Shown here one piece after another: positions 1-64,000 of a stretch of 64,000 nucleotides of DNA. The stretch is from Helicobacter sp. 13S00401-1. GTDB lineage: Bacteria > Campylobacterota > Campylobacteria > Campylobacterales > Helicobacteraceae. The stretch spans positions 1 to 64,000 of the forward strand of contig NZ_MLAR01000005.1 in the NCBI RefSeq assembly GCF_002272925.1, read 5' to 3'. Numbering within the stretch: position 1 is the stretch's first letter; each line of letters starts with the position of its first letter. The notes beneath the pieces are model-generated. The model did no database searches and had not been told where the DNA came from. It saw only the letters and a program-made list of their open reading frames with translations. A program made the translations under genes and the position numbers.

Positions 1-534
1 GCTTATAACACTTAATATTTTTTTAGATTCTTTAATTATTTAATTTTTTTAGTTTTTAATTCTTCTTTCTTTTTTAATACTTTTTAGTATTTTAGTTATT
101 AACAAGCTTTGGGCTTTTTGGTTGTACTAAGTTTTAGATTCTTCTCTAAAGTTTTATGTTTTTTAGTTTTTCCTTGAATCTTTTTAATACTTTTTAATCT
201 TAAAACTTATTTTTTATCGTTTACCTCTCTTTTTTAATTTTTCTAATTCTTTTTAGACTTATTGATTTTTTGATTTTTAGTATGATTAATACACCTTTTA
301 TTTTCATCCCCTCTTAATATTTTCATGCTCAATCCTGTCAACTTTGTGACAAAAATATTCAATGTAACTTATGAGTAGCTGATGCTTATATTAGTTTATT
401 TAAAGATATTTTTAAAGCCTAATGACCTTTGTGCGTGTCTGCGCTTTTGATTTATTTTTTTTTTTTTGGACAAACTCTGCCATTTGCCACTAAGGGCAGA
501 AGTCTAAGGTATGGATTTTTGGTATTTTATATAA
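1..534. other. AT-rich stretch without a recognisable gene
   Basis: Very T-rich on the plus strand, with many short runs such as TTTTTTAGATTC and TTTTTAATAC, and no open frame of useful length on either strand. It probably holds decayed DNA at the outer edge of the CRISPR locus. I see no RNA gene, insertion sequence or clear promoter in it. Confidence 0.6.
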
Positions 535-720
535 GTTCTTTTCGAAGATATAGGCAAAAGAAATGCAGTAGAAAAAACAAAGGAGAGGGCAGAAGAGTAT
601 TATAGATATGCACTAGAGTTTGCAAAGAAGAATGATTTAAGATAGCGTTTTAAGTGTGATATCCATGATAATAATGGGCTAGATGCCTATGCTGGCCATG
701 TTGCAATAGTTAGTAAATAA
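535..720 (+). pseudogene. Remnant of an unidentified gene with an in-frame stop
   Basis: One reading frame runs from 535 to the TAA at 718-720 and is broken only by a TAG at 643-645. The part before the stop reads like a charged helical segment (AEEYYRYALEFAKKNDLR); the part after it contains NNGLDAYAGHVAIVSK. The composition looks protein-like on both sides of the stop, which suggests a nonsense-mutated fragment rather than random DNA. There is no start codon with a ribosome site and I do not recognise the family. It could also be two unrelated short frames. Confidence 0.35.
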
Positions 721-786
721 ACTAGAAAAGTAAAATAATAAATAGTCTCCTTAGTTTTTATAGAGATAAAGTTTTAAAACCACATA

Positions 787-1005
787 TTGCGTTTTAGTTT
801 ATTTGTAGAATTTATAGCCGACTTTCAACAAATATATAAAATGCATCTAGTGGGCAAGTGTGATGGCTCTATAAGAAATGAAAAACTAAGAGAGTGCACG
901 CGTAATAAGGGCTACAAATATACAGTTTCTTTTGTAAAAAACCACTATAAATTTATGGAAGTAAAAAGTTTAGGTGAGTATATTTTTTACCTTGCCATTT
1001 TTTGA
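787..1005 (+). CDS. Hypothetical protein or gene fragment (72 aa)
   Basis: The open frame begins at a TTG without a convincing Shine-Dalgarno sequence and encodes 72 residues rich in Phe, Tyr, Lys and Asn. No domain is recognised. It lies between a stop-interrupted fragment (535-720) and another unknown frame (1031-1441), all on the plus strand, so the three may be pieces of one decayed gene or small operon. It may not be expressed. Confidence 0.25.
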   Translation: MRFSLFVEFIADFQQIYKMHLVGKCDGSIRNEKLRECTRNKGYKYTVSFVKNHYKFMEVKSLGEYIFYLAIF

Positions 1006-1030
1006 GCAGAGGTAGGCACGAAAGGCATTT

Positions 1031-1441
1031 TTGTTTAGTTTAGATGAGTGTATCCCGCATGATATTATAACCAAGCACTATGAAGAGGCATATACACTTA
1101 GGAATGACATCTTTATATCTATGTGTTTTATGAGCATGATGGTTTTAGAGGCTGGGGAAATATATCTAGAGGGATGTTTGAGGCTAGATGGTAGTAAGTT
1201 TTTTAAATGTAGTGAAGAAGAAGCGTTAGAGCATCTAACAAAAATCGTAATGGAGTATTATAAGGATTGTGATGGTGCTTTGGATTTTTATGGGAAGATT
1301 CTAAAGTATTTTATTTTTATCAGCTATCATGAGTATGAGATAAGCACAAATACTAAAGCGCTAGAGTGTAAAGAAAATGTCTATAAGTGTATACTTCATA
1401 CAACGCAAACAACTAGACTGGAACTTTTAGAATCTTATTAA
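1031..1441 (+). CDS. Hypothetical protein (136 aa)
   Basis: A 136-residue open frame from a TTG start. The product is acidic and Cys/Tyr-rich, with plausible amphipathic helices (for example EEEALEHLTKIVMEYYKD) and no signal peptide or membrane segment. I do not recognise a family. A good intrinsic terminator follows at 1480, which supports a real transcription unit ending here. The start is uncertain because no ribosome site is visible near the TTG, so the frame may be the 3' part of a longer damaged gene. Confidence 0.4.
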   Translation: MFSLDECIPHDIITKHYEEAYTLRNDIFISMCFMSMMVLEAGEIYLEGCLRLDGSKFFKCSEEEALEHLTKIVMEYYKDCDGALDFYGKILKYFIFISYHEYEISTNTKALECKENVYKCILHTTQTTRLELLESY

Positions 1442-1479
1442 TAGAATCAAAAGTGAAACGATGCCGTAAGACAAAAGTA

Positions 1480-1503
1480 GCCATAAGCTATTATGGCATT
1501 TTT
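1480..1503 (+). terminator. Intrinsic terminator after the 136-aa frame
   Basis: GCCATAA (1480-1486), loop GCTA, TTATGGC (1491-1497), then ATTTTT. This is a 7-bp stem with a short T run, about 40 nt after the stop of the preceding open frame. It separates that unit from CRISPR array 1. Confidence 0.6.
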
Positions 1504-1648
1504 AGATTATACATCTATATCCCCACACCTGGGAAAGCTATGCAAACTAAAGGAAACAAGAGCATGAAAAATGGGAGGATCAGGACGATAGGGCTTTCAG
1601 CGAGCATAACCCTTATCTAAAACAGTAGCGTAACAATATATCTAGGAC

Positions 1649-2146
1649 CAAATAAGAGTCCCCTAAATTCTTATGTGTTATACTACCATCATAAATATAT
1701 GTACTTCCTAAGGCGTTATAAGAGTCCCCTAAATTCTTATGTGTTATACTCTAGTAGGATTTAAGTTACTTAAGTTTTCAGTTATAAGAGTCCCCTAAAT
1801 TCTTATGTGTTATACTCTTCTAACTATGTGTTCACCACTTTGAAAAGTTATAAGAGTCCCCTAAATTCTTATGTGTTATACTCTTAAAAAGACATCGCCA
1901 TACTTGGTAATTGTTATAAGAGTCCCCTAAATTCTTATGTGTTATACTCTAGTAGCACTGAAGTAGATGCTAAATTAGGTTATAAGAGTCCCCTAAATTC
2001 TTATGTGTTATACTGAAAAAAATATCAAAGAAAATGTTCCCGTAGTTATAAGAGTCCCCTAAATTCTTATGTGTTATACTCTGGTTAAATTTAGGCATAT
2101 ATTGAACATAGTTATAAGAGTCCCCTAAATTCTTATGTGTTATACT
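1649..2146 (+). CRISPR. CRISPR array 1: 8 repeats, 7 spacers
   Basis: Eight 36-nt repeats start at 1649, 1715, 1781, 1847, 1913, 1979, 2045 and 2111, separated by seven 30-nt spacers (exact 66-nt period). Repeats start GTTATAAGAGTCCCCTAAAT and end TGTGTTATACT. The crRNA sense is the plus strand, because the GTTATAAGAGTCCCC end pairs with the antirepeat of the tracrRNA just downstream. The first repeat (1649) has lost only its first three bases. The 3' end of each repeat contains TGTTATACT, an extended -10 box, so crRNAs can start inside spacers as known for type II-C loci of Neisseria and Campylobacter. Spacer 4 (1883-1912) matches a spacer of array 2. Confidence 0.98.
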
Positions 2147-2226
2147 ATTAGATAGGTTTAGAGCTCTATTTTAGGGCCTTAAAAGTAAGTTTTGAAAACT
2201 TAAGACAATATTAATCATTTATATTG

Positions 2227-2232
2227 TAGTAT
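2227..2232 (+). promoter_or_regulatory. Possible -10 box of tracrRNA 1
   Basis: TAGTAT at 2227-2232 lies about 8 nt before the first base of the antirepeat (2240). It occupies the position equivalent to the better extended -10 box (TGCTATACT) in front of tracrRNA 2. The match to TATAAT is weak, so this is a positional argument. Confidence 0.35.
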
Positions 2233-2239
2233 TTCAGCT

Positions 2240-2378
2240 GATAGGGATTCAGAGGACTCTTATAATAAGACTAGGATGCACGTCCTAGTTGTACACACCG
2301 GTTAACTCTGTTAACTGTGGCTTCCAAAAGCCGAGATTTTACAAAAGTCTTGTCTTGCGGATATTTAATATTTTTTTT
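2240..2378 (+). ncRNA. tracrRNA 1, matched to array 1
   Basis: The antirepeat at 2240-2266 (core GAGGACTCTTATAAT) aligns without gaps to the complement of the array 1 repeat over 27 nt; several differences are G-U wobbles. It is followed by stem-loops: 2269-2276/2283-2290 (ACTAGGA...TCCTAGT), 2299-2306/2310-2317 (CGGTTAAC...GTTAACTG), 2319-2323/2328-2332 (GGCTT...AAGCC) and 2334-2340/2344-2350, then a run of eight T at 2371-2378 as terminator. It sits directly downstream of array 1 on the same strand. Length and architecture fit Cas9 guide-scaffold RNAs; the exact ends are inferred. Confidence 0.85.
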
Positions 2379-2549
2379 GTGCAGGCGCGCACCGTTTACA
2401 TTTGTCCAAATTAACGATTAGGTCTCATAGAAGCACATCTAAAAATTTCTTTCAACAGTAAAAAATTCATAGCAATCTCAATATTAAAAAATCACTACAA
2501 TACCAATATGTTTAATGCATCATAAAAACTATGATATATGGTTGAGAAA

Positions 2550-2600
2550 GGGGACTCTTATAACATAAATAAATTTAAATCTATTGGGAGTGGGATTATA
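2550..2600 (-). ncRNA. Solitary crRNA-like unit between tracrRNA 1 and cas2
   Basis: On the minus strand: TATAAT (2600-2595), then exactly 30 nt (2594-2565), then GTTATAAGAGTCCCC (2564-2550), which is the tracr-pairing first 15 nt of both repeats. The rest of the repeat is absent. Spacing and order equal those of a real array unit (repeat-end promoter, spacer, repeat start). The last 13 nt of the spacer-like part (TAAATTTATTTAT, complement of 2565-2577) also occur at 3065-3077 in the cas2/cas9 intergenic region. It lies in the 3' region of cas2. It is either a dedicated regulatory crRNA-like RNA or a decayed array relic; expression is not shown by sequence. Confidence 0.5.
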
Positions 2601-2668
2601 CTCCATAAATAGTCAAAAATCATTTATATAATAAAGTTTTACCTACACTTTTAATTTATCTTTAAAAC

Positions 2669-2980
2669 TTAGAAGTCAAATAAACTTCTACCTAAATCTA
2701 TCTTTTCGCTGCGTTTTTTAGGAGCTCCTATAAGTATGTGCATATTTTCATACTGTCTATCAGTTATCTCTAGCATCTTAACGTTTCCATTCTTTGGTAG
2801 GGCAGTTTTTATCTTAGCGCATAGTCTTTTTGAAGATTCCACACCTTTTATAATCCTACTATAAACAGAAAACTGAATCATTAAAAATCCAAGTCTAAGC
2901 AAGTGTGCCCTAAACTTAGATGCCTCGCTCCTTTCTTCGCTAGTTGTAACTGGCAAATCAAACATAACCAAAACCCTCAT
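2669..2980 (-). CDS. cas2: CRISPR-associated endonuclease Cas2
   Basis: Cas2 forms the integrase complex with Cas1 that inserts new spacers. The 103-residue product starts MRVLVMFDLPV, with the conserved Asp of the FDLP strand, and keeps the small ferredoxin-fold length and the R-LGFLMIQFSVY segment typical of type II-C Cas2. The start at 2980 is preferred over the in-frame ATG at 3010 because GGAGAA lies about 9 nt before it and family members begin here. The position is odd: in most II-C loci cas2 follows cas1 on the same strand, but here it is upstream of cas9 and divergent from it. Confidence 0.93.
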   Translation of the reverse strand: MRVLVMFDLPVTTSEERSEASKFRAHLLRLGFLMIQFSVYSRIIKGVESSKRLCAKIKTALPKNGNVKMLEITDRQYENMHILIGAPKKRSEKIDLGRSLFDF

Positions 2981-3010
2981 TAATATTTCTCCATTCACAA
3001 AGTTCTCCAA

Positions 3011-3126
3011 TAGTCTTTTTATAAGAATAAGAATTAAATCTTATAACTATATTTTTAGAGTATAATAAATAAATTTATATATAATACTTAATTAATAAAA
3101 ACAAAATTAATACATAAGGTTCAAGC
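3011..3126. promoter_or_regulatory. Shared cas2/cas9 control region
   Basis: This AT-rich divergent intergenic region holds an inverted repeat, TTATAAGA (3019-3026) and TCTTATAA (3039-3046). Read on the minus strand, the same stretch resembles a CRISPR repeat lacking its GTCCCC core (GTTATAAGA...AATTCTTAT). Two TATAAT boxes for cas9 lie at 3061-3066 and 3080-3085. Between them, 3065-3077 is identical to the seed-proximal 13 nt of the solitary crRNA-like unit at 2565-2577. An AAGG ribosome site precedes the cas9 ATG. The layout suggests autoregulation, but the sequence alone does not prove it. Confidence 0.55.
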
Positions 3127-6100
3127 ATGGGTAAGGATAACGTAAAGACCAAAAAAGTACTAGGACTTGATATAGGGACAGAATCTATTGGTTATGCCAT
3201 AGTTGAGATTCATGAAAGCACAAAGAAAGATAAAGAAAGAGAAAGAGAGTGTAAAGAAAAAAGCCACATAGTGTTGTCTGGCGTTAGGCTTTTTGATAAA
3301 CTAAGTGAAGATAGGTTTAGCGTACCTTTAAGTGCTGTGCGCAGAGCCAATAAAAGTAATCGCAATCGCTTTGTTCGCCGCCATAAACGTATGCAAGAGA
3401 TGGAATCTATCTTTAGAGATATAGGTTTTTTAAACTCAGACTATGACCATGATAGTTTCTTTATAAACTTCCTTGGAAAGATAAGAAAGACAAGGGATAA
3501 CAAAACGCTAGTTCCATATAACCTACGCGAACTTGGAATCAAAGAAAGGCTGGAAAAAGATGAAATCTTTGCCATTATGTATCATATATGCAGGCACAGA
3601 GGCTATCGTTCAGGTCCAGTGTTAGAGGAATCTAAAAAAAAGAAAGACACAGATAAAGAAGGCAGTAAAACTAAGATCATAAATGCTAAGAAACATATGG
3701 GGGATTCTACATTTGGAGCGTACTTAGTAAAAAAGGCTGCAGAAGTAGAAACGCAACCTGCTTATAAAAAATATAGAAATGTATCAATGGCAGATAAGGA
3801 TATGATAGAAGATGAAGTGAGGAAGATTCTGCAAAAACAAGCAGAGTTTTACAAAGAGCTAGATTCTAACTTTATAGACAAGGTAGTAGATATTATAAAC
3901 TATAAAGCCCCAGCCCTAAGTACAGAACAGCTTATAAAGATGCTAGGCAAGTGTACTTTTGAGAAAGATGAACTCCGTGCACCTAAACATGCCTTAACTA
4001 CTATACTTAGCGTCCTCTTGCAAAAGTTAAATAATCTTAAGTTTGATGATAAAAGTCTTAGCACAGAACACTTAAGTATCCTAACAAGTCTCTTTTTTGA
4101 AAAAGGATGTCAGCTAACCTATAAAGACTTAAGGGATGTCTTAATATTGCAAGCTAAGTTTAAGGATATAAACTATGCACAAAAATGCCAAGAGTTTATA
4201 AAAAAAGGCTTAGAAGGGTGCAAGCTTAGTGATGAAAGCACTATTAAAACATTCCCTGCCTTACGCTATCAACTAGCTAGTAGTATAAATGATGAAACAA
4301 ACTTTATATCCTTGCTTGAAAGCAGCCTTGATAAAAATGGAAATATTCCAGATTATAAAAAGTTTTATAGCAAGATTAAAAAAGATTATGAAGCTATAGA
4401 AAAAAATGAAATTTTTTATAAGCAAGATAAGATAAAAAAGATTTTAGAACATTACTCTGTAAATGATTTAGCTTCAGCTTTAGGTAATAGAGAATATGTA
4501 GATTCTATAGTTGAAATCTTTAGCATACAAAAAGACTATGTGACTTTTCAAGAAAAGTTACAAAAAGAGTTAGATAGCCAAGGTAGACTAGAGCTAGAAG
4601 AAAGCCTTATAGGTCTTTTTGAAAGTGGCATATTAGGCACCTCTAACCTAAGTCTAAAAGCCCTAAAAAATATAGAGCCCTTTTTATTGCAAGGGCAAAA
4701 GTATATAGAAGCTTGCCAGAGTGCAGGCTATAAACTCCAAGATAACACTAAAAAATATAAACACTTACCAACTATAACAAAGGCTCAAAAAGAAAACCTT
4801 ATCTTTGCAACTAATCCAAAACTTAGAAAGATAGCCAATCAAGTAGTGATACTAATAAATACTATCCTTAAAAAGCGCCATAAATTTGACTATGTGCATA
4901 TAGAGCTAGCACGCGACTTGCCAAAAACTGAAGAGGAAAAAAGAAGAGAGATAGAGCAAAATAAGTTTTTTAAAAATGAAAATGAAAATGCAAAACAGCT
5001 TGTAGATAAAAACGCAAGTAAAAAAACTTGGCTAAAAGCAAGACTGCTTTTAAATCAAGACTATCAGTGTCCATACTGTAAAGATGAAAACGGAAATCCA
5101 AAAAAGCTAAATAAGCACGAACTTGATAGCTATGAGATAGATCATATTATCCCTTACTCCATAAGTTTTGATAATAGCTTTTCAAATAAGATTCTAGTCC
5201 ATAGAGATTGTAATCAAAAAAAGGGCAACAGGATACCTATGCTTATGTTTACTAATGATGAAGACAAAGAAGCATATATAAGCGGGGTTAAAATATTGCA
5301 CCTACAAAAGACAAAAGAGGCAAACTTGCTTATCACAAAAGAAGAGCTTGAGACTAAACTTGAAGATAGCTTAAAAAGTGGGCGTGTGTTAAGTGATACA
5401 AGATATGCAGGCAAGTTTATAAAAAACTATATAGAGCGCCATCTTCAGTTTGAAGGCAACTGTAGTGATCTTACAGATAAAAATGAAGATGGCACAACAC
5501 GCCAAAGGGTGTATGTTCGTAATGGCAACACAACCACTATCATGCGTAATCTTTGGCATATAGGAACGCAAGAAAAAAATGAAGATTCTGTTAGCATAGA
5601 GCGTTATAAAAAAGATAGAAAACTTCATACTCACCACGCAGAAGATGCCATAATCATAGCTTGTACCACTCAAAGCATCATACAAAAGGTATCAAACGAA
5701 GCAATCAAGCATGAAAGTGACTTTACTAACGGAGAAGAAGCTAAGTCTAAAAACGCCAAGATAGAAAAAGCACTTTTAAAAGCACTGCATAATAGCGAAC
5801 CTATCTTAAACATGAAAGAAAAAGTGCGTCAAAACTTACAAGAAATCTTCCCAAGCCGCAAGGTAGATAGACTAAAAGAGCACGGCGATACTCACGAAGA
5901 GACTATAAACTCAATACGTTATAAAAAAGATGGAAGGTATCTTAAAGTAACTAAAGATATGTTTCAACAACTTAAGATAAATCCTATACCAACATTATCT
6001 ATACCTCTTGAAAGCCTAAATATAGAATCTTTAGAACTTTTATATGGTAAAGATGATAATAATAAGAAGCTATATAGTTTACTAAAAGAGTTTTTACAAA

Positions 6101-7137
6101 ATGAAAAGAAAAAAGATTGTCCAGCATATAAAAAACTACTAAAGATTTTTCAAAAAAAAGAGGAAGTTGAGCTTTTAAAGTGTGAGATAGTCATAAAAGA
6201 TCTAAGTAAGTACAGTGCAGAAAATCTAGTGGTGATAAAAAGAGTTTTACTTAGAGATCTACTATCAAAGCTAGATATAAAAGGCGAAAAAGATAAAAGT
6301 AAAATCAAACAAAACATAAATGAAACTTTGGAATCTCTAGTCCAAAAAGATAGTGGAGCTAAGTATCTATATAACTTGCTAGTAACTTATATTATAAGAG
6401 ATGAAGGAGATGAAAACTCTACTAGTTTTAAACCTTTACTAGATTACTTCCATAAAAAAAATAAGGTAGAGCTTTTAGAGTGCAAGATAAGTATAGAAGA
6501 TAAAGGAACTGATAATAATATAGTTAATAAACTATTTGTGCGTGATGGCGTGGCCAATAAGGGATCACAACAAAAATTTCTTCTTTATAAAACCAAAAAA
6601 GATACTTTTCATATAGGTGTAGTGTATTTCTCAGACAAGATTAAAGATGATAAAACTGCTAAAGTTCAAATAGTCGCAAAAATACCTTACGATAAAAGAG
6701 ATATGAGCAATAAGATAGATGAGAGTGGAAACCTAGTTTATAAATACGTAGATACACTTTATAAAAATGATCTTATATATTATGAAATTAAAGAGGATAA
6801 TAAAACAAAAGAGTATGTATATTACCTAAGTGGCATCGACATAACAAATGCACAAGTCAATCTTATACATCCAATAATACATCAAAAATTAGCATTAGTA
6901 AAAGGTGGTAAATTAACAGAGCAGATAGAACAAAAAACACCAACTATAGGCGGCTTACAAGCTAAGATAGTTAGACTTGAAAAATTGCAAGTTGATGTTT
7001 TGGGAAAGGTTTATAGAAGAAATAAAGAAGGCAGATACGTCTATTTCCCTAAAGCTAAGAAAATCATGCTAAGAGACTTAAGAGAGTATGGAGAGGAGCA
7101 AGCAAAGCTTATAAGATCTTACAAAGCAAAGGAGTGA
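3127..7137 (+). CDS. cas9: CRISPR-associated endonuclease Cas9 (type II-C-like, 1336 aa)
   Basis: RNA-guided double-strand DNA nuclease. Visible parts: RuvC-I with LGLDIGTESIGYAI (Asp15); Arg-rich bridge helix RRANKSNRNRFVRRHKR near residue 75; a long helical REC lobe; RuvC-II HIELARDLPK (Glu593); HNH domain with CPYC and DHIIPYS (Asp672-His673); RuvC-III HHAEDA (836-841, Asp840); then a WED/PAM-interacting C-terminus. All catalytic residues are present. At 1336 aa it is long for II-C enzymes (about 1000-1100). Part of the excess is an apparent internal duplication (about 982-1045 and 1081-1141). cas1 follows after 3 nt; the tracrRNAs and arrays flank the pair. Confidence 0.97.
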   Translation: MGKDNVKTKKVLGLDIGTESIGYAIVEIHESTKKDKERERECKEKSHIVLSGVRLFDKLSEDRFSVPLSAVRRANKSNRNRFVRRHKRMQEMESIFRDIGFLNSDYDHDSFFINFLGKIRKTRDNKTLVPYNLRELGIKERLEKDEIFAIMYHICRHRGYRSGPVLEESKKKKDTDKEGSKTKIINAKKHMGDSTFGAYLVKKAAEVETQPAYKKYRNVSMADKDMIEDEVRKILQKQAEFYKELDSNFIDKVVDIINYKAPALSTEQLIKMLGKCTFEKDELRAPKHALTTILSVLLQKLNNLKFDDKSLSTEHLSILTSLFFEKGCQLTYKDLRDVLILQAKFKDINYAQKCQEFIKKGLEGCKLSDESTIKTFPALRYQLASSINDETNFISLLESSLDKNGNIPDYKKFYSKIKKDYEAIEKNEIFYKQDKIKKILEHYSVNDLASALGNREYVDSIVEIFSIQKDYVTFQEKLQKELDSQGRLELEESLIGLFESGILGTSNLSLKALKNIEPFLLQGQKYIEACQSAGYKLQDNTKKYKHLPTITKAQKENLIFATNPKLRKIANQVVILINTILKKRHKFDYVHIELARDLPKTEEEKRREIEQNKFFKNENENAKQLVDKNASKKTWLKARLLLNQDYQCPYCKDENGNPKKLNKHELDSYEIDHIIPYSISFDNSFSNKILVHRDCNQKKGNRIPMLMFTNDEDKEAYISGVKILHLQKTKEANLLITKEELETKLEDSLKSGRVLSDTRYAGKFIKNYIERHLQFEGNCSDLTDKNEDGTTRQRVYVRNGNTTTIMRNLWHIGTQEKNEDSVSIERYKKDRKLHTHHAEDAIIIACTTQSIIQKVSNEAIKHESDFTNGEEAKSKNAKIEKALLKALHNSEPILNMKEKVRQNLQEIFPSRKVDRLKEHGDTHEETINSIRYKKDGRYLKVTKDMFQQLKINPIPTLSIPLESLNIESLELLYGKDDNNKKLYSLLKEFLQNEKKKDCPAYKKLLKIFQKKEEVELLKCEIVIKDLSKYSAENLVVIKRVLLRDLLSKLDIKGEKDKSKIKQNINETLESLVQKDSGAKYLYNLLVTYIIRDEGDENSTSFKPLLDYFHKKNKVELLECKISIEDKGTDNNIVNKLFVRDGVANKGSQQKFLLYKTKKDTFHIGVVYFSDKIKDDKTAKVQIVAKIPYDKRDMSNKIDESGNLVYKYVDTLYKNDLIYYEIKEDNKTKEYVYYLSGIDITNAQVNLIHPIIHQKLALVKGGKLTEQIEQKTPTIGGLQAKIVRLEKLQVDVLGKVYRRNKEGRYVYFPKAKKIMLRDLREYGEEQAKLIRSYKAKE

Positions 7138-7140
7138 TAA

Positions 7141-8082
7141 GTGGCAACTTTAAACGTCTATGTAAGTACAGATACTATACTAAGCATAAAACATGGGAAT
7201 CTTTTACTCTGTGATAAAGATAAGCTAAAAGAAGAAGTTAGTCTGCCTTTAGACTTGTTGTCATCTGTAGTTATAGATTCTTATAATAGTGTGCTTACTA
7301 AGCACGTTTTAGTCTCCTTAGCGCAAAATAACGTGCTTTTAGTGCTTTGTGATAGCACGCACATGCCAACTTCTATCTTACTTCCCTTTCAAACACATAG
7401 CACAGCTTCTTTGCACATACGCAAGCAGGTAAAGATGCGTCAAAAACAGTTAGGACTTTTGTGGCAAGAGATAATCAAAGCAAAGATTACAAACTCTGCA
7501 AACTTTCTGCATTTAAAACAAAAAGAAAGCTATAAGATCTTAAAGACCATTGCTTCAAAAGTCTTGCCAGATGATAAAGGTAACAAGGAAGCAGTTGCCG
7601 CAAAGGAATACTTCAAAGCACTTTTTGGGGCTAGGTTTAACAGACGAGATGAAAACCCAGCCAACATTATGCTTAACTATACCTATGCACTGCTTCGTGC
7701 AAAGTGTGCGAGAGTTTGTGCTGCTAAGGGTTTGCTTCCTAGTCTTGGCATACACCATAACTCTTTTTTAAATAGCTTTAATCTTGCTGATGATTTTTTA
7801 GAAGTTTTTAGGGCTTTTGTGGATGCCTATGTTACTAACTATCTTGAAGTTTGTGGAGTTGCTAATAGCATAGAAAGTCAAGAGTTTATACTAAGCCCAA
7901 GTGATAAAAAGCATCTACTTAGAATCTTTGATCACAAAATCTGTGTGGATGATAAATATTATTTGATAGATACTGCAATAGAGCAAAGTATAGGGTCTTA
8001 CTTACAAGTTATCTTAGGAGAGAGGGAACATCTGCAACTACCTGTGTTAGATGAAAGATATATAAAAAATATAGCTAGTTAG
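7141..8082 (+). CDS. cas1: CRISPR-associated integrase Cas1
   Basis: Metal-dependent DNA integrase of spacer acquisition, acting with Cas2. The 313-residue product has the usual Cas1 length: an N-terminal beta domain (MATLNVYVSTDTILSIKHG) and a helical catalytic domain with NIMLNYTYALLRA, GIHHNSF (catalytic His) and LADDFLEVFRAF (acidic metal ligands). It starts at GTG, preceded by AAAGGAG about 9 nt upstream, and lies 3 nt after the cas9 stop, so the two genes form an operon. No cas2 follows; that gene lies divergently upstream of cas9. No csn2 or cas4 is present, consistent with subtype II-C. Confidence 0.95.
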   Translation: MATLNVYVSTDTILSIKHGNLLLCDKDKLKEEVSLPLDLLSSVVIDSYNSVLTKHVLVSLAQNNVLLVLCDSTHMPTSILLPFQTHSTASLHIRKQVKMRQKQLGLLWQEIIKAKITNSANFLHLKQKESYKILKTIASKVLPDDKGNKEAVAAKEYFKALFGARFNRRDENPANIMLNYTYALLRAKCARVCAAKGLLPSLGIHHNSFLNSFNLADDFLEVFRAFVDAYVTNYLEVCGVANSIESQEFILSPSDKKHLLRIFDHKICVDDKYYLIDTAIEQSIGSYLQVILGEREHLQLPVLDERYIKNIAS

Positions 8083-8114
8083 TGATAGGTTGATGAACAA
8101 AAAGCGTGTCTATA

Positions 8115-8258
8115 TGAAAAATGTTTTATATATTTCTTAAGACAAGACCCAGAAGATCTTGGCTTTAAGAAAACCGTGGTAAATCCACGTGTGTACGACT
8201 TAAGACTTTAAAATCTTAAGTCTTATTATAAGAGTCCCCTGAAATCCTACCTTCAGAG
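8115..8258 (-). ncRNA. tracrRNA 2, matched to array 2
   Basis: Read on the minus strand, the antirepeat at 8250-8225 matches the complement of the array 2 repeat over 26 nt with one internal change (T to C) besides the last base. It is followed by a perfect 9-bp stem (8222-8214 with 8205-8197, GACTTAAGA/TCTTAAGTC), the linker GTACACAC shared with tracrRNA 1, a CGTGG/CCACG stem (8189-8175) and a 7-bp stem CAAGATC/GGTCTTG (8161-8143). The 3' end near 8115-8121 is weak (ATTTTT). The RNA lies directly downstream of array 2 on the same strand and convergent with cas1. Confidence 0.85.
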
Positions 8259-8264
8259 ATTTGA

Positions 8265-8273
8265 AGTATAGCA
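8265..8273 (-). promoter_or_regulatory. Extended -10 promoter of tracrRNA 2
   Basis: TGCTATACT on the minus strand (8273-8265) is an extended -10 element placed so that transcription would begin about 8258, a few nt before the antirepeat. Campylobacterota sigma-70 promoters commonly lack a -35 box, and none is evident here. Confidence 0.55.
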
Positions 8274-8350
8274 TTTTAAAGTTTAAAACTTTTTTAAGCT
8301 CTAAAAATATGCTTTTAAATCCCTATATTACGGGCCCAATCCCATCACGT

Positions 8351-11300
8351 ATTATAACATGTAGGATTTTAGGGGACTCTTATAACATTTAAGTACTCTA
8401 AAAACTACTAGTATAAATTATAACATGTAGGATTTTAGGGGACTCTTATAACGCGTTTGAGTGGTGCGGCAAATCCTTTGGAATTATAACATGTAGGATT
8501 TTAGGGGACTCTTATAACCTTACTAGCTATATCAAATCCAAAAATTGAATTATAACATGTAGGATTTTAGGGGACTCTTATAACAAAACAATCTAATAAC
8601 GGAATTATTGCAATATTATAACATGTAGGATTTTAGGGGACTCTTATAACAAAAAATATAGCTGAGTTTGCAAAAATTGAATTATAACATGTAGGATTTT
8701 AGGGGACTCTTATAACTAGCTGATATTTCAGTTAACGGCAATGATTATTATAACATGTAGGATTTTAGGGGACTCTTATAACTGTTTTTATTTGCGTCTT
8801 TGCTGAAACGCGATTATAACATGTAGGATTTTAGGGGACTCTTATAACCTCTAATAAGCTTAGCCCTACTTTAATAGAATTATAACATGTAGGATTTTAG
8901 GGGACTCTTATAACTGGATTTACGAGTGGCTTTTATATCAAGTGGATTATAACATGTAGGATTTTAGGGGACTCTTATAACTAAATCACTAGCCATAAAT
9001 ACACGTTTGTATTATAACATGTAGGATTTTAGGGGACTCTTATAACACGAGATAGCTAAAAAGCTTTATGATGCTAATTATAACATGTAGGATTTTAGGG
9101 GACTCTTATAACTTTTATTCTTATGCAGCAAAGAAAAGCATAATTATAACATGTAGGATTTTAGGGGACTCTTATAACATAAAAGTGAAGCACCCAAAGT
9201 AGAGACTGATTATAACATGTAGGATTTTAGGGGACTCTTATAACTTTTTTGTTTTTTAAATTCATAAACTATTAATTATAACATGTAGGATTTTAGGGGA
9301 CTCTTATAACACAAGAACAAACTGAAGAAGAGACAATAAGATTATAACATGTAGGATTTTAGGGGACTCTTATAACTGTTGCTAGTACTCCAACGATTGC
9401 AGGGCGATTATAACATGTAGGATTTTAGGGGACTCTTATAACTAAAGATAATGAAACAGCTTTAAAGTACTTATTATAACATGTAGGATTTTAGGGGACT
9501 CTTATAACAAATAATTTCTAAGAGTTTCATCTGTTATGATTATAACATGTAGGATTTTAGGGGACTCTTATAACTTGGTGTTCCAATAGCCATAATATTT
9601 TTGTATTATAACATGTAGGATTTTAGGGGACTCTTATAACCCTATATTCCTTGCCTGATGATGAGGTAGGATTATAACATGTAGGATTTTAGGGGACTCT
9701 TATAACCAGAAAAAATCATAAAAGATTATCAAGATAGAATTATAACATGTAGGATTTTAGGGGACTCTTATAACCCATAAAGTGTATGTTTTATAGCTTG
9801 CCTCATTATAACATGTAGGATTTTAGGGGACTCTTATAACTTGTTTCCTTCTAAAGTTAGTATCTTTACAATTATAACATGTAGGATTTTAGGGGACTCT
9901 TATAACTAGTTGATAGGGCTAGGATAGTTAAAGACTATTATAACATGTAGGATTTTAGGGGACTCTTATAACTCTATAACTTCTAGACTAAAGTTTTCTA
10001 CTATTATAACATGTAGGATTTTAGGGGACTCTTATAACCATTCAAAAAGCACAGTTGACTTATAGACTATTATAACATGTAGGATTTTAGGGGACTCTTA
10101 TAACTCTATAGGCCTAAGAGAGTATGACTACGAGATTATAACATGTAGGATTTTAGGGGACTCTTATAACTTTAAAGCGAAAGATTAAAGGCTAGGCACA
10201 ATTATAACATGTAGGATTTTAGGGGACTCTTATAACCAAAAACCACTACTTCATTTGGGTAGCAAGATTATAACATGTAGGATTTTAGGGGACTCTTATA
10301 ACTATTGAAAGTATAGGTTTAGACATATTTTAATTATAACATGTAGGATTTTAGGGGACTCTTATAACGTAAGACATTATTAGCAACTAAGCGCCTATAT
10401 TATAACATGTAGGATTTTAGGGGACTCTTATAACCCAAAAGCTCCCCAAAACAACAAACCACTAAATTATAACATGTAGGATTTTAGGGGACTCTTATAA
10501 CAGAAATTACCAAGTACGGCGATGTCTTTTTATTATAACATGTAGGATTTTAGGGGACTCTTATAACTAAATCGCTAGCCATAAAAACACTTTTTTTATT
10601 ATAACATGTAGGATTTTAGGGGACTCTTATAACCTCCTTCAATGAGCCTTTATAATGCCCTTGATTATAACATGTAGGATTTTAGGGGACTCTTATAACC
10701 GCAAGTATCTAAAGTATCTAATATCATCTATTATAACATGTAGGATTTTAGGGGACTCTTATAACAAATAACCACTAAACCCATTTTGCAATCTAATTAT
10801 AACATGTAGGATTTTAGGGGACTCTTATAACACCTTTGTTCATATCGAACAACCTAATCTAATTATAACATGTAGGATTTTAGGGGACTCTTATAACTAA
10901 CATAAATCCATTTGTAAAATTTTTAGAATTATAACATGTAGGATTTTAGGGGACTCTTATAACTAAGTTTTGAATTTGGGCTCTTGCTTGCTTTATTATA
11001 ACATGTAGGATTTTAGGGGACTCTTATAACCATAGCATAAGCTATATCTCGCTCGCCTATATTATAACATGTAGGATTTTAGGGGACTCTTATAACTAAA
11101 AAAACTGGGATAAGTGTAGGTGAGGCATTATAACATGTAGGATTTTAGGGGACTCTTATAACTCCCTTAAGCGGTCGTTTATATAAATAGTTATTATAAC
11201 ATGTAGGATTTTAGGGGACTCTTATAACAAAAGAGGATAGATTATAACTACTTTAGAATTATAACATGTAGGATTTTAGGGGACTCTTATAACTCTTTTA

Positions 11301-11359
11301 AAAGATGTCTTATCCTACTATCAATTATACCATGTAGGATTTTGGGAGAATCTTATAAG
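8351..11359 (-). CRISPR. CRISPR array 2: 46 repeats, 45 spacers
   Basis: Forty-six 36-nt repeats, with 45 spacers of 29-32 nt (mostly 30). On the plus strand repeats start ATTATAACATGTAGG and end GGGGACTCTTATAAC; the crRNA sense is the minus strand. Repeats are identical except the rightmost (11324-11359), which is degenerate in the tracr-pairing part but keeps the -10-like end TGGTATAAT. All others end TGTTATAAT in crRNA sense, a perfect extended -10 box. The degenerate repeat lies far from tracrRNA 2, so the growing end is probably the cas-proximal one near 8351. The large spacer number implies an active history. Two spacers (8982-9010 and 10568-10597) are near-duplicates, and 10502-10531 matches spacer 4 of array 1. 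Confidence 0.99.
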
Positions 11360-11373
11360 CTTTGCTACACTCA

Positions 11374-11571
11374 CTAGCTTATCTTCCCTATACCAGTTCC
11401 AAGACCTTGAGGAGTAGTAACGCTTGTATTTACAACGCCTGCAGTTGTGATGTGTTCTATAAAAGCTTCGGCTAAACTTTTTATAAAAACTTCATTTTCT
11501 TTTGTTCTTTTAAAGCCTTGGGCCTCTATCTTTAGTAAAACCAATTCTTTTAATGCGCTCGCACTTAACAT
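11374..11571 (-). CDS. Small hypothetical protein, phage-like (65 aa)
   Basis: A 65-residue product with a helical N-terminal half (MLSASALKELVLLKIEAQ) and a Gly/Thr-rich tail (TTPQGLGTGIGKIS). The family is not recognised; short proteins with such tails occur among phage structural or assembly genes, so a prophage remnant is plausible given the nearby HTH genes and integrase tail. It starts immediately to the right of array 2, facing it. Confidence 0.45.
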   Translation of the reverse strand: MLSASALKELVLLKIEAQGFKRTKENEVFIKSLAEAFIEHITTAGVVNTSVTTPQGLGTGIGKIS

Positions 11572-11664
11572 CTTTACCCTTATGTTGTTTTTTTAGTTAT
11601 AAAGATTTAAGGGATAAAAAGATTCTGAAGTATAAATATATCGTTACAAGGGTGTCCTAGACCC

Positions 11665-11784
11665 TTGGTAACAAAACTAACTATAAGGCTTGAAGATGAA
11701 AATCTTAAAACTTATGTGAATACGTTTTTAAGTATAGTAGCATCTATAGTTACTATTATAGCATTTTTTCTAAACGTTCTCTAA
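11665..11784 (+). CDS. Small hydrophobic ORF ending in a hairpin
   Basis: An open frame of 39 codons from TTG 11665 (or 22 codons from GTG 11716). The C-terminal part is a single hydrophobic helix (SIVASIVTIIAFFLNVL). A two-tier hairpin overlaps its stop. No strong ribosome site is visible, so translation is uncertain. The layout resembles small membrane toxins or phage membrane peptides, and two comparable peptides follow at 12729 and 12903. Confidence 0.3.
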   Translation: MVTKLTIRLEDENLKTYVNTFLSIVASIVTIIAFFLNVL

Positions 11785-11821
11785 GATAACCCCCTAGCTT
11801 TTGCTAGGGCGGCTTAGAGAA
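11777..11821 (+). terminator. Two-tier hairpin after the hydrophobic ORF
   Basis: The outer arms TTCTCTAAG (11777-11785) and CTTAGAGAA (11813-11821) are perfectly complementary. Inside, CCCTAGC (11792-11798) pairs with GCTAGGG (11803-11809) around a TTTT loop. There is no long T run directly after, so it may be an RNA structure or processing site rather than a simple terminator. Confidence 0.5.
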
Positions 11822-11843
11822 AAGTTTATTTAAAAGGATAGAT

Positions 11844-12054
11844 ATGCAAGATGTGGGATACATAAAAGAAGTTTGTATGAGATTAGACATAACTCAAAAA
11901 GAGCTAGCGCTTAAAATAGGTGTTTCACAAAGCATTATAGGGCAGTGGAGCAGAGGTGCTACGCCTTTGCCTAGGATGGGCTATAAAAATGTTTGATTTG
12001 CTTTTAAAAGAGCAAGAGCTAGAAAGGCTAAAAGACACTAACTTTAAAGGCTAA
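11844..12054 (+). pseudogene. Frameshifted small HTH regulator
   Basis: From ATG 11844 the frame encodes an XRE-like helix-turn-helix segment (RLDITQKELALKIGVSQSII) and stops at 11994-11996 after 50 codons. One base less in the GGG at about 11978-11980 would join it to the frame reading KMFDLLLKEQELERLKDTN, ending at TAA 12052-12054, a natural C-terminus for such a 70-residue repressor. The gene therefore appears broken by a single-base insertion, or this is a sequencing error. An AAAGGATAG ribosome site precedes the ATG. It is part of the small-element remnant. Confidence 0.55.
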
Positions 12055-12367
12055 TTTAATATGAATTAGGCTTTTTACCTACTTCATATCCCCTAAACTA
12101 AGGCTTTTAATCCTAACTTAAAGCTTTTTTGCACATAAACCAAGTGATAAGCAGTATATTTATAATGTAAACCTCTCTTATAAAGGCAGCATAAATGGAT
12201 ATTAGTTTGTCTTGTGGGGGACTTATTGATACTAGTAGGGATACAAACATAATGGGGTTTTTAAGAATTACAGGTATGCATACAACCTTAAAAAAAGCTA
12301 TCACTTTTAAAATGAACTTCTTACCTTAAGCCCTCTTAAAAACATCAATTTAGCATCTAAATGCTTC

Positions 12368-12577
12368 TTACTTTTTTACATACTTATCAACCATATTTAA
12401 TACTTCATCAAGCTTTTTAGACTTCTCATAGTAAAGCAAAAAGGGCTCTACCCAGCTAGCTACACCCCTAGTACTCCAGTTTGCTACAGAGTGATAGTGC
12501 ATATTTACCAGTTTTGCAAAGTCCTCTTTACTTAAATTTAATTCTTTTAATTTATTTGAAAACATTTCATAAGTCAT
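12368..12577 (-). CDS. Small HTH DNA-binding protein (phage repressor type)
   Basis: A 69-residue protein, MTYEMFSNKLKELNLSKEDF..., with the layout of a Cro/CI-type HTH: KEDFAKLVNMHYHSVANWS is the helix-turn-helix region. It is divergent from the promoter at 12646-12674 and the small peptide genes, and two copies of a TTTTTAATATTTTA motif lie between, which suggests it represses that promoter and itself. The exact family is not identified. Similarity in size to the frameshifted HTH at 11844 suggests a shared element origin. Confidence 0.7.
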   Translation of the reverse strand: MTYEMFSNKLKELNLSKEDFAKLVNMHYHSVANWSTRGVASWVEPFLLYYEKSKKLDEVLNMVDKYVKK

Positions 12578-12586
12578 AACATAGCC

Positions 12587-12633
12587 TTTTTTAATATTTT
12601 AAGTATATTAACATAGTTATTTTTAATATTTTA
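12587..12633. promoter_or_regulatory. Possible operator: two copies of TTTTTAATATTTTA
   Basis: The motif TTTTTAATATTTTA occurs at about 12588-12601 and again at 12620-12633, in the space between the divergent HTH gene and the consensus promoter at 12646. Repeated motifs in such a position are typical operator candidates, but the stretch is AT-rich and chance is possible. Confidence 0.35.
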
Positions 12634-12645
12634 TTAATAGAAGTC

Positions 12646-12674
12646 TTGACTTATGTACGTAATTTATGTATAAT
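12646..12674 (+). promoter_or_regulatory. Near-perfect sigma-70 promoter
   Basis: TTGACT (12646-12651), a 17-nt spacer, then TATAAT (12669-12674). A good -35 box is unusual for Campylobacterota promoters and suggests a strong, possibly foreign promoter. It reads toward the small peptide gene at 12729. Confidence 0.75.
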
Positions 12675-12728
12675 ATTTTTATGTTTTTAATTAATAGTTA
12701 AAAACAAATTCAACATGGAGCAGAAGCG

Positions 12729-12812
12729 ATGGAACTAATTACCTCAATAATTAACCTAGTTTCAGCGATTATCACATTACTCAGTGCGATAATCCTGATA
12801 AAAAAGAAATAG
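12729..12812 (+). CDS. 27-aa hydrophobic peptide, possible small membrane toxin
   Basis: Encodes 27 residues with one hydrophobic helix (SIINLVSAIITLLSAIILI) and a KKK end. GGAG lies 8 nt before the ATG, a strong consensus promoter lies upstream (12646) and a stable hairpin terminator follows (12820). The form resembles type I toxin peptides, which are single-helix membrane proteins; holin-like or phage lysis peptides are an alternative. An antisense or trans antitoxin RNA is not evident from sequence alone. Confidence 0.5.
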   Translation: MELITSIINLVSAIITLLSAIILIKKK

Positions 12813-12819
12813 CAAAAAA

Positions 12820-12861
12820 GCTAGCGTAGATTACCACGCTAGCCCACAGCTTTTCTTTTTT
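12820..12861 (+). terminator. Intrinsic terminator after the 27-aa peptide
   Basis: GCTAGCGT (12820-12827) and ACGCTAGC (12836-12843) form a perfect 8-bp stem with an 8-nt loop, followed by CCACAGCTTTTCTTTTTT. This fits an intrinsic terminator or the stable 3' end of a small RNA. Confidence 0.65.
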
Positions 12862-12902
12862 ACCAAAGCTTCTATTAATATTTTACTACAAGGAGTTAAA
12901 AA

Positions 12903-12995
12903 ATGTTAGAACTAGCGCAAAGTATTTTGATATTAGCCTTATGTGTACAAGTGCTTTATCTTAGTATAAAGATAAAAAAACTAGATAAGCACTAG
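12903..12995 (+). CDS. 30-aa hydrophobic peptide
   Basis: Encodes MLELAQSILILALCVQVLYL followed by a basic tail KIKKLDKH. AAGGAG lies 8 nt before the ATG. The single predicted helix and basic C-terminus match the peptide at 12729, from which it is separated by a terminator. The stop codon overlaps the stop of the convergent integrase fragment. The function is unknown; a small membrane toxin or phage peptide is possible. Confidence 0.45.
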   Translation: MLELAQSILILALCVQVLYLSIKIKKLDKH

Positions 12996-13189
12996 CTCCA
13001 TAGTCCTTCAACCCACTCTTTACCGCTAGTAGGTAAAAGATGGGCGTAACGCATAGTCTTTTTTATGTCTTTATGATTTAGTAGCTTTTGGATTATCTGT
13101 ATAGGTGTGCCTTTTATGGCTAAGTGACTAGCAAAGGTGTGGCGCAAGCCTCTTTGTTTGGAATCTAAAATATTTTTTTTAATTAAGTT
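12992..13189 (-). pseudogene. C-terminal fragment of a phage-type tyrosine integrase
   Basis: The minus-strand frame encodes GLRHTFASHLAIKG, then HKDIKKTMRYAHL and a short tail ending in EGLWS. These are the conserved R-H box and the catalytic-Tyr box of tyrosine recombinases. The N-terminal and core-binding parts are missing: an in-frame stop lies just upstream (13190-13192) in an A/T run. It is a decayed integrase of the same small element as the HTH genes. It directly adjoins the orphan degenerate CRISPR repeat at 13214. Confidence 0.8.
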
Positions 13190-13213
13190 TTAGTTTTATG
13201 TTGTTACAATTTT

Positions 13214-13251
13214 AATATAACGCATAGGCATTTATAGGGGATTCTTATTGC
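13214..13251 (-). repeat. Orphan degenerate CRISPR repeat
   Basis: Aligns along its whole length to the array 2 repeat in the same orientation, with two single-base insertions and about seven mismatches; the best parts are ATATAAC and TAGGGGATTCTTAT (array: TAGGGGACTCTTAT). It lies 1.85 kb beyond the terminal degenerate repeat of array 2. It may mark an older end of the array, separated by insertion of the integrase-bearing element. Confidence 0.5.
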
Positions 13252-13300
13252 ACAAAGATTAAAGGCGTATAGGTCTTAACTTTAAGCATAAGGATTAATC

Positions 13301-14374
13301 TTGCCAGAAGAACATAAAAGCAATAAAAAAGATGAAACATCTACTACTAATCTAGTCGATAAAGAAAAGACATCACAAGCTTTAAAAAAACAAAGTCCTA
13401 TCTTTGTCTCTATTATCATCCCAGTTTTTAATGTAGAAAACTATATAGCGCGCTGCTTAGAATCTTGTATAAATCAAACCTTAAAAGATATAGAGATAGT
13501 AGTAGTAGATGACTGCTCATCTGATAACTCTATGGACATAGCCACAAGCTACTCCACTAAAGACGCACGTATAAAGTTAGTGCGTAATGTAAAAAATCTT
13601 GGTACTTTTCACGCACGTTTAGAAGGTATAAAGCAAGCAAGTGGAAGGTATATGACATTTGTAGATGCTGATGACTATATAGATCTAAAAACTTGTGAAG
13701 TTTTAAAAGCAAAGATTTTAGATTCCATAAGTAAAGATGGCGTAGTAGTTGATGTTGCATTTTTTGGGATGGAGTATGACCCTAAGACTTGGAAGAAGGT
13801 CTCTCCAAAAATACCAGCACACACTAGATATAAAGATGATGTATTAAAAGCAGTATTTTTAGACTATAGCACTCCTCCTTGGCAGATATGTGCTAAGTTT
13901 TTTAGAAGTAGTTTTTTAAAAGATGCTTTGGTTTACATGGAAGATGTGCCTAGATTAAAGATGGCAGAAGATGTGCTAGCAACTTTTATGCTTTTATCTT
14001 TGGCTAAAAAAAGTATAGGGATAAAAGAAAGATTTTATATTTATTGTGAAAGCTCTAGTTCTATAACTAGGAAAAAGGACGCAGTAAGTACGCTAACTAG
14101 GATAGAAGACTTGAAGGCAGTTATAAAAGAGTTTAATAAACTAGATTCTATACTTCCACTAAGTGCTAATAAGTACTTTTTGGAATCTAGTGCAAGATCA
14201 CAAAATATACTTAAAGCAGTCATAGAGTTAGAGTATAGATATGATATAAGGAAAAGCAAATCTTTTTCTCCTTACTTAAAAGCTTGCTTTAAGTCTTTAA
14301 AGTACTATGTGAAGTGGCAAACTTTCATGCGTATGGCCTTATATATCATAAGCCTTGGCAAGGTTGCTTTATAA
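13301..14374 (+). CDS. Family 2 glycosyltransferase
   Basis: A GT-A-fold sugar transferase for surface glycans (capsule, LOS or glycoprotein). Residues 30-130 carry the signature: VSIIIPVFNVENYIARCLES, VVVDDCSSDN (nucleotide-sugar site) and TFVDADDYID (the DXD-type metal site). The C-terminal half (ED...ITRKKDAVST) is helical and of uncertain acceptor specificity. It starts at TTG 13301, with AAGGA 6-7 nt upstream. The first 30 residues are a Lys/Thr/Ser-rich extension. No other glycan gene is adjacent; the neighbour is a convergent sensor kinase. Confidence 0.88.
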   Translation: MPEEHKSNKKDETSTTNLVDKEKTSQALKKQSPIFVSIIIPVFNVENYIARCLESCINQTLKDIEIVVVDDCSSDNSMDIATSYSTKDARIKLVRNVKNLGTFHARLEGIKQASGRYMTFVDADDYIDLKTCEVLKAKILDSISKDGVVVDVAFFGMEYDPKTWKKVSPKIPAHTRYKDDVLKAVFLDYSTPPWQICAKFFRSSFLKDALVYMEDVPRLKMAEDVLATFMLLSLAKKSIGIKERFYIYCESSSSITRKKDAVSTLTRIEDLKAVIKEFNKLDSILPLSANKYFLESSARSQNILKAVIELEYRYDIRKSKSFSPYLKACFKSLKYYVKWQTFMRMALYIISLGKVAL

Positions 14375-14386
14375 GCCAGTAATTAC

Positions 14387-15724
14387 TCACACATCAAATA
14401 CTTCTAAGTTTTTAGAATCTCTGCTTTTAGAATCTTTACCCTTAGAGTCTTTCCCCCTAGAATCCTTACTTTTAGAATCTTGCCCTGGTAAGGCGCAAAA
14501 AGATTCCACTATACAATCTTTTATAATGAAGTAGTTTGTGCCATCTTTATAGCTATAGTCTATCTTTAGGTCTTGTGCATCAAGTGTGTTTTTAATGATA
14601 TACATTCCTAGTCCAAAGCCTTTTGAGTTTGGATTTTTCTTTTCTTTAAAGTAGGGCTTAAAGTACTCATTTAAGCTCATCTTCAAAGGCTCGCCTAGGT
14701 TGGAGATGATTAGATCACACTTTGAGCTTTGAACTTTTACTTTGCCATTTGTGCTGTATTTGATAGCATTATCAAGTAAGTTTTTTACGCTTAGTGCAAA
14801 AAGCTCAAAGTCTGCTTTTACAAGGTCACTACTTTCTACTAGCTCTATAGGATCATTAAGAGCATCTATTAAAAGCATCTTTTTTACAAAGTTTATTAGA
14901 TCAACTAATAAAAACTCGCTTTTATTTAGGTTATAGCTTTTGCTAGCTAGCTCTTCTACTCGTGCAAACTCATCTATAAGCTGATTAAGCCTCTCAAAGA
15001 CTTTACAAAGCCTTTCTTTTTGCTTTTGGTCTTCTAGCATCTCAGCAGTTATCCTACCTACTGTGATGGGAGTTTTAAGCTCATGCATTATGCTACGTAA
15101 GAAAAGTTCGCGAGATTGATTAAGTGCTTTTATCCTACCTACTGCCATGTTAAAGCTTAGGGCAAGTTGGCCTATCTCATCTTTTTGATAAAGGCTCATA
15201 TCTACTTCTTTTAAAGTTCCACCTTTTGAGGCCCGCACTATATCGTGTCTTAAGATTCTTAAAGGAAGTAGTCTTTTTACTAGTAAAAAGTAGGTTAAAA
15301 GAAGGGCTAAGACGCCTATAAGCGTTATGATTTGATATCTAGACCAGGAAAAATGCGTGGAATCTTTATACACAAAGATATCCCTATGAGTTTGTATCAA
15401 GATGTAGATGTCATTATAAACTTGTAAGATTTTTACACTTGCGCGCCTATCAAGAGAGTAGGGCATAACTGAAGGAAGTTCAAGTTTCATCTTATCTCTT
15501 ATATCTTTTATCTCTACAAAGTTAATATTTTTAAGATAAGCCCTTATCTCATCTATGCTGGCGTCATACTTTAAAAGACGGTTTATTGAGGCTGCTATGT
15601 TGTTATACTGCCTTAGGCTTTCAACTTCTGGTTGGACGTGGGCATAAAAGTAAGAAAAGGTTAAAAAAAGCACTAAGGCCACTAGGAATAAAACATTAAT
15701 GGTGAAAAATATAGAGTGTCTCAA
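14387..15724 (-). CDS. Membrane sensor histidine kinase
   Basis: A two-component sensor with TM1 (about 8-28), a periplasmic loop, TM2 (about 130-150), HAMP (150-200), an H-box with His214 (SIMHELKTPITVGR) and an ATPase with the N-box LLDNAIKYS (Asn319) and GFGLGMYI (369-376). The architecture resembles ArsS/CrdS-type kinases of Helicobacter. The tail (about 415-440) is a low-complexity DSKS/KDSRG repeat encoded by tandem AGAATCT-like DNA. It starts at TTG, 2 nt after the adaptor gene stop, so the two are co-transcribed. No response regulator lies next to it. Confidence 0.88.
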   Translation of the reverse strand: MRHSIFFTINVLFLVALVLFLTFSYFYAHVQPEVESLRQYNNIAASINRLLKYDASIDEIRAYLKNINFVEIKDIRDKMKLELPSVMPYSLDRRASVKILQVYNDIYILIQTHRDIFVYKDSTHFSWSRYQIITLIGVLALLLTYFLLVKRLLPLRILRHDIVRASKGGTLKEVDMSLYQKDEIGQLALSFNMAVGRIKALNQSRELFLRSIMHELKTPITVGRITAEMLEDQKQKERLCKVFERLNQLIDEFARVEELASKSYNLNKSEFLLVDLINFVKKMLLIDALNDPIELVESSDLVKADFELFALSVKNLLDNAIKYSTNGKVKVQSSKCDLIISNLGEPLKMSLNEYFKPYFKEKKNPNSKGFGLGMYIIKNTLDAQDLKIDYSYKDGTNYFIIKDCIVESFCALPGQDSKSKDSRGKDSKGKDSKSRDSKNLEVFDV

Positions 15725-15726
15725 AA

Positions 15727-16794
15727 CTAGCCTTTTTTAGTTACTTTTGCTTTAGTGTTTGGCTTGCTATCTTGTTTAGTATGTTGTATGTTAACTTCTA
15801 TGTTGTCTTGTAGTCTATCTTGACCACTTACAACTACTAAGTCGCCACTTTTTACATTGCCTTGTACTACAGCTATCTTTTCTTGCAAAGAAAGCAAGTT
15901 TACATTAACTGCCCTTGATCTGCCATTTTGCACTATAAAGATTACAGTTCTTCCTTGATACTCTACTACACTATCTCTTGGCACAAGATAGCCTTTAACT
16001 AGCCCTTCAGTATTAAGCCTAACCTCTACTGCCATGCCATCTAAAAAGTTTGGCCTATAAGGCAAGGAGATGTGTATAGGAAAGGTGCGAGAAAGCTCAT
16101 CAGCCTTTGGTATAAGGGCTGTTATTCTACCTACATAGTGTTTATTATCTATATCCATATTAACTTTAGAGCCCATCCTTTGAAACTTGGCTATATCGCT
16201 AGGCACATAAACTATAACTTCTATATGAGAAGTATTTAGTATCAAAGCTACAGGGTCTCCTACTTTTAGCCACTGGCCTATGTTAGTTAGCCTATTTATC
16301 ACTATGCCATCAAATGGGGCTTTTATATCCATCTGGGTTAACTCTTCTTTAGAAAGGTCATAGTCAGCTTGAAGACTAGCTATATTTGCCATCTTAGCTT
16401 TTAACTCAAACTCTAAGTTTTCATACTGCTGAAGTGCTATAGCATCTTCATCTAGTAAGTTTTTATAACGTGCTACTTCATTTATAATCTTTTGGGCTTG
16501 AAACTTTGCTTCTTCAATCTTTGCTTCTTTGACTTCTAGTTCTTTTTGAAGCACATCAGTATTAAGACTTACTAAAATTTGCCCCTTCTTAACTCTTTGG
16601 CCAACATTAAACCTTAAAGCTTGTACTACTCCTTGCCTTTGAGAGGCAACTTGTGAGCTTTCTTTATAGTTTATAGTCCCTATAAAAACGCTTTGCTTTT
16701 CTAGGGAGCCTTCTTTTATGGGAGTAGTTTTTACTAGAACTGGCCTTGCAAGACCAAAGCTAAATAATAATAGTGCTAAGAAAAATACTTTCAT
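15727..16794 (-). CDS. RND/HlyD-type periplasmic efflux adaptor
   Basis: A membrane-fusion protein linking an inner-membrane efflux pump to an outer-membrane channel. The sequence shows an N-terminal signal (MKVFFLALLLFSFGLARP), a lipoyl-like half site (SQRQGVVQALRFNVGQRVKK), a coiled-coil hairpin (about 75-150), the second half site (MDIKAPFDGIVINRLTNIGQ) and beta-barrel segments. It ends in a Lys-rich tail. At 355 aa it is typical. The RND permease and outer-membrane factor are not in this window; instead it shares an operon with a sensor kinase, suggesting that the pair responds to a metal or toxic compound. Confidence 0.85.
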   Translation of the reverse strand: MKVFFLALLLFSFGLARPVLVKTTPIKEGSLEKQSVFIGTINYKESSQVASQRQGVVQALRFNVGQRVKKGQILVSLNTDVLQKELEVKEAKIEEAKFQAQKIINEVARYKNLLDEDAIALQQYENLEFELKAKMANIASLQADYDLSKEELTQMDIKAPFDGIVINRLTNIGQWLKVGDPVALILNTSHIEVIVYVPSDIAKFQRMGSKVNMDIDNKHYVGRITALIPKADELSRTFPIHISLPYRPNFLDGMAVEVRLNTEGLVKGYLVPRDSVVEYQGRTVIFIVQNGRSRAVNVNLLSLQEKIAVVQGNVKSGDLVVVSGQDRLQDNIEVNIQHTKQDSKPNTKAKVTKKG

Positions 16795-16870
16795 GACGCC
16801 TTATGTTCTTTAAGTTAATTTCAATTTTTTGCTTGCAAGAAGTTTAGCTTTTTTTTGCTAAACTTAACGC

Positions 16871-17211
16871 CCCTAGGAGTAGCAAGCAATCGCTATTTAT
16901 ATAGAGGAAAGTCCGAGCTACAAAGACTTAGGATTCCATTTAACAAATGGCTAGTGTAAACTAAGGGAAAGTGCAACAGAAATATACCGCTTTTATAGAA
17001 TCTAGATTCTATAAAAGTAAGGGTGAAAAGGCAGGGTAAGAGCCTACCGATTTATAAGCAATTATAAATGCCATGTAAACCCAATCCGTAGCAAGAATAG
17101 CAGGTTAAATAAGTCTTAATATTAAAGCTATTCGCTAAAGCTTTATCGTGAGATAAAGAAAAAGATAAATGATTGCTTAGTACAGAACTCGGCTTATAGC
17201 TACTCCTAGGG
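16871..17211 (+). ncRNA. rnpB: RNase P RNA
   Basis: The catalytic RNA of RNase P, which matures tRNA 5' ends. The hallmark GAGGAAAGTCCGAGC lies at about 16903. The ends CCCTAGGAGTAGC (16871-16883) and GCTACTCCTAGGG (17199-17211) form a perfect 13-bp P1 helix. ACAGAAATATACCGC and GGGTGAAAAGGCAGGGTAAG match conserved core regions, and TACAGAACTCGGC near the 3' end matches the P4 partner. One variable arm is a 28-nt perfect palindrome (16990-17017) built from AGAATCT/AGATTCT. The gene lies between the adaptor operon and lepA and is transcribed convergently with lepA. Confidence 0.96.
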
Positions 17212-17212
17212 C

Positions 17213-17236
17213 CTTATAAAATCTAGATTCTATAAA
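17213..17236. terminator. Bidirectional palindrome between rnpB and lepA
   Basis: CTTATAAAATCTAGATTCTATAAAG is nearly self-complementary and sits between the convergent rnpB and lepA. It uses the same AGATTCT unit as palindromes at 16990, 49905 and 53763, and probably terminates both transcripts. Confidence 0.55.
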
Positions 17237-17237
17237 G

Positions 17238-19028
17238 TTAATCTATCTTTAAAACCGCTAAAAATGCCTCTTGAGGTATGTCTACTTTACCTATAGCTTT
17301 AAGTCTTTTTTTACCTTCTTTTTGTTTTTCTAAAAGTTTTCTTTTACGCGTTATATCCCCACCATAGCATTTAGCTGTGACATTTTTACCCATAGATTTT
17401 ACTGTCTCTCTAGCTATGACTTTATTGCCTATGCTTGCTTGTATGGCCACTTCAAAAAGTTGTCTAGGGATGATTTCTTTCATGGCTGATACTAGATTTC
17501 TTCCCTTCTCATAAGCTTTAGATTCTTCGATTATCACGCTTAGGGCATCTACTACTTCTCCAGCTACTCTAATATCAAGCTTTATAAGATTGCCAACTTT
17601 ATAATCTAGTTCTTCATAATCAAAACTAGCATAGCCTTTAGTATGGCTTTTTAGCTTGTCATAAAAGTCCATTATTATCTCATTGCTTGGGAGGTCATAA
17701 GTTAGCATAACGCGGGTTTGATTAAGATAACTCATATTAACTTGCACACCTCTTTTAGAGCTAAGCAGTGAGATGACATTACCTAAAAACTCACTAGGTG
17801 TTATGATAGTAGCCCTAACATAAGGCTCTTTTATATAGGCTATAGTATTTGGTGCAGGGAGTTCATAGGGGTTACTTATAAATATAGTTTCGCCATTAGT
17901 TAGTCCTACTTCATAAACAACTGAAGGCGCACTTGCTATAAGCTCTAAGTTAAACTCGCGCTCTAGCCTTTCTTTAACCACTTCCATGTGCAAAAGCCCT
18001 AAAAAGCCTACCCTAAAGCCAAAGCCTAAAGCCACTGAAGATTCTGGTTCAAAAACTAGGGCGCTATCATTAAGGCGTAACTTTTTAAGTGCCTCTCTTA
18101 AGTCTTCAAATCTATCTGTATCGATTGGATAAATGCCAGCAAAAACAAAAGGTTTAGCAGGCTTAAAACCTTCAATGACAGTTTTAGTAGGATTAGCAGC
18201 ATCAGTTATAGTATCTCCCACTGCTAAGGAATCTAAAGTCTTAAGACCAAGATTTAAGATACCTATCTCGCCAGCTTGCAAGCTTTTAGCATTTTCTTTA
18301 TAAAGTGGGTGAGGGTAGGTTAAAGATAGCACTTCATGGCTTTCTTTAGAGTTTACAAGCATAACTCTTTGCCCTTTGCTAATCTCTCCTTCAAAAACAC
18401 GCACTAGCGCAAGGGCGCCTAGATAGTTATCAAACCACGAGTCATAAATCAAAGCCTTTAAAGGTGCCTCTTTTGGACTAGCCTTAGGAGGTGGTATAAG
18501 CTCAACTATAGCTTTTAAAAGCTCTGGTATCCCTCTGCCATCTTTTGCACTAACTAGTACTGCGTTAGAACAGTCTATGCCTAAAGTAGATTCTATATCT
18601 TCTATGACAGCTTCTGGATTGCTAGCTGGCAGGTCTATCTTATTAATGACTGGGATAATCTCAAGGTTATTTTCTATGGCTATGTAGACATTAGCTATAG
18701 TTTGGGCTTGCACGCCTTGACTTGCATCCACTACTAGCAAAACGCCTTCACAAGACTTTAAAGAGCGAGAGACTTCATAGCTAAAGTCAACGTGCCCTGG
18801 AGTATCTATAAGGTTTAAAATATATTTTGTACCTTCTAACTCATAGTTTAAGCGCACAGACTGGGCCTTTATGGTTATACCTCTTTCTTTTTCTATATCC
18901 ATAGTGTCCATAACTTGTGAAGTCATCTCACGGCTTGATATGCTGCCGCAAGTGCTTATTAGACAGTCTGCTATGGTGCTTTTACCGTGATCTATATGGG
19001 CTATGATAGAAAAGTTGCGTATATTCAT
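17238..19028 (-). CDS. lepA: Elongation factor 4 (LepA), back-translocating GTPase
   Basis: A ribosome-associated translational GTPase. P-loop [12 protein letters not shown] and G3 DTPGHVDF lie near the N-terminus, NKIDLP is G4, and the EF4-specific C-terminal domain ends [15 protein letters not shown]. The start at 19028 ([18 protein letters not shown]) is chosen over an ATG 42 nt upstream because AAGGAAG lies about 8 nt before it and family members begin here, giving 596 aa, the usual size. It is convergent with rnpB. Confidence 0.96.
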
Positions 19029-19153
19029 TAAAAGGGCTTCCTTTATATGTGAAAGTTGCTTGTGATTCAAAGCTAGTGTATCAAAGTAACGCTTTTATAA
19101 AGCTAAATGGTAGAATCTAACTTACTTTTACTAAAGACATATAAGGATAAAAA

Positions 19154-20176
19154 ATGGAAAAACAATACGTAGTAGCCATCGTTGGAGCAAGTGGCGCAGT
19201 TGGGTTAGAGCTTTTAAAGCTTTTAGATTCTGAACATTTTCCCATCTCAAAGCTAGTTTTGCTAGCAAGTAGCAAAAGTGCAGGCAAAAAGTTAAAGTTT
19301 AAAGGCAAGGACTTAGAGATAAAAGAAACTACAGAATCTATCTTTGCAAAAGAAGGTGTAGAGATAGCCTTTTTCTCAGCAGGTGGTAGTGTAAGTGAAA
19401 AGTATGCAAAACACGCCGCAGATGCTGGAGCTTTAGTTATAGATAACACTAGTTTTTTTAGGATGAATCCTGATGTGCCTTTAGTAGTCCCTGAAGTTAA
19501 CCCTCAAGATATCTTTGAATACGAAAGTAGGATAATAGCTAATCCAAACTGTTCAACCATACAAATGGTGCATATTTTAAATCCACTTCATAAAGCCTTT
19601 GGTATAAGACGTGTTGATGTAAGCACTTATCAAGCTGTAAGTGGGGCTGGACTAAAAGGCATGGAAGAGTTGCTTAATCAAACTAAAGAGTACTTAGAAG
19701 GTAAAACTAAGCTAACTCCTAGTGCTTTTAAACACCAAATAGCTTTTAACCTCATCCCCCACATAGATGTATTTTTAGATAATAGCTACACAAAAGAAGA
19801 GATGAAGATGGTTAATGAGACTAAAAAGATCATGCACTCTAACTTTGAAGTAAGCGCAACTTGCGTGCGTGTGCCAGTGCTTAGAAGCCACAGTGAAAGT
19901 ATCACCATTAAGTTTGATCAAGTTGTAGATGCAGATGATGCAAGAGAGATTTTATCTAAGGCTGAAAATGTAGTAGTTATAGATGAGATACAAAAAGATT
20001 CCTACCCTATGCCTACTATCTCTACTGATACTGACTTTACTTATGTTGGTCGTATCCGCCAAGATGTAAGCGATAAAACTATTATCCATCTTTTCTGTGT
20101 GGCTGATCAAATAAGAGTGGGTGCTGCTACTAATGCCCTTCGTATAGCACAAAAATACATAGCTAAAAATATATAG
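19154..20176 (+). CDS. asd: Aspartate-semialdehyde dehydrogenase
   Basis: Reduces aspartyl phosphate to aspartate semialdehyde, the branch point to lysine/diaminopimelate, threonine and methionine. It has the N-terminal NADP-binding loop VGASGAVGLELLKLL, the catalytic-Cys motif NPNCSTIQMV and the substrate motif RVPVLRSHSESI. At 340 aa it is typical. AAGGATAAAA precedes the ATG. It stands alone, divergent from lepA; thrB of the same pathway lies at 45.3 kb. Confidence 0.96.
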   Translation: MEKQYVVAIVGASGAVGLELLKLLDSEHFPISKLVLLASSKSAGKKLKFKGKDLEIKETTESIFAKEGVEIAFFSAGGSVSEKYAKHAADAGALVIDNTSFFRMNPDVPLVVPEVNPQDIFEYESRIIANPNCSTIQMVHILNPLHKAFGIRRVDVSTYQAVSGAGLKGMEELLNQTKEYLEGKTKLTPSAFKHQIAFNLIPHIDVFLDNSYTKEEMKMVNETKKIMHSNFEVSATCVRVPVLRSHSESITIKFDQVVDADDAREILSKAENVVVIDEIQKDSYPMPTISTDTDFTYVGRIRQDVSDKTIIHLFCVADQIRVGAATNALRIAQKYIAKNI

Positions 20177-20236
20177 CTAAGATTTTGTATTTTAAGTAGC
20201 TATTACATCTAGAGATAAGTTTTTCACACTAGATAA

Positions 20237-21373
20237 CTAGTGTGAATCTAAACTATAAAAATGTTCTAAAAAGACCTTATTAGCCCTTCCTTCAAACTTT
20301 CTTACACCTAAGTCTTGCAAGGCTAGCTCTATGGCGTTTACAACAAAACTTGCTTCATTAACTGGCACATAACCCATGTGATTAATCCTGCAAACCTTGC
20401 CTTTTAGTCTATCTTGCCCATTTGCCAAAATAATTTTGTACTTTTTAGCTAGAAGTTTTATTATCTCATTAGCATCATCGCTTTTAAAAACTGTCATACA
20501 GTTAGCACTTACTTTTGGGTAAAGCTCTAAATCTATAGATTCTAAAGCTTTCTTAGTAGCTTGAGAAAGCTTTAAAGTATGATGATAGATAGAATCTAAA
20601 CTCACTCCATAAGTATCAAAATAGGCTTTAAGACCTACTATAAGAGAGGTTGCTGCAGTGAAGGCTGTTGTGTTATCTTCTTGGGATTTTATCTCTTTAG
20701 CTAGGTTAAAGTAGTAGTGCTTAGAGTTTGTTAGTGCGTAGTTTTTAGCCTTTTTGCTTAGCCCTAAAAGTGCAAGACCTGGTGGTAGCATAAAGGCTTT
20801 TTGCGAGCCTCCTATTAAAACATCTATGTTGGTAGTATCTATCTTTTCTACACCTAGGGCAGTTATGGCATCAACTATTACAAATATATTTTTATTAATG
20901 CTTTTTACAAAAGCAGCTATTTCTTTATAAGGGTGTTCTAGTCCACCTGAAGATTCACAGATCTGGAAACTTATAGAATCCATATCTGGGTACATATCTA
21001 ATGCTTCTTTTATGGAGTTTAGGCTTGCTGGAGTATCCCATTCATTAGTTATCTCAATATGGGGGATATTAAAGGCTTTTGCTATTAAAGAAAAACGCTC
21101 TCCAAACTTTCCACTATTAATAGTTAAAAGACCTTTTTTACAAAAGGTGTTAAGAGCTGCTTGCATGGCCCCTGTGCCACTGCTTGTTAGCATGACAACT
21201 GTTTCCATTCCACACATGGCTTTTAAGGATGCTTTTACACTGCCAAAGATGGCCTCAAACTCCTTTGTGCGGTGGTGCATAGTTGGCTGTGCCATGGCCA
21301 AACGAAGTGCTTCTGGTGTAGGAGTAGGGCCGGGTGTAAAAAGTAATGTAGAAGAAAAATCTATAAAAGCCAT
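20237..21373 (-). CDS. Class V PLP-dependent aminotransferase
   Basis: A fold-type I aminotransferase related to alanine/serine-glyoxylate aminotransferases. Visible: LLFTPGPTPTPEALRLAM at the N-terminus, LTSSGTGAMQAALNTF (phosphate-binding region), VDAITALGVEKID (PLP-ring Asp) and GGSQKAFMLPPG with the Schiff-base Lys. At 378 aa it is usual for the family. GGAG lies 8 nt before the ATG. A close homologue in H. pylori is annotated only as an aminotransferase; a role in serine or glyoxylate metabolism is inferred. Confidence 0.88.
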   Translation of the reverse strand: MAFIDFSSTLLFTPGPTPTPEALRLAMAQPTMHHRTKEFEAIFGSVKASLKAMCGMETVVMLTSSGTGAMQAALNTFCKKGLLTINSGKFGERFSLIAKAFNIPHIEITNEWDTPASLNSIKEALDMYPDMDSISFQICESSGGLEHPYKEIAAFVKSINKNIFVIVDAITALGVEKIDTTNIDVLIGGSQKAFMLPPGLALLGLSKKAKNYALTNSKHYYFNLAKEIKSQEDNTTAFTAATSLIVGLKAYFDTYGVSLDSIYHHTLKLSQATKKALESIDLELYPKVSANCMTVFKSDDANEIIKLLAKKYKIILANGQDRLKGKVCRINHMGYVPVNEASFVVNAIELALQDLGVRKFEGRANKVFLEHFYSLDSH

Positions 21374-21455
21374 TCAATTGCTCCTGTATAAAAATGTAGT
21401 ATTATTTTACATAGACAAACATAAAAGTTTGTGAAAATATTTATAAGGATTTTTT

Positions 21456-21944
21456 ATGGCCATAGGTTTATTTTTCGGAAGTGATAATGGTACAACTACA
21501 GATGTGTGCAACAAAGTAGCTAAAGAGCTAGGCGATGTACAACTATTTGACGTGGCTAATGCTACAAAAGAGCAATTAGAAGGTTTTGATAAGCTAATAC
21601 TAGCTAGTTCAACTTGGGGTGATGGTGAGTTACAAAGCGACTGGGAAAGCTTCGCTGAGACTTTAAAAGGTGTAGACTTCAGCAAAAAAACAGTTGCTTT
21701 AATAGGGCTTGGAGATTCTGATAGTTATAGCGATACATTTTGTGATGCGCTAGCTGATCTTAAAGCTGTAGCAAAGGGCGCTAAGTTCATAGGTGAGACT
21801 TCAACTGATGGTTATGAGTTTGAAAGCTCAAAAGCTGTAGAAAATGGTAAGTTTGTAGGTCTTGCTATTGATGAAGTTAATCAAGATGATTTAACAGATG
21901 AGAGAATTAAAAATTGGGTAGCAGAGATAAAAGGTAAATTCTAA
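21456..21944 (+). CDS. fldA: Flavodoxin
   Basis: An FMN electron carrier, in this group the partner of pyruvate/2-oxoacid oxidoreductases. The FMN phosphate loop is FFGSDNGTTTDV; the isoalloxazine loops are SSTWGDGEL and GLGDSDSYSDTFCDAL. At 162 aa it is a long-chain flavodoxin. An AAGGA site lies before the ATG. It is monocistronic, followed by a long hairpin at 21976. Confidence 0.95.
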   Translation: MAIGLFFGSDNGTTTDVCNKVAKELGDVQLFDVANATKEQLEGFDKLILASSTWGDGELQSDWESFAETLKGVDFSKKTVALIGLGDSDSYSDTFCDALADLKAVAKGAKFIGETSTDGYEFESSKAVENGKFVGLAIDEVNQDDLTDERIKNWVAEIKGKF

Positions 21945-21975
21945 TCTTTAAAGGCCAAGATTTAAGATAGATCAC

Positions 21976-22026
21976 AAGCTTATAGACACTTAAAGAGCTT
22001 GCTTTTTAAGTGTCTTGAGTAAGCTT
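21976..22026 (+). terminator. Long hairpin after fldA
   Basis: The arms AAGCTTA-TAGACACTTAAA and TTTAAGTGTCT-TGAG-TAAGCTT pair over about 18 bp with a small internal bulge. It is followed by TTTATAGC. The remaining intergenic DNA to 22424 is AT-rich, with no gene seen in it. Confidence 0.6.
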
Positions 22027-22424
22027 TTATAGCATTTCTTTTATAGCTTTTTATATCTTTAAGCATTTAGTTTCATTCTTTAACTATCAAAAAACTTTAC
22101 TTTTTATAACAAGCTGCTTACTTAAAATGTTTGTTCATGCTTGCAATTTAAGTTCATTTAGTTTGTGAAGTAAAGTTTAAATTACTTATATTTTTTATTT
22201 TGCCTTGTTGGAATCTACCTCTTTTTTATGCTTTCTTTTTATTTAAATTTAAAAAGTTTAAGTATTTTTTACTTTTTATAGCCTATATTTGATTCTAAGT
22301 GGGACTTATATTATCTAGATCTTCTAGAAAAGTGCTTCTATTTTTTCATAAATTTAAAAACACATATTGTAAATATAATTTTATGTTATATTTTCATCCT
22401 ATATTAAAAACCAAAAGAAGATAG

Positions 22425-23348
22425 ATGAACAACAGACGAGATATTTTAAAGTTAGCCTTAAGCCTACCTTTAATAAGCCCTTTACTTGCTACCTCAAAAA
22501 GCAGCACTATTTCAGTGAATGGCTTAAAAAAAGGCTTAAAGTTTGGCTTTTTACCTATAGCAGATCACTTACTTATCTCCGCACAAGGCTACTTTACTAA
22601 CCCAGGCTACAACCTAGTGCCTATAAAGTTTAGTGCTTGGAGTGATTTAGCAGAAGCCTTTAAGGCTAAGGCCATAGATCTAGCTTTTATCTTAGCACCC
22701 ATAGCTTTAGAGCTTCGCGCACAAAAAACGCCTATAAAGGCTTTAGCAAGGGCGCATAGTGATGGATCATCTTTAAATGTAAGATTAGATTCTAAGATAA
22801 GCAACTTTAGTGAGTTAAAAGGCGCTAGGATAGCAGTACCTTCACGTTTTTCATCCCAGTACTTTTTATTAGATAGGATTTTGCACTCTCAAGGTCTTAG
22901 TCTAAAAGATATAAAGCCTATAGATATGTCGCCTCCTGAGATGCAAGCAGCCCTTTTTCATAAAAGCATAGATGCTTTTATCGTTGCTGAGCCTTTTGGC
23001 GTTATAAGTAATCTTAGAGGCATTTCAAGAACTCTAGTCTATAGTAAGGATGTTTACCCAAACCATAGCTGCTGTTTGCTTTGTGCTAGGAGTGAGATAT
23101 TAGATAGCACACTTTTAGAATCTTTAAAAGTAGCGCTTTTAAAAGCTAGGATGCATCTTTTGCCAAACAAGATAGGACAAAAAGATTCTATTATAAATCT
23201 AGTGCTTGATAAGCATTTAACACGCTTTGATGACTTAGCATTAAAGAAGGAGCATTTAGTAGAGCTTAAAGACTTTATAGTTAGAGAAAAGCTTTCTCGC
23301 AATATTAAGAACTTAAATATAGATGACTTTATGGAGGATATCATATGA
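22425..23348 (+). CDS. ABC importer substrate-binding protein, NMT1/SsuA-like
   Basis: Periplasmic binding protein of a nitrate/sulfonate/taurine-type importer. It has a twin-arginine-like N-terminus (NNRRDILKLALSLPL), then LKFGFLPIADHLLISAQGYF, GARIAVPSRFSSQYFLL and FIVAEPFG, typical NMT1/THI5-like features. The substrate is not evident: sulfonates, pyrimidine precursors or metals bound to organics are possible. It forms an operon with the overlapping permease (ATGA overlap at 23345) and the ATPase. Confidence 0.82.
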   Translation: MNNRRDILKLALSLPLISPLLATSKSSTISVNGLKKGLKFGFLPIADHLLISAQGYFTNPGYNLVPIKFSAWSDLAEAFKAKAIDLAFILAPIALELRAQKTPIKALARAHSDGSSLNVRLDSKISNFSELKGARIAVPSRFSSQYFLLDRILHSQGLSLKDIKPIDMSPPEMQAALFHKSIDAFIVAEPFGVISNLRGISRTLVYSKDVYPNHSCCLLCARSEILDSTLLESLKVALLKARMHLLPNKIGQKDSIINLVLDKHLTRFDDLALKKEHLVELKDFIVREKLSRNIKNLNIDDFMEDII

Positions 23349-24079
23349 AGATAAGGCTATTAAGCATACTAGTTATTATCATTTTTGGAGGCATATGGCA
23401 GGCCTTTAGTAGTGATATCATACCAAGCCCTTGGCAGGTAGCTATATTTTTAAAAGATTCTATATTAGATGGGAGCTTGCTTAATAATATAGAATCTAGT
23501 CTTATACGCTATGTTATAGGCTTTGTGGTAGGTAGCCTTATAGCTATAATCTTAGCTTTTATCATCTCTAGTTCTAAGACGCTAAGCAAAGCACTAGACC
23601 CACTTATACAAATCCTTCGTCCTATATCACCTATAGCATGGTTTCCTATCATAGTTATAGTCTTTGGTATAGGTGACTTGCCTACTATTTTTATCATAGC
23701 CTATGCCATCTTCTTCCCTATGTTGCTACTTACCTTAACTAGCATTTATCAGATAGATAAGATCTATTATGATGCTAGTAAGAATTTTGGTGCTAGTGTA
23801 GTTAGCCGTTTCATAAATGTGACTTTACCAGGAAGTTTTATAGGTATATCAAGTGCTTTAAAAATGAGTGCCTCTTTAGCTTGGATAAACCTAGTAGTAG
23901 GTGAGATGGTAGGTGCTCAAAGTGGTCTAGGCTATATGATAATAGATCAAAGAAACCTACTTCAAACTGATGGGATAATAGCTGCTATGGTGGTTATAGG
24001 TCTTATAGGCTACTGCTTACATCTTATTTTTGAAAAAGTAGAGAGGGTTATAAAGATAAGGCTAGGAGCTGTGGTTTGA
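23345..24079 (+). CDS. ABC importer permease, SsuC/TauC-like
   Basis: A BPD-type inner-membrane permease of 244 aa with about six hydrophobic segments. The cytoplasmic EAA-like loop is [20 protein letters not shown], and PSPWQV near the N-terminus is typical of SsuC/TauC proteins. It overlaps the binding-protein stop (ATGA) and the ATPase start (TTGA), so the three genes are translationally coupled. Confidence 0.88.
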
Positions 24080-24837
24080 TAGAGATAACTAATCTTAAAA
24101 AAAGCTATAACAAGCATTTAATTTTAGATTCCATAAATTTGCATATTAAAAAAGGTGAGTTTATAACTTTGCTAGGTGAAAGTGGTTGTGGTAAGACTAC
24201 ACTTTTAAATATTATCTGTGGTTTTACTGGCTTTAGCTCTGGAAGCATACGTATAGATGAAGCCTTTTATAATAAGCCTAACAAAGAAGGAGAGATCTTT
24301 ACTCCTATAGCAAAAGATAGGATAAAGATCTTTCAAGACTATGCACTTTTGCCTTGGAAAAGTGCTTTAGATAATGTAGTTTTTGCCTTAAAGGCTAACA
24401 ACTTCCCTAATCCTACTAAAACTGCTTTAGAGTACTTAGAGATAGTTGGGTTAAAAGATCATGTTAAAAAGTTCCCGCGTGAGTTAAGCGGTGGACAAGC
24501 CCAAAGAGTTAGTATAGCTAGGGCTTTGGCACTAAGTCCTAAGATCTTACTTTTAGATGAGCCCTTTTCAGCTTTGGATAATTTTATAAGAGTTAACTTG
24601 CAAGTATTTTTACAAAAGATGGTACAAAAAACAGCTATGACTGCTATTTTTGTAACTCACGATATACAAGAGGCTATAACCTTGGGGGATAAGATAGTAG
24701 TTATGAGTGGGGGGCATATAGATAGCATTATAGAAAATAAGATTAAGCCTGCAAGGGATACTAAAGACTTTATAGACTTAAAGCATAGAATTGAAAGTTT
24801 ACTTCAAGGCGGTAAGTCTATGTTTTATGATATTTAA
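24076..24837 (+). CDS. ABC importer ATPase, SsuB/TauB-like
   Basis: ATP-binding subunit of the preceding importer: Walker [15 protein letters not shown]-loop FQDYALLPW, signature [15 protein letters not shown], Walker [13 protein letters not shown] and H-loop FVTHDIQEA. At 253 aa it is typical of SsuB/TauB/NrtD. It starts at TTG overlapping the permease stop. It is the last gene of the operon; ffh converges from the other side. Confidence 0.92.
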
Positions 24838-24844
24838 GATTTTT

Positions 24845-26173
24845 CTATCTTTTTTGTGCCTTCATCTGACCTAGCATGGACATAAAGTCAGATGCGCCTT
24901 TTTTGCCACTAAACTGCTTAGCCATCTTTGCTGCCATGTCAAACTGCTTTAAAGCCCTATTTATATCGCTTACTTCTAGGCCACTTCCTTTAGCTATGCG
25001 TTTTCTCCTTGAGCCATTTAGTATGCTAGGATCAAGGCGTTCTTTTTTAGTCATAGAGTTCACCATGCATTTTATGTTTTTTATCTCTTCACTGTTATCA
25101 AAGTCCATGTTTTTTAACCCACTTGCCACATTCCCAAGTCCAGGTATCATGCCCATGATAGAACTCATAGAGCCAATTTTCTTGACATTTTCTATCTGAG
25201 CTATAAAGTCTTCAATAGTAAAGTTTCCTTTTTTAATCTTTTTTTGTATATCTTTTACTTCTTTATCACTCATAACTGAAGCGGTTTTTTCAGCCAAAGT
25301 TTGTATATCTCCAGCGCCCATAAGACGAGAGATTATCCTATCTGGTAAGAAGACTTCTAAGTCTGGGAGTTTTTCACCAACCCCTATGAAGCGTAAAGGA
25401 ACTCCTATCTGATAGGCAATTGAAAGGGCTATCCCACCTTTGCTATCACTATCAAACTTAGTTAAGATAACACCAGTTATGCCAACTTTTTGATTAAAAG
25501 TATCAGCACTCCTTACGCCATCTTGCCCACTTAAAGAATCTGCTACATAAAAGATATCATGAGGTTTAACTAGCTTTTTTATAGAATCTAACTCATCCAT
25601 CAAAGCTTCATCAATGGCTAACCTTCCAGCGGTATCAAAGATTAAAACATCATAGTTTTTACCTAACTTTAAAGCCTCTTTTGCTACTTCTAAAGGCTTT
25701 TTACTTTCACTATTAAAAACATCTACTTCTATGCTTTCTCCTAGTGTTTTTAGCTGGGTAACTGCTGCTAGTCTTTGTAAGTCACAAGGCACTAAAAGTA
25801 CTTTTTTGTTTTTACCTTTTAGATAGAGGGCAAGTTTGGCTGAAGTTGTAGTTTTACCACTTCCTTGAAGCCCTGTCATTAAAACGCAAGTTGGTGGCAC
25901 ACTAGAGTAAGAAAAACCGTAGTTTAGATTAGTCTTAAGTATAGATTCTAGACTTAGTGATAGGGCTTTTAAAAAGTTCTCTTTACCTATAGGATTAGTT
26001 TTAAAATAGTCTTTAGTCTGAGATAATATCTCTTTAGTGGTCTTATGATAAACGTCATTTTTAAGTAGAGTTTTCTTTAGCTCATCAAGGGCCTTGTCTA
26101 AGGCTTTAGAATCATCACTAAAACGTATCTTGTTTAAGACTGTTCTAAAACCGCTTCCTAGGGTGTCAAACAT
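24845..26173 (-). CDS. ffh: Signal recognition particle protein Ffh
   Basis: The SRP54 GTPase that binds signal sequences and targets nascent membrane proteins. It has an N domain, P-loop TGLQGSGKTTTSAKLA, DTAGRL, TKFDSDSKGG and a methionine-rich M domain with the RNA-binding region NGSRRKRIAKGSG. At 442 aa it is a normal length. It starts at ATG 26173 and is convergent with the ABC operon. Confidence 0.97.
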   Translation of the reverse strand: MFDTLGSGFRTVLNKIRFSDDSKALDKALDELKKTLLKNDVYHKTTKEILSQTKDYFKTNPIGKENFLKALSLSLESILKTNLNYGFSYSSVPPTCVLMTGLQGSGKTTTSAKLALYLKGKNKKVLLVPCDLQRLAAVTQLKTLGESIEVDVFNSESKKPLEVAKEALKLGKNYDVLIFDTAGRLAIDEALMDELDSIKKLVKPHDIFYVADSLSGQDGVRSADTFNQKVGITGVILTKFDSDSKGGIALSIAYQIGVPLRFIGVGEKLPDLEVFLPDRIISRLMGAGDIQTLAEKTASVMSDKEVKDIQKKIKKGNFTIEDFIAQIENVKKIGSMSSIMGMIPGLGNVASGLKNMDFDNSEEIKNIKCMVNSMTKKERLDPSILNGSRRKRIAKGSGLEVSDINRALKQFDMAAKMAKQFSGKKGASDFMSMLGQMKAQKR

Positions 26174-26296
26174 ACTCAGTCCTTTACTAATTGTAGTTGT
26201 AATTTTTAATTATAACTTAAGCAAATACTAAAAACATAAGTTTAGGATAAAATAAAGTCTAAGTTTATAACTACCTATTTTTTTCTCAAGGTTTCA

Positions 26297-26722
26297 ATGA
26301 TGACTAAAATAACAAACTATGAAAACGAATTAAAAACTAAAAACTTAAAAGTTACGCCGCAAAGAGTAGCCATACTAAAAGAGATAGAAAGTAGTGGTCA
26401 TATATCCATAGAGGACATATATGATAGGATTAAAAAAACTTACCCCTCAATCTCGCTTGCTACGGTTTATAAAAACATCAACACCATGCAAGATGCCCAC
26501 ATCTTAAGAAGCGTCAAAGCCCCTTCACAAAAACAAAAGTTTGAGCTTTGTGATGATAAGCACGTACATGTATCTTGTCAAAAGTGCGGAAGGCTTGAAG
26601 ATGTAAGGCTAGATATGAGTGAAGTTATGAAAACATGTGCTAATGAAACAGGTTATGACATCTATGATGTAAGTACTATTTTTATAGGTATATGCCCTGA
26701 GTGTAAAAAAGAACTACCTTAA
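26297..26722 (+). CDS. Fur-family metalloregulator, PerR-like
   Basis: A 141-aa Fur-superfamily repressor: winged helix with TPQRVAILKEIESSGH and PSISLATVYKNINTM, then a dimer/metal domain with KHVHVSC and two CxxC zinc motifs (CQKCG, CPECK). The His-rich HHDH signature of classical Fur is missing, so a PerR-type peroxide sensor is more likely than the iron regulator. Two adjacent ATG codons (26297, 26300) are possible starts. purH follows after 40 nt. Confidence 0.85.
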   Translation: MMTKITNYENELKTKNLKVTPQRVAILKEIESSGHISIEDIYDRIKKTYPSISLATVYKNINTMQDAHILRSVKAPSQKQKFELCDDKHVHVSCQKCGRLEDVRLDMSEVMKTCANETGYDIYDVSTIFIGICPECKKELP

Positions 26723-26762
26723 ATTCTAACCTTTAAACCTACATCTAATATAAAGGAAGATT

Positions 26763-28301
26763 ATGAAGTATGCACTTTTAAGTGTAAGCGATAAAACAGG
26801 CATCACAGAGTTTGCAAAAGGGCTAGTAGCTAAAGGCTTTAAGATTCTGAGCACTGGTGGCACAAGAAAGGCTTTAAATGCTTCAAATATAGAATCTATA
26901 GAAGTTTCTAACTTCACTAAAAGCCCAGAGATTTTTGATGGAAGGGTTAAAACACTGCATCCAAACATCGCTGGAGGTATACTTTATAGAAGAGATAATG
27001 AAAAAGATTTAAAAGTTGCAAGCGAGCTTGATATCAAAGATATAGCCTTAGTTTGCGTTAATCTTTACCCCTTTAAAGCCACTACCAAAAAAACTACTGA
27101 TTTAAATGAGATTATAGAAAACATAGATATAGGCGGGCCTAGTCTCTTGCGCGCTGGAGCTAAAAACTATAAGCACGTTTATGTAGTTTGTGATTTTAAA
27201 GACTACTCTAAAGTTTTAGAAGCACTTAGCAAGGATGAAAAAGAGCAAGCTAGTCTAAGATCTAAGCTTATGTTAAAGGCTTTTACTCACACTGCAGATT
27301 ATGACTGCGCTATAGCTTCATTCATGCAAGGGCAGTTTGGAAGTGAAGACTTACCAGAAACTTTACTTTTAAGTGCAACTAAGGCTTATGACCTAAACTA
27401 CGGAGAGAATCCTCATCAAAAAGCAGCCCTCTATACTCAAGAAGTGTCAAATGACTTTGCAAGCTCTTTAAAAGCCCTAAAAGGCAACCCAAGTTTTAAT
27501 AACATAGGCGATATAAACGCTGCTTTAAAGATAGCTTCTTACTTTTTAGATTCTAAAATCGCTGTAATCATTAAGCATGCTAATCCTTGTGGGGTAAGCT
27601 TAAAAAACACTCACCTAGAAAGCTTTAAAGAGGCTTTAAAGTGTGATAGTATAAGTGCTTATGGAGGAGTTTTGGCAATAAATGGCGAGCTTAGTTTAGA
27701 CCTAGCTAAAGAGATTAATAAAGGCTATATGGAAGTTATAGTTGCTAAAAGTTTTTCACAAGAGGCCTTAGATCTTTTTAACACTAAAAAACGTATCAAA
27801 CTTTTTACCTATGACTTTAAACTCCCTACTCCAAGACTAGATATTAGAATCTTACAAGGAGGCGTGTTAGTTCAAGAGGCTGATTATATAAAAGATAGCG
27901 AGATAGAAGATGCTAGATTAGTTAGCAAGACCTCTTTACCAAAGTCGCGCTTTTTAGATCTAAAACTAGCCTATGTCATAGCTGGTCTTACTAAGTCTAA
28001 CTCTATAGCTTATGTTAAAGATGCCTCTTTGGTCGCCATAGGTATGGGGAACACTAGCCGCGTAGATGCCGCATTTAACGCAGTTAAAAAAGCAAGCGAT
28101 ATGGGACTAGATATAAAAGGAAGCGTTATGGCAAGTGAGGCGTTTTTGCCTTTTAAAGATTCTGTAGAGATAGCAAGCAAAAATGGCGTAGTAGCTATAG
28201 TACAACCTGGTGGCAGCATAAGGGATGAAGAAGTTATAGAATGTGCTAATGCTAATAACATAGCCCTTTACTTCACAGGAGTAAGACACTTTTTGCATTA
28301 A
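26763..28301 (+). CDS. purH: Bifunctional AICAR formyltransferase/IMP cyclohydrolase
   Basis: Catalyses the last two steps of de novo purine synthesis. The N-terminal MGS-like cyclohydrolase domain has LLSVSDKTGITEFAKGL, GGTRKAL and KTLHPNIAGGILYRR; the C-terminal transformylase has IIKHANPCGVSL and the ending CVxPGGSIRDEE-like (IVQPGGSIRDEEVIECA). At 512 aa it is complete. AAAGGAAG precedes the ATG. Confidence 0.97.
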   Translation: MKYALLSVSDKTGITEFAKGLVAKGFKILSTGGTRKALNASNIESIEVSNFTKSPEIFDGRVKTLHPNIAGGILYRRDNEKDLKVASELDIKDIALVCVNLYPFKATTKKTTDLNEIIENIDIGGPSLLRAGAKNYKHVYVVCDFKDYSKVLEALSKDEKEQASLRSKLMLKAFTHTADYDCAIASFMQGQFGSEDLPETLLLSATKAYDLNYGENPHQKAALYTQEVSNDFASSLKALKGNPSFNNIGDINAALKIASYFLDSKIAVIIKHANPCGVSLKNTHLESFKEALKCDSISAYGGVLAINGELSLDLAKEINKGYMEVIVAKSFSQEALDLFNTKKRIKLFTYDFKLPTPRLDIRILQGGVLVQEADYIKDSEIEDARLVSKTSLPKSRFLDLKLAYVIAGLTKSNSIAYVKDASLVAIGMGNTSRVDAAFNAVKKASDMGLDIKGSVMASEAFLPFKDSVEIASKNGVVAIVQPGGSIRDEEVIECANANNIALYFTGVRHFLH

Positions 28302-28400
28302 GGTTTATATAACCAGATCTTATTAGAGTAAGATTTTGGTTATTATAGTTTTTATAATACGTAAATACGAACTCCTATTTTTATATTTAGTAATAAAAAT

Positions 28401-31400
28401 TTATCCTGCTTTATCTTCCATCTTTTTTTCCTTCCATTCCCCCAAAATCTTTTTTGCTCTAATTTTTATATCTTCAATGATATTATTCGACTCGATATTT
28501 TCATCTATTAAAGGACTTTTTGTTTGTTCGGGATAGATTCCATATTCTCTTAACTCGCTTATTACTCTTTCTACAGCCTTTTCTTTATCGAGATAGTATT
28601 CACTTCCTCTTAGACGTATAAATTTAAACTTTGTCACTCTTTCTATAATGCTTTGTCTTTCCATGTCTTGCAATATTTGCTCTTCCCCGCTGTGATACTC
28701 TTCTCCATCGCATTCTATAGCAACTTTTTTGTTTTCAAAACACGCGACCATATCTATCCTATAGGCCCCAACTTTAAATTGCTGCACAACATTAAAGCCT
28801 TTTTCCACAAGAGATAAACAAACCTCTTTTTCAAACACAGAATCTGACTTCTTTTTGATTTGTTCTATTTTTTTAGAATAATTGTTTGGATTTTGAACGT
28901 GCTCAATTAAATGTCTTCTTATATCATCCTCTTTCAAATCTTTGATTGGATCTAATGAGTGGATTAACCATAATTGATCTTTAGCCCTACTTACAGCAAC
29001 GTTGTAGCGTTGTTTGTCCTCTTTTGTGTCATAGCGTATTATTCTAAGTTGTTTATCTTTATCTTTTTCTCTACTATGCACCATTGATAAAAATATAACA
29101 TCTCTTTCATCTCCTTGAAAGTTAGAAGGTTCCCCAAAAGAAACCTTATGCTTTTCTAGCTGTAAATCATCTTCTACCATGTCTAGTAGAATTGTTTTGA
29201 TGTGTTCTGATTGTGAGTTTCCAAGTAAAGATATAACTCCAAAGGTAGAGTTCTTATATTCTTTTCTTTCCATGCAAGCTGCTATTAAGCTGGCTATGGC
29301 TTCAGCCTCAACTGTGTTTAATTTTTCATTTTCCCTATATCCATCAACTCTGTGCTCTATTACTGATGGTTGTAATTTTGAACTGCTTACATCTCTTAGA
29401 GGTAGTATCTCTCCATTATAAGACAAGGTGTTGCTAAAATTAATAATATCTGGAACACACCTAAAATGCTCTCTTAATGTCAATGTTCTAAATGCAATTT
29501 TGGCTAGATCGTATAGTGATGTACTTGCTTCATAAAAAAGGGAATTGTCAATCTTTCCTTCCAAATGTGTTTTGATAAGGTTGTTTACTTCACCCATATT
29601 TCTTCTCATAGCACTTGGACTTACTTGTTCATCATCTCCAACTATTATTATTTTTTTTGCAAGGTATACTATAGCAAGAGAGGTGATATCTGCTTGACTT
29701 GCTTCATCTACTATGACAATATCAAATTTATCTCCATTCATAGAGAACATTTCTAATGCCTTAGACATCGGCATAATCCATGCTGGTATAGCCTTTTGGC
29801 ACTTAAGCATTTTTCTTTTTAGTTCATTTAAATATTTTGAATTATTTTTGCTACCACCTTTTCCAATCTTTTTAACAGTTGCAGCAAAAGCGTTTAAAGC
29901 TGTTCGTATTTCCATATCTTTTTCTATAGCATTAGCTAAGAAAAACCAGGCTTTATATTCGCAAAGTTCTGATGTTTGCTTTTTAAGTTCAGCTTCTAGT
30001 GTGATGACATCTTTTTGTAGTTGCTCATAAGGTTGTGAATGCAAGTTTTTAATTATGTTTTTAAACTGTTTTAACTTCCAAGCTTCATTTATATTAACAG
30101 GAATATAGCCTTCTCCATATATACCAACTCTATTTCTAATAGATTCTTCCCATTTAGGTGCGTATGGTTTTAGTTTATTAAGTAAGTAGTCTCGCTTTTG
30201 CTTTAGGGTAGTTTTATTGTATATGATACAAATCTCATCAAATGTTTTTTTATATTTTTCTATATCTAGCTTGTCTATTGCATCTGCTAAGTCCTTATAA
30301 AACTTTGATCTTATCCCATCTTCTTTTAATACTTCAATCTTGCAAAGTTGCATTTTTTGCTTTATTAAGATGATTTCATGACAAGACTTAAGCAACTGCA
30401 AATATCTTGGCAAGATATTTATGGAGAAATCTAAAATTTTTTTTATCGCAACTACTTCAGAATCTAACTCTTCGCTTTTTATGGTTTCTTCTAGGATAAA
30501 ACCAATATCTTTTAGATGCTTTTCAAACTCCATATAATCTTTTTCATGCCAAGCTAAATATTTCTCTATAGTGGGTATAAATTTTTGTGCACGATTTTCT
30601 GGTTCTTCATCTAGCTCAAAAAACTTCTTTGCTCCATGAAGACCTATTAAGTTGTCCCATTGCCTAGCCACATCTAACCTTTTTTTATTAAGCTTGATTG
30701 TATTTATAGCAAGAAGACAGTCTTTTGGGCTTTCTATTCCAGCACCATTTATCCTAACTTTTTCTTTTATAGTTTTTAAGTCACTATTAAAAAAAGTATT
30801 AATAATGCTTAGCTTACCTTTTTGCTCTACTATAGATTTCATTTTTTCTAGTGAAGCTAAGATTTTTTGTTCTTGATTTTTATCAAATGTAGAAATTTTC
30901 TGATTATTTTGATAGAAATCTACATTCTTCCCAATTCTATCTTTTGCAAAGGATGCAGAAAACTCATATGTATGACTTATAAGCTCTATTAATTCCATCC
31001 AACCTTGCTTATATCCACCACCTTTTTTGCCATCTGCTGCAATATATACCATCCAGTCATCAAATTTATTAAACTTCACCATAAAGTCTTGCAGTTTTTC
31101 AATGTTTTTTATATTTGCATTAGCAATAAGAGGCACATAACTTCCATCTATCCTTCTTATTTTTATAGATATTGCATCTTGTGTATCTTCTACAAGTAGT
31201 TCTATTTTTGATGAAGTTAGAAACTCTTGTATTTGAGAAATCTTTTCTTCCTCTTTACAGACTAAATTTACAAGGCCTTCAAAATCACTGGTATTTATAA
31301 AATTACTGGGATTATTTAGGTTTAAATTTAGCTCACACTCTTCAGCTTTAGATATTTCAGTATTGCTTTTATACAATACTTCAAGCTCTTCATTTGTCAT

Positions 31401-33107
31401 AGGAAGCAAGGAGGATTCTTTTATAGTGCCAGGAATATATGATAGTTTATCTTTGTTTTCAGATATAAATTTAGCAATCTCAACCGGAGAGTAGCCATTT
31501 CCATTATAAGAAATTGACTTGTATTCTTCATTCATAAGCTGAAAGATTTTATGTCTTATTTTGTTTAAATTAGAGGTTGTTTCTTTGCGTATTTCTTCTG
31601 CATTTTTTATCTCTTTATCAATTCTGTCTAGATTACTGCTCTCTAAATATTGATTGATTTGTTTTATTGACTTAATCATATCAGCATTACCATCATCCAA
31701 AGCAGATATACATAAAGGCTGTAAATTATTTGGAATTTTTTCTTTTAAAACTTTTAAAGCCTTCAAGGTAGAACTTGTAACTAAAACTCTTTTCCCTTGG
31801 GCCAAGAAGTGCCCCAATAAATTAGCAATAGTATGACTTTTGCCAGTTCCTGGAGGACCTTGAACTAATATAGCGTCATGGTTTTCTATCCTCTTTGCAA
31901 TATGTAGTTGTTCTTTATTAGAGTCTTTAGAAAACAAGATTTCAACACACTCTCCACTAGTCTCAGATAACCTCTCATCTATAGATAGCTCCTTATGCTC
32001 TTCTTTGACGTAGGAATCTCTACTTCCAATTAATGTCTGCAGACAAGATGGAATCTCTCCGCCATGCTCTATATCTTTTATGATCTCTTCAATTGATTTT
32101 GACAAGCCATCATTTTTACTGCGAATATGAAATACTGGATTTATGATTATAAATATTTTGTCATCGCCCTCATTAGGAAGATCTTCATTAAAATTTATAA
32201 ATCTCCCATTTGGCGATAATTTATTAATAAAAGATTTAAGAAAGCCATAAGTGTCCCCTACATCAAGGGGGTGATAAGTCTTTTCTTTAATATCATTTTC
32301 AGCTTTACTTATGGCAAGTTTATTTATATCATGTAAGTCATTAAATAAAGAAGCCTTAAATTCACATGGCGCATCTCCACCATAAATTCTTATAATGTTT
32401 TTTGTAGAGTCAAACTCTGTGTAAACTTTTGCTGACAGGATTGGATAGTTTATTTCTTTATTATCTAGACTTTTTATAAAACCATTGGAAACAACAAGCT
32501 CATATATGTCTGAATGATCGCTTAAAAGTATATGTAATTCATGTAGTTTCTTAAAAAGATGTCTAGTTTTTTCTATACTTTTTTGTTTTTCTTGCCAGAA
32601 TCTTCTTTTTTTAATCCAATCATTATATAAAAAAACTCTTTTTTCAGAATCGTGAAATTGTTCATCCTTATCATGATTATTAAAGATATCATTTTTTAAC
32701 TCAGTAATTTCTTTGATGCTTGCCTCATGTTTATATTTATCCCAATCATTATTTAGCCAACTTTGGATTTCTGCTGGAGGAGTTGGACATTTTTCAAACT
32801 CAGGCTTTTTTACTGCAAGAAATTCTTCCTTAGTATTCCAGTCCTCATTTTCATGCTCTTCATTATAATTTTTGTATGAAAATAATATATTTTCTTTGTC
32901 ATCAGGGATATCTTTTATCCTACTATGGAATGTGGCCCAGCCATCACTTTTTTCTAAATCTACAACTTTTTTGATTCCCAAACTATGGAATTTAGAAAGA
33001 AATTGATATAAACATAATGCCGTGTCTTTGTAGGGTAGATTTTTATTTTCTTGTGACTGTGAGCTCAAACTACGTCCTTTGATTTCTATCAATTTTAACA
33101 TAAACAT
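28401..33107 (-). CDS. Large SF1 helicase with C-terminal nuclease domain (putative defence protein)
   Basis: A 1568-aa protein. After a 400-aa N-terminal region of unknown fold comes a UPF1-like superfamily 1 helicase split by a long coiled-coil insert: Walker A QGPPGTGKSHTIANLLG (about 416-430), Walker B FDIVIVDEASQADI (about 1127), GDDEQVSPSAM, HFRCVPDIINFSN and RYNVAVSRAKDQLW (about 1369). The C-terminus (about 1440-1540) is a PD-(D/E)XK/MTES_1575-like nuclease: RIDMVACFENKKVAIECDGE. This combination is found in prokaryotic antiviral genes. It stands alone between purH and glycerate kinase with no methyltransferase, so it is probably an inserted single-gene defence system. No strong ribosome site is visible at the start (33107 or 33101). 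Confidence 0.85.
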   Translation of the reverse strand: MFMLKLIEIKGRSLSSQSQENKNLPYKDTALCLYQFLSKFHSLGIKKVVDLEKSDGWATFHSRIKDIPDDKENILFSYKNYNEEHENEDWNTKEEFLAVKKPEFEKCPTPPAEIQSWLNNDWDKYKHEASIKEITELKNDIFNNHDKDEQFHDSEKRVFLYNDWIKKRRFWQEKQKSIEKTRHLFKKLHELHILLSDHSDIYELVVSNGFIKSLDNKEINYPILSAKVYTEFDSTKNIIRIYGGDAPCEFKASLFNDLHDINKLAISKAENDIKEKTYHPLDVGDTYGFLKSFINKLSPNGRFINFNEDLPNEGDDKIFIIINPVFHIRSKNDGLSKSIEEIIKDIEHGGEIPSCLQTLIGSRDSYVKEEHKELSIDERLSETSGECVEILFSKDSNKEQLHIAKRIENHDAILVQGPPGTGKSHTIANLLGHFLAQGKRVLVTSSTLKALKVLKEKIPNNLQPLCISALDDGNADMIKSIKQINQYLESSNLDRIDKEIKNAEEIRKETTSNLNKIRHKIFQLMNEEYKSISYNGNGYSPVEIAKFISENKDKLSYIPGTIKESSLLPMTNEELEVLYKSNTEISKAEECELNLNLNNPSNFINTSDFEGLVNLVCKEEEKISQIQEFLTSSKIELLVEDTQDAISIKIRRIDGSYVPLIANANIKNIEKLQDFMVKFNKFDDWMVYIAADGKKGGGYKQGWMELIELISHTYEFSASFAKDRIGKNVDFYQNNQKISTFDKNQEQKILASLEKMKSIVEQKGKLSIINTFFNSDLKTIKEKVRINGAGIESPKDCLLAINTIKLNKKRLDVARQWDNLIGLHGAKKFFELDEEPENRAQKFIPTIEKYLAWHEKDYMEFEKHLKDIGFILEETIKSEELDSEVVAIKKILDFSINILPRYLQLLKSCHEIILIKQKMQLCKIEVLKEDGIRSKFYKDLADAIDKLDIEKYKKTFDEICIIYNKTTLKQKRDYLLNKLKPYAPKWEESIRNRVGIYGEGYIPVNINEAWKLKQFKNIIKNLHSQPYEQLQKDVITLEAELKKQTSELCEYKAWFFLANAIEKDMEIRTALNAFAATVKKIGKGGSKNNSKYLNELKRKMLKCQKAIPAWIMPMSKALEMFSMNGDKFDIVIVDEASQADITSLAIVYLAKKIIIVGDDEQVSPSAMRRNMGEVNNLIKTHLEGKIDNSLFYEASTSLYDLAKIAFRTLTLREHFRCVPDIINFSNTLSYNGEILPLRDVSSSKLQPSVIEHRVDGYRENEKLNTVEAEAIASLIAACMERKEYKNSTFGVISLLGNSQSEHIKTILLDMVEDDLQLEKHKVSFGEPSNFQGDERDVIFLSMVHSREKDKDKQLRIIRYDTKEDKQRYNVAVSRAKDQLWLIHSLDPIKDLKEDDIRRHLIEHVQNPNNYSKKIEQIKKKSDSVFEKEVCLSLVEKGFNVVQQFKVGAYRIDMVACFENKKVAIECDGEEYHSGEEQILQDMERQSIIERVTKFKFIRLRGSEYYLDKEKAVERVISELREYGIYPEQTKSPLIDENIESNNIIEDIKIRAKKILGEWKEKKMEDKAG

Positions 33108-33251
33108 ATTCTATGACTAAAATGTCTTTCGGTTTCATAGGTTTGGTATGAAATAGTAAAACTTGGTAACAAAAAGTTATCTTTTATACAATTACTCTCT
33201 CCAATACGTACTAAAATACCATCAATTTTAATTATCAAAAAGGAGCTATCC

Positions 33252-34445
33252 ATGAAAACTGTGATAATAGCAACGGATTCCTTTAAAGGTAGCCTTTCTA
33301 GTCTTGAAGCCACCAAGGCTATCATGCAAGGGCTTTTACAAAACTCAAAATTTAATGAGTATGACTTTGTGTTTTTACCTATAGCAGATGGGGGAGAAGG
33401 TAGTCTTGATGCTTTAGTTAAAAAAGAACAACAAAAAGATATAACAGTTAGTGGACCACTTAGCAAACTTGTAAAAGCTAGACTTGGCTTTATAGATAAT
33501 AAAGTCAAAGAGTATGATGATAATGGTGATTTAGTAGAAAAAAAAGAAGAAGCTAAAGAAGGAGAAAAGGAAGAAAAGATAGCTGTTATAGAAAGTGCTG
33601 AGGCTTGTGGTCTTACTCTTTTAAAGAGTGAAGAAAAAAACCCTATGCTTACTACGACTTATGGTGTTGGAGAGATGATAGCTTACGCACTTAAAGAAGG
33701 GGCAACTTCTATACTTTTAACTATAGGTGGAACTGCTAGTAATGATGGAGGAGCTGGCATGCTTGCTGCCTTAGGTGCTAAGTTTTATGATAATGACGAT
33801 AAAGAGTTTATCCCAACTGGTGGCACGCTAATAGACATAAAAAAGATAGATATTAGTAGTTTAAATCCCCTCCTTAAAACTACCAAGATCGAGATAGCTT
33901 GCGATGTTACTAATCCACTCTTAGGAAGCACTGGGGCAACTTATATCTTTTCTCCTCAAAAAGGTGCTACTAAAGAAATGCTTCCTCTTTTGGAATCTGG
34001 CATGGAACACTACGCACATAAACTAGCCATAACTGCTGGAGTAAATATCAAAGCTATAGATATAACTGGAAGTGGTGCTGGTGGAGGCCTACCTGCTTCT
34101 TTGCTTGCTTTTTGTAAAGCAGAGTTAAGATCTGGTATAGACTGCGTGCTTGATGCACTAAACTTTGATAGTTTGCTTAAAGACGCAAAGCTAATTATAA
34201 CAGGAGAAGGCTGTTTAGATACTCAAAGTATAAATGGCAAAGCTGTATCTGGAGTGGCTAGGAGGGCTAAGGCTAAAGGCGTGCCAGTTGTTGTGTTAGC
34301 TGGGTCTCATAAGGAGTTAGAAGAGAGTGTTTTACGATCACTTGGCATAGTTGGTTTTAGTACCATTATAGATATAGCTAAAGATCAAAGTGATGCTATG
34401 GCTAATGCTGCTAAGTATCTAAGCGTGCTTGCTAAAAAACTTTAA
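33252..34445 (+). CDS. glxK: Glycerate kinase
   Basis: Phosphorylates D-glycerate (GarK/GlxK family, type 1). It starts MKTVIIATDSFKGSLSSLEA and contains FLPIADGGEGSLDAL, GGTASNDGGAGMLAALGAK and TGSGAGGGLPASLLAF, all conserved in the family. A Lys/Glu-rich insertion (about 95-115) separates two N-terminal strands and lengthens the protein to 397 aa. AAGGAG precedes the ATG. It is monocistronic. Confidence 0.93.
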   Translation: MKTVIIATDSFKGSLSSLEATKAIMQGLLQNSKFNEYDFVFLPIADGGEGSLDALVKKEQQKDITVSGPLSKLVKARLGFIDNKVKEYDDNGDLVEKKEEAKEGEKEEKIAVIESAEACGLTLLKSEEKNPMLTTTYGVGEMIAYALKEGATSILLTIGGTASNDGGAGMLAALGAKFYDNDDKEFIPTGGTLIDIKKIDISSLNPLLKTTKIEIACDVTNPLLGSTGATYIFSPQKGATKEMLPLLESGMEHYAHKLAITAGVNIKAIDITGSGAGGGLPASLLAFCKAELRSGIDCVLDALNFDSLLKDAKLIITGEGCLDTQSINGKAVSGVARRAKAKGVPVVVLAGSHKELEESVLRSLGIVGFSTIIDIAKDQSDAMANAAKYLSVLAKKL

Positions 34446-34643
34446 TATTTGTTTATAGAGGAGGGGGATAAGTAAAATTATTTTTACTTTATATTTGGTT
34501 TTTTAAAAAAAGTACCATAAAAGATATAGAAGCGCTTACTTTTTTTGGCTTATATATATTTTGAGTAAAAAAAATCTTGCATAGATAATAGAATCCACCT
34601 AACAGTAAAAACTGTAAATCTTATGGCTAAGGAATCACTAAAT

Positions 34644-37130
34644 ATGAGTATCTCAAGAAGAAGTATATTAAAAGTAGCTTCACTTTTTGCACTTGTACCA
34701 CTAGCACCAAAACTACTAAGTGCCACTGAAGCAGACATGGCAAAACACGCAAGCAAGATGGGCGAAGTCATGAGTAAAGCTAGTGAGATGAAGTATGTAA
34801 CTAGTTTAGTAAAAAATGGCGAAGTTATAACTGGAGCGCACTGGGGGATCTTAAAAGCCAGTATAAAAAATGGCAAAGTTGTATCTTCAAGTGCCGCTTT
34901 AAAAGGCGTGCCTAATCCACTTCAAACTGTTACAGCTGATCTAATCTATACTAAGTCACGTATCAAATATCCTATGGTAAGAAAGTCCTACCTAGAAGAC
35001 CCACATAACAATAAACCTGAGCTTAGAGGCAAAGATGAGTGGGTGCGCGTGCCTTATGAAAAAGCTATCAAGCTAATATCTAGTGCTTTAAAAGAAACTA
35101 GGGCTAATAAAGGGGCAAAAGGAGTTTTTGCAGGAAGCTATGGCTGGAAAAGTAGTGGAAATATGCATAACTCTATAACTTTACTAAAACGTTTTATGGC
35201 TATGAGTGGAGGGTTTGTAGATACTACTGAGACTTACTCAACTGCAGCTATAAGAGTTATCATGCCTTATGTTGTTGGCGGACTTCAAATCTATGATGCA
35301 CAAACTACTTACCCAGTGATACTAAGTGATTCTAAAGTAGTAGTTATTTGGGGAGCTAACCCTATTAATACCTTAAAGATAGCTTGGACTATAAGTGATG
35401 GCAGTGGACTAGAGTTTTTTAATAAACTAAAAGCTAGTGGCAAAAAGATAATCTGCATAGACCCTATAGGAAGTGAAACTGTTAGATTCTTTCAAGGGGT
35501 TAAAAACTCAGAGTGGATAACTCCAAGACCTAATACAGATGTTGCTTTAATGCTTGGAATCATGCACACGATGTACACTACTAAAAAGTACGATAAAAAG
35601 TTTGTTGATACTTATACAACTGGTTTTGATAAGTTTTTAGACTATATGTTAGGTAAAACTGATGGTGTAGTTAAAGATGCTGCTTGGGCTAACTCTATAA
35701 GTAAAGTTGATGTTAAAACTATTAAGTATCTTGCAAAAGTTATGTTTGAAAATAGAACTATGATAATGGCAGGCTGGGGTATGCAAAGGGCCCATCACGG
35801 TGAACAACCTCACTGGATGCTAGTAACCCTAGCTTCTATGATAGGGCAGATCGGCCTTCCAGGTGGAGGCTATGGTTTTAGTTATCACTATGGTAATAAT
35901 GGTAGCCCTAGAGCAAAGGCCGCGGTAGTAGGTGGTATGGATATGGGTAAAAATGGGAATCCTTCAAATGCCCACTTCCCAGTAGCGCGCATCGCAGATG
36001 CCCTTTTGCATCCAGGCAAAACTATAGACTATAAAGGCACAAAAGTAACCTATCCAGATATAGAGCTAGTCTACTGGGTAGGTGGGAATCCTTTCCATCA
36101 TCATCAAGATATAAATAATCTACTTAAAGCGTGGCAAAAACCTAAGGCTGTTATAGTTCATGATCCTTACTGGACTGCAACTGCAAGGCATGCAGATATC
36201 GTTATGCCTATAAGTACTCAGTATGAGAGGGATGATATATCTATGAGTGGTGAGTACTCAAACATTAATATAGTGCCTATGAAAGCTTTAGTAGAAAGAC
36301 AATATGAAGCTAAAGATGACTATGAAGTTTTTAGCGACCTAGCTAAAGAAGCTGGTATCTATGAAGAATACACTGAAGGTAAAACTCCAGCACAGTGGAT
36401 AGAAGAGTTTTATAATGAAGCTTTAAAACAAGCTAAGGCTGAACATATAAATATGCCTGATTTTAAAACCTTTTGGAAGGCAAACAAACCTATAACCTTT
36501 GAAGTGCCAGAAGAAGCAAAAAACTTTGTTATAAGTGCAGACTTTAGAGAAGATCCTATCTTAAACGCCCTAGGAACTCCAAGTGGTAGGATAGAGATTT
36601 ATTCAGAAACTATTGCTAAGTATAACTATGATGACTGCAGGGCCTATCCATCATGGTTTGAACCTGCTGAATGGCTAGGTATGAAAGATAAACCTGCAGA
36701 GTTTCATATGATAAGCTCTCATCCAGAGTATAGACTTCATTCTCAGCTTGATAACACTTCTTTAAAAGCAAAGTACAACATAGCAGGTCGTGAGCCTATA
36801 TGGATAAATGAAGAAGATGCTAAAAGAAAAGGCATAAAAACTGGTGATGTAGTAAGAGTGTTTAACGCAAGAGGTGAAGTACTAGCAGGTGCTTATGTCA
36901 CTAAGAATATGAGAAAAGGAGTGGTTAATCTAAGTGAGGGTGCTTGGTATAACCCAGATTCTAAAGGGCTTTGTAAAAATGGCTGTGCTAATGTTTTAAC
37001 ACTTGATATACCTACTTCAAAGCTAGCTGATGGAAACTGCGCGCATACCGCACTAGTTAATGTTGAAAAGTATAAAGGAAAGGTGCCACAAGTAGATATC
37101 TTTGAAGAGCCAAAAAATATGAAGGTTTAA
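34644..37130 (+). CDS. Tat-exported molybdopterin S/N-oxide reductase, TorA/BisC-like
   Basis: A periplasmic bis-MGD enzyme reducing TMAO, DMSO or related oxides (DMSO reductase family without an N-terminal Fe-S cluster). The Tat signal is SRRSILKVASLFALVPL. The motif GSYGWKSSGNMHNS and ETYSTAAIRVI (Ser ligand region) are typical of TorA/DorA/BisC and the Campylobacter Cj0264 type. Start 34644 is preferred over the ATG at 34623 because AAGGA lies about 10 nt before it. It is 828 aa. No cytochrome c or TorD-like chaperone lies next to it, so electrons must come from a distant partner. Confidence 0.9.
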   Translation: MSISRRSILKVASLFALVPLAPKLLSATEADMAKHASKMGEVMSKASEMKYVTSLVKNGEVITGAHWGILKASIKNGKVVSSSAALKGVPNPLQTVTADLIYTKSRIKYPMVRKSYLEDPHNNKPELRGKDEWVRVPYEKAIKLISSALKETRANKGAKGVFAGSYGWKSSGNMHNSITLLKRFMAMSGGFVDTTETYSTAAIRVIMPYVVGGLQIYDAQTTYPVILSDSKVVVIWGANPINTLKIAWTISDGSGLEFFNKLKASGKKIICIDPIGSETVRFFQGVKNSEWITPRPNTDVALMLGIMHTMYTTKKYDKKFVDTYTTGFDKFLDYMLGKTDGVVKDAAWANSISKVDVKTIKYLAKVMFENRTMIMAGWGMQRAHHGEQPHWMLVTLASMIGQIGLPGGGYGFSYHYGNNGSPRAKAAVVGGMDMGKNGNPSNAHFPVARIADALLHPGKTIDYKGTKVTYPDIELVYWVGGNPFHHHQDINNLLKAWQKPKAVIVHDPYWTATARHADIVMPISTQYERDDISMSGEYSNINIVPMKALVERQYEAKDDYEVFSDLAKEAGIYEEYTEGKTPAQWIEEFYNEALKQAKAEHINMPDFKTFWKANKPITFEVPEEAKNFVISADFREDPILNALGTPSGRIEIYSETIAKYNYDDCRAYPSWFEPAEWLGMKDKPAEFHMISSHPEYRLHSQLDNTSLKAKYNIAGREPIWINEEDAKRKGIKTGDVVRVFNARGEVLAGAYVTKNMRKGVVNLSEGAWYNPDSKGLCKNGCANVLTLDIPTSKLADGNCAHTALVNVEKYKGKVPQVDIFEEPKNMKV

Positions 37131-37299
37131 ATCTATCTTTGCTTTTTTACTACTACAAAAGCTACAAAAGTAGCCTTTGTAGTAGACTAGTTTTTTGAAG
37201 TAATCTAAAAGATTAAAATATAGCAAGCTTGGAAGTGTTAAAGCATCCGTATAGTATAAGCAGGATTGCCATTTCTGCAAGTTTGATTAGATATCCATC

Positions 37300-37667
37300 C
37301 CAACACTTTCTTTTTCACATTGCTTATTATTTATTTGTGTGTTTTCTTTAACCAAAAAGGGGTTTAACCCCTCCCCGCTCCCCTTAACCCCGAAAAAGGC
37401 TCTTTTTCGGCAATCAAGGGGAGGGCCTCGCTGTTTCCGTTTCTAGCAAAAATCGTGCGGTCGCACTACTGCTCCCTTTTCTCACGATTTTTACACCACG
37501 AAACGGGCGAGCTAACGGGCACGTTTTAATGGAATAGTTATGCCTATATACTTTTTATTTTTAAGGAAGCTTCGTTTTCAAGGAAGCTAGAGCTTTCAAG
37601 GAAGCTTCGCTTTGGTTAGAAAAAACACACAAATAAATAATAAGCAATGTGAAAAAGAAAGTGTTGG
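37300..37667. repeat. Structured non-coding element with 46-bp perfect inverted arms
   Basis: Left arm 37300-37345 and right arm 37622-37667 are perfect reverse complements (46 of 46) and extend inward about 10 bp more with few mismatches (TTTGGTTA). Inside are further hairpins: CCGAAAAAG/CTTTTTCGG, a nested CCGTTTC...AAAAATCGTG with CACGATTTTT...GAAACGG, and three tandem copies of a unit with AAGGAAGCT. There is no ORF. Sequence to the right of it (to about 37725) recurs at 60.4 kb. It resembles a MITE or a large structured RNA/DNA element. The flanking intergenic DNA to bamA holds no gene. Confidence 0.8.
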
Positions 37668-37826
37668 AATAAAGATTTAGTTAATAGCACAAAGAGATTA
37701 GAACTGTCTATATAAAAGGATTATATTAATAACTATAGTTTCTTAGCAGTTTATATTAGTAGTTAGTAATATCTTATGTTAAGCCTTTTATAAAAAGACT
37801 TAACATGCCATAAAGCTTTTTTAGTT

Positions 37827-40355
37827 TTAGAATCTTGTCCCCATAGTAAACTCAAAGTAGCTAGGGTAGTCAGTTAGGAAGTTTTGATTCTGTCTTATTT
37901 TGGCAGCTCCTGGGTAAGAAAAGACTGAAGTTCCGTTATACCAAAGGAAAGGGAAGACTAAAACTATAGGGCCCATAGGAGATACCCACTCTATAGCTGC
38001 TCCTGCAGCACCTCTAGGCAAGAGTGAAGTAGGACCGCTAAAGGTTCCAAAGTCTTGGAAGTTAGCTCTGTTGCGTGAACCTTGATAGGTTAAGAAACCA
38101 TAGTCTACATAAAGGCTAAGTCTCATCTTAGCACTAGGTATAAGACCATAGCTTAGCTCTGCTGAGTTAGTAAAGATTCCATCTCCACCTGTACGTAAGC
38201 CTAGCCCATCAGTTGGGGAGATAGAGTAGCTATAAAACCCTCTTATAGTTCCAACTCCACCCATGTAGAAGGTGTCATTTAGCGAAAAGAAGTCATTTTT
38301 AGAGTATCTAAAAAGATAACCTGCTTGTACTTTGTATCTAGCTATCAAGTCTATATGTAAAAGTTTTGATAAGTCATAGTAGAAGGCGTTTTTAGTATAA
38401 AGTTTTACATACTTGACATCTCCTCCAAGACCTGCAAACTGAGCAGATACTGAAGCACTTATACCATTTTTAGGGAAGTAGTAGTCATCAGTGTTATCAA
38501 AGTTTAGGCTAGGGGTAACTGAGCTTTTTATAGGGGCATTTGCTCCACTATAGTCTCTATTCCATATACCGTGTATAGGTATGTCAAGAGTACCCAGGAT
38601 TCCATTATTTTGTCGTCCTAGACCAGTGAAAGGGTTGTAAGCACCTACTGTTTCTCTAGTACTAGCGTAGTATCTATTATATAAAGGCTGAGGATTGCCA
38701 AAGAGGTCTACAAAGCCATAAGTATTAGTCCTGTTTAAGTCATAGCCTATATTAAGTCTTAGGTTAGGAGTTAGTAGTCTTCCTACACCAAAGCCCCCAC
38801 CTACAGTTTCTTGAGAGTAGACATAGCTTAAAGAGTTACTATAGTAGGCGTTAAAAGAGATGCTCCACTTAGAATCTAAGATTCTAGGGTTAGTTAAAGA
38901 GGCGTTAAAGTTTTGTTGAGTTAGACCTCTTAGCACGCTAGAGTTAAGCCCACTTCCTAGTAAGCCTACTTGCCCACCAAAGCTTACATTAGCCCCAACA
39001 CCAGCTGAAAAACCACTACCAAAGAGGTTTCTTTCATTAACATTAGCATTAACCATAAGACCATAAAAACTTCCATAGCCCACACCAAAGACTAGCTCTC
39101 CTGTCCTACCTTCTGAGACATTAACTACTAGGTCTATTAGGTTATCAGTTACGCGTCTTGAATCTATACGCACTTTATCAAAGTAGCCCAGTCTTTTAAG
39201 GGCGTTTTCTGACTGAGTTATCTTAGTTAGCGAGTAGAGATCTCCAGGGGCTATTAATATTTCGCGGCGGATTATCCTATCTCCTGTTCTAGTATTACCA
39301 GTTATGACTACATCGTTTATATGTACTTTTTGTCCTACATCTATCCTAAAGTCAACTGTTACTTCTGCGGTTTTTGGGTCTTTTTTAAGATCTGGAGTTA
39401 TAGCTACATAGGCATAGCCAAGATCAGCTATTTTATATTTTAAAGATTCTATATCTGTTCTTACGTTTTGTATATCAAAGATAGCACCTTTAACTGTTAA
39501 AAGTTTATCTCTAAGCTTTTTTTCACTTATGACATCTTTGCTTAGGTGAAACTCTACATCTTTAACTTTATACTGCACGCCTTCATGGACGTTATAGTAA
39601 AGCTTTGCTTTGTAGTTATCCATGTTAGCTTCTAAGAAAGGGGTTGAAACATGGGCGTCTAAGAAACCATGTCTCATATAGACATCTTGTATCCTAAGTG
39701 GGTCAACTTCAAGCTCATTTATGATAAGTTTTCCACTATTAAGCCCTGGGATAAAGCCTAGGAAGTCTCTTTGCTTGTTAGCACTTAGAGATTCTATAGT
39801 TCGTTTTTTTAGCTTCTTAGCACCGTTATAAGTGCTTTTATCTATGACTATGGTGTTACCACGGTTTACGTTAAGGACTATGGAGACTGCGTTTGCATTA
39901 CTTAGTTTGTTAATATCAGCTTGTACTACTGTGCCATAGTAGCCTTTATACTCTAAGGCTTTTAAGATGACATCTTTTGCATTTTTTAGCTTAGTGTTAT
40001 CAAAGGTATCACCTTTTTTGATACCTATTTGCCCATAAAGTGTATCTTTCTCACTTTGAGTTCCCCAGCCCTTTATCTCTATACTTGCTACACTTGGTTT
40101 TTCTTTAAAGTGAAAAGTTAGTACGCCATTATCAAAGGTGGCATAGACGTCATTGAAATAGCCTTGATTATAAAAATTTAGAACTGCCTTGTCTATGGCT
40201 GCTTTATCAAGCGTGCTTCCCTCTTTAATATTACTGATCTCAGAGGCTATATCAGAAGAGATATAACTTAAGCCATCATAGTTAATCTTAGAGATATCAG
40301 CTGCTAATGCAAACTGAAAGAGAAGTAAGAAAGCCAGTGCTATAAATTTTAACAT
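37827..40355 (-). CDS. bamA: Outer-membrane assembly factor BamA (Omp85)
   Basis: Inserts beta-barrel proteins in the outer membrane. It has a signal peptide (MLKFIALAFLLLFQFALA), five POTRA-like repeats (about 20-420), then a 16-strand-type barrel rich in Gly/Asn/Tyr. The lid motif is TIRGFYSYSI, equivalent to VRGF, and the protein ends in Phe (FTMGTRF), the outer-membrane signature. At 842 aa it is typical. It starts at ATG and is divergent from the small membrane protein at 40438. Confidence 0.96.
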   Translation of the reverse strand: MLKFIALAFLLLFQFALAADISKINYDGLSYISSDIASEISNIKEGSTLDKAAIDKAVLNFYNQGYFNDVYATFDNGVLTFHFKEKPSVASIEIKGWGTQSEKDTLYGQIGIKKGDTFDNTKLKNAKDVILKALEYKGYYGTVVQADINKLSNANAVSIVLNVNRGNTIVIDKSTYNGAKKLKKRTIESLSANKQRDFLGFIPGLNSGKLIINELEVDPLRIQDVYMRHGFLDAHVSTPFLEANMDNYKAKLYYNVHEGVQYKVKDVEFHLSKDVISEKKLRDKLLTVKGAIFDIQNVRTDIESLKYKIADLGYAYVAITPDLKKDPKTAEVTVDFRIDVGQKVHINDVVITGNTRTGDRIIRREILIAPGDLYSLTKITQSENALKRLGYFDKVRIDSRRVTDNLIDLVVNVSEGRTGELVFGVGYGSFYGLMVNANVNERNLFGSGFSAGVGANVSFGGQVGLLGSGLNSSVLRGLTQQNFNASLTNPRILDSKWSISFNAYYSNSLSYVYSQETVGGGFGVGRLLTPNLRLNIGYDLNRTNTYGFVDLFGNPQPLYNRYYASTRETVGAYNPFTGLGRQNNGILGTLDIPIHGIWNRDYSGANAPIKSSVTPSLNFDNTDDYYFPKNGISASVSAQFAGLGGDVKYVKLYTKNAFYYDLSKLLHIDLIARYKVQAGYLFRYSKNDFFSLNDTFYMGGVGTIRGFYSYSISPTDGLGLRTGGDGIFTNSAELSYGLIPSAKMRLSLYVDYGFLTYQGSRNRANFQDFGTFSGPTSLLPRGAAGAAIEWVSPMGPIVLVFPFLWYNGTSVFSYPGAAKIRQNQNFLTDYPSYFEFTMGTRF

Positions 40356-40437
40356 TACTATTAATCCTTGGTTAAATGAAAGAAAACAAACATTATACTA
40401 GATTAAAAATAGTAAAATACACAAAAATAACCCAGGT

Positions 40438-41037
40438 ATGTTAATGACTAATCTTATATCACTTTACGCAATTTTTGTCTATTCACTAGCCTTAGGCCTT
40501 ATCTTTCTTAAAATACCCTTTAAACTAAGAATCTATACTAGGCTAGCTATCTTTGTTCTTATACTTATAGTTGCAAATATCAGTATAGAAGGCGTGAGCA
40601 TAGCTAAGTTTATGTATAGCATCTTTGATATGCCAAGTATCTTTTTACTAGTAGTTTGTATCTTAAGTTTAGTTAGGACTTTTATAAAAACTACGCCCCT
40701 ATCTATATCTTATCGTGGGTTTATAAGCGTTTTTGTGGTGTGGATACTGCTTTTTTTAAACACTTTAGGCTTCTTTAATATAGGCTTTGGTGTGTATAAT
40801 GACCAAATCCTAGTTACAGCTTTTATCATAGCCATACTTTACTTAATAGATACAAATCTTGGAATCTTACTTTTAATAAGCTTTTTCCTAACGCTTATCT
40901 TGCCTTTTCATATAGAGATACTAAATGGTTTTATAGGTAGTTTTGTGGCACTTTTTGGCTTCCTTGTACAAGGGAAAAAGACTAACTATGAAAGTTTGCA
41001 TAAAGCGCTTTTAAGACCTAATGTAACTAAAAGTTAG
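40438..41037 (+). CDS. Multi-pass membrane protein of unknown function
   Basis: A 199-aa protein with about six hydrophobic helices (for example IYTRLAIFVLILIVANISI and LGILLLISFFLTLIL), a short cytoplasmic tail ending in LLRPNVTKS and no conserved polar motif that I recognise. ATG codons at 40438 and 40444 are both possible. It is divergent from bamA. Its role is not inferable from context. Confidence 0.7.
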   Translation: MLMTNLISLYAIFVYSLALGLIFLKIPFKLRIYTRLAIFVLILIVANISIEGVSIAKFMYSIFDMPSIFLLVVCILSLVRTFIKTTPLSISYRGFISVFVVWILLFLNTLGFFNIGFGVYNDQILVTAFIIAILYLIDTNLGILLLISFFLTLILPFHIEILNGFIGSFVALFGFLVQGKKTNYESLHKALLRPNVTKS

Positions 41038-41175
41038 GAAGTATTACTTAACTAGTTAAGTAATACTTTTCTCTATGATAGATTTTAAAGCTAGGGAAGA
41101 ATTTTTGAAATAGCGTTTTGCTTTTTTCTTGCGTTGTTAGATCGCTAATGATAAAAGGCTTAAGTTTACTAAAAA

Positions 41176-41613
41176 CTACCACTCAAAGATAGTTTTTACT
41201 TTCTTGCACTCAAGGTACTTAAAGTTTTTGATGCCTTCTTTTGTCTCTATACTAAAGCCATCTTCATTACTATCAACCAAGATTCCTTCAAAGGTAGTTT
41301 TATCTGGTAGTTTTACGCTTAACTTTTCGCCCTTACTTAGTCTAAAGTGATTAGGCTCGCTTAGGATTCTTTCTATACCTGGTGAGCTAACTTCTAGGTA
41401 GTAGTTTTCTTTATCAGCTAACTTTACATCTAGTAAAGGTGAGATAAGGTTACTCATAAAAGTACAAAACTCTAAGTCTACACCGCCTTCTTTATGAAAA
41501 GAGATTCTAAGTATGAGATTCCCATCTTCTTTTATAAAACTTGCGTCATAGAGTTCTGCGCCATTTGCAAGGGCTAGGGCTGAGAGTTCATCTTCTAGGC
41601 TTTTATCTATCAT
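41176..41613 (-). CDS. rimP: Ribosome maturation factor RimP
   Basis: A 30S assembly factor of 145 aa. It contains an alpha/beta N-domain and the family signature YLEVSSPGIERILSEPNHF. The C-terminal SH3-like part (LPDKTTFEGILVDSNEDGF) fits. It overlaps the rbfA stop by 4 nt, and is the last gene of the thrB-ylxR-infB-rbfA-rimP block, in the same order as in H. pylori. Confidence 0.94.
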   Translation of the reverse strand: MIDKSLEDELSALALANGAELYDASFIKEDGNLILRISFHKEGGVDLEFCTFMSNLISPLLDVKLADKENYYLEVSSPGIERILSEPNHFRLSKGEKLSVKLPDKTTFEGILVDSNEDGFSIETKEGIKNFKYLECKKVKTIFEW

Positions 41614-41990
41614 TTATCATCATCCTTGTGTGCTTTTTCTTCTTCTTGGTGGATTTGCTTGAAAATCTCATCTAGTCTATTTTGAGTTCCTAAAGAATCA
41701 TCTATGATGAAGTTTAGTTTAGGTGGGGCATACCAGCCAGTGACATTTAAGATGTACTCTTTTAGTATGTTTCTAGCTTTTTTTAAGGCATGTAAGGTTT
41801 CTTTTGGATCTTCTATGCCAAGTTTATCAAGATAGATTTTCACATCTTGCTTGCCTCTTGAGACTTCAACTTTTGTGATAGTTAGTGAGTTTATACGTGT
41901 ATCACTAAGGCCAGCTAGGGCTATACTTAGTGACTCTTGTAAAAAAGATTCTTGTTTTTGTCTAATAATGTCATTTTTTTGCATGTCCAT
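41610..41990 (-). CDS. rbfA: Ribosome-binding factor A
   Basis: A 126-aa KH-fold 30S maturation factor. The segment ALAGLSDTRINSLTITKVEV, followed by VKIYLDKLG and LKYILNVTGWYAPPKLNFIID-like residues, matches RbfA. It lies 80 nt after infB and overlaps rimP. The C-terminal EEEKAHKDDDK tail is charged. Confidence 0.93.
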   Translation of the reverse strand: MDMQKNDIIRQKQESFLQESLSIALAGLSDTRINSLTITKVEVSRGKQDVKIYLDKLGIEDPKETLHALKKARNILKEYILNVTGWYAPPKLNFIIDDSLGTQNRLDEIFKQIHQEEEKAHKDDDK

Positions 41991-42070
41991 CCTTAAAACT
42001 AAAGAGTGTTTTATGCCTTTGGCTGCCTTTTTAAGTTTGTAATACCTGCCCTTTTATAGGGCTTTAAGTC

Positions 42071-44977
42071 TTAAAGCTCTCTTTTTTTAGCTATCTGCTT
42101 GTAAGTTTCTATAACATCTTCTGCTTTTAAGTCGTTAAATCCTTCTAGCATGATCCCACATTCAAAGCCTTTTTTAACTTCTCTTACATCATCTTTAAAG
42201 CGTTTTAAAGAGGCTATTTTGCCTTCATGAACCACTGTACCATTTCTTATAACTCTTGCGTGGAGATTTTTTTCTATCACGCCTTCATTAACCATACATC
42301 CTGCTATAACACCAACTTTTGCCACTGTAAAAAGCTCTCTTATAACAGCTTCTCCAGTTATCTCTTCTTCCATTAAAGGAGACATCATACCGCCTATTAG
42401 CAGTTTGACTTCATCTAATAAATCATAGATTATAGAGTAAGTTTTAAGTGTAACACCTAGGTTTTTGGCTTCATTTTTTATCTCATTACTTGCTTTAATA
42501 TTGAAACCTAAGATGATGCAGTTAGTACTAGCACTTGCTAGGTTTACATCTGAAAGAGTGATACTTCCTACTCCTACACTTATGACATTTATTTGAACTT
42601 CATCATTACTTAGTGCAAGAAGGGAGTTTTTAAGTGCTTCAAGGCTTCCTTGAGTATCAGCCCTTAAGATGATAGGTAGGCTTTTTAGATTCTCTTGGGC
42701 TACCATGGTGCTTAACTCATCAAAGGTTACTTTTGTAGTTTTACTTAAGGCTTTTTGTCTTAGGTAAGCACTTCGTTTCATAGCTTGCTCACGGGCTTCA
42801 CTATCAGTGTCTGTGTAGTAGAGGGCAGATCCAGCTAGTGGGACTTCATTTAACCCAGTGATTTGTGCTATCTCGCTAGGGTGAAGTTCTGTAAGTTCAT
42901 TACCTAAGTCATCTTGCATGGATCTAATCTTTCCATAAGCAGTATCAGCAACCACACTCATGCCAACTTTTAAGATTCCTTGTTGGACTATAATAGTTGC
43001 TACAGATCCTTTGCCTTTTTGTTGCGAACCTTCTAAGACTACAGCTTTTGGTCTAGCTTTTTGACTAGCTTTTAACTCTAAAAGCTCAGCTTGTATAAGT
43101 ATGGTTTCAAGTAGCAAATCTATACCTTCGCCACTTTTTGCACTTAGCGGGATAAAGTCATAGTTACCGCCCCAGTCACTTGGAGTAAAACCAAGTTCTG
43201 CACACTCTGATTTTAGTTTGTCTGGATTAGCGTTTTCTTTATCCATCTTGTTCATGGCGATGATTATTTGTACATTTGCGTTTTTAGCGTGATTTAGCGC
43301 TTCTATGCTTTGTTGTTTTACTCCATCATCAGCAGCTATAACTATGATAGCTATGTCAGTAACTTGCGCGCCCCTACTTCTCATCTGTGCAAAGGCTTCA
43401 TGCCCTGGAGTATCTATAAAGCTTATTTTTTTGCCATTTTTTTCTACCATATAAGCACCGATGTGCTGGGTTATACCGCCAGCTTCTTTACTTGCTATAC
43501 GTGAGTTTCTTATCTTATCAAGTAAAGAAGTTTTACCATGGTCTACGTGACCCATGATAGTTACTACTGGTGGTCTTTCTACTAAGTCTTGATCGTTTAT
43601 AACTTCTTCTAAGACTTCATTTCCAACTGATTGGATTTTTACATTTATACCAAACTCATTAGCTAGTATCTCTATAGTATCTCTATCTAAAAAGTCGTTT
43701 TTCAATACTTTTAACCCAAGGTTAAAAAGTACTCCTAAGACTTTATTTAGTTCTATGCCCGCTTTATCAGCAAACTCATACACTCTTACATCTTCTGGTA
43801 TGAGAATCTCTTTTAGGTTGTTTGCTTCATTTTTTTGATTATTTTTATCCATGCCCTTGTTTCTGCTCTTTCTACTAGATCTCTTAATCGATCCTTCTTG
43901 CATGTAAGGACTGTAGCGGTTAAGTCTTATCTTATCATTAACTGCTTTTCTTACTTTTTCTATCTCATCTTCGTTTTTTGGCTCTTGCTCTCTTAAGTCT
44001 AAAAGCACAACCTCTTCTTCATCATCATCATAACTGCCAAATCCAAGCTCACGGTCAAGCTCAAGATACTGGGCGTGGTGGTGGGCTGACTTAGCTGGAG
44101 CTTTTGAGATATCTTTTTTCTTTTCTTTTCTAGGCTTGCTAGTTTCATTACTTGCTAGCTTTATCTTAGCTAGGGTTTCATTAGCATTAGCAAGATCTAT
44201 TTTTGGTTTTTTATCATTTCTTGGTGCTACTTCTTCAGTTTGATTTTTACTTACTACTCTTACTCTTCCATAAGTTTTTCTTACGTCTTGTTCTACTGGT
44301 CTTGGAAGGGCGTTACTTTCAAGTCTAGTATTGTTAAGATCATTTTTTATCTCTTGTATGGCTTGTTTTATCTCTGGCTTATTTAGATTGATGATAGGAA
44401 GATCTTTTTTAGTGTCATTTCTTGCATCTTGATTTTTCATATCTTGTAAGCTTGAAATCTCATCTTTAAAGTCTGTTTTTGTAGGGGTTTGCTTAGTTTC
44501 TACTTTAGGAGTGCTTACTATCCTTATCTTATCTTTAGTTGGAGTTAGCTTTACTTCTTTTTCTAAGTCTTTAGTGTTTGTTTGACTTGGGGGTGTAGTT
44601 TTAGATTCTAAACTTTCTTGCGCACTAGCTTCAGGGGTTAAAGTTTTATCTTGTAACGCAGTTTGCATAAACTCTTCTTTATCATTTTGTGTTTTAGCTT
44701 TAGTTGTCTTAGAAGTACTATCTTCTGACTCTTCTAAACTACTGGCTTCTTTTTTAGAATCTGTATTTGAAATAGTTTCTTTTTTAGATTCCTTATGAGG
44801 CTTACTAGTTGCGTGAGTATCTACACCTTTAGTTATGTAGTCATAAAGCCTTTGGGCTTCTTCGTCATTTACTGTGCTCATCGCCCCTTTTATATTTAAA
44901 CCTAACTCTTTGGCTTTGGTTACAACTATGTTAGGTTTTTTTCCTAAATCTGCTGCTATTTCACTTATTTTTGCCAT
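42071..44977 (-). CDS. infB: Translation initiation factor IF-2
   Basis: The GTPase that places fMet-tRNA on the 30S subunit. N-terminal IF2-N ([18 protein letters not shown]), a long low-complexity Lys/Ser/Thr/Glu-rich linker (about 60-380), a second IF2-N, then the G domain with [15 protein letters not shown] (about 470), DTPGHEAF and NKMDKENAN, and domains II-IV ending [13 protein letters not shown]. The 968-aa length reflects the extended linker. Its start overlaps the ylxR 3' end by 17 nt. Confidence 0.97.
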
Positions 44978-45263
44978 TCTTATGTCTCCTTAATACAACA
45001 CTACTATTAGCAAGTTTTGTCAATGTATTTCTAATATCTGATCGCTTAGAGCATTCATCACAAATATAAAAACTTCTTCCTATCCCACTAAAGAAAACTA
45101 CTTCCTTGTTGCTAACTTGTAATCTAAAAAGTCTACTTTGTGGTAGTCTTTTTCGACACTTAACACACATTCGGACACTGTTTTTTGAAGCAGGTTTACT
45201 AAGAGCTTCTTGCTCTTGGAGGGCACTAACTAGCGCATTTATATCCTTTAAGGTAGTTATCAA
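44961..45263 (-). CDS. ylxR: YlxR-like RNA-binding protein (DUF448)
   Basis: A 100-aa protein with the DUF448 signature: RMCVKCRKRLPQSRLFRL and a second Cys pair near GRSFYICDECSKR. YlxR proteins bind RNA/RNase P and normally lie beside infB, as here. The start is a TTG at 45261-45263, one base after the thrB stop, giving a 24-residue N-terminal extension before the conserved motif; an internal start is possible. Confidence 0.85.
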   Translation of the reverse strand: MITTLKDINALVSALQEQEALSKPASKNSVRMCVKCRKRLPQSRLFRLQVSNKEVVFFSGIGRSFYICDECSKRSDIRNTLTKLANSSVVLRRHKNGKNK

Positions 45264-45264
45264 A

Positions 45265-46161
45265 TTAAAACTTTTCTATCTTTACGCCATCATTATCAAA
45301 GGCGAGATCAAGAACTTTGTATTTTGAGAATCTTTCTTGAAGCTTAGTAGCTATCTTATTGGCATCATCTTCATAGCAAAGACTAAAGATACTAGAACCA
45401 CTACCAGAAAGAGTTGCCATAAGCGAGCCTGCATCATAAGATGCATTTATGATATCAAAAAGTATGGGCATATCGCGCATCCTTTGATCTTGATGCATTC
45501 TATCAAGGGCTGCTTCTTTTAGCATATCCCACCTTTCTTCAGCAAAGGCAAAGCTAAGCAAGCTTGCATGAGATAGATTAAAGACGCAGTCTTGGGTGTT
45601 GTAGGCTTTAGGAAGTATATTTCTTGAGTACTTGGTGTTCATAGCCTTAGGTGGTATGACCATGACAGCCCTTACTGAACTAGGCATATTTTTTCTTAAA
45701 GTTACTACAGTGTTATGGTTTTTATGGTGTTTTACTACGCTTACATTAAACCCACCAAAGACAGCTGGAGTGATGTTGTCAGGATGGTTTTCGTAGTTTA
45801 AGGCTATGTTTAAGATCTCTTGTTTGTTTGGAATCTTATTAGCAAGCTTATAAGCGCTAAATATAGCACCAACTATTAAAGCACTTGAGCTTCCAAGTCC
45901 TCTTGATATGGGTATGAAGTTATTAAAGTTGAAGTCATACTGCAAGCTAGGATCACCTATCTTTTTAGTGACTTCTTTGAAGATTCTGACAAACATGTTG
46001 TCGTTTAAAAACTTAGCTCTATTACTGCCTTCACCATTAATTTGTATACTTTGGGTTGATGAGGGAGTAATTGTAAAAAAGTTTCTAAAATTCAAAGAAA
46101 GCCCTAGGCTATCAAAGCCCGGGCCTAAGTTTGCACTTGTAGCTGGTACAGAAAAGTTCAA
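45265..46161 (-). CDS. thrB: Homoserine kinase
   Basis: A GHMP kinase of threonine synthesis. N-terminal NFSVPATSANLGPGFDSLGL, ATP loop SRGLGSSSALIVGAIFSA and C-terminal TLSGSGSSIFSL are the three GHMP motifs. At 298 aa it is complete. First gene of the thrB-ylxR-infB-rbfA-rimP block; AAGGAG lies upstream of the ATG. Confidence 0.96.
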   Translation of the reverse strand: MNFSVPATSANLGPGFDSLGLSLNFRNFFTITPSSTQSIQINGEGSNRAKFLNDNMFVRIFKEVTKKIGDPSLQYDFNFNNFIPISRGLGSSSALIVGAIFSAYKLANKIPNKQEILNIALNYENHPDNITPAVFGGFNVSVVKHHKNHNTVVTLRKNMPSSVRAVMVIPPKAMNTKYSRNILPKAYNTQDCVFNLSHASLLSFAFAEERWDMLKEAALDRMHQDQRMRDMPILFDIINASYDAGSLMATLSGSGSSIFSLCYEDDANKIATKLQERFSKYKVLDLAFDNDGVKIEKF

Positions 46162-46258
46162 TCTTTCTCCTTAATAGATCACACTATTAATTGTTGTATT
46201 TTGCAGATGTTTGAAGTATAGCAAGACTTGGCTTAAATAGCGCATGTTTTAGCACTTT

Positions 46259-47356
46259 CTAATGGCTAAGTAATCTAGTTATATCATTTAGCGTTCCAAT
46301 AATCATCAAAGCCGCCAAAACAACTAAACTTAAAGTTATCAAAACTCTTGCTATTAGGGCATTCACACTTCTTCTAAAGATCCACTCATAAGCATTAAAA
46401 ACTATCTGTCCGCCATCTAGCATAGGTAGTGGAAGTAGGTTTAAGATTCCAAGATTTATAGAGATTAAAGCTATTATGTTTATAAATATGACTACGTTTT
46501 GTTCTAAGGCCTTAGTGCTAAGCTCAGCTATACCTATAACACCACTTACTTCTTTTATGCCAGCTAGACTAGTTATCATCTTTTGAAGGCTAGCTACTAT
46601 TAAGTAGGCATAGGTTTTAAAAAGCTTGCCAGCATCCATAAAGGCTTGGGTTATAGTTGGGCTTTTATACTCTAGGGCTTGGGTTACTCCTAAAAGAAGG
46701 CGAGAGTTTTGCTTTTTTAACTCTACTTTTAGATTTAAGATTTTCTCATCTCTTTTTACTACTAGGTCTGCTGTAGTTAGTGACTTAGTAGAGTTTAAAA
46801 TAGTTGAGATATCTTTAAAGTGGCTTACATCTTGCCCATCTACTTTTAAGATCAAATCTTTTGGTTTTAAGACTTTAGCACTAGGAAAACTAGGGTCAAC
46901 CTTTCCAACTTCAGGTTTATCTAGTGGGCGGGCTATATCATGGAAAGAGATGATTAAAAGCAGTATAAAAGCTATCAAAAAGTTAAAAAATGCTCCAGCA
47001 AAAAGTATAGCTATCCTGGCTAGTGGGTGCTTAGTATCAAGACTATCAGTTTTAAAAAAGTCTCTTTTAATCTTTCTATAATCTAAAACTTTTTGCCTCT
47101 CAGTTTTTGGGCTTTCTAGTTTTTGTTTTTCTTCTGCTAGCTCTTCTTTTTCACCCTTTAGTTTTACATAGCCTCCAAGAGGGATAGTAGAGATGGCATA
47201 CTGTGTGCCTTTGAAGTTATAAGTTAGTATCTTTTTGCCAAAGCCTATGCTAAAGACAAGAATTTTTACTCTAAAGATTTTGGCTACTAAAAAGTGGCCT
47301 AGCTCGTGGAAGAAGATTAAAAAACCTAGAGCTATGATGGAGATGATTAGATTCAT
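46259..47356 (-). CDS. rseP: Site-2 intramembrane metalloprotease RseP
   Basis: A zinc protease cleaving within membranes. FFHELGHFLVAKIF carries HExxH near residue 18; a PDZ domain is visible around residues 150-220 (VDGQDVSHFKDISTIL); the second zinc motif is NLLPLPMLDGG (about 308-318). At 365 aa with four hydrophobic segments it is typical. It overlaps the pgsA stop by 4 nt, so the two are co-translated. Confidence 0.94.
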   Translation of the reverse strand: MNLIISIIALGFLIFFHELGHFLVAKIFRVKILVFSIGFGKKILTYNFKGTQYAISTIPLGGYVKLKGEKEELAEEKQKLESPKTERQKVLDYRKIKRDFFKTDSLDTKHPLARIAILFAGAFFNFLIAFILLLIISFHDIARPLDKPEVGKVDPSFPSAKVLKPKDLILKVDGQDVSHFKDISTILNSTKSLTTADLVVKRDEKILNLKVELKKQNSRLLLGVTQALEYKSPTITQAFMDAGKLFKTYAYLIVASLQKMITSLAGIKEVSGVIGIAELSTKALEQNVVIFINIIALISINLGILNLLPLPMLDGGQIVFNAYEWIFRRSVNALIARVLITLSLVVLAALMIIGTLNDITRLLSH

Positions 47357-47895
47357 TTAAGTGCTTTATAGTATTTAATGGCGTAATCAAGCCCTGAATA
47401 AAGAGTGATAATAACAGCTATCCATAAAAGTATATTCCCACCTGGGAAGTAATCAGCTAGCAAAAAGGCTATGGCTAAGATTTGGAATCCTGTTTTATAC
47501 TTGCCAAGGTTTGAAGCAGCAACTTTTTCTTTTCCCATAGCAGCAACTACTCTAAGTCCAGTTATAAAAAACTCTCTACTTAAGATTATAAATATAGCCC
47601 AGGTATTAGCCCGGTGAAGATATAAAAGTCCAACAAAAGCAGCTAGTATTAACATCTTATCAGCTAGTGGGTCAAAGACTTCACCAAAGGCAGTTTTAAG
47701 ATTAAACCTTCTAGCTATATAGCCATCAAAGAAATCAGTAATAGAAGCTATACAAAAAATAAGGCAAGAAAAGTAGTTAAGCCAAGTTTTATCTACATAT
47801 GAAGGCACAAAACTATTCCAGTGAAGTATCAAAGCTAGCAGTAATATTGCTAGTATCATCCTAGAGACAGTTAAAATATTTGGGATATTTCTCAT
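47353..47895 (-). CDS. pgsA: CDP-diacylglycerol-glycerol-3-phosphate phosphatidyltransferase
   Basis: Makes phosphatidylglycerol phosphate. The CDP-alcohol phosphotransferase motif appears as SITDFFDGYIARRFNLKTAFGEVFDPLADK (first part ITDFFDGYIARR; end FGEVFDPLADK). At 180 aa with several membrane helices it is typical. First gene of the pgsA-rseP operon, and divergent from the pglK-like gene. Confidence 0.94.
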   Translation of the reverse strand: MRNIPNILTVSRMILAILLLALILHWNSFVPSYVDKTWLNYFSCLIFCIASITDFFDGYIARRFNLKTAFGEVFDPLADKMLILAAFVGLLYLHRANTWAIFIILSREFFITGLRVVAAMGKEKVAASNLGKYKTGFQILAIAFLLADYFPGGNILLWIAVIITLYSGLDYAIKYYKALK

Positions 47896-48034
47896 TTTTT
47901 AAACTCGCTTGGCAGGGAAGTCATTAAGGTATAACATGTAATTGTTAAAAATTATATCCTAATGTTTTGTGATAAAATTAAGTCCGCTTAATTTAAACGA
48001 CTATATTCAAAAAAGGGCCCTAATAGGTGGTTTT

Positions 48035-49861
48035 ATGCAAAAACACATTACAGTTAATCTACCTATAAGTGAAGAAGAAAGCAAGAGGCGTGTGCCTAAT
48101 GCATTTGATAAAAAGATACTTGGTGAATATGTAGAAGATAAAGATGAAAACGAGATAAAAAAGTATAAGTTTTTAATATCTTTAAAAAAACTTTGGAGGC
48201 TTACTAATAGACGAGATAAGCTTCAGTTAATAGGTATTTTCTTACTTACTATCTTTTTATCCATAATGGAAACCTTTGGCATAAGCGTTATCATGCCTTT
48301 TATAACTCTAGCTGCTAGCCCTCAAAGAATCTTAACTAATAAATATGCCCACGCAGTTTATGAGTTTTTTGACTTTAGTTCTACTACTCACTTTATGGTA
48401 ACTTTTAGTGTGATACTAATCTTGTTTTACATTTTTAGGGCTGCTTATCATGTTATGTACTCTTATGTGACTAATACTTTTTCTTTTAGGAAGTATCACA
48501 ACTTTGCCTTACGTTTATTTGGCAAGTCTTTAGAGCTTACTTATCTAAAATTTACCTTTACTAATAAAGATAGGCTTAGGCAAGTAGTAACTGGAGAAGC
48601 ACAAAACACAGCAAGCTTTTTGCAAGCAGTTTTAAGTTTTTTAAGTGATATATTAACCGCACTTTTTCTTTACTCCCTACTACTTGTTACAAACTGGAAG
48701 ATGACTTTAATACTAACTTTAATCCTTGCTGTAAAAGTTTTAATCATCTCTAAAGTTCTAAATAAGATAATAGTAGATCAAGGTCAAAAAAGAACAAAGT
48801 ACGATCAAACCTTTCTTGGTCTTTTAAGTAGGAGTTTTGGTAACTTTAAGCTAACTAAACTACGTGGTAATCAAGATGAGCTTTATCAGATATTTAGCGA
48901 AACATCTTTAAAAAGAGGGAAAAGTTCTATCCTTGTAAGTACTCTAAGTGTTACGCCTAGGATGCTTTTAGAAACAGTAGGTTTTTCTTTGCTTATAGCC
49001 TCAGTTGCTTATATACTTATAAGATACAACGATGCTTCAGCAGTGCTACCTATAATTAGTATGTATGCTTTAGCCCTATATAGACTTTTACCTATCATAA
49101 CTAACCTTTTAAGTAAGTATCAAAGCATGCTATATCAACAAAACTCTGTGAATATAGTATATGAAGCACTACATGAAGTAGGAGAAGAAAAGGGTTATGA
49201 GCCAGTAGAATTTGAAAAAGATATAGAGCTAAAAGATGTAGATTTTTCTTATATAGTCGATAAACCAGTTTTACAAAAGATAAATCTAACTATTAAAAAA
49301 GGACAAAAAGTAGCCTTTGTAGGTCCAAGTGGTGCTGGAAAAAGTACTTTAGTAGACTTAATCATAGGTGTATATCACCCTAAAGGTGGTAATGTCTGCA
49401 TAGATGGCAAGCCTTTAACACCAGCTAATCTAGATAGTTGGAGGCGCAAAGTTGGTTATATACCTCAGCAGATCTTTTTATATGATGGGACTGTTGCTGC
49501 AAATATAGCATTTGGTGAAGTTGAAGATGAAGATAAGATAATAGAGGCTTGTAAAAAAGCTAACATCTATGACTTTTTAGTAGAGCATAAAGGCATAAAA
49601 ACTACAGTTGGAGATGGGGGAGTTAGGCTAAGTGGTGGGCAGTTACAGCGTATAGGTATAGCGCGCGCACTTTATAATGACCCAGAAATCTTAGTTTTAG
49701 ATGAAGCAACTTCAGCCCTTGATAATGACACTGAAGCTAGGATTATGGAAGAGATATATAAAAGCTCAGAAAATAAGACTTTATTAGTAATAGCCCATAG
49801 ACTTAGCACTATAGAAAGATGTGATACTAGGGTTGAGGTTAAAGCTTGTAAATCTTCTTAA
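48035..49861 (+). CDS. ABC-type lipid-linked oligosaccharide flippase, PglK/Wzk-like
   Basis: A fused membrane-ATPase exporter resembling PglK of Campylobacter and Wzk of Helicobacter, which flip undecaprenyl-linked glycans. It has a membrane domain of six helices starting IFLSIMETFGISVIMPFITL, Walker A VGPSGAGKSTLVDLIIG, Q-loop YIPQQIFLYDGT, signature RLSGGQLQRIGIARALY, Walker B and H-loop IAHRLSTIERCD. The ATG at 48035 (AGGTGG upstream) is preferred over a GTG at 47969, giving 608 aa. The last residues differ from the usual CDxVYxLExG ending, hinting at a late frameshift. No pgl glycan cluster is adjacent. Confidence 0.85.
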   Translation: MQKHITVNLPISEEESKRRVPNAFDKKILGEYVEDKDENEIKKYKFLISLKKLWRLTNRRDKLQLIGIFLLTIFLSIMETFGISVIMPFITLAASPQRILTNKYAHAVYEFFDFSSTTHFMVTFSVILILFYIFRAAYHVMYSYVTNTFSFRKYHNFALRLFGKSLELTYLKFTFTNKDRLRQVVTGEAQNTASFLQAVLSFLSDILTALFLYSLLLVTNWKMTLILTLILAVKVLIISKVLNKIIVDQGQKRTKYDQTFLGLLSRSFGNFKLTKLRGNQDELYQIFSETSLKRGKSSILVSTLSVTPRMLLETVGFSLLIASVAYILIRYNDASAVLPIISMYALALYRLLPIITNLLSKYQSMLYQQNSVNIVYEALHEVGEEKGYEPVEFEKDIELKDVDFSYIVDKPVLQKINLTIKKGQKVAFVGPSGAGKSTLVDLIIGVYHPKGGNVCIDGKPLTPANLDSWRRKVGYIPQQIFLYDGTVAANIAFGEVEDEDKIIEACKKANIYDFLVEHKGIKTTVGDGGVRLSGGQLQRIGIARALYNDPEILVLDEATSALDNDTEARIMEEIYKSSENKTLLVIAHRLSTIERCDTRVEVKACKSS

Positions 49862-49904
49862 AAAAGATTTTTTAGAATAAGTAAAAAGAAGATTTTCTTA
49901 ATAG

Positions 49905-49928
49905 ACTTAGAATCTCTAGATTCTAAGT
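49905..49928. terminator. AGAATCT/AGATTCT palindrome between pglK-like gene and luxS
   Basis: ACTTAGAATCT and AGATTCTAAGT pair perfectly over 11 bp with a 2-nt loop. It lies between convergent genes and probably terminates both. Confidence 0.6.
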
Positions 49929-49955
49929 ATTAGGATTATAAGTTAAGATTTAGTT

Positions 49956-50453
49956 TTACTTAAAGTCTTTAAGTAGTAGCTTTTCTGTATCCATAGTGCC
50001 TATGCCCTTATCAAGTATATCTCTTGCTATGGCTTGGGCTTTATCTAAAGAGTGCATGTTAGCAGTTCCGCACTGATAGATATTTAGCTCAGGTATATCT
50101 GCTTTTGAAGCAACTTTTAAAACATCATTCATAGAATCTTCCCAGGCTTGCCTTACATCTTCTAAGTTAGGATGGCCTATAACACTCATATAAAAGCCAG
50201 TTCTACAACCCATAGGTGAGATATCAATGATCTCTACATCGCCTTGATTTAGATGGTTTCTCATAAAACCAGCAAAAAGATGCTCTAGTGTGTGTATACC
50301 TTCTTCATCAAGTATTTCTTTATTAGGCTTGCAAAATCTTAGATCAAATACACATATGGCATCTCCATGAGGAGTAGTCATAGTCTTAGCTAGTCTCACA
50401 GCAGGAGCAGGCATGATGGTATGATCAACTTTAAAGCTATCAAGTAGTGGCAT
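49956..50453 (-). CDS. luxS: S-ribosylhomocysteine lyase (autoinducer-2 synthase)
   Basis: Cleaves S-ribosylhomocysteine to homocysteine and DPD, the AI-2 precursor. The metal motif [14 protein letters not shown] (H54, H58) and the Cys motif [16 protein letters not shown] are intact, with a further zinc-ligand Cys in the region [12 protein letters not shown]. At 165 aa it is slightly longer than the usual 150-155. It starts at ATG 50453. Confidence 0.97.
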
Positions 50454-50550
50454 TTTTAATCCTTTTAATTATGGTTTAATACTATATGAACTTAAGTATA
50501 TCAAAGTTATAATAAAGCGAAAGTTTTATAAGTTTTAAAAGGATAGTTAC

Positions 50551-51102
50551 ATGAAAAAAAGTATATTTGTAGGGTGCGCTTCGTTGTTGTTTTTACTTAC
50601 AGCCTGTGCTACTAAAACTGTAGATTTGCCAGAGTCAACTTGTAATACTTTGCATGATGTAAGCTCTTTTGATATCACAAAAGATGCTAGTTCTAATGAT
50701 AGTATCCCAGACTATCTAGTAGAAGATGCTATAGATAATGCCTTGGATAATGCTTGCTTTAATGTCGATAAGTCAGCTTTTCACAATGAAGATAACAAAA
50801 AGCTTAGGACTGTTTATAAGATAGTAGAAGATGATAAATCAACTGAGGGTCTTTTAAAAGATACTCAAACTAAGACCTTAAAAATAACTGTTACTTCAAG
50901 CCTTCAAACTATTAAAAAACAAAACAATGAGATGACAAAAAGCACTAAGTACAACACTCAAACTGTTATACAAAAAATAGATGCTAATCAGCTAGCTGGG
51001 ATTGGGCAAAAGGCAAGTTTACAAAACTCAGACATTATGAATGCCCTTCAAGGAGCTATACAAACATCTATAAACACTATATTGAGTAATGAGGATAAGT
51101 AA
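50551..51102 (+). CDS. Putative lipoprotein (183 aa)
   Basis: The signal peptide MKKSIFVGCASLLFLLTAC ends in a lipobox (LTAC, Cys19). The mature part is hydrophilic, with a beta-rich segment (TKTLKITVTSSLQTIKKQNN) and no recognised domain. AAAGGA lies before the ATG. The next gene, a tiny lipoprotein, starts directly at the following base, so the two form an operon of unknown role. Confidence 0.75.
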   Translation: MKKSIFVGCASLLFLLTACATKTVDLPESTCNTLHDVSSFDITKDASSNDSIPDYLVEDAIDNALDNACFNVDKSAFHNEDNKKLRTVYKIVEDDKSTEGLLKDTQTKTLKITVTSSLQTIKKQNNEMTKSTKYNTQTVIQKIDANQLAGIGQKASLQNSDIMNALQGAIQTSINTILSNEDK

Positions 51103-51273
51103 GTGAAGCCTATTTTGTATGCAGTGATTTTATCAGTTATGCTTGTAGCTTGTGCTAGCAAGCCTAAGGCTAGCGGGATGGATGGGGTGTTTAAACAAAC
51201 GCAGTGCAGTATGTCTTGTGTGGATGGTAAGTGCAAGAATATATGTGTAGACACAACAGGTACTTTTAAGTAG
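51103..51273 (+). CDS. Small Cys-rich lipoprotein (56 aa)
   Basis: A GTG start immediately after the preceding stop codon encodes MKPILYAVILSVMLVACASK, with lipobox LVAC. The mature peptide has four cysteines (CSMSCVDGKCKNIC) that could form two disulfides or bind metal. It is translationally coupled to the larger lipoprotein. The family is not recognised. Confidence 0.65.
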   Translation: MKPILYAVILSVMLVACASKPKASGMDGVFKQTQCSMSCVDGKCKNICVDTTGTFK

Positions 51274-51301
51274 CCACTCATTTGTTATATAAGAGAGGTT
51301 T

Positions 51302-52663
51302 ATGGCTAAGACTAAGGGCGTAAAAAGTATATTTGAATGCCAAAACTGTGGGTTTAATAGCACTAAGTGGCTAGGCAAGTGCCCAAGTTGTAATAGCTGG
51401 GATAGTCTAGTAGAGATAAGAGATAGCACTAAGCTAGAGTATATAAGTAGCACTAGTGCATCTTCACTAGAAGTAACATTAGCTGAAAAGATAACAGATA
51501 TAAAAGAAGAGGGCTTTCACGCCTTTAGTTCTTTTCAATCAGAGCTAGATTTAGTCTTAGGCGGTGGCATCTTAAGAGGTGGGCTTTATCTAATAGGTGG
51601 AAGTCCCGGAGTTGGCAAGTCAACTTTGCTTTTAAAGATGGCAGGAGACTTAGCTAAGCATGGCAAAAAAGTCCTTTATGTAAGTGGCGAAGAAAGCCCT
51701 CACCAGATAAAAAAAAGGGCCGTGCGTTGTGATGCTTTAAGTGAGAATCTTTTTTTACTTAGCCAGATAGAATTAGAGCAGATAAAGCTAACTTTACTTA
51801 GTGAAGACTATGAAGTTTGCATAATAGATTCCATACAAACACTTTACTCGCCTAATCTAAGCGCAGCCCCAGGCTCAGTTTCTCAAGTTAGAGAGATAAC
51901 TTTTGAGCTTATGCGTTTAACTAAGACTAAAAACTTAGCCACTTTTATAATAGGTCATATAACTAAAGATGGCACCATAGCAGGGCCTCGCGTGCTAGAA
52001 CACATGGTAGATAGCGTGCTTTACTTTGAAGGTGATAAAAACAGTCAGATTAAAATCTTGCGCTCTTTTAAAAATCGCTTTGGCTCTACCTCAGATATAG
52101 GAATCTTTGAGATGACGCAAAGTGGTTTAGTCTCTGCCAAAGATGCCAACAAGCAGTTTTTTCATCAAAAAAAAGACTTGCCAGGAAGTGCTGCAACTGT
52201 GATTATGGAAGGGAGTAGGGCACTAGTAGTTGAGATACAAGCCTTAGTTAGTGCTAATGAGTACGGAGTGCCAAAACGCCTTGCTAATGGCTTTGATAGC
52301 AACCGTTTAAACATGCTTTTAGCCCTTTTAGAAAAAAAGCTTCAAATCGGCCTTGGTCACTATGATGTCTTTGTTAATGTCGCAGGGGGCATAAAGATAA
52401 GTCAAACTAGCGCAGACTTAGCACTGATAGCTTGCATACTTTCTAGCTTTAAAAACAGAAGCCTTAAACATAGCTCAGCTTTTTTGGGCGAAGTAAGCTT
52501 AGTTGGAGATATAAGGGCTGTGCCTAATATTGAGATAATCTTAAAAGAGCTAGCCTCTTTTGGTTTTAAAAATGTCTTACTGCCCTATGTGCCACCGGGT
52601 ATAAAAACTTCTTTAAACTGTATAGAAGTAACAGAAGTTGCCCAGATCATAGACTGGATGTAA
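51302..52663 (+). CDS. radA: DNA repair protein RadA
   Basis: A RecA-like branch-migration helicase. N-terminal zinc ribbon FECQNCGFNSTKWLGKCPSC, Walker A GGSPGVGKSTLLLKM, the RadA KNRFG motif (LRSFKNRFGSTSDIG) and a Lon-like C-domain ending HSSAFLGEVSLVGDIR and beyond. At 453 aa it is complete. A ribosome site (AGAGG) lies just before the ATG. Confidence 0.96.
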   Translation: MAKTKGVKSIFECQNCGFNSTKWLGKCPSCNSWDSLVEIRDSTKLEYISSTSASSLEVTLAEKITDIKEEGFHAFSSFQSELDLVLGGGILRGGLYLIGGSPGVGKSTLLLKMAGDLAKHGKKVLYVSGEESPHQIKKRAVRCDALSENLFLLSQIELEQIKLTLLSEDYEVCIIDSIQTLYSPNLSAAPGSVSQVREITFELMRLTKTKNLATFIIGHITKDGTIAGPRVLEHMVDSVLYFEGDKNSQIKILRSFKNRFGSTSDIGIFEMTQSGLVSAKDANKQFFHQKKDLPGSAATVIMEGSRALVVEIQALVSANEYGVPKRLANGFDSNRLNMLLALLEKKLQIGLGHYDVFVNVAGGIKISQTSADLALIACILSSFKNRSLKHSSAFLGEVSLVGDIRAVPNIEIILKELASFGFKNVLLPYVPPGIKTSLNCIEVTEVAQIIDWM

Positions 52664-52893
52664 CAGATAAATATATAAAGTATAAAATTTTATCTTATGC
52701 TATATATCTAAGTTAAATATGGCTACTATGTAACTTTTATATATATTTTCAAGCTAGGCTTTTCTAAAAATAAGGCCAGATTATTGATAAATATAGATAA
52801 ATATTAAGAAAAATTTACATTATTTAAGTTTAGTTAATTTTTGGGCTTAGTTTTTGAATATACTTTCCCCAACTTTAACGTTAAGGAGTTTTA

Positions 52894-53721
52894 ATGAAAT
52901 ACGACAAGAGTAATGAAAAAAGCCCTCTAAATAGAAGAGAGGCTATAAACACAGGTGCAAAGATAGCAGCCCTTGGCGCTCTTGGTGCAGTAGCAGTAGG
53001 AACATCAGTAAATGCAGAACAAAGCGATATGGATAAATATAAAGATCCTAGTAAGTACGCCTTGCCTCGTGTTCCTATGAAATTTGATAAAAAAAGACTT
53101 GCACTAGTAGTTATAGACCCTCAAGTTGACTTTTTAAGTCCTAAAGGTGTAGGTTGGGGTGCATTTGGTGCTAGTTTGAAAGAGCAAAATACAGTTGAGC
53201 ATCTACTTTCACTTTTTAAAGGTGCAAAGGCTGCTGATATCATCGTAGCTGTTTCTCCACACTTCTATTATCCAACCGATCATAAGTGGGAGTTTGGTGG
53301 ACCAGGTGAACATTTTATGCATAATACTGGCATGTTTGATAGAAAAGGTGCTTTTACTATGGAAGGCTTTGAAGGTAGTGGGGCTGACTTTATGCCTGAG
53401 TTTAAACCTTATATTTTAGATAATAAAACTATCATAGCTAGCCCTCATAAAATCTTTGGGAATCAAACTAATGATCTTGCTTTGCAACTAAGAAAAAGAG
53501 GTGTAAGTCAGATACTGCTTTGTGGAATGGCTGCTAACTTATGTGTAGAATCTCACTTAAGAAACTTGCAAGAAGAAGGTTTTGAAGTAGCAGTTATAAA
53601 AGATGCTACAGCTGGAGCTAAATTACCTGAAGGTGATGGCTACTTAGCAGCACTTATTAATTATAGATATCTAGCAAGTGAAGTTTTAACCACTAAGCAA
53701 GCTTTAAAGATACTAGCCTAG
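52894..53721 (+). CDS. Tat-exported isochorismatase-family hydrolase
   Basis: A 275-aa protein with a twin-arginine signal (LNRREAINTGAKIAALGALG) and an isochorismatase-like fold: VVIDPQVDFLSPKG (Asp), SPHKIFGNQTNDLA (Lys region) and LCGMAANLCVESHLRN (nucleophile Cys). Family members hydrolyse amides such as nicotinamide, or isochorismate. Periplasmic export is uncommon for the fold, so the substrate is unknown. AAGGAG precedes the ATG. Monocistronic. Confidence 0.85.
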   Translation: MKYDKSNEKSPLNRREAINTGAKIAALGALGAVAVGTSVNAEQSDMDKYKDPSKYALPRVPMKFDKKRLALVVIDPQVDFLSPKGVGWGAFGASLKEQNTVEHLLSLFKGAKAADIIVAVSPHFYYPTDHKWEFGGPGEHFMHNTGMFDRKGAFTMEGFEGSGADFMPEFKPYILDNKTIIASPHKIFGNQTNDLALQLRKRGVSQILLCGMAANLCVESHLRNLQEEGFEVAVIKDATAGAKLPEGDGYLAALINYRYLASEVLTTKQALKILA

Positions 53722-53762
53722 TTATTAAAGAATAAAAACTATACTTAATTAAATGGCTGTTA

Positions 53763-53790
53763 ATAGAATCTAAAATCTTTTAGATTCTAT
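53763..53790. terminator. AGAATCT/AGATTCT palindrome, bidirectional terminator
   Basis: ATAGAATCTAAAA (53763-53775), loop TC, TTTTAGATTCTAT (53778-53790): a perfect 13-bp stem with A/T tails on both sides, located between convergent genes. Confidence 0.7.
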
Positions 53791-53854
53791 ACTTTAAAAA
53801 CTAAGGCTACTTTTAAGTAGTCCTTAGTCTAAGCCCTAGCTAGCTTTTTAATAA

Positions 53855-56179
53855 CTATCTTTTTTTATCAAATCTACTATCTGGTTTAAGATAACCTTCA
53901 TTAATTAGCAACTTTACTATCTCTGAAAAAACTGGTGCCGCAGTTTGGGCAGCGTAGTACTCTTCATTAGAGTGAGAGCCAAAAGTAACTACACCTATAG
54001 TGTAGGTATTAGTATCATCTTTAGCGTAGCCAAAAAATGAGCTTACATAAAGGTTGCCATATCTCCCCCCTTTAGTTTCTCTAGCAGTACCTGTTTTACC
54101 ACCTACCATAACTCCAGCTACATTTGCACGCCTTCCTGTGCCCTTAGTTACCACTTCATGGAGTAGTTCTTCCATGCCATTAGCTATCTTTGTAGTTAGT
54201 ACTCTTTTTGGTTCTTCAGGTTTTGCTCTAAACTTTTCTCCATTGGGTGCTATAAAGTACTTAGTGATGATAGGCTTTACTAGCAAGCCTCCATTACTAA
54301 AGCTAGCATAGGCTCTAAGTAGCTGCATAAAAGTTACTCTTAATCCATAGCCATAGCTAACAGTTGCCTTATAAACTTCGCGGTTAAGCAAGCTTACACT
54401 AGGTAAGATTCCATTTTGCTCATATGGAAGATCTATGCCAGTTATGCTATCTAAATCAAAGTTTTTAAATATATCAGTCATCTGTTGGCCAGTAAGGTTT
54501 TGAGTTAGTTTCATCATACCTATATTGCTTGATCTAATTAGTATCTCTTTAGTTTTTGCTTTTGCAAGTGGGCTAGAATCTCTTATAGTGTAGCCCCTTA
54601 GATTATAAACTCCATTATTTAGGTCTATAACCCTATTAGGATCTAATAGCCCATGCTCCCATAGATAGGAGTAAATCATAGGCTTTATAGTACTCCCTGG
54701 TTCATAAGAGGTTTCAACTGCTGAGCTATTTAGTGAAGGGTAGTCTTCTTTTCTGATTAAGTTAGGATTAAAAGTATTAGATGAAGCAAGTGTTAACATC
54801 TCTCCAGTTTTAGGATTCATGATGCCTGCTACCATCTCGCGTGACTTATACTTTTCATTAGCCTCTTTTAAAAGCTTTTCTATTCTTATTTGCAAGTTTA
54901 GAGGTATGCTTAAAACTATATTAAAGCCATCTTCTCTTGAGATGCTTTCAGAGCTTTTATTTAGTATGATGTTATCGCCTATATCACGTCTTCCAGTTAT
55001 CCTGCCATCTCTTTTTGAGCTTAAGATTCCATCTCTATAGTTTTCTATACCTTTTACACCTTCAACGCGGGTTATACGGCCAGATTCTATCTTCCTTACA
55101 TAACCTACTGTTGGTTCTATGGCGTTTTTTAGAGGATAGATTCTATTTATCCCGCTATCTTGTATATCAAGCCCCATCTTTTGTACTAGCTTGCCTTTGG
55201 CATCAGTGTATTCTTGAAAAACATCTAAGCCTATAAATTTAATATTTAAAAGTCTTAAATTAGCGGCAGTAGTAGCTGGCACAGAGTAGCTTATAGTCAC
55301 GTAACCTTTTTTCTTAAGTGCGTTTAAGATGTCTGCTTTTTTAAGATTCCCATAGATTGATAAAAGGTTTACAAAGAGGTCTTTTTTGGCAGGATTTATA
55401 GACCTTGGATTTATACTTATCTTATAAAGCTTAGAGCTATTAGCAAGGATGTAGCCATCGCTACTATAAATTGAGCCTCTATTTGCAACATCTACTTTAC
55501 TAATAACTACAGCTGGAATCTTTCTAGGGATCACGCTTTTAGCAAGCACTGCTAGTATAAAAACTATAAAACAAACAAGCAAGATGCTTACTAGTCCTAA
55601 AAGCCTAGTTGCCCTAAAAAACTTTTCAACATTTTCATGCTCTCTGGTTGCAACTACTCCATGATTGCTATAAGTTTTTTTTAGATTATAAGGGCTTATC
55701 TTGTTAGATGAGAGGGCTTTGCTAGACTTAGGTTTAGTAGGGCTTACTTTTTTATGTCTTATGTAGCTACTTTCTAGAGGCTTAGAATCTAAAGGCTTTT
55801 CTTTGCTTTTTTGGTTTAGTTGGGTAGTTTGGTTATGATTTAGATTCTGTGTTTTGATTTGATTACTAGTTTGTCTAGGAGCTTCTTCTTTGTTTGGTAT
55901 TTTGGGGATGTTAGTGTTTTGTATTTTATTAGGATAAAGACTTGAGTTTTCTGCCTTTTGTCTTACTGCTTTTTGTAGCCTTTCTCTTTCTTCTTTCTCT
56001 TCTCTTTGTGCTAAAGCATCTCTTTCATAAAAACTAAAAGATGTAGTGTTTTGAGTGTTGTTAAGTGAGTTTTGTGTAGCAGTGGTGCTTCTTCCTGCAT
56101 CTTCCCCTTCAGGGTAGATGTTTGAAGATGATTTGTCATTATTTATATTAGTTTTTGTAGATAAGTCTTTTTTCTGCAA
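53855..56179 (-). CDS. ftsI: Peptidoglycan transpeptidase FtsI/PBP2
   Basis: A class B penicillin-binding protein for septal wall synthesis. A membrane helix at about 195-218 (LGLVSILLVCFIVFILAVLA), dimerisation domain, then the transpeptidase with SxxK YEPGSTIKPMIYS, SxN IRSSNIGMMK and KTG VGGKTGTARETK. Unusual: a 190-residue N-terminal cytoplasmic extension rich in Asn, Gln, Ser and Lys, giving 774 aa against about 615 in H. pylori. It starts at a TTG without an evident ribosome site. Gene order flgB-flgC-fliE-ftsI is as in H. pylori. Confidence 0.92.
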   Translation of the reverse strand: MQKKDLSTKTNINNDKSSSNIYPEGEDAGRSTTATQNSLNNTQNTTSFSFYERDALAQREEKEERERLQKAVRQKAENSSLYPNKIQNTNIPKIPNKEEAPRQTSNQIKTQNLNHNQTTQLNQKSKEKPLDSKPLESSYIRHKKVSPTKPKSSKALSSNKISPYNLKKTYSNHGVVATREHENVEKFFRATRLLGLVSILLVCFIVFILAVLAKSVIPRKIPAVVISKVDVANRGSIYSSDGYILANSSKLYKISINPRSINPAKKDLFVNLLSIYGNLKKADILNALKKKGYVTISYSVPATTAANLRLLNIKFIGLDVFQEYTDAKGKLVQKMGLDIQDSGINRIYPLKNAIEPTVGYVRKIESGRITRVEGVKGIENYRDGILSSKRDGRITGRRDIGDNIILNKSSESISREDGFNIVLSIPLNLQIRIEKLLKEANEKYKSREMVAGIMNPKTGEMLTLASSNTFNPNLIRKEDYPSLNSSAVETSYEPGSTIKPMIYSYLWEHGLLDPNRVIDLNNGVYNLRGYTIRDSSPLAKAKTKEILIRSSNIGMMKLTQNLTGQQMTDIFKNFDLDSITGIDLPYEQNGILPSVSLLNREVYKATVSYGYGLRVTFMQLLRAYASFSNGGLLVKPIITKYFIAPNGEKFRAKPEEPKRVLTTKIANGMEELLHEVVTKGTGRRANVAGVMVGGKTGTARETKGGRYGNLYVSSFFGYAKDDTNTYTIGVVTFGSHSNEEYYAAQTAAPVFSEIVKLLINEGYLKPDSRFDKKR

Positions 56180-56197
56180 GTAAAGCCTACTCTAAGC

Positions 56198-56500
56198 TTA
56201 AACTTGCGTTCTTAGTATCTCTTTATAGGCACTAATTGCTTTATTGCGCACTTCTAGCATCAACTTCATACTAGTTTCTGCCTTGCCTATAGCTATGGCT
56301 GCTTGGTGCAAATCTTTGATCTGACCACTAGCCATATCTGCTAAGGCCTTATCAGAAGCCTCTTGAGATACATTTAGCTCATCTAAAGACTTTTTAAGCA
56401 GTGTTGAAAAGTTAGCACCACCTTCTTTAACGCCACTTGGAGCGTCTGTGAGAGATATATCGCTAAGCTTTGGAACGCTTATGTTGTTAATCTGCGCCAT
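56198..56500 (-). CDS. fliE: Flagellar hook-basal body protein FliE
   Basis: A 100-aa junction protein between MS ring and rod. The C-terminal half DLHQAAIAIGKAETSMKLML...RNKAISAYKEILRTQV is the FliE signature (pieces shown are separate). GGAGG lies before the ATG. Third gene of the flgB-flgC-fliE set. Confidence 0.95.
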   Translation of the reverse strand: MAQINNISVPKLSDISLTDAPSGVKEGGANFSTLLKKSLDELNVSQEASDKALADMASGQIKDLHQAAIAIGKAETSMKLMLEVRNKAISAYKEILRTQV

Positions 56501-56523
56501 TTTTGTCCTCCTTGGATAAAACT

Positions 56524-57015
56524 CTAGCCGTGGAACATCGCTATAGCGTTGCTTGCCATGCTCTTAGCACTTTGAAAAGCAGCTACATTTGCTTGATATG
56601 CCCTTGTAGCTTCTATAAGATCGGCCATTTCTACAACTGGATTAATATTTGGGTAAGCAACATATCCTGCTGAGTTTGCATCTGGGTTGGAAGGGTCGTA
56701 TTTCATAATAGGTGCTTTATCATCACGTACTATTTTATCCACATAAACGCCAGTTATAGGTGGTTCTGGCTTTTTATCAAAGTCTCCTTCATCTAGTGGG
56801 TCTTCATAGCCTATTAAGTCATTATCTTTAGATAGCTTTTGGTTTAACATTTTATTAAAGTCAAAAGATTTAAGTATAACTTCTTGTCTCCTATAAGGTC
56901 CGCCTTCATCTGTTCTTGTAGTTTGGGCGTTAGCTATGTTAGAAGATATTACATTTACTCTAAATCTTTGAGCTGAAAGCCCATAACCGCTGATATCAAA
57001 AGTACTTAAAAACAT
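56524..57015 (-). CDS. flgC: Flagellar proximal rod protein FlgC
   Basis: A 163-aa rod protein: N-terminal FLSTFDISGYGLSAQRFRVN and SSNIANAQTTRTDEGGPYRR, and C-terminal VVEMADLIEATRAYQANVAA, both typical of FlgC. It follows flgB after 10 nt and precedes fliE. Confidence 0.96.
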   Translation of the reverse strand: MFLSTFDISGYGLSAQRFRVNVISSNIANAQTTRTDEGGPYRRQEVILKSFDFNKMLNQKLSKDNDLIGYEDPLDEGDFDKKPEPPITGVYVDKIVRDDKAPIMKYDPSNPDANSAGYVAYPNINPVVEMADLIEATRAYQANVAAFQSAKSMASNAIAMFHG

Positions 57016-57025
57016 GGCTTAGTCC

Positions 57026-57481
57026 TTATAGGTTTTTACTAGAATCTAGTGCATAGGCAAATATACCCTTATGCATTTTTAGTGCTGTAGTTAGTGCTTG
57101 ATACATCATGGAGTTTTTAGAAAGCTCTGTTGTTTCAACATCTAAGTCTACGCTGTTACCGTCATTCCTAGCTAAGTGGCCATCTCTAAAAAATATGGAA
57201 GCCTTATCTGAAGAGTTGATATTGCCACTTAGGTGTCTACTTGAAGTTTCTGCTAGTTTTAAAGTCTTGTCACTACTTCCACCATCAAAAATCTCTTTTT
57301 CTTTTTGGGCTAGCATGGTCTCAAAGTCTACATCTTTTGGTCTATAGTAAGGTGTGTCTATGTTAGCAATGTTGCTTGCTATTAAGTCTTGTCTTAAAGA
57401 TCTATAATCTAGTGCTTGATAGACTAGTTTATAGGCCTTTGAAGTATCAAAACTTGGTCCTAGAGTGCTATATATACTCAT
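57026..57481 (-). CDS. flgB: Flagellar rod protein FlgB
   Basis: A 151-aa proximal rod protein: LDYRSLRQDLIASNIANIDT near the N-terminus and TTELSKNSMMYQALTTALK near the C-terminus match FlgB. First gene of the flgB-flgC-fliE-ftsI run. AAGGAG lies before the ATG. No sigma-54 or sigma-28 promoter is identified with confidence. Confidence 0.95.
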   Translation of the reverse strand: MSIYSTLGPSFDTSKAYKLVYQALDYRSLRQDLIASNIANIDTPYYRPKDVDFETMLAQKEKEIFDGGSSDKTLKLAETSSRHLSGNINSSDKASIFFRDGHLARNDGNSVDLDVETTELSKNSMMYQALTTALKMHKGIFAYALDSSKNL

Positions 57482-57583
57482 TTGAAGTCTCCTTAAAAAC
57501 CTAAGCGGCCAACCTAAAAGTTATAGATTTAAAGCAAATTTGATGCCAACTTTTTATAGCATCTAGTTTTAACTAACTATATA

Positions 57584-58300
57584 TTACAAGATATTTGTGT
57601 AAACTGCTAGCACATCATCATCATCTTCTATCTTATCTAGTAGTTTTTCTACTATTTCTAAGTTTTCTTCACTAACTTCTACTGGAGTTGTTGGAACGCG
57701 CACTGTTTTTGAGCTTAGAATCTCTATATTAGGAAAGCCTTCAAGACCTTGTTGCATGTGACCAAAATCTTCAAAGTTAGCATAGGCTATAAAAACATTT
57801 TCTTCATCTTCAGCCTTTTCTATCTCAGTTAATCCAAAGTCTATTAAAGCTAGTTCTATAGAATCTAAATCATCACTAGTTTTAAATTTAAACTGTGCTT
57901 TTCTTTCAAACATAAAATCAATTGATCCATTAACTAGCAAAGAGGCGTTTTTACTTTTATTAAAGTAGCTTTTTAGGTTGGCTACTGTTCTAGTTGGATT
58001 ATCACTAGTGCACTCCACAAAGATTAAAACCCCTCCAGGAGCCTTGCCTTCATAAGTTAACTCTACAAAGTCTCCATCCTTACCACTAGCCCTTTTAATG
58101 GCTGCTTCTATGTTGTCTTTTGGCATGTTTTGTGCCTTAGCAGTTGCTATAGCACTTCTAAGTTTTGCATTCATTAAAGGATCGCTTCCTCCAGCTTTAG
58201 CCGCTACAGTTATAGCCTTTGCTAGTTTAGGAAAGACTTTACTCATCTTATCCCATCTTTTTTCTTTTGCCGCCCGTCTATACTCAAACGCTCTTCCCAT
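57584..58300 (-). CDS. yebC: YebC/PmpR (TACO1) family protein
   Basis: A 238-aa protein with [39 protein letters not shown] and [20 protein letters not shown], all family signatures. Members act as translation or transcription regulators, including relief of proline stalling. Monocistronic. It starts at ATG 58300. Confidence 0.95.
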
Positions 58301-58479
58301 AGTACTTTTACTCCTTAGTTAAAACTGTCTTATATAATTTTTGGTATTTTATATCTAGCTAATTTGTAATGTCAAATAAACCTAATATTTTAAGATATAG
58401 ATTCTAATTTTATATACCATATCAATATATTTTAAGTTAATCCAAGCTATCCTTATGACATTATAAAAAAAGGGTGTAC

Positions 58480-59160
58480 ATGGAAGGAAGATTATTTACC
58501 TTTGCGGGATTTATAAGTAACAATCACAGCTTTGTCATAGGCTTTTATACTGTTCTTATAGCCATCATTACTATAGTCATAAGCATGCTAGCTACTAGAC
58601 GTATGCAAGTTGTTCCTACAGGCCTTCAAAACTTCTATGAGTACATTATAGGTGGTATGCTTTATATAGGTAGGGATGCACTAGGTGACAAGCTAGCTAG
58701 AAAGTACTTTCCACTAGCAGGAACTATAGGAATCTATGTTTTTTACTGCAACGCTATAGGTATCATCCCAGGTTTTGAAGCACCAAGCTCTAGTACTAGT
58801 TACACGTTAGTTTTAGCTCTCATAGTCTTTTTCTACTACCACTATGAAGGCATCAAGGCTAATGGCTTTAAAAAGTATTTTGGCCACTTTGCAGGTCCTA
58901 TCTTGCTTTTATCACCTTTGATGTTTCCAGTAGAAGTTATCTCACACTTCTCTAGGATAGTATCACTAGCATTTAGGCTTTTTGGGAATATAAAAGGCGA
59001 TGATATGTTCTTGCTAGTTATGTTGCAACTTATCCCTTGGATAGTTCCTCTTTTACCTTTTGCTATATTAATGTTTATGGCTGTGCTTCAAGCCTTTGTG
59101 TTTATGATACTAACTTATATATATCTAGCGAGTGCTGTTATCATAGATGAAGAGCACTAA
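58480..59160 (+). CDS. atpB: ATP synthase F0 subunit a
   Basis: The membrane proton-channel subunit of ATP synthase. A 226-aa protein with [40 protein letters not shown] (including the essential Arg on helix 5) and a Q-rich final helix [20 protein letters not shown]. The ATG at 58480 with AAGGG just upstream is preferred over a GTG six bases earlier; the length then equals the H. pylori protein. Confidence 0.96.
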
Positions 59161-59174
59161 GGTAGCATTTTAAA

Positions 59175-59438
59175 GTGACGCCCAAAGAAAGACAGTCTGC
59201 ACGCTTCCTAGTAGCCTCACTTCGCTTTTTTATAGGCCTTTTTTTTGGTTTAGCTATATTTAGCGCTGTAGTTATCCTCTTTCTTTTTAGGCCGTTTTTG
59301 CTAGCTGTATTATATGCACTAGCTGCTTTTTGCCTATGCATGTTTTTTAATCTACTTTTAAGAGTTATGCTGTACTTTGTGAATCTAAGTGAGCATGGCT
59401 TATCACAAGATAGTGTTAACAAGCACATAGAAGAGTAA
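59175..59438 (+). CDS. Small membrane protein after atpB (87 aa)
   Basis: A GTG-start frame encoding two or three hydrophobic helices (RFFIGLFFGLAIFSAVVILF and beyond) and a hydrophilic end. It begins 14 nt after atpB and ends 7 nt before the thiE-like gene, so the three are probably co-transcribed. No family recognised. Confidence 0.6.
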   Translation: MTPKERQSARFLVASLRFFIGLFFGLAIFSAVVILFLFRPFLLAVLYALAAFCLCMFFNLLLRVMLYFVNLSEHGLSQDSVNKHIEE

Positions 59439-59445
59439 GATAGCT

Positions 59446-60042
59446 TTGTTTGGCTATCTTATAACCTCACCACTTTATCATCCTAATAATTCTCCCTTGC
59501 TTTTTAAGAGTAATCTTTTAAAGGCTAAAGCTAAGGGTGTTAAACTAGCTTGTTTTAGACTTGAGACAAAAAGTGAAGACTTAGATTCTAAACAAAGAGC
59601 TTTGCTTGATGTGTTTTTGCAAGTGTGCAAGGAAGAAAGGATTAATCCCTTTGTAAACTTTACTTATCTTCAAACTAGTCTTGATTTGTTAGAAGAGGGT
59701 GTAAAAGTAGGTCTCCACTTAAAAGAAAAGTTTTTAACTTTTTTAGAATCTAAAACATCACATTCTTATCATTTAGATTCTAAAGTGGAGATTATCTGTT
59801 CAGTTCACGATCAAAAAGCTGCCTTTAAAGCTCTTAGCCTTGGTGCTAGTTTTGTTACCTTAAGCCCACTTTTTGCCACTCCTAATAAGGGCACGCCTAA
59901 AGGGATAGAGTACTTTAAAAGTTTGCCTTTAGAACTTAAAAGTAAGACTATAGCCTTAGGTGGGATAAATGATACTAATTTAGAGTTGGTTAAGTCTTTA
60001 GGTGTGGCAGGTTTTGGGGCTATAAGATACTTTTTAGAGTAA
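59446..60042 (+). CDS. Thiamine-phosphate synthase/TenI-like protein
   Basis: A TIM-barrel protein of 198 aa with the ThiE/TenI ending ASFVTLSPLFATPNKGTPKG and IALGGINDTNLELVKSLGVA. ThiE joins the thiazole and pyrimidine halves of thiamine; TenI is a related thiazole tautomerase. The N-terminal pyrophosphate-site residues are not clearly conserved, so TenI-type function is equally likely. TTG start. Third gene after atpB. Confidence 0.72.
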   Translation: MFGYLITSPLYHPNNSPLLFKSNLLKAKAKGVKLACFRLETKSEDLDSKQRALLDVFLQVCKEERINPFVNFTYLQTSLDLLEEGVKVGLHLKEKFLTFLESKTSHSYHLDSKVEIICSVHDQKAAFKALSLGASFVTLSPLFATPNKGTPKGIEYFKSLPLELKSKTIALGGINDTNLELVKSLGVAGFGAIRYFLE

Positions 60043-60117
60043 GCTTATATTTAATAAGCAGTTATTTTACGTAGATAAATCATTATAATTATAATTCTTT
60101 TAATCCAAAAGTATTCT

Positions 60118-60475
60118 CGCCTTGTTTGGTAGTGCAAAAATCATAAAAAAAGTAAGCAGTAGTGCGGAATGCGTGATTTTTCAAGGAAGCTTGCGTTTTC
60201 AAGGAAGCTTACGCTTTACTAAAAACAAAAGTAGTGAGGCCCTCCCCTTGGCTCACACTAAAAAAATGCTTTCTCAAAAAGAAGGCCCTAGTTGCTTGCA
60301 AGCAACTAGTACTAGTTTTAAGGAAGCCTAAGCTTTCACAGGCTTTGCGGGAGTGTGAGGAGGAGGATAGCCCCCTTTTTTTTAAACATACAAATAATAA
60401 ACAGTGCGAAAAAAAGTGTTGGAATAAAGATTTAGTTAATAGTATAAAGAGATTGGAATTGCCTATATAAAATGA
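60118..60475. repeat. Second copy of the structured non-coding repeat
   Basis: It shares several blocks with the element at 37.3 kb: AAGGAAGCTT tandem units, GCAGTAGTGCG near an AAAAATC...GATTTTT pair, GGCCCTCCCCTTG (inverted relative to copy 1), and the flanking stretch AGTGTTGGAATAAAGATTTA at 60414-60433, continuing through about 60470. It lacks the intact left arm of copy 1. Short open frames in it do not look like genes. It fills the gap between the thiE-like gene and tRNA-Ala. Confidence 0.75.
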
Positions 60476-60600
60476 TAATTTGGGTGTGTGTTTGTAAAGT
60501 AAGTTAGATTTAAGTTTTTTGTTTTATAATTCAAACCTAGGCTTTAAAAGTCCTTTAAAAACTTAAAGCTAGCATTAAAAGATATTTAAACTTCATTTAT

Positions 60601-60676
60601 GGGGTGTTAGCTCAGCTGGGAGAGCGCAACGCTGGCAGCGTTGAGGTCAGGGGTTCGATCCCCCTACACTCCACCA
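60601..60676 (+). tRNA. tRNA-Ala (anticodon GGC)
   Basis: A complete 76-nt cloverleaf: acceptor GGGGTGT with ACACTCC, D-arm TAGCTCAGCTGGGAGAGC, anticodon stem CAACG/CGTTG around CTGGCAG (anticodon GGC), T-arm GGGGTTCGATCCCC, discriminator A and an encoded CCA (60674-60676). Confidence 0.98.
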
Positions 60677-60770
60677 CCTTTTTTGCTTCGTTTAAAACTC
60701 CCTTTATTAATATACATTTAAAATATATAGCTACACAAAGTTAGCTTTTATAAAAAACATAGTTAAATGC

Positions 60771-61895
60771 ATGCTGTTAAATCACTTCTTACATGGGGGA
60801 ATCTATTTGAAGTACATCAATGAAATCTTACAAGGTGATAGTATAGAAGTCATGCAAAAGCTTCCAAGTGGGAGTTTTGATTTTTGTTTTGCTGATCCAC
60901 CTTACTTTATGCAACTAGATTCTAAAAAAAAGCTTTTTAGGGTTAGTGGTGAAAGGTTTGAAGGCTGCGAGGATGACTGGGATAAGTTTGAAAACATGGA
61001 ATCTTATAAGGACTTTACAAGGGGGTGGCTTTTTGAAGTTAGACGCCTTTTAAAGCGTGATGGAAGTATATGTGTGATTTCTAGTATGCAGTCTATTTAT
61101 GAGATAGGCAGTATAATGCGAGAACTTGGATTTTGGGTGATAAATGACATAATCTGGCAAAAGGCTAATCCAACTCCAAACTTTGGCGGTACAAGGCTTT
61201 GTAACTCTCATGAAACCTTGATTTGGGCAGCGAAAGGAAAAACATCTAAGTTTACTTTTAATTATAAAACTGGTAAGCATTTAAATGAAGACAAGCAACT
61301 AGGGAGTATATGGAGCTTTCCAGTTTGTGCTGGTAGTGAGCGCTTAAAAGATGATAGCGGTAAAAAAGTACACAGCACTCAAAAACCTGAAAGCTTGCTA
61401 TATAGAATCTTAAATCTTTTTACTACAAAAGGGGACTTAGTGCTTGATCCTTTTGGTGGGACTATGACAACTGGGGCGGTAGCAAAGTTAGTAGGTAGAA
61501 ACTATACGTTAATAGAAAGAGATAAAAACTACATTAAATATGGGAAGGCTAGGCTTGAAAGTATTGTGCCAAATATTAGTGATATAGAAAATGCCACTTT
61601 TGATAAAAAACCACTAAAAGTTGCGTTTAAAGATATGGTAAAAGCAGGGTGCTTTGATATAGGAGAAGAGTTTTACTTACAAAGTGGTGCACATGCTACG
61701 TTGGTTGAAGAAAGTGGCAAGCTTAGTTGTGAGGGTAAGGCTATATCTATGCATGAAGTTGCTGGCAGGCTGCTTGGTAAAAAGACTAGAGTTAATGGCT
61801 ATGATGTTTGGAAGGTCTTAAGGGAAGGAAAGTTAGTATCTATCTCTACTATTAGAGATAGATATAGAAAAGTTATGCTAGGAAGCAGTAATTAA
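60771..61895 (+). CDS. Adenine-N6 DNA methyltransferase, HinfI/CcrM type
   Basis: A beta-class methyltransferase: DPPY motif FADPPYFMQLDS near the N-terminus, target region with NFGGTRLCNSHETLIWAAKG, HSTQKPESLLYRIL and SAM motif VLDPFGGTMTTGAVA, then a RAMA-like C-terminal domain (about 275-374). The whole sequence follows the M.HinfI/HpyIV/CcrM pattern, whose members methylate GANTC. No restriction gene is next to it, so it looks solitary. The start is uncertain: ATG 60771, or TTG 60807 with GGGGGA upstream. Confidence 0.9.
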   Translation: MLLNHFLHGGIYLKYINEILQGDSIEVMQKLPSGSFDFCFADPPYFMQLDSKKKLFRVSGERFEGCEDDWDKFENMESYKDFTRGWLFEVRRLLKRDGSICVISSMQSIYEIGSIMRELGFWVINDIIWQKANPTPNFGGTRLCNSHETLIWAAKGKTSKFTFNYKTGKHLNEDKQLGSIWSFPVCAGSERLKDDSGKKVHSTQKPESLLYRILNLFTTKGDLVLDPFGGTMTTGAVAKLVGRNYTLIERDKNYIKYGKARLESIVPNISDIENATFDKKPLKVAFKDMVKAGCFDIGEEFYLQSGAHATLVEESGKLSCEGKAISMHEVAGRLLGKKTRVNGYDVWKVLREGKLVSISTIRDRYRKVMLGSSN

Positions 61896-61946
61896 GATAG
61901 TTTAAAGTTTCAAAATTATCCATCCAAACTTATATAAATACAATCT

Positions 61947-62315
61947 TTAAAGTGTCGCTATGCACTCAATCTCAACTTTAGCATCTTTTGGCAAGCTTTT
62001 AACTGCCACTGTGCTACGTCCTGGCTTGTGCGCAAAATACTCTGCATAAACTTCATTAAAGTCTGCAAAGTAGCCCATATCACTTAAAAAAACTGTAGTT
62101 TTTACTACTTTTTCTAAGCTTGATCCAGCTTCTTCTAAAACAGCTTTTAGATTCTTACATACTTGATGGGTTTGTTCTTTTACATCACCTTCTAAGAAGC
62201 TTCCATCAGGACGGAGTGGAATCTGCCCGCTAGTAAAAACTAAATCTCCAACTATCATGCCTTGTGAGTAAGGTCCTATAGCACCTGGTGCTTTAGTAGT
62301 TGCTATCTTTTTCAT
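61947..62315 (-). CDS. ridA: Reactive intermediate deaminase RidA
   Basis: A 122-aa trimeric enzyme hydrolysing reactive enamine/imine intermediates from PLP enzymes. [20 protein letters not shown] and the family ending [12 protein letters not shown], with [11 protein letters not shown] carrying the conserved Arg. A ribosome site (AAGGAAA) lies upstream of the ATG. Convergent with the methyltransferase. Confidence 0.96.
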
Positions 62316-62446
62316 TTTGTTTCCTTTAAGATTAATGTAAGTAGTAATATAGCATCAAATGCATTAAGATAAAAGCATCACACTTATAAGGTTCTAGATT
62401 CTATCTCTAGTACAAAAAGTAATATATTTTTTACCATTTTTATGAA

Positions 62447-62469
62447 AAAATCAAAAAAACTTTGATTTT
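62447..62469 (+). promoter_or_regulatory. Inverted repeat upstream of napA
   Basis: AAAATCAAA and TTTGATTTT with a 5-nt centre lie about 75 nt before the napA ATG; TTGATTTTATTGATTC overlaps it. The position fits an operator, possibly for an FNR/CRP-type or nitrate-response regulator. The AT-rich context makes this tentative. Confidence 0.35.
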
Positions 62470-62540
62470 ATTGATTCATGTTGCTTACATTTTGAGAAAA
62501 ATACCCTATCATGTTTACATTCTATTAGGAAAGGAAGAGC

Positions 62541-64000
62541 ATGGAAAGTGGTTTAAGTAGAAGAGACTTTATCAAACAAGCAGCACTCGCAAGTGCAGCA
62601 GTTAGTGCTGGTCTTGCTGTTAGTACAAATCTTAGCGCAAAAGCCTCTAAGGCTGAAAAAAAGTGGTCCTGGGATAAAAGTGTATGTAGATTCTGTGGTA
62701 CAGGATGTGGGATAATGATAGCTACAGTAGATGATAGGATAGTAGCTGTAAAAGGAGACTTAGATGCTCCGGTTAATAAGGGGATAAACTGCATAAAGGG
62801 CTATTTTACTTCTAAGATAATGTATGCCCAAGATAGATTAAAAGAACCACTTTTAAGACTTAATGACAAAGGTGAGTTTGATAAAAAAGCTCCTTTTAAG
62901 GTAGTAAGTTGGCAGCGTGCTTTTGATGAGATGGAAAAGCAGTTTAAGAAAGTTTATAATGATATGGGGCCAACTGGTATAGCAATCTTTGGTTCAGGTC
63001 AGTACACTGTGCAAGAAGGCTATACTGCACTTAAGCTAATGAAAGCTGGGTTTAGATCTAATAATATAGATCCAAATGCACGCCATTGTATGGCATCTGC
63101 AGTTGGTGGCTTTATGCAAGTTTTTGGTATAGATGAGCCTAGTGGTTGTTATGATGACATAGAGATAACTGATACAGTTATAACTTGGGGATCTAACATG
63201 GCTGAGATGCACCCAATTTTATGGACTAGGATTACAGACGCTAAACTAAAAAGACCAGATAGATATAAACTTATCAACCTAACTACTTTTTCTAATCCAA
63301 CTAGTGATATGGCAGATATCGAGATAGTCTTTAAGCCTAGCACAGACTTAGCCATATGGAACTATATAGCCCATGAGATAGTTTATAACAATCCAAACTC
63401 GATTGACTGGGATTTTGTTAAGAAAAACTGTGTGTTTACAACTGGCTTCATAGATATAGGCTATGGTATGAGAGAAGATATAGACAATCCAAAATACTCC
63501 GACTTAGAACGCCAAACTATGAAAAAACAGCACGTTAAAGTTATAAGCGAAGAAGAAGCCCCTGGTCTTAGCTATCTTGGTATAAAAGCTAATGATAAAT
63601 TAGAAATGAAGCATGTTAAAAAAGCAGGTGCTAACTGGGAGATAAGTTTTGAAGAGTTTAAAACTGCCTTGAAACCTTATACACTAGACTACGTTGCAAA
63701 AATAGCTAAGGGTGATGATAGTGAAAGCATAGAATCTTTTAAGAAAAAACTTCAAGCTCTAGCATCTTACTACATGGAAAAAGGTAGAAAGATTATGAGT
63801 TTTTGGACTATGGGCTTTAATCAACATCAAAGAGGTGTTTGGGTTAATGAGCAATCCTACATGGTTCACTTCCTAGTTGGTAAGCAAGGCACTCCAGGAG
63901 ATTGTGCTTTTTCTTTAACTGGTCAACCTAGTGCTTGTGGAACTGCAAGAGAAGTCGGTACTTTTGCAAATAGACTTCCAGCAGATATGGTAGTAACTAA
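62541..64000 (+). CDS. napA: Periplasmic nitrate reductase NapA (5' part, cut by window end)
   Basis: Catalytic subunit reducing nitrate to nitrite in the periplasm. It has a Tat signal ([20 protein letters not shown]), the 4Fe-4S motif [11 protein letters not shown] with following [11 protein letters not shown], and a bis-MGD domain with [15 protein letters not shown] (Mo-ligand Cys region). AAGGAAGAGC precedes the ATG at 62541. About 486 codons are present and the gene runs out of the window; the nap partners would lie to the right. Confidence 0.97.

Follow-up and report, generated by a model that had tools for sequence, protein, structure and literature searches.

A solitary crRNA-like unit beside a type II-C cas locus of Helicobacter probably guides Cas9 to its own divergent cas2/cas9 promoter

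CreR RNAs, crRNA-like RNAs that regulate cas genes, have been described for type I and type V-A CRISPR systems; they derive from stand-alone units adjoining the cas genes, show limited seed-side complementarity to a cas promoter and steer the system's own effector, Cascade or Cas12a, to repress the system (PMC12737573). In type II-A Streptococcus, the tracrRNA gene gives rise to tracr-L, a natural single-guide RNA that steers Cas9 to its own cas promoter, where Cas9 binds without cutting (PMC8616872; PMC11417352); the short seed match of tracr-L beside a PAM is given as 11 nt (PMC8616872) or, in another review, as 9 bp (PMC8730458), and it has been described as absent outside some II-A systems (PMC8616872). 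The scaRNA of Francisella (type II-B), a small RNA near the CRISPR locus whose diverged repeat pairs with tracrRNA, represses lipoprotein genes without cutting via 15 bp (PMC8730458). In Neisseria (type II-C), the target of the meningococcal scaRNA is efeO mRNA, and no complex of this RNA with cas9 DNA was found (PMC13431127); an in-silico survey of scaRNAs mentions neither Helicobacter nor autoregulation (PMC6199352). In type II-C, promoters are part of the repeats (PMC12080349); accounts of self-regulation in this subtype are few, and such self-control is so far known from other CRISPR types.

We analysed a 64,000-nt stretch of the genome of Helicobacter sp. 13S00401-1 (the window; genome G000) and compared it with Helicobacter sp. 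11S02629-2 (genome G001), the closest relative in the comparison set and the sole other species of the genus in it, whose corresponding contig is NZ_MLAN01000025 (L031). The cas genes, arrays and tracrRNAs of the window are as follows.

1649..2146, plus strand: CRISPR array 1, 8 repeats, the first of them degenerate (repeat search)
2231..2370 (approximate), plus strand: tracrRNA 1, anti-repeat at 2245-2266 (repeat complementarity, fold)
2669..2980, minus strand: cas2, divergent from cas9 (Pfam CRISPR_Cas2, NCBIfam TIGR01573; ribosome-binding site and ATG at 2980)
3127..7137, plus strand: cas9, 1336 aa, HNH and RuvC-III domains present
7141..8082, plus strand: cas1, directly 3' of cas9 (TIGR03639, type II Cas1)
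8105..8262 (approximate), minus strand: tracrRNA 2, anti-repeat at 8225-8255, best partner of the solitary unit (duplex energy)
8351..11294, minus strand: CRISPR array 2, 45 intact repeats and 44 complete spacers, with a degenerate repeat just past 11294

Consistently with type II-C, the locus holds cas9, cas1 and cas2 only, with no csn2 or cas4, and its repeats end in a -10 box; the gene order departs from the II-C norm in that cas2 is divergent. The cas1 gene is probably co-transcribed with cas9. At 1336 aa, Cas9 is longer here than in most of the family (about 1000-1070 aa) and than in G139, the genome with the nearest Cas9 outside the genus (1263 aa). In both genomes there are two arrays, and every array has a separate tracrRNA (in the relative, on contigs L034 and L031); in G000 the upper stems of the repeats and anti-repeats of the two array/tracrRNA sets have diverged together.

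Outside both arrays, beside the cas genes, lies a single crRNA-like unit on the minus strand (2600-2550), with the following parts.

2595..2600, minus strand: -10 box TATAAT of the unit, standing where an array unit has the -10 box of a repeat 3' end (read from the sequence; 6/6 identical in L031)
2565..2594, minus strand: spacer of 30 nt, CCCACTCCCAATAGATTTAAATTTATTTAT (read from the sequence; equal in length in Helicobacter sp. 11S02629-2)
2565..2577, minus strand: seed of 13 nt, identical to the cas2/cas9 promoter site (sequence comparison)
2550..2564, minus strand: half repeat GTTATAAGAGTCCCC, 15 nt, 15/15 identical in L031, pairing with tracrRNA 2

This anatomy (TATAAT at 2600-2595, 30 nt, half repeat at 2564-2550) is exactly that given in a preliminary description made from the letters alone. 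GTTATAAGAGTCCCC equals bases 1-15 of the 36-nt repeat of both arrays; the remaining repeat bases are absent, the sequence 3' of the half repeat bears no relation to the CRISPR repeat, and a search for a terminator 3' of the unit found none. The geometry is that of one array unit, whose repeats terminate in a -10 box: like a type II-C array unit (PMC12080349), it consists of a -10 box, a 30-nt spacer and a repeat start, but it is single and has a truncated repeat, and its spacer is conserved between species and aimed at the host's own promoter. These features (half repeat only, conserved spacer, host cas promoter as target) rule it out as one of the usual array spacers directed at mobile elements. 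Near-matches elsewhere in both genomes, such as GTTATAAGATTCCC, were rejected as further units because they have no -10 box at the correct distance upstream.

The truncated repeat should bar the unit from acquiring new spacers; the unit would amount to a crRNA gene with one spacer, locked in this form. From its -10 box, transcription would begin near 2588 and yield an RNA with the half repeat at its end and a predicted guide of about the final 23-24 nt of the 30-nt spacer. As with the diverged repeat of scaRNA, the half repeat can pair with a tracrRNA: its duplex with tracrRNA 2 has 15-16 bp and -29.7 kcal/mol, versus -39.9 for tracrRNA 2's own repeat, and the duplex in L031 has -28.5 kcal/mol. 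Only the upper stem is lacking. The unit RNA may in this way be loaded onto the Cas9 of the adjacent locus. We ruled out that the unit is itself a tracr-L, since its guide is joined to a half repeat and not to an anti-repeat, and the tracrRNAs lie elsewhere.

The spacer points to the region between cas2 and cas9, at the following site.

3065..3094, minus strand: target protospacer between cas2 and cas9, with a 13-nt seed match at 3065-3077; 17/20 PAM-proximal and 1/10 distal positions match
3057..3064, minus strand: flank of the target on the PAM side, TATACTCT, in agreement with the inferred NNTASWTT at every position but 7, which is C

Minus-strand 3077-3065 repeats exactly the 13 spacer bases adjoining the half repeat; within the 64-kb window, no other seed-anchored match reaches 10 nt. 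Our comparison bore out both the identity of 2565-2577 with 3065-3077 and the drop to five of the next eight bases beyond it, as first reported. The match had also been placed between two TATAAT boxes, of which the first (3061-3066) in fact overlaps it by 2 nt, and the control region, put at 116 bp, is about 146 bp long because cas2 most likely begins at the ATG at 2980. The target lies 62 nt upstream of the cas9 start here and 61 nt upstream in Helicobacter sp. 11S02629-2. In both species, 17 of the 20 PAM-proximal positions of guide and target are complementary and only 1-2 of the 10 distal ones, which is the pattern expected for Cas9 binding without cutting. The guide is antisense to the plus strand at 3065-3094 and would pair with the cas9 non-template strand, a favourable orientation for a transcription block.

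The motif beside the target was judged against a PAM of about NNTASWTT, which we derived from five protospacers in prophage-like contigs of G001, found by comparing the array spacers of both species with both genomes; the sites of the solitary units were excluded from the derivation. Two of the five protospacers are perfect and three have 3-5 mismatches; their 3' flanks are AATAGATT, ACTACTTT, GGCTCTTT, CCTAGATG and CTTGCTTT, and one of the contigs carries a terminase gene. The PAM sides of the promoter sites are TATACTCT in G000 and TTTAGTTT in L031 (NNTAC and NNTAG), with PAM scores in the top 1.8% and the top 0.4% of the positions of their own intergenic regions, respectively. Searches of GenBank phages and of plasmids with the complete or almost complete set of array spacers found no protospacer match; three spacer patterns run against IMG/VR gave one match, judged to be chance; phage relatives of the G001 terminase yielded no protospacers; and, outside the genus, a family-wide spacer BLAST gave nothing beyond weak matches.

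Given that the region is 78-86% A+T, we weighed whether the match could be a chance one in AT-rich DNA and the unit a functionless remnant of a decayed array. In dinucleotide shuffles of the intergenic region, the test that the preliminary description had asked for, a 13-nt seed-anchored match had P = 0.003, which places it above chance; as shuffles still reproduce it in 0.3% of cases, the match by itself is suggestive, not decisive. One of the 52 array spacer/repeat junctions also reaches 10 nt against the same region: spacer A2_38 (8783-8812) has a 10-nt seed match at about 3094-3103, upstream of cas9, which has no PAM and was judged to be chance. The combination of the 13-nt seed with NNTAS fell to about 7.5e-5 in shuffles. 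For the 11-nt match in Helicobacter sp. 11S02629-2 the shuffle P was 0.0007-0.0015, and the 11-nt seed with NNTAS arose in 0/40,000 shuffles. In pattern searches of both whole genomes, a 10-nt seed with NNTAS occurred once in the 1.84-Mb genome, at the cas promoter, and that of the relative once in G001, again at the cas promoter; neither genome has a second site of this grade, though weaker sites may exist.

The comparison of the two species speaks against chance. In L031 the solitary unit (minus strand; 30-nt spacer at 552-523, half repeat at 522-508) keeps the TATAAT, the spacing and the half repeat, and its seed matches 11 nt of its own cas2/cas9 region at 1034-1044, the only match of at least 9 nt in the 6.9-kb contig; a simple promoter scan of the L031 region found no sigma-70 promoter. 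Loss of the match in a relative that keeps the unit had been named at the outset as an outcome that would refute the autorepressor; the relative has retained both. The two target sites occupy identical alignment columns (MAFFT). The seeds differ between the species at 3 of 11 positions, the identical three changes are present in the respective targets, and each spacer matches the other species' region over only 6 and 4 nt. The -10 box (6/6) and the half repeat (15/15) are perfectly conserved, and 16 of the 20 PAM-proximal spacer positions (11-30) agree but only 5 of the 10 distal ones; the flanks of the unit agree at only 19/40 positions upstream and 12/40 downstream, and no array spacer is common to the two genomes. 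With a fitting PAM at both sites, a chance match in a decayed remnant is extremely unlikely. Matched changes are what should be seen for a guide and a site under joint selection; the unit is known from two species and the matched substitutions come from one sequence pair.

Conservation of the match with changed letters, the PAM, the uniqueness of the target in the genome and the pairing with tracrRNA agree with one another and support the autorepressor first proposed for this locus. On this sequence evidence, we consider it very probable that the solitary unit is a stand-alone II-C crRNA serving as a Cas9-guided autorepressor of cas9-cas1 and cas2. Since the guide matches only the switch region of the cas genes, beside the correct motif, Cas9 probably limits its own production through it. 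Cas9 would bind the cas2/cas9 site without cutting, because a PAM and an 11-13-nt seed match are present but the distal part is unmatched, and mismatches past position 11-13 should preclude cleavage. The bound Cas9 would cover the divergent promoters and thereby lower expression of cas9-cas1 and cas2. Repression would ease when ordinary crRNAs are abundant and compete with the unit RNA for Cas9; with guide and promoter site co-evolving, the set-point of repression would respond to crRNA load and to anti-CRISPRs.

Two other modes of action can be set against this one. Since the guide is antisense to the cas9 leader, Cas9 could bind or cut cas9 mRNA, leaving the promoter unblocked: 3065-3094 may fall in the 5' leader of cas9 if transcription begins upstream, and crRNA-guided, PAM-independent RNA targeting is described for C. 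jejuni Cas9 (PMC13431127). RNA targeting requires no PAM, yet highly ranked PAMs are present at both sites, and candidate -10 boxes within the target mean that the leader may exclude it; action on RNA therefore appears very unlikely to us. Repression might also concern just one of the divergent transcripts, cas9-cas1 or cas2, or chiefly another gene, as in the scaRNA regulon of Francisella, where other genes are controlled (PMC8730458). The target, however, lies mid-way in the 146-bp divergent region, which a Cas9 footprint would span, and neither genome has a second 10-nt seed site with NNTAS elsewhere; we hold so partial or so diverted a role to be exceedingly improbable, and prefer autorepression of both transcripts by promoter-bound Cas9.

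Among the known systems, the preliminary description had likened the unit to tracr-L and scaRNA, a comparison slightly off the mark: CreR is mechanistically closest, followed by these two. As with CreR, a stand-alone crRNA-like unit adjoins the cas genes and has limited seed-side complementarity to the cas promoter (13 and 11 nt, beside NNTAC and NNTAG), and the system's own effector would be steered to repress the system (PMC12737573). Unlike CreR, it would have Cas9 as its effector and depend on a tracrRNA, and it combines a -10 box of its own with only half a repeat. The solitary unit would thus work like CreR but stand outside its described members, because the locus encodes Cas9, Cas1 and Cas2. 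With tracr-L it shares the short seed beside a PAM in the system's own cas promoter; it differs in being a separate crRNA gene that leaves the tracrRNA unchanged. The likeness to scaRNA lies in a small RNA near the CRISPR locus, tracrRNA pairing and short complementarity, whereas the Francisella and meningococcal scaRNAs act on targets other than a cas promoter. In a literature search that covered only a minority of subscription papers, and so does not prove priority, no stand-alone crRNA that directs Cas9 to the promoter of its own gene came up.

The wider reading, that a stand-alone, tracrRNA-dependent crRNA gene steers a type II-C Cas9 to its own divergent cas2/cas9 promoter and extends CreR-type autorepression, with guide and site co-evolving, is in our view likely. 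If it is true, RNA-guided self-repression of Cas9 evolved in a second form besides tracr-L, by a route shared with types I and V-A, a stand-alone crRNA-like unit, and with a repeat pared to little beyond what tracrRNA pairing needs. Two species with different but matched pairs of seed and site would also offer a swappable natural assay of autorepression, crRNA competition and anti-CRISPR sensing.

We screened 86 further Campylobacterales Cas9 loci, 71 of which have an array that was detected, for a half repeat with a -10 box of its own and a seed match of at least 11 nt upstream of cas9, and found no such unit. The screen tolerated up to two mismatches across repeat bases 1-14 and would miss more degenerate units; besides tracrRNA anti-repeats, it yielded only low-quality matches with 8-10-nt seeds. 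G139, whose Cas9 comes closest among those from beyond the genus (36% identity), lacks a solitary unit and has its genes arranged in line as cas9-cas1-cas2. As none was found at the 86 other loci, the unit looks like a genus-level invention accompanying the divergent cas2/cas9 arrangement.

Further observations concern the array spacers. Spacers A1_4 (1883-1912) and A2_12 (10502-10531) derive from one target and are offset by 3 nt, and the targets of A2_11 (10568-10597) and A2_35 (8982-9010) are homologous; both pairs are repeated acquisitions against related mobile elements. Moreover, two spacers of Helicobacter sp. 11S02629-2 perfectly match its own prophage-like contigs (L080, 1485-1514, plus strand; L081, 15767-15796, plus strand) at sites with good PAMs, AATAGATT and CCTAGATG. 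Self-targeting of this kind suggests that the genome holds an anti-CRISPR or that Cas9 is strongly repressed.
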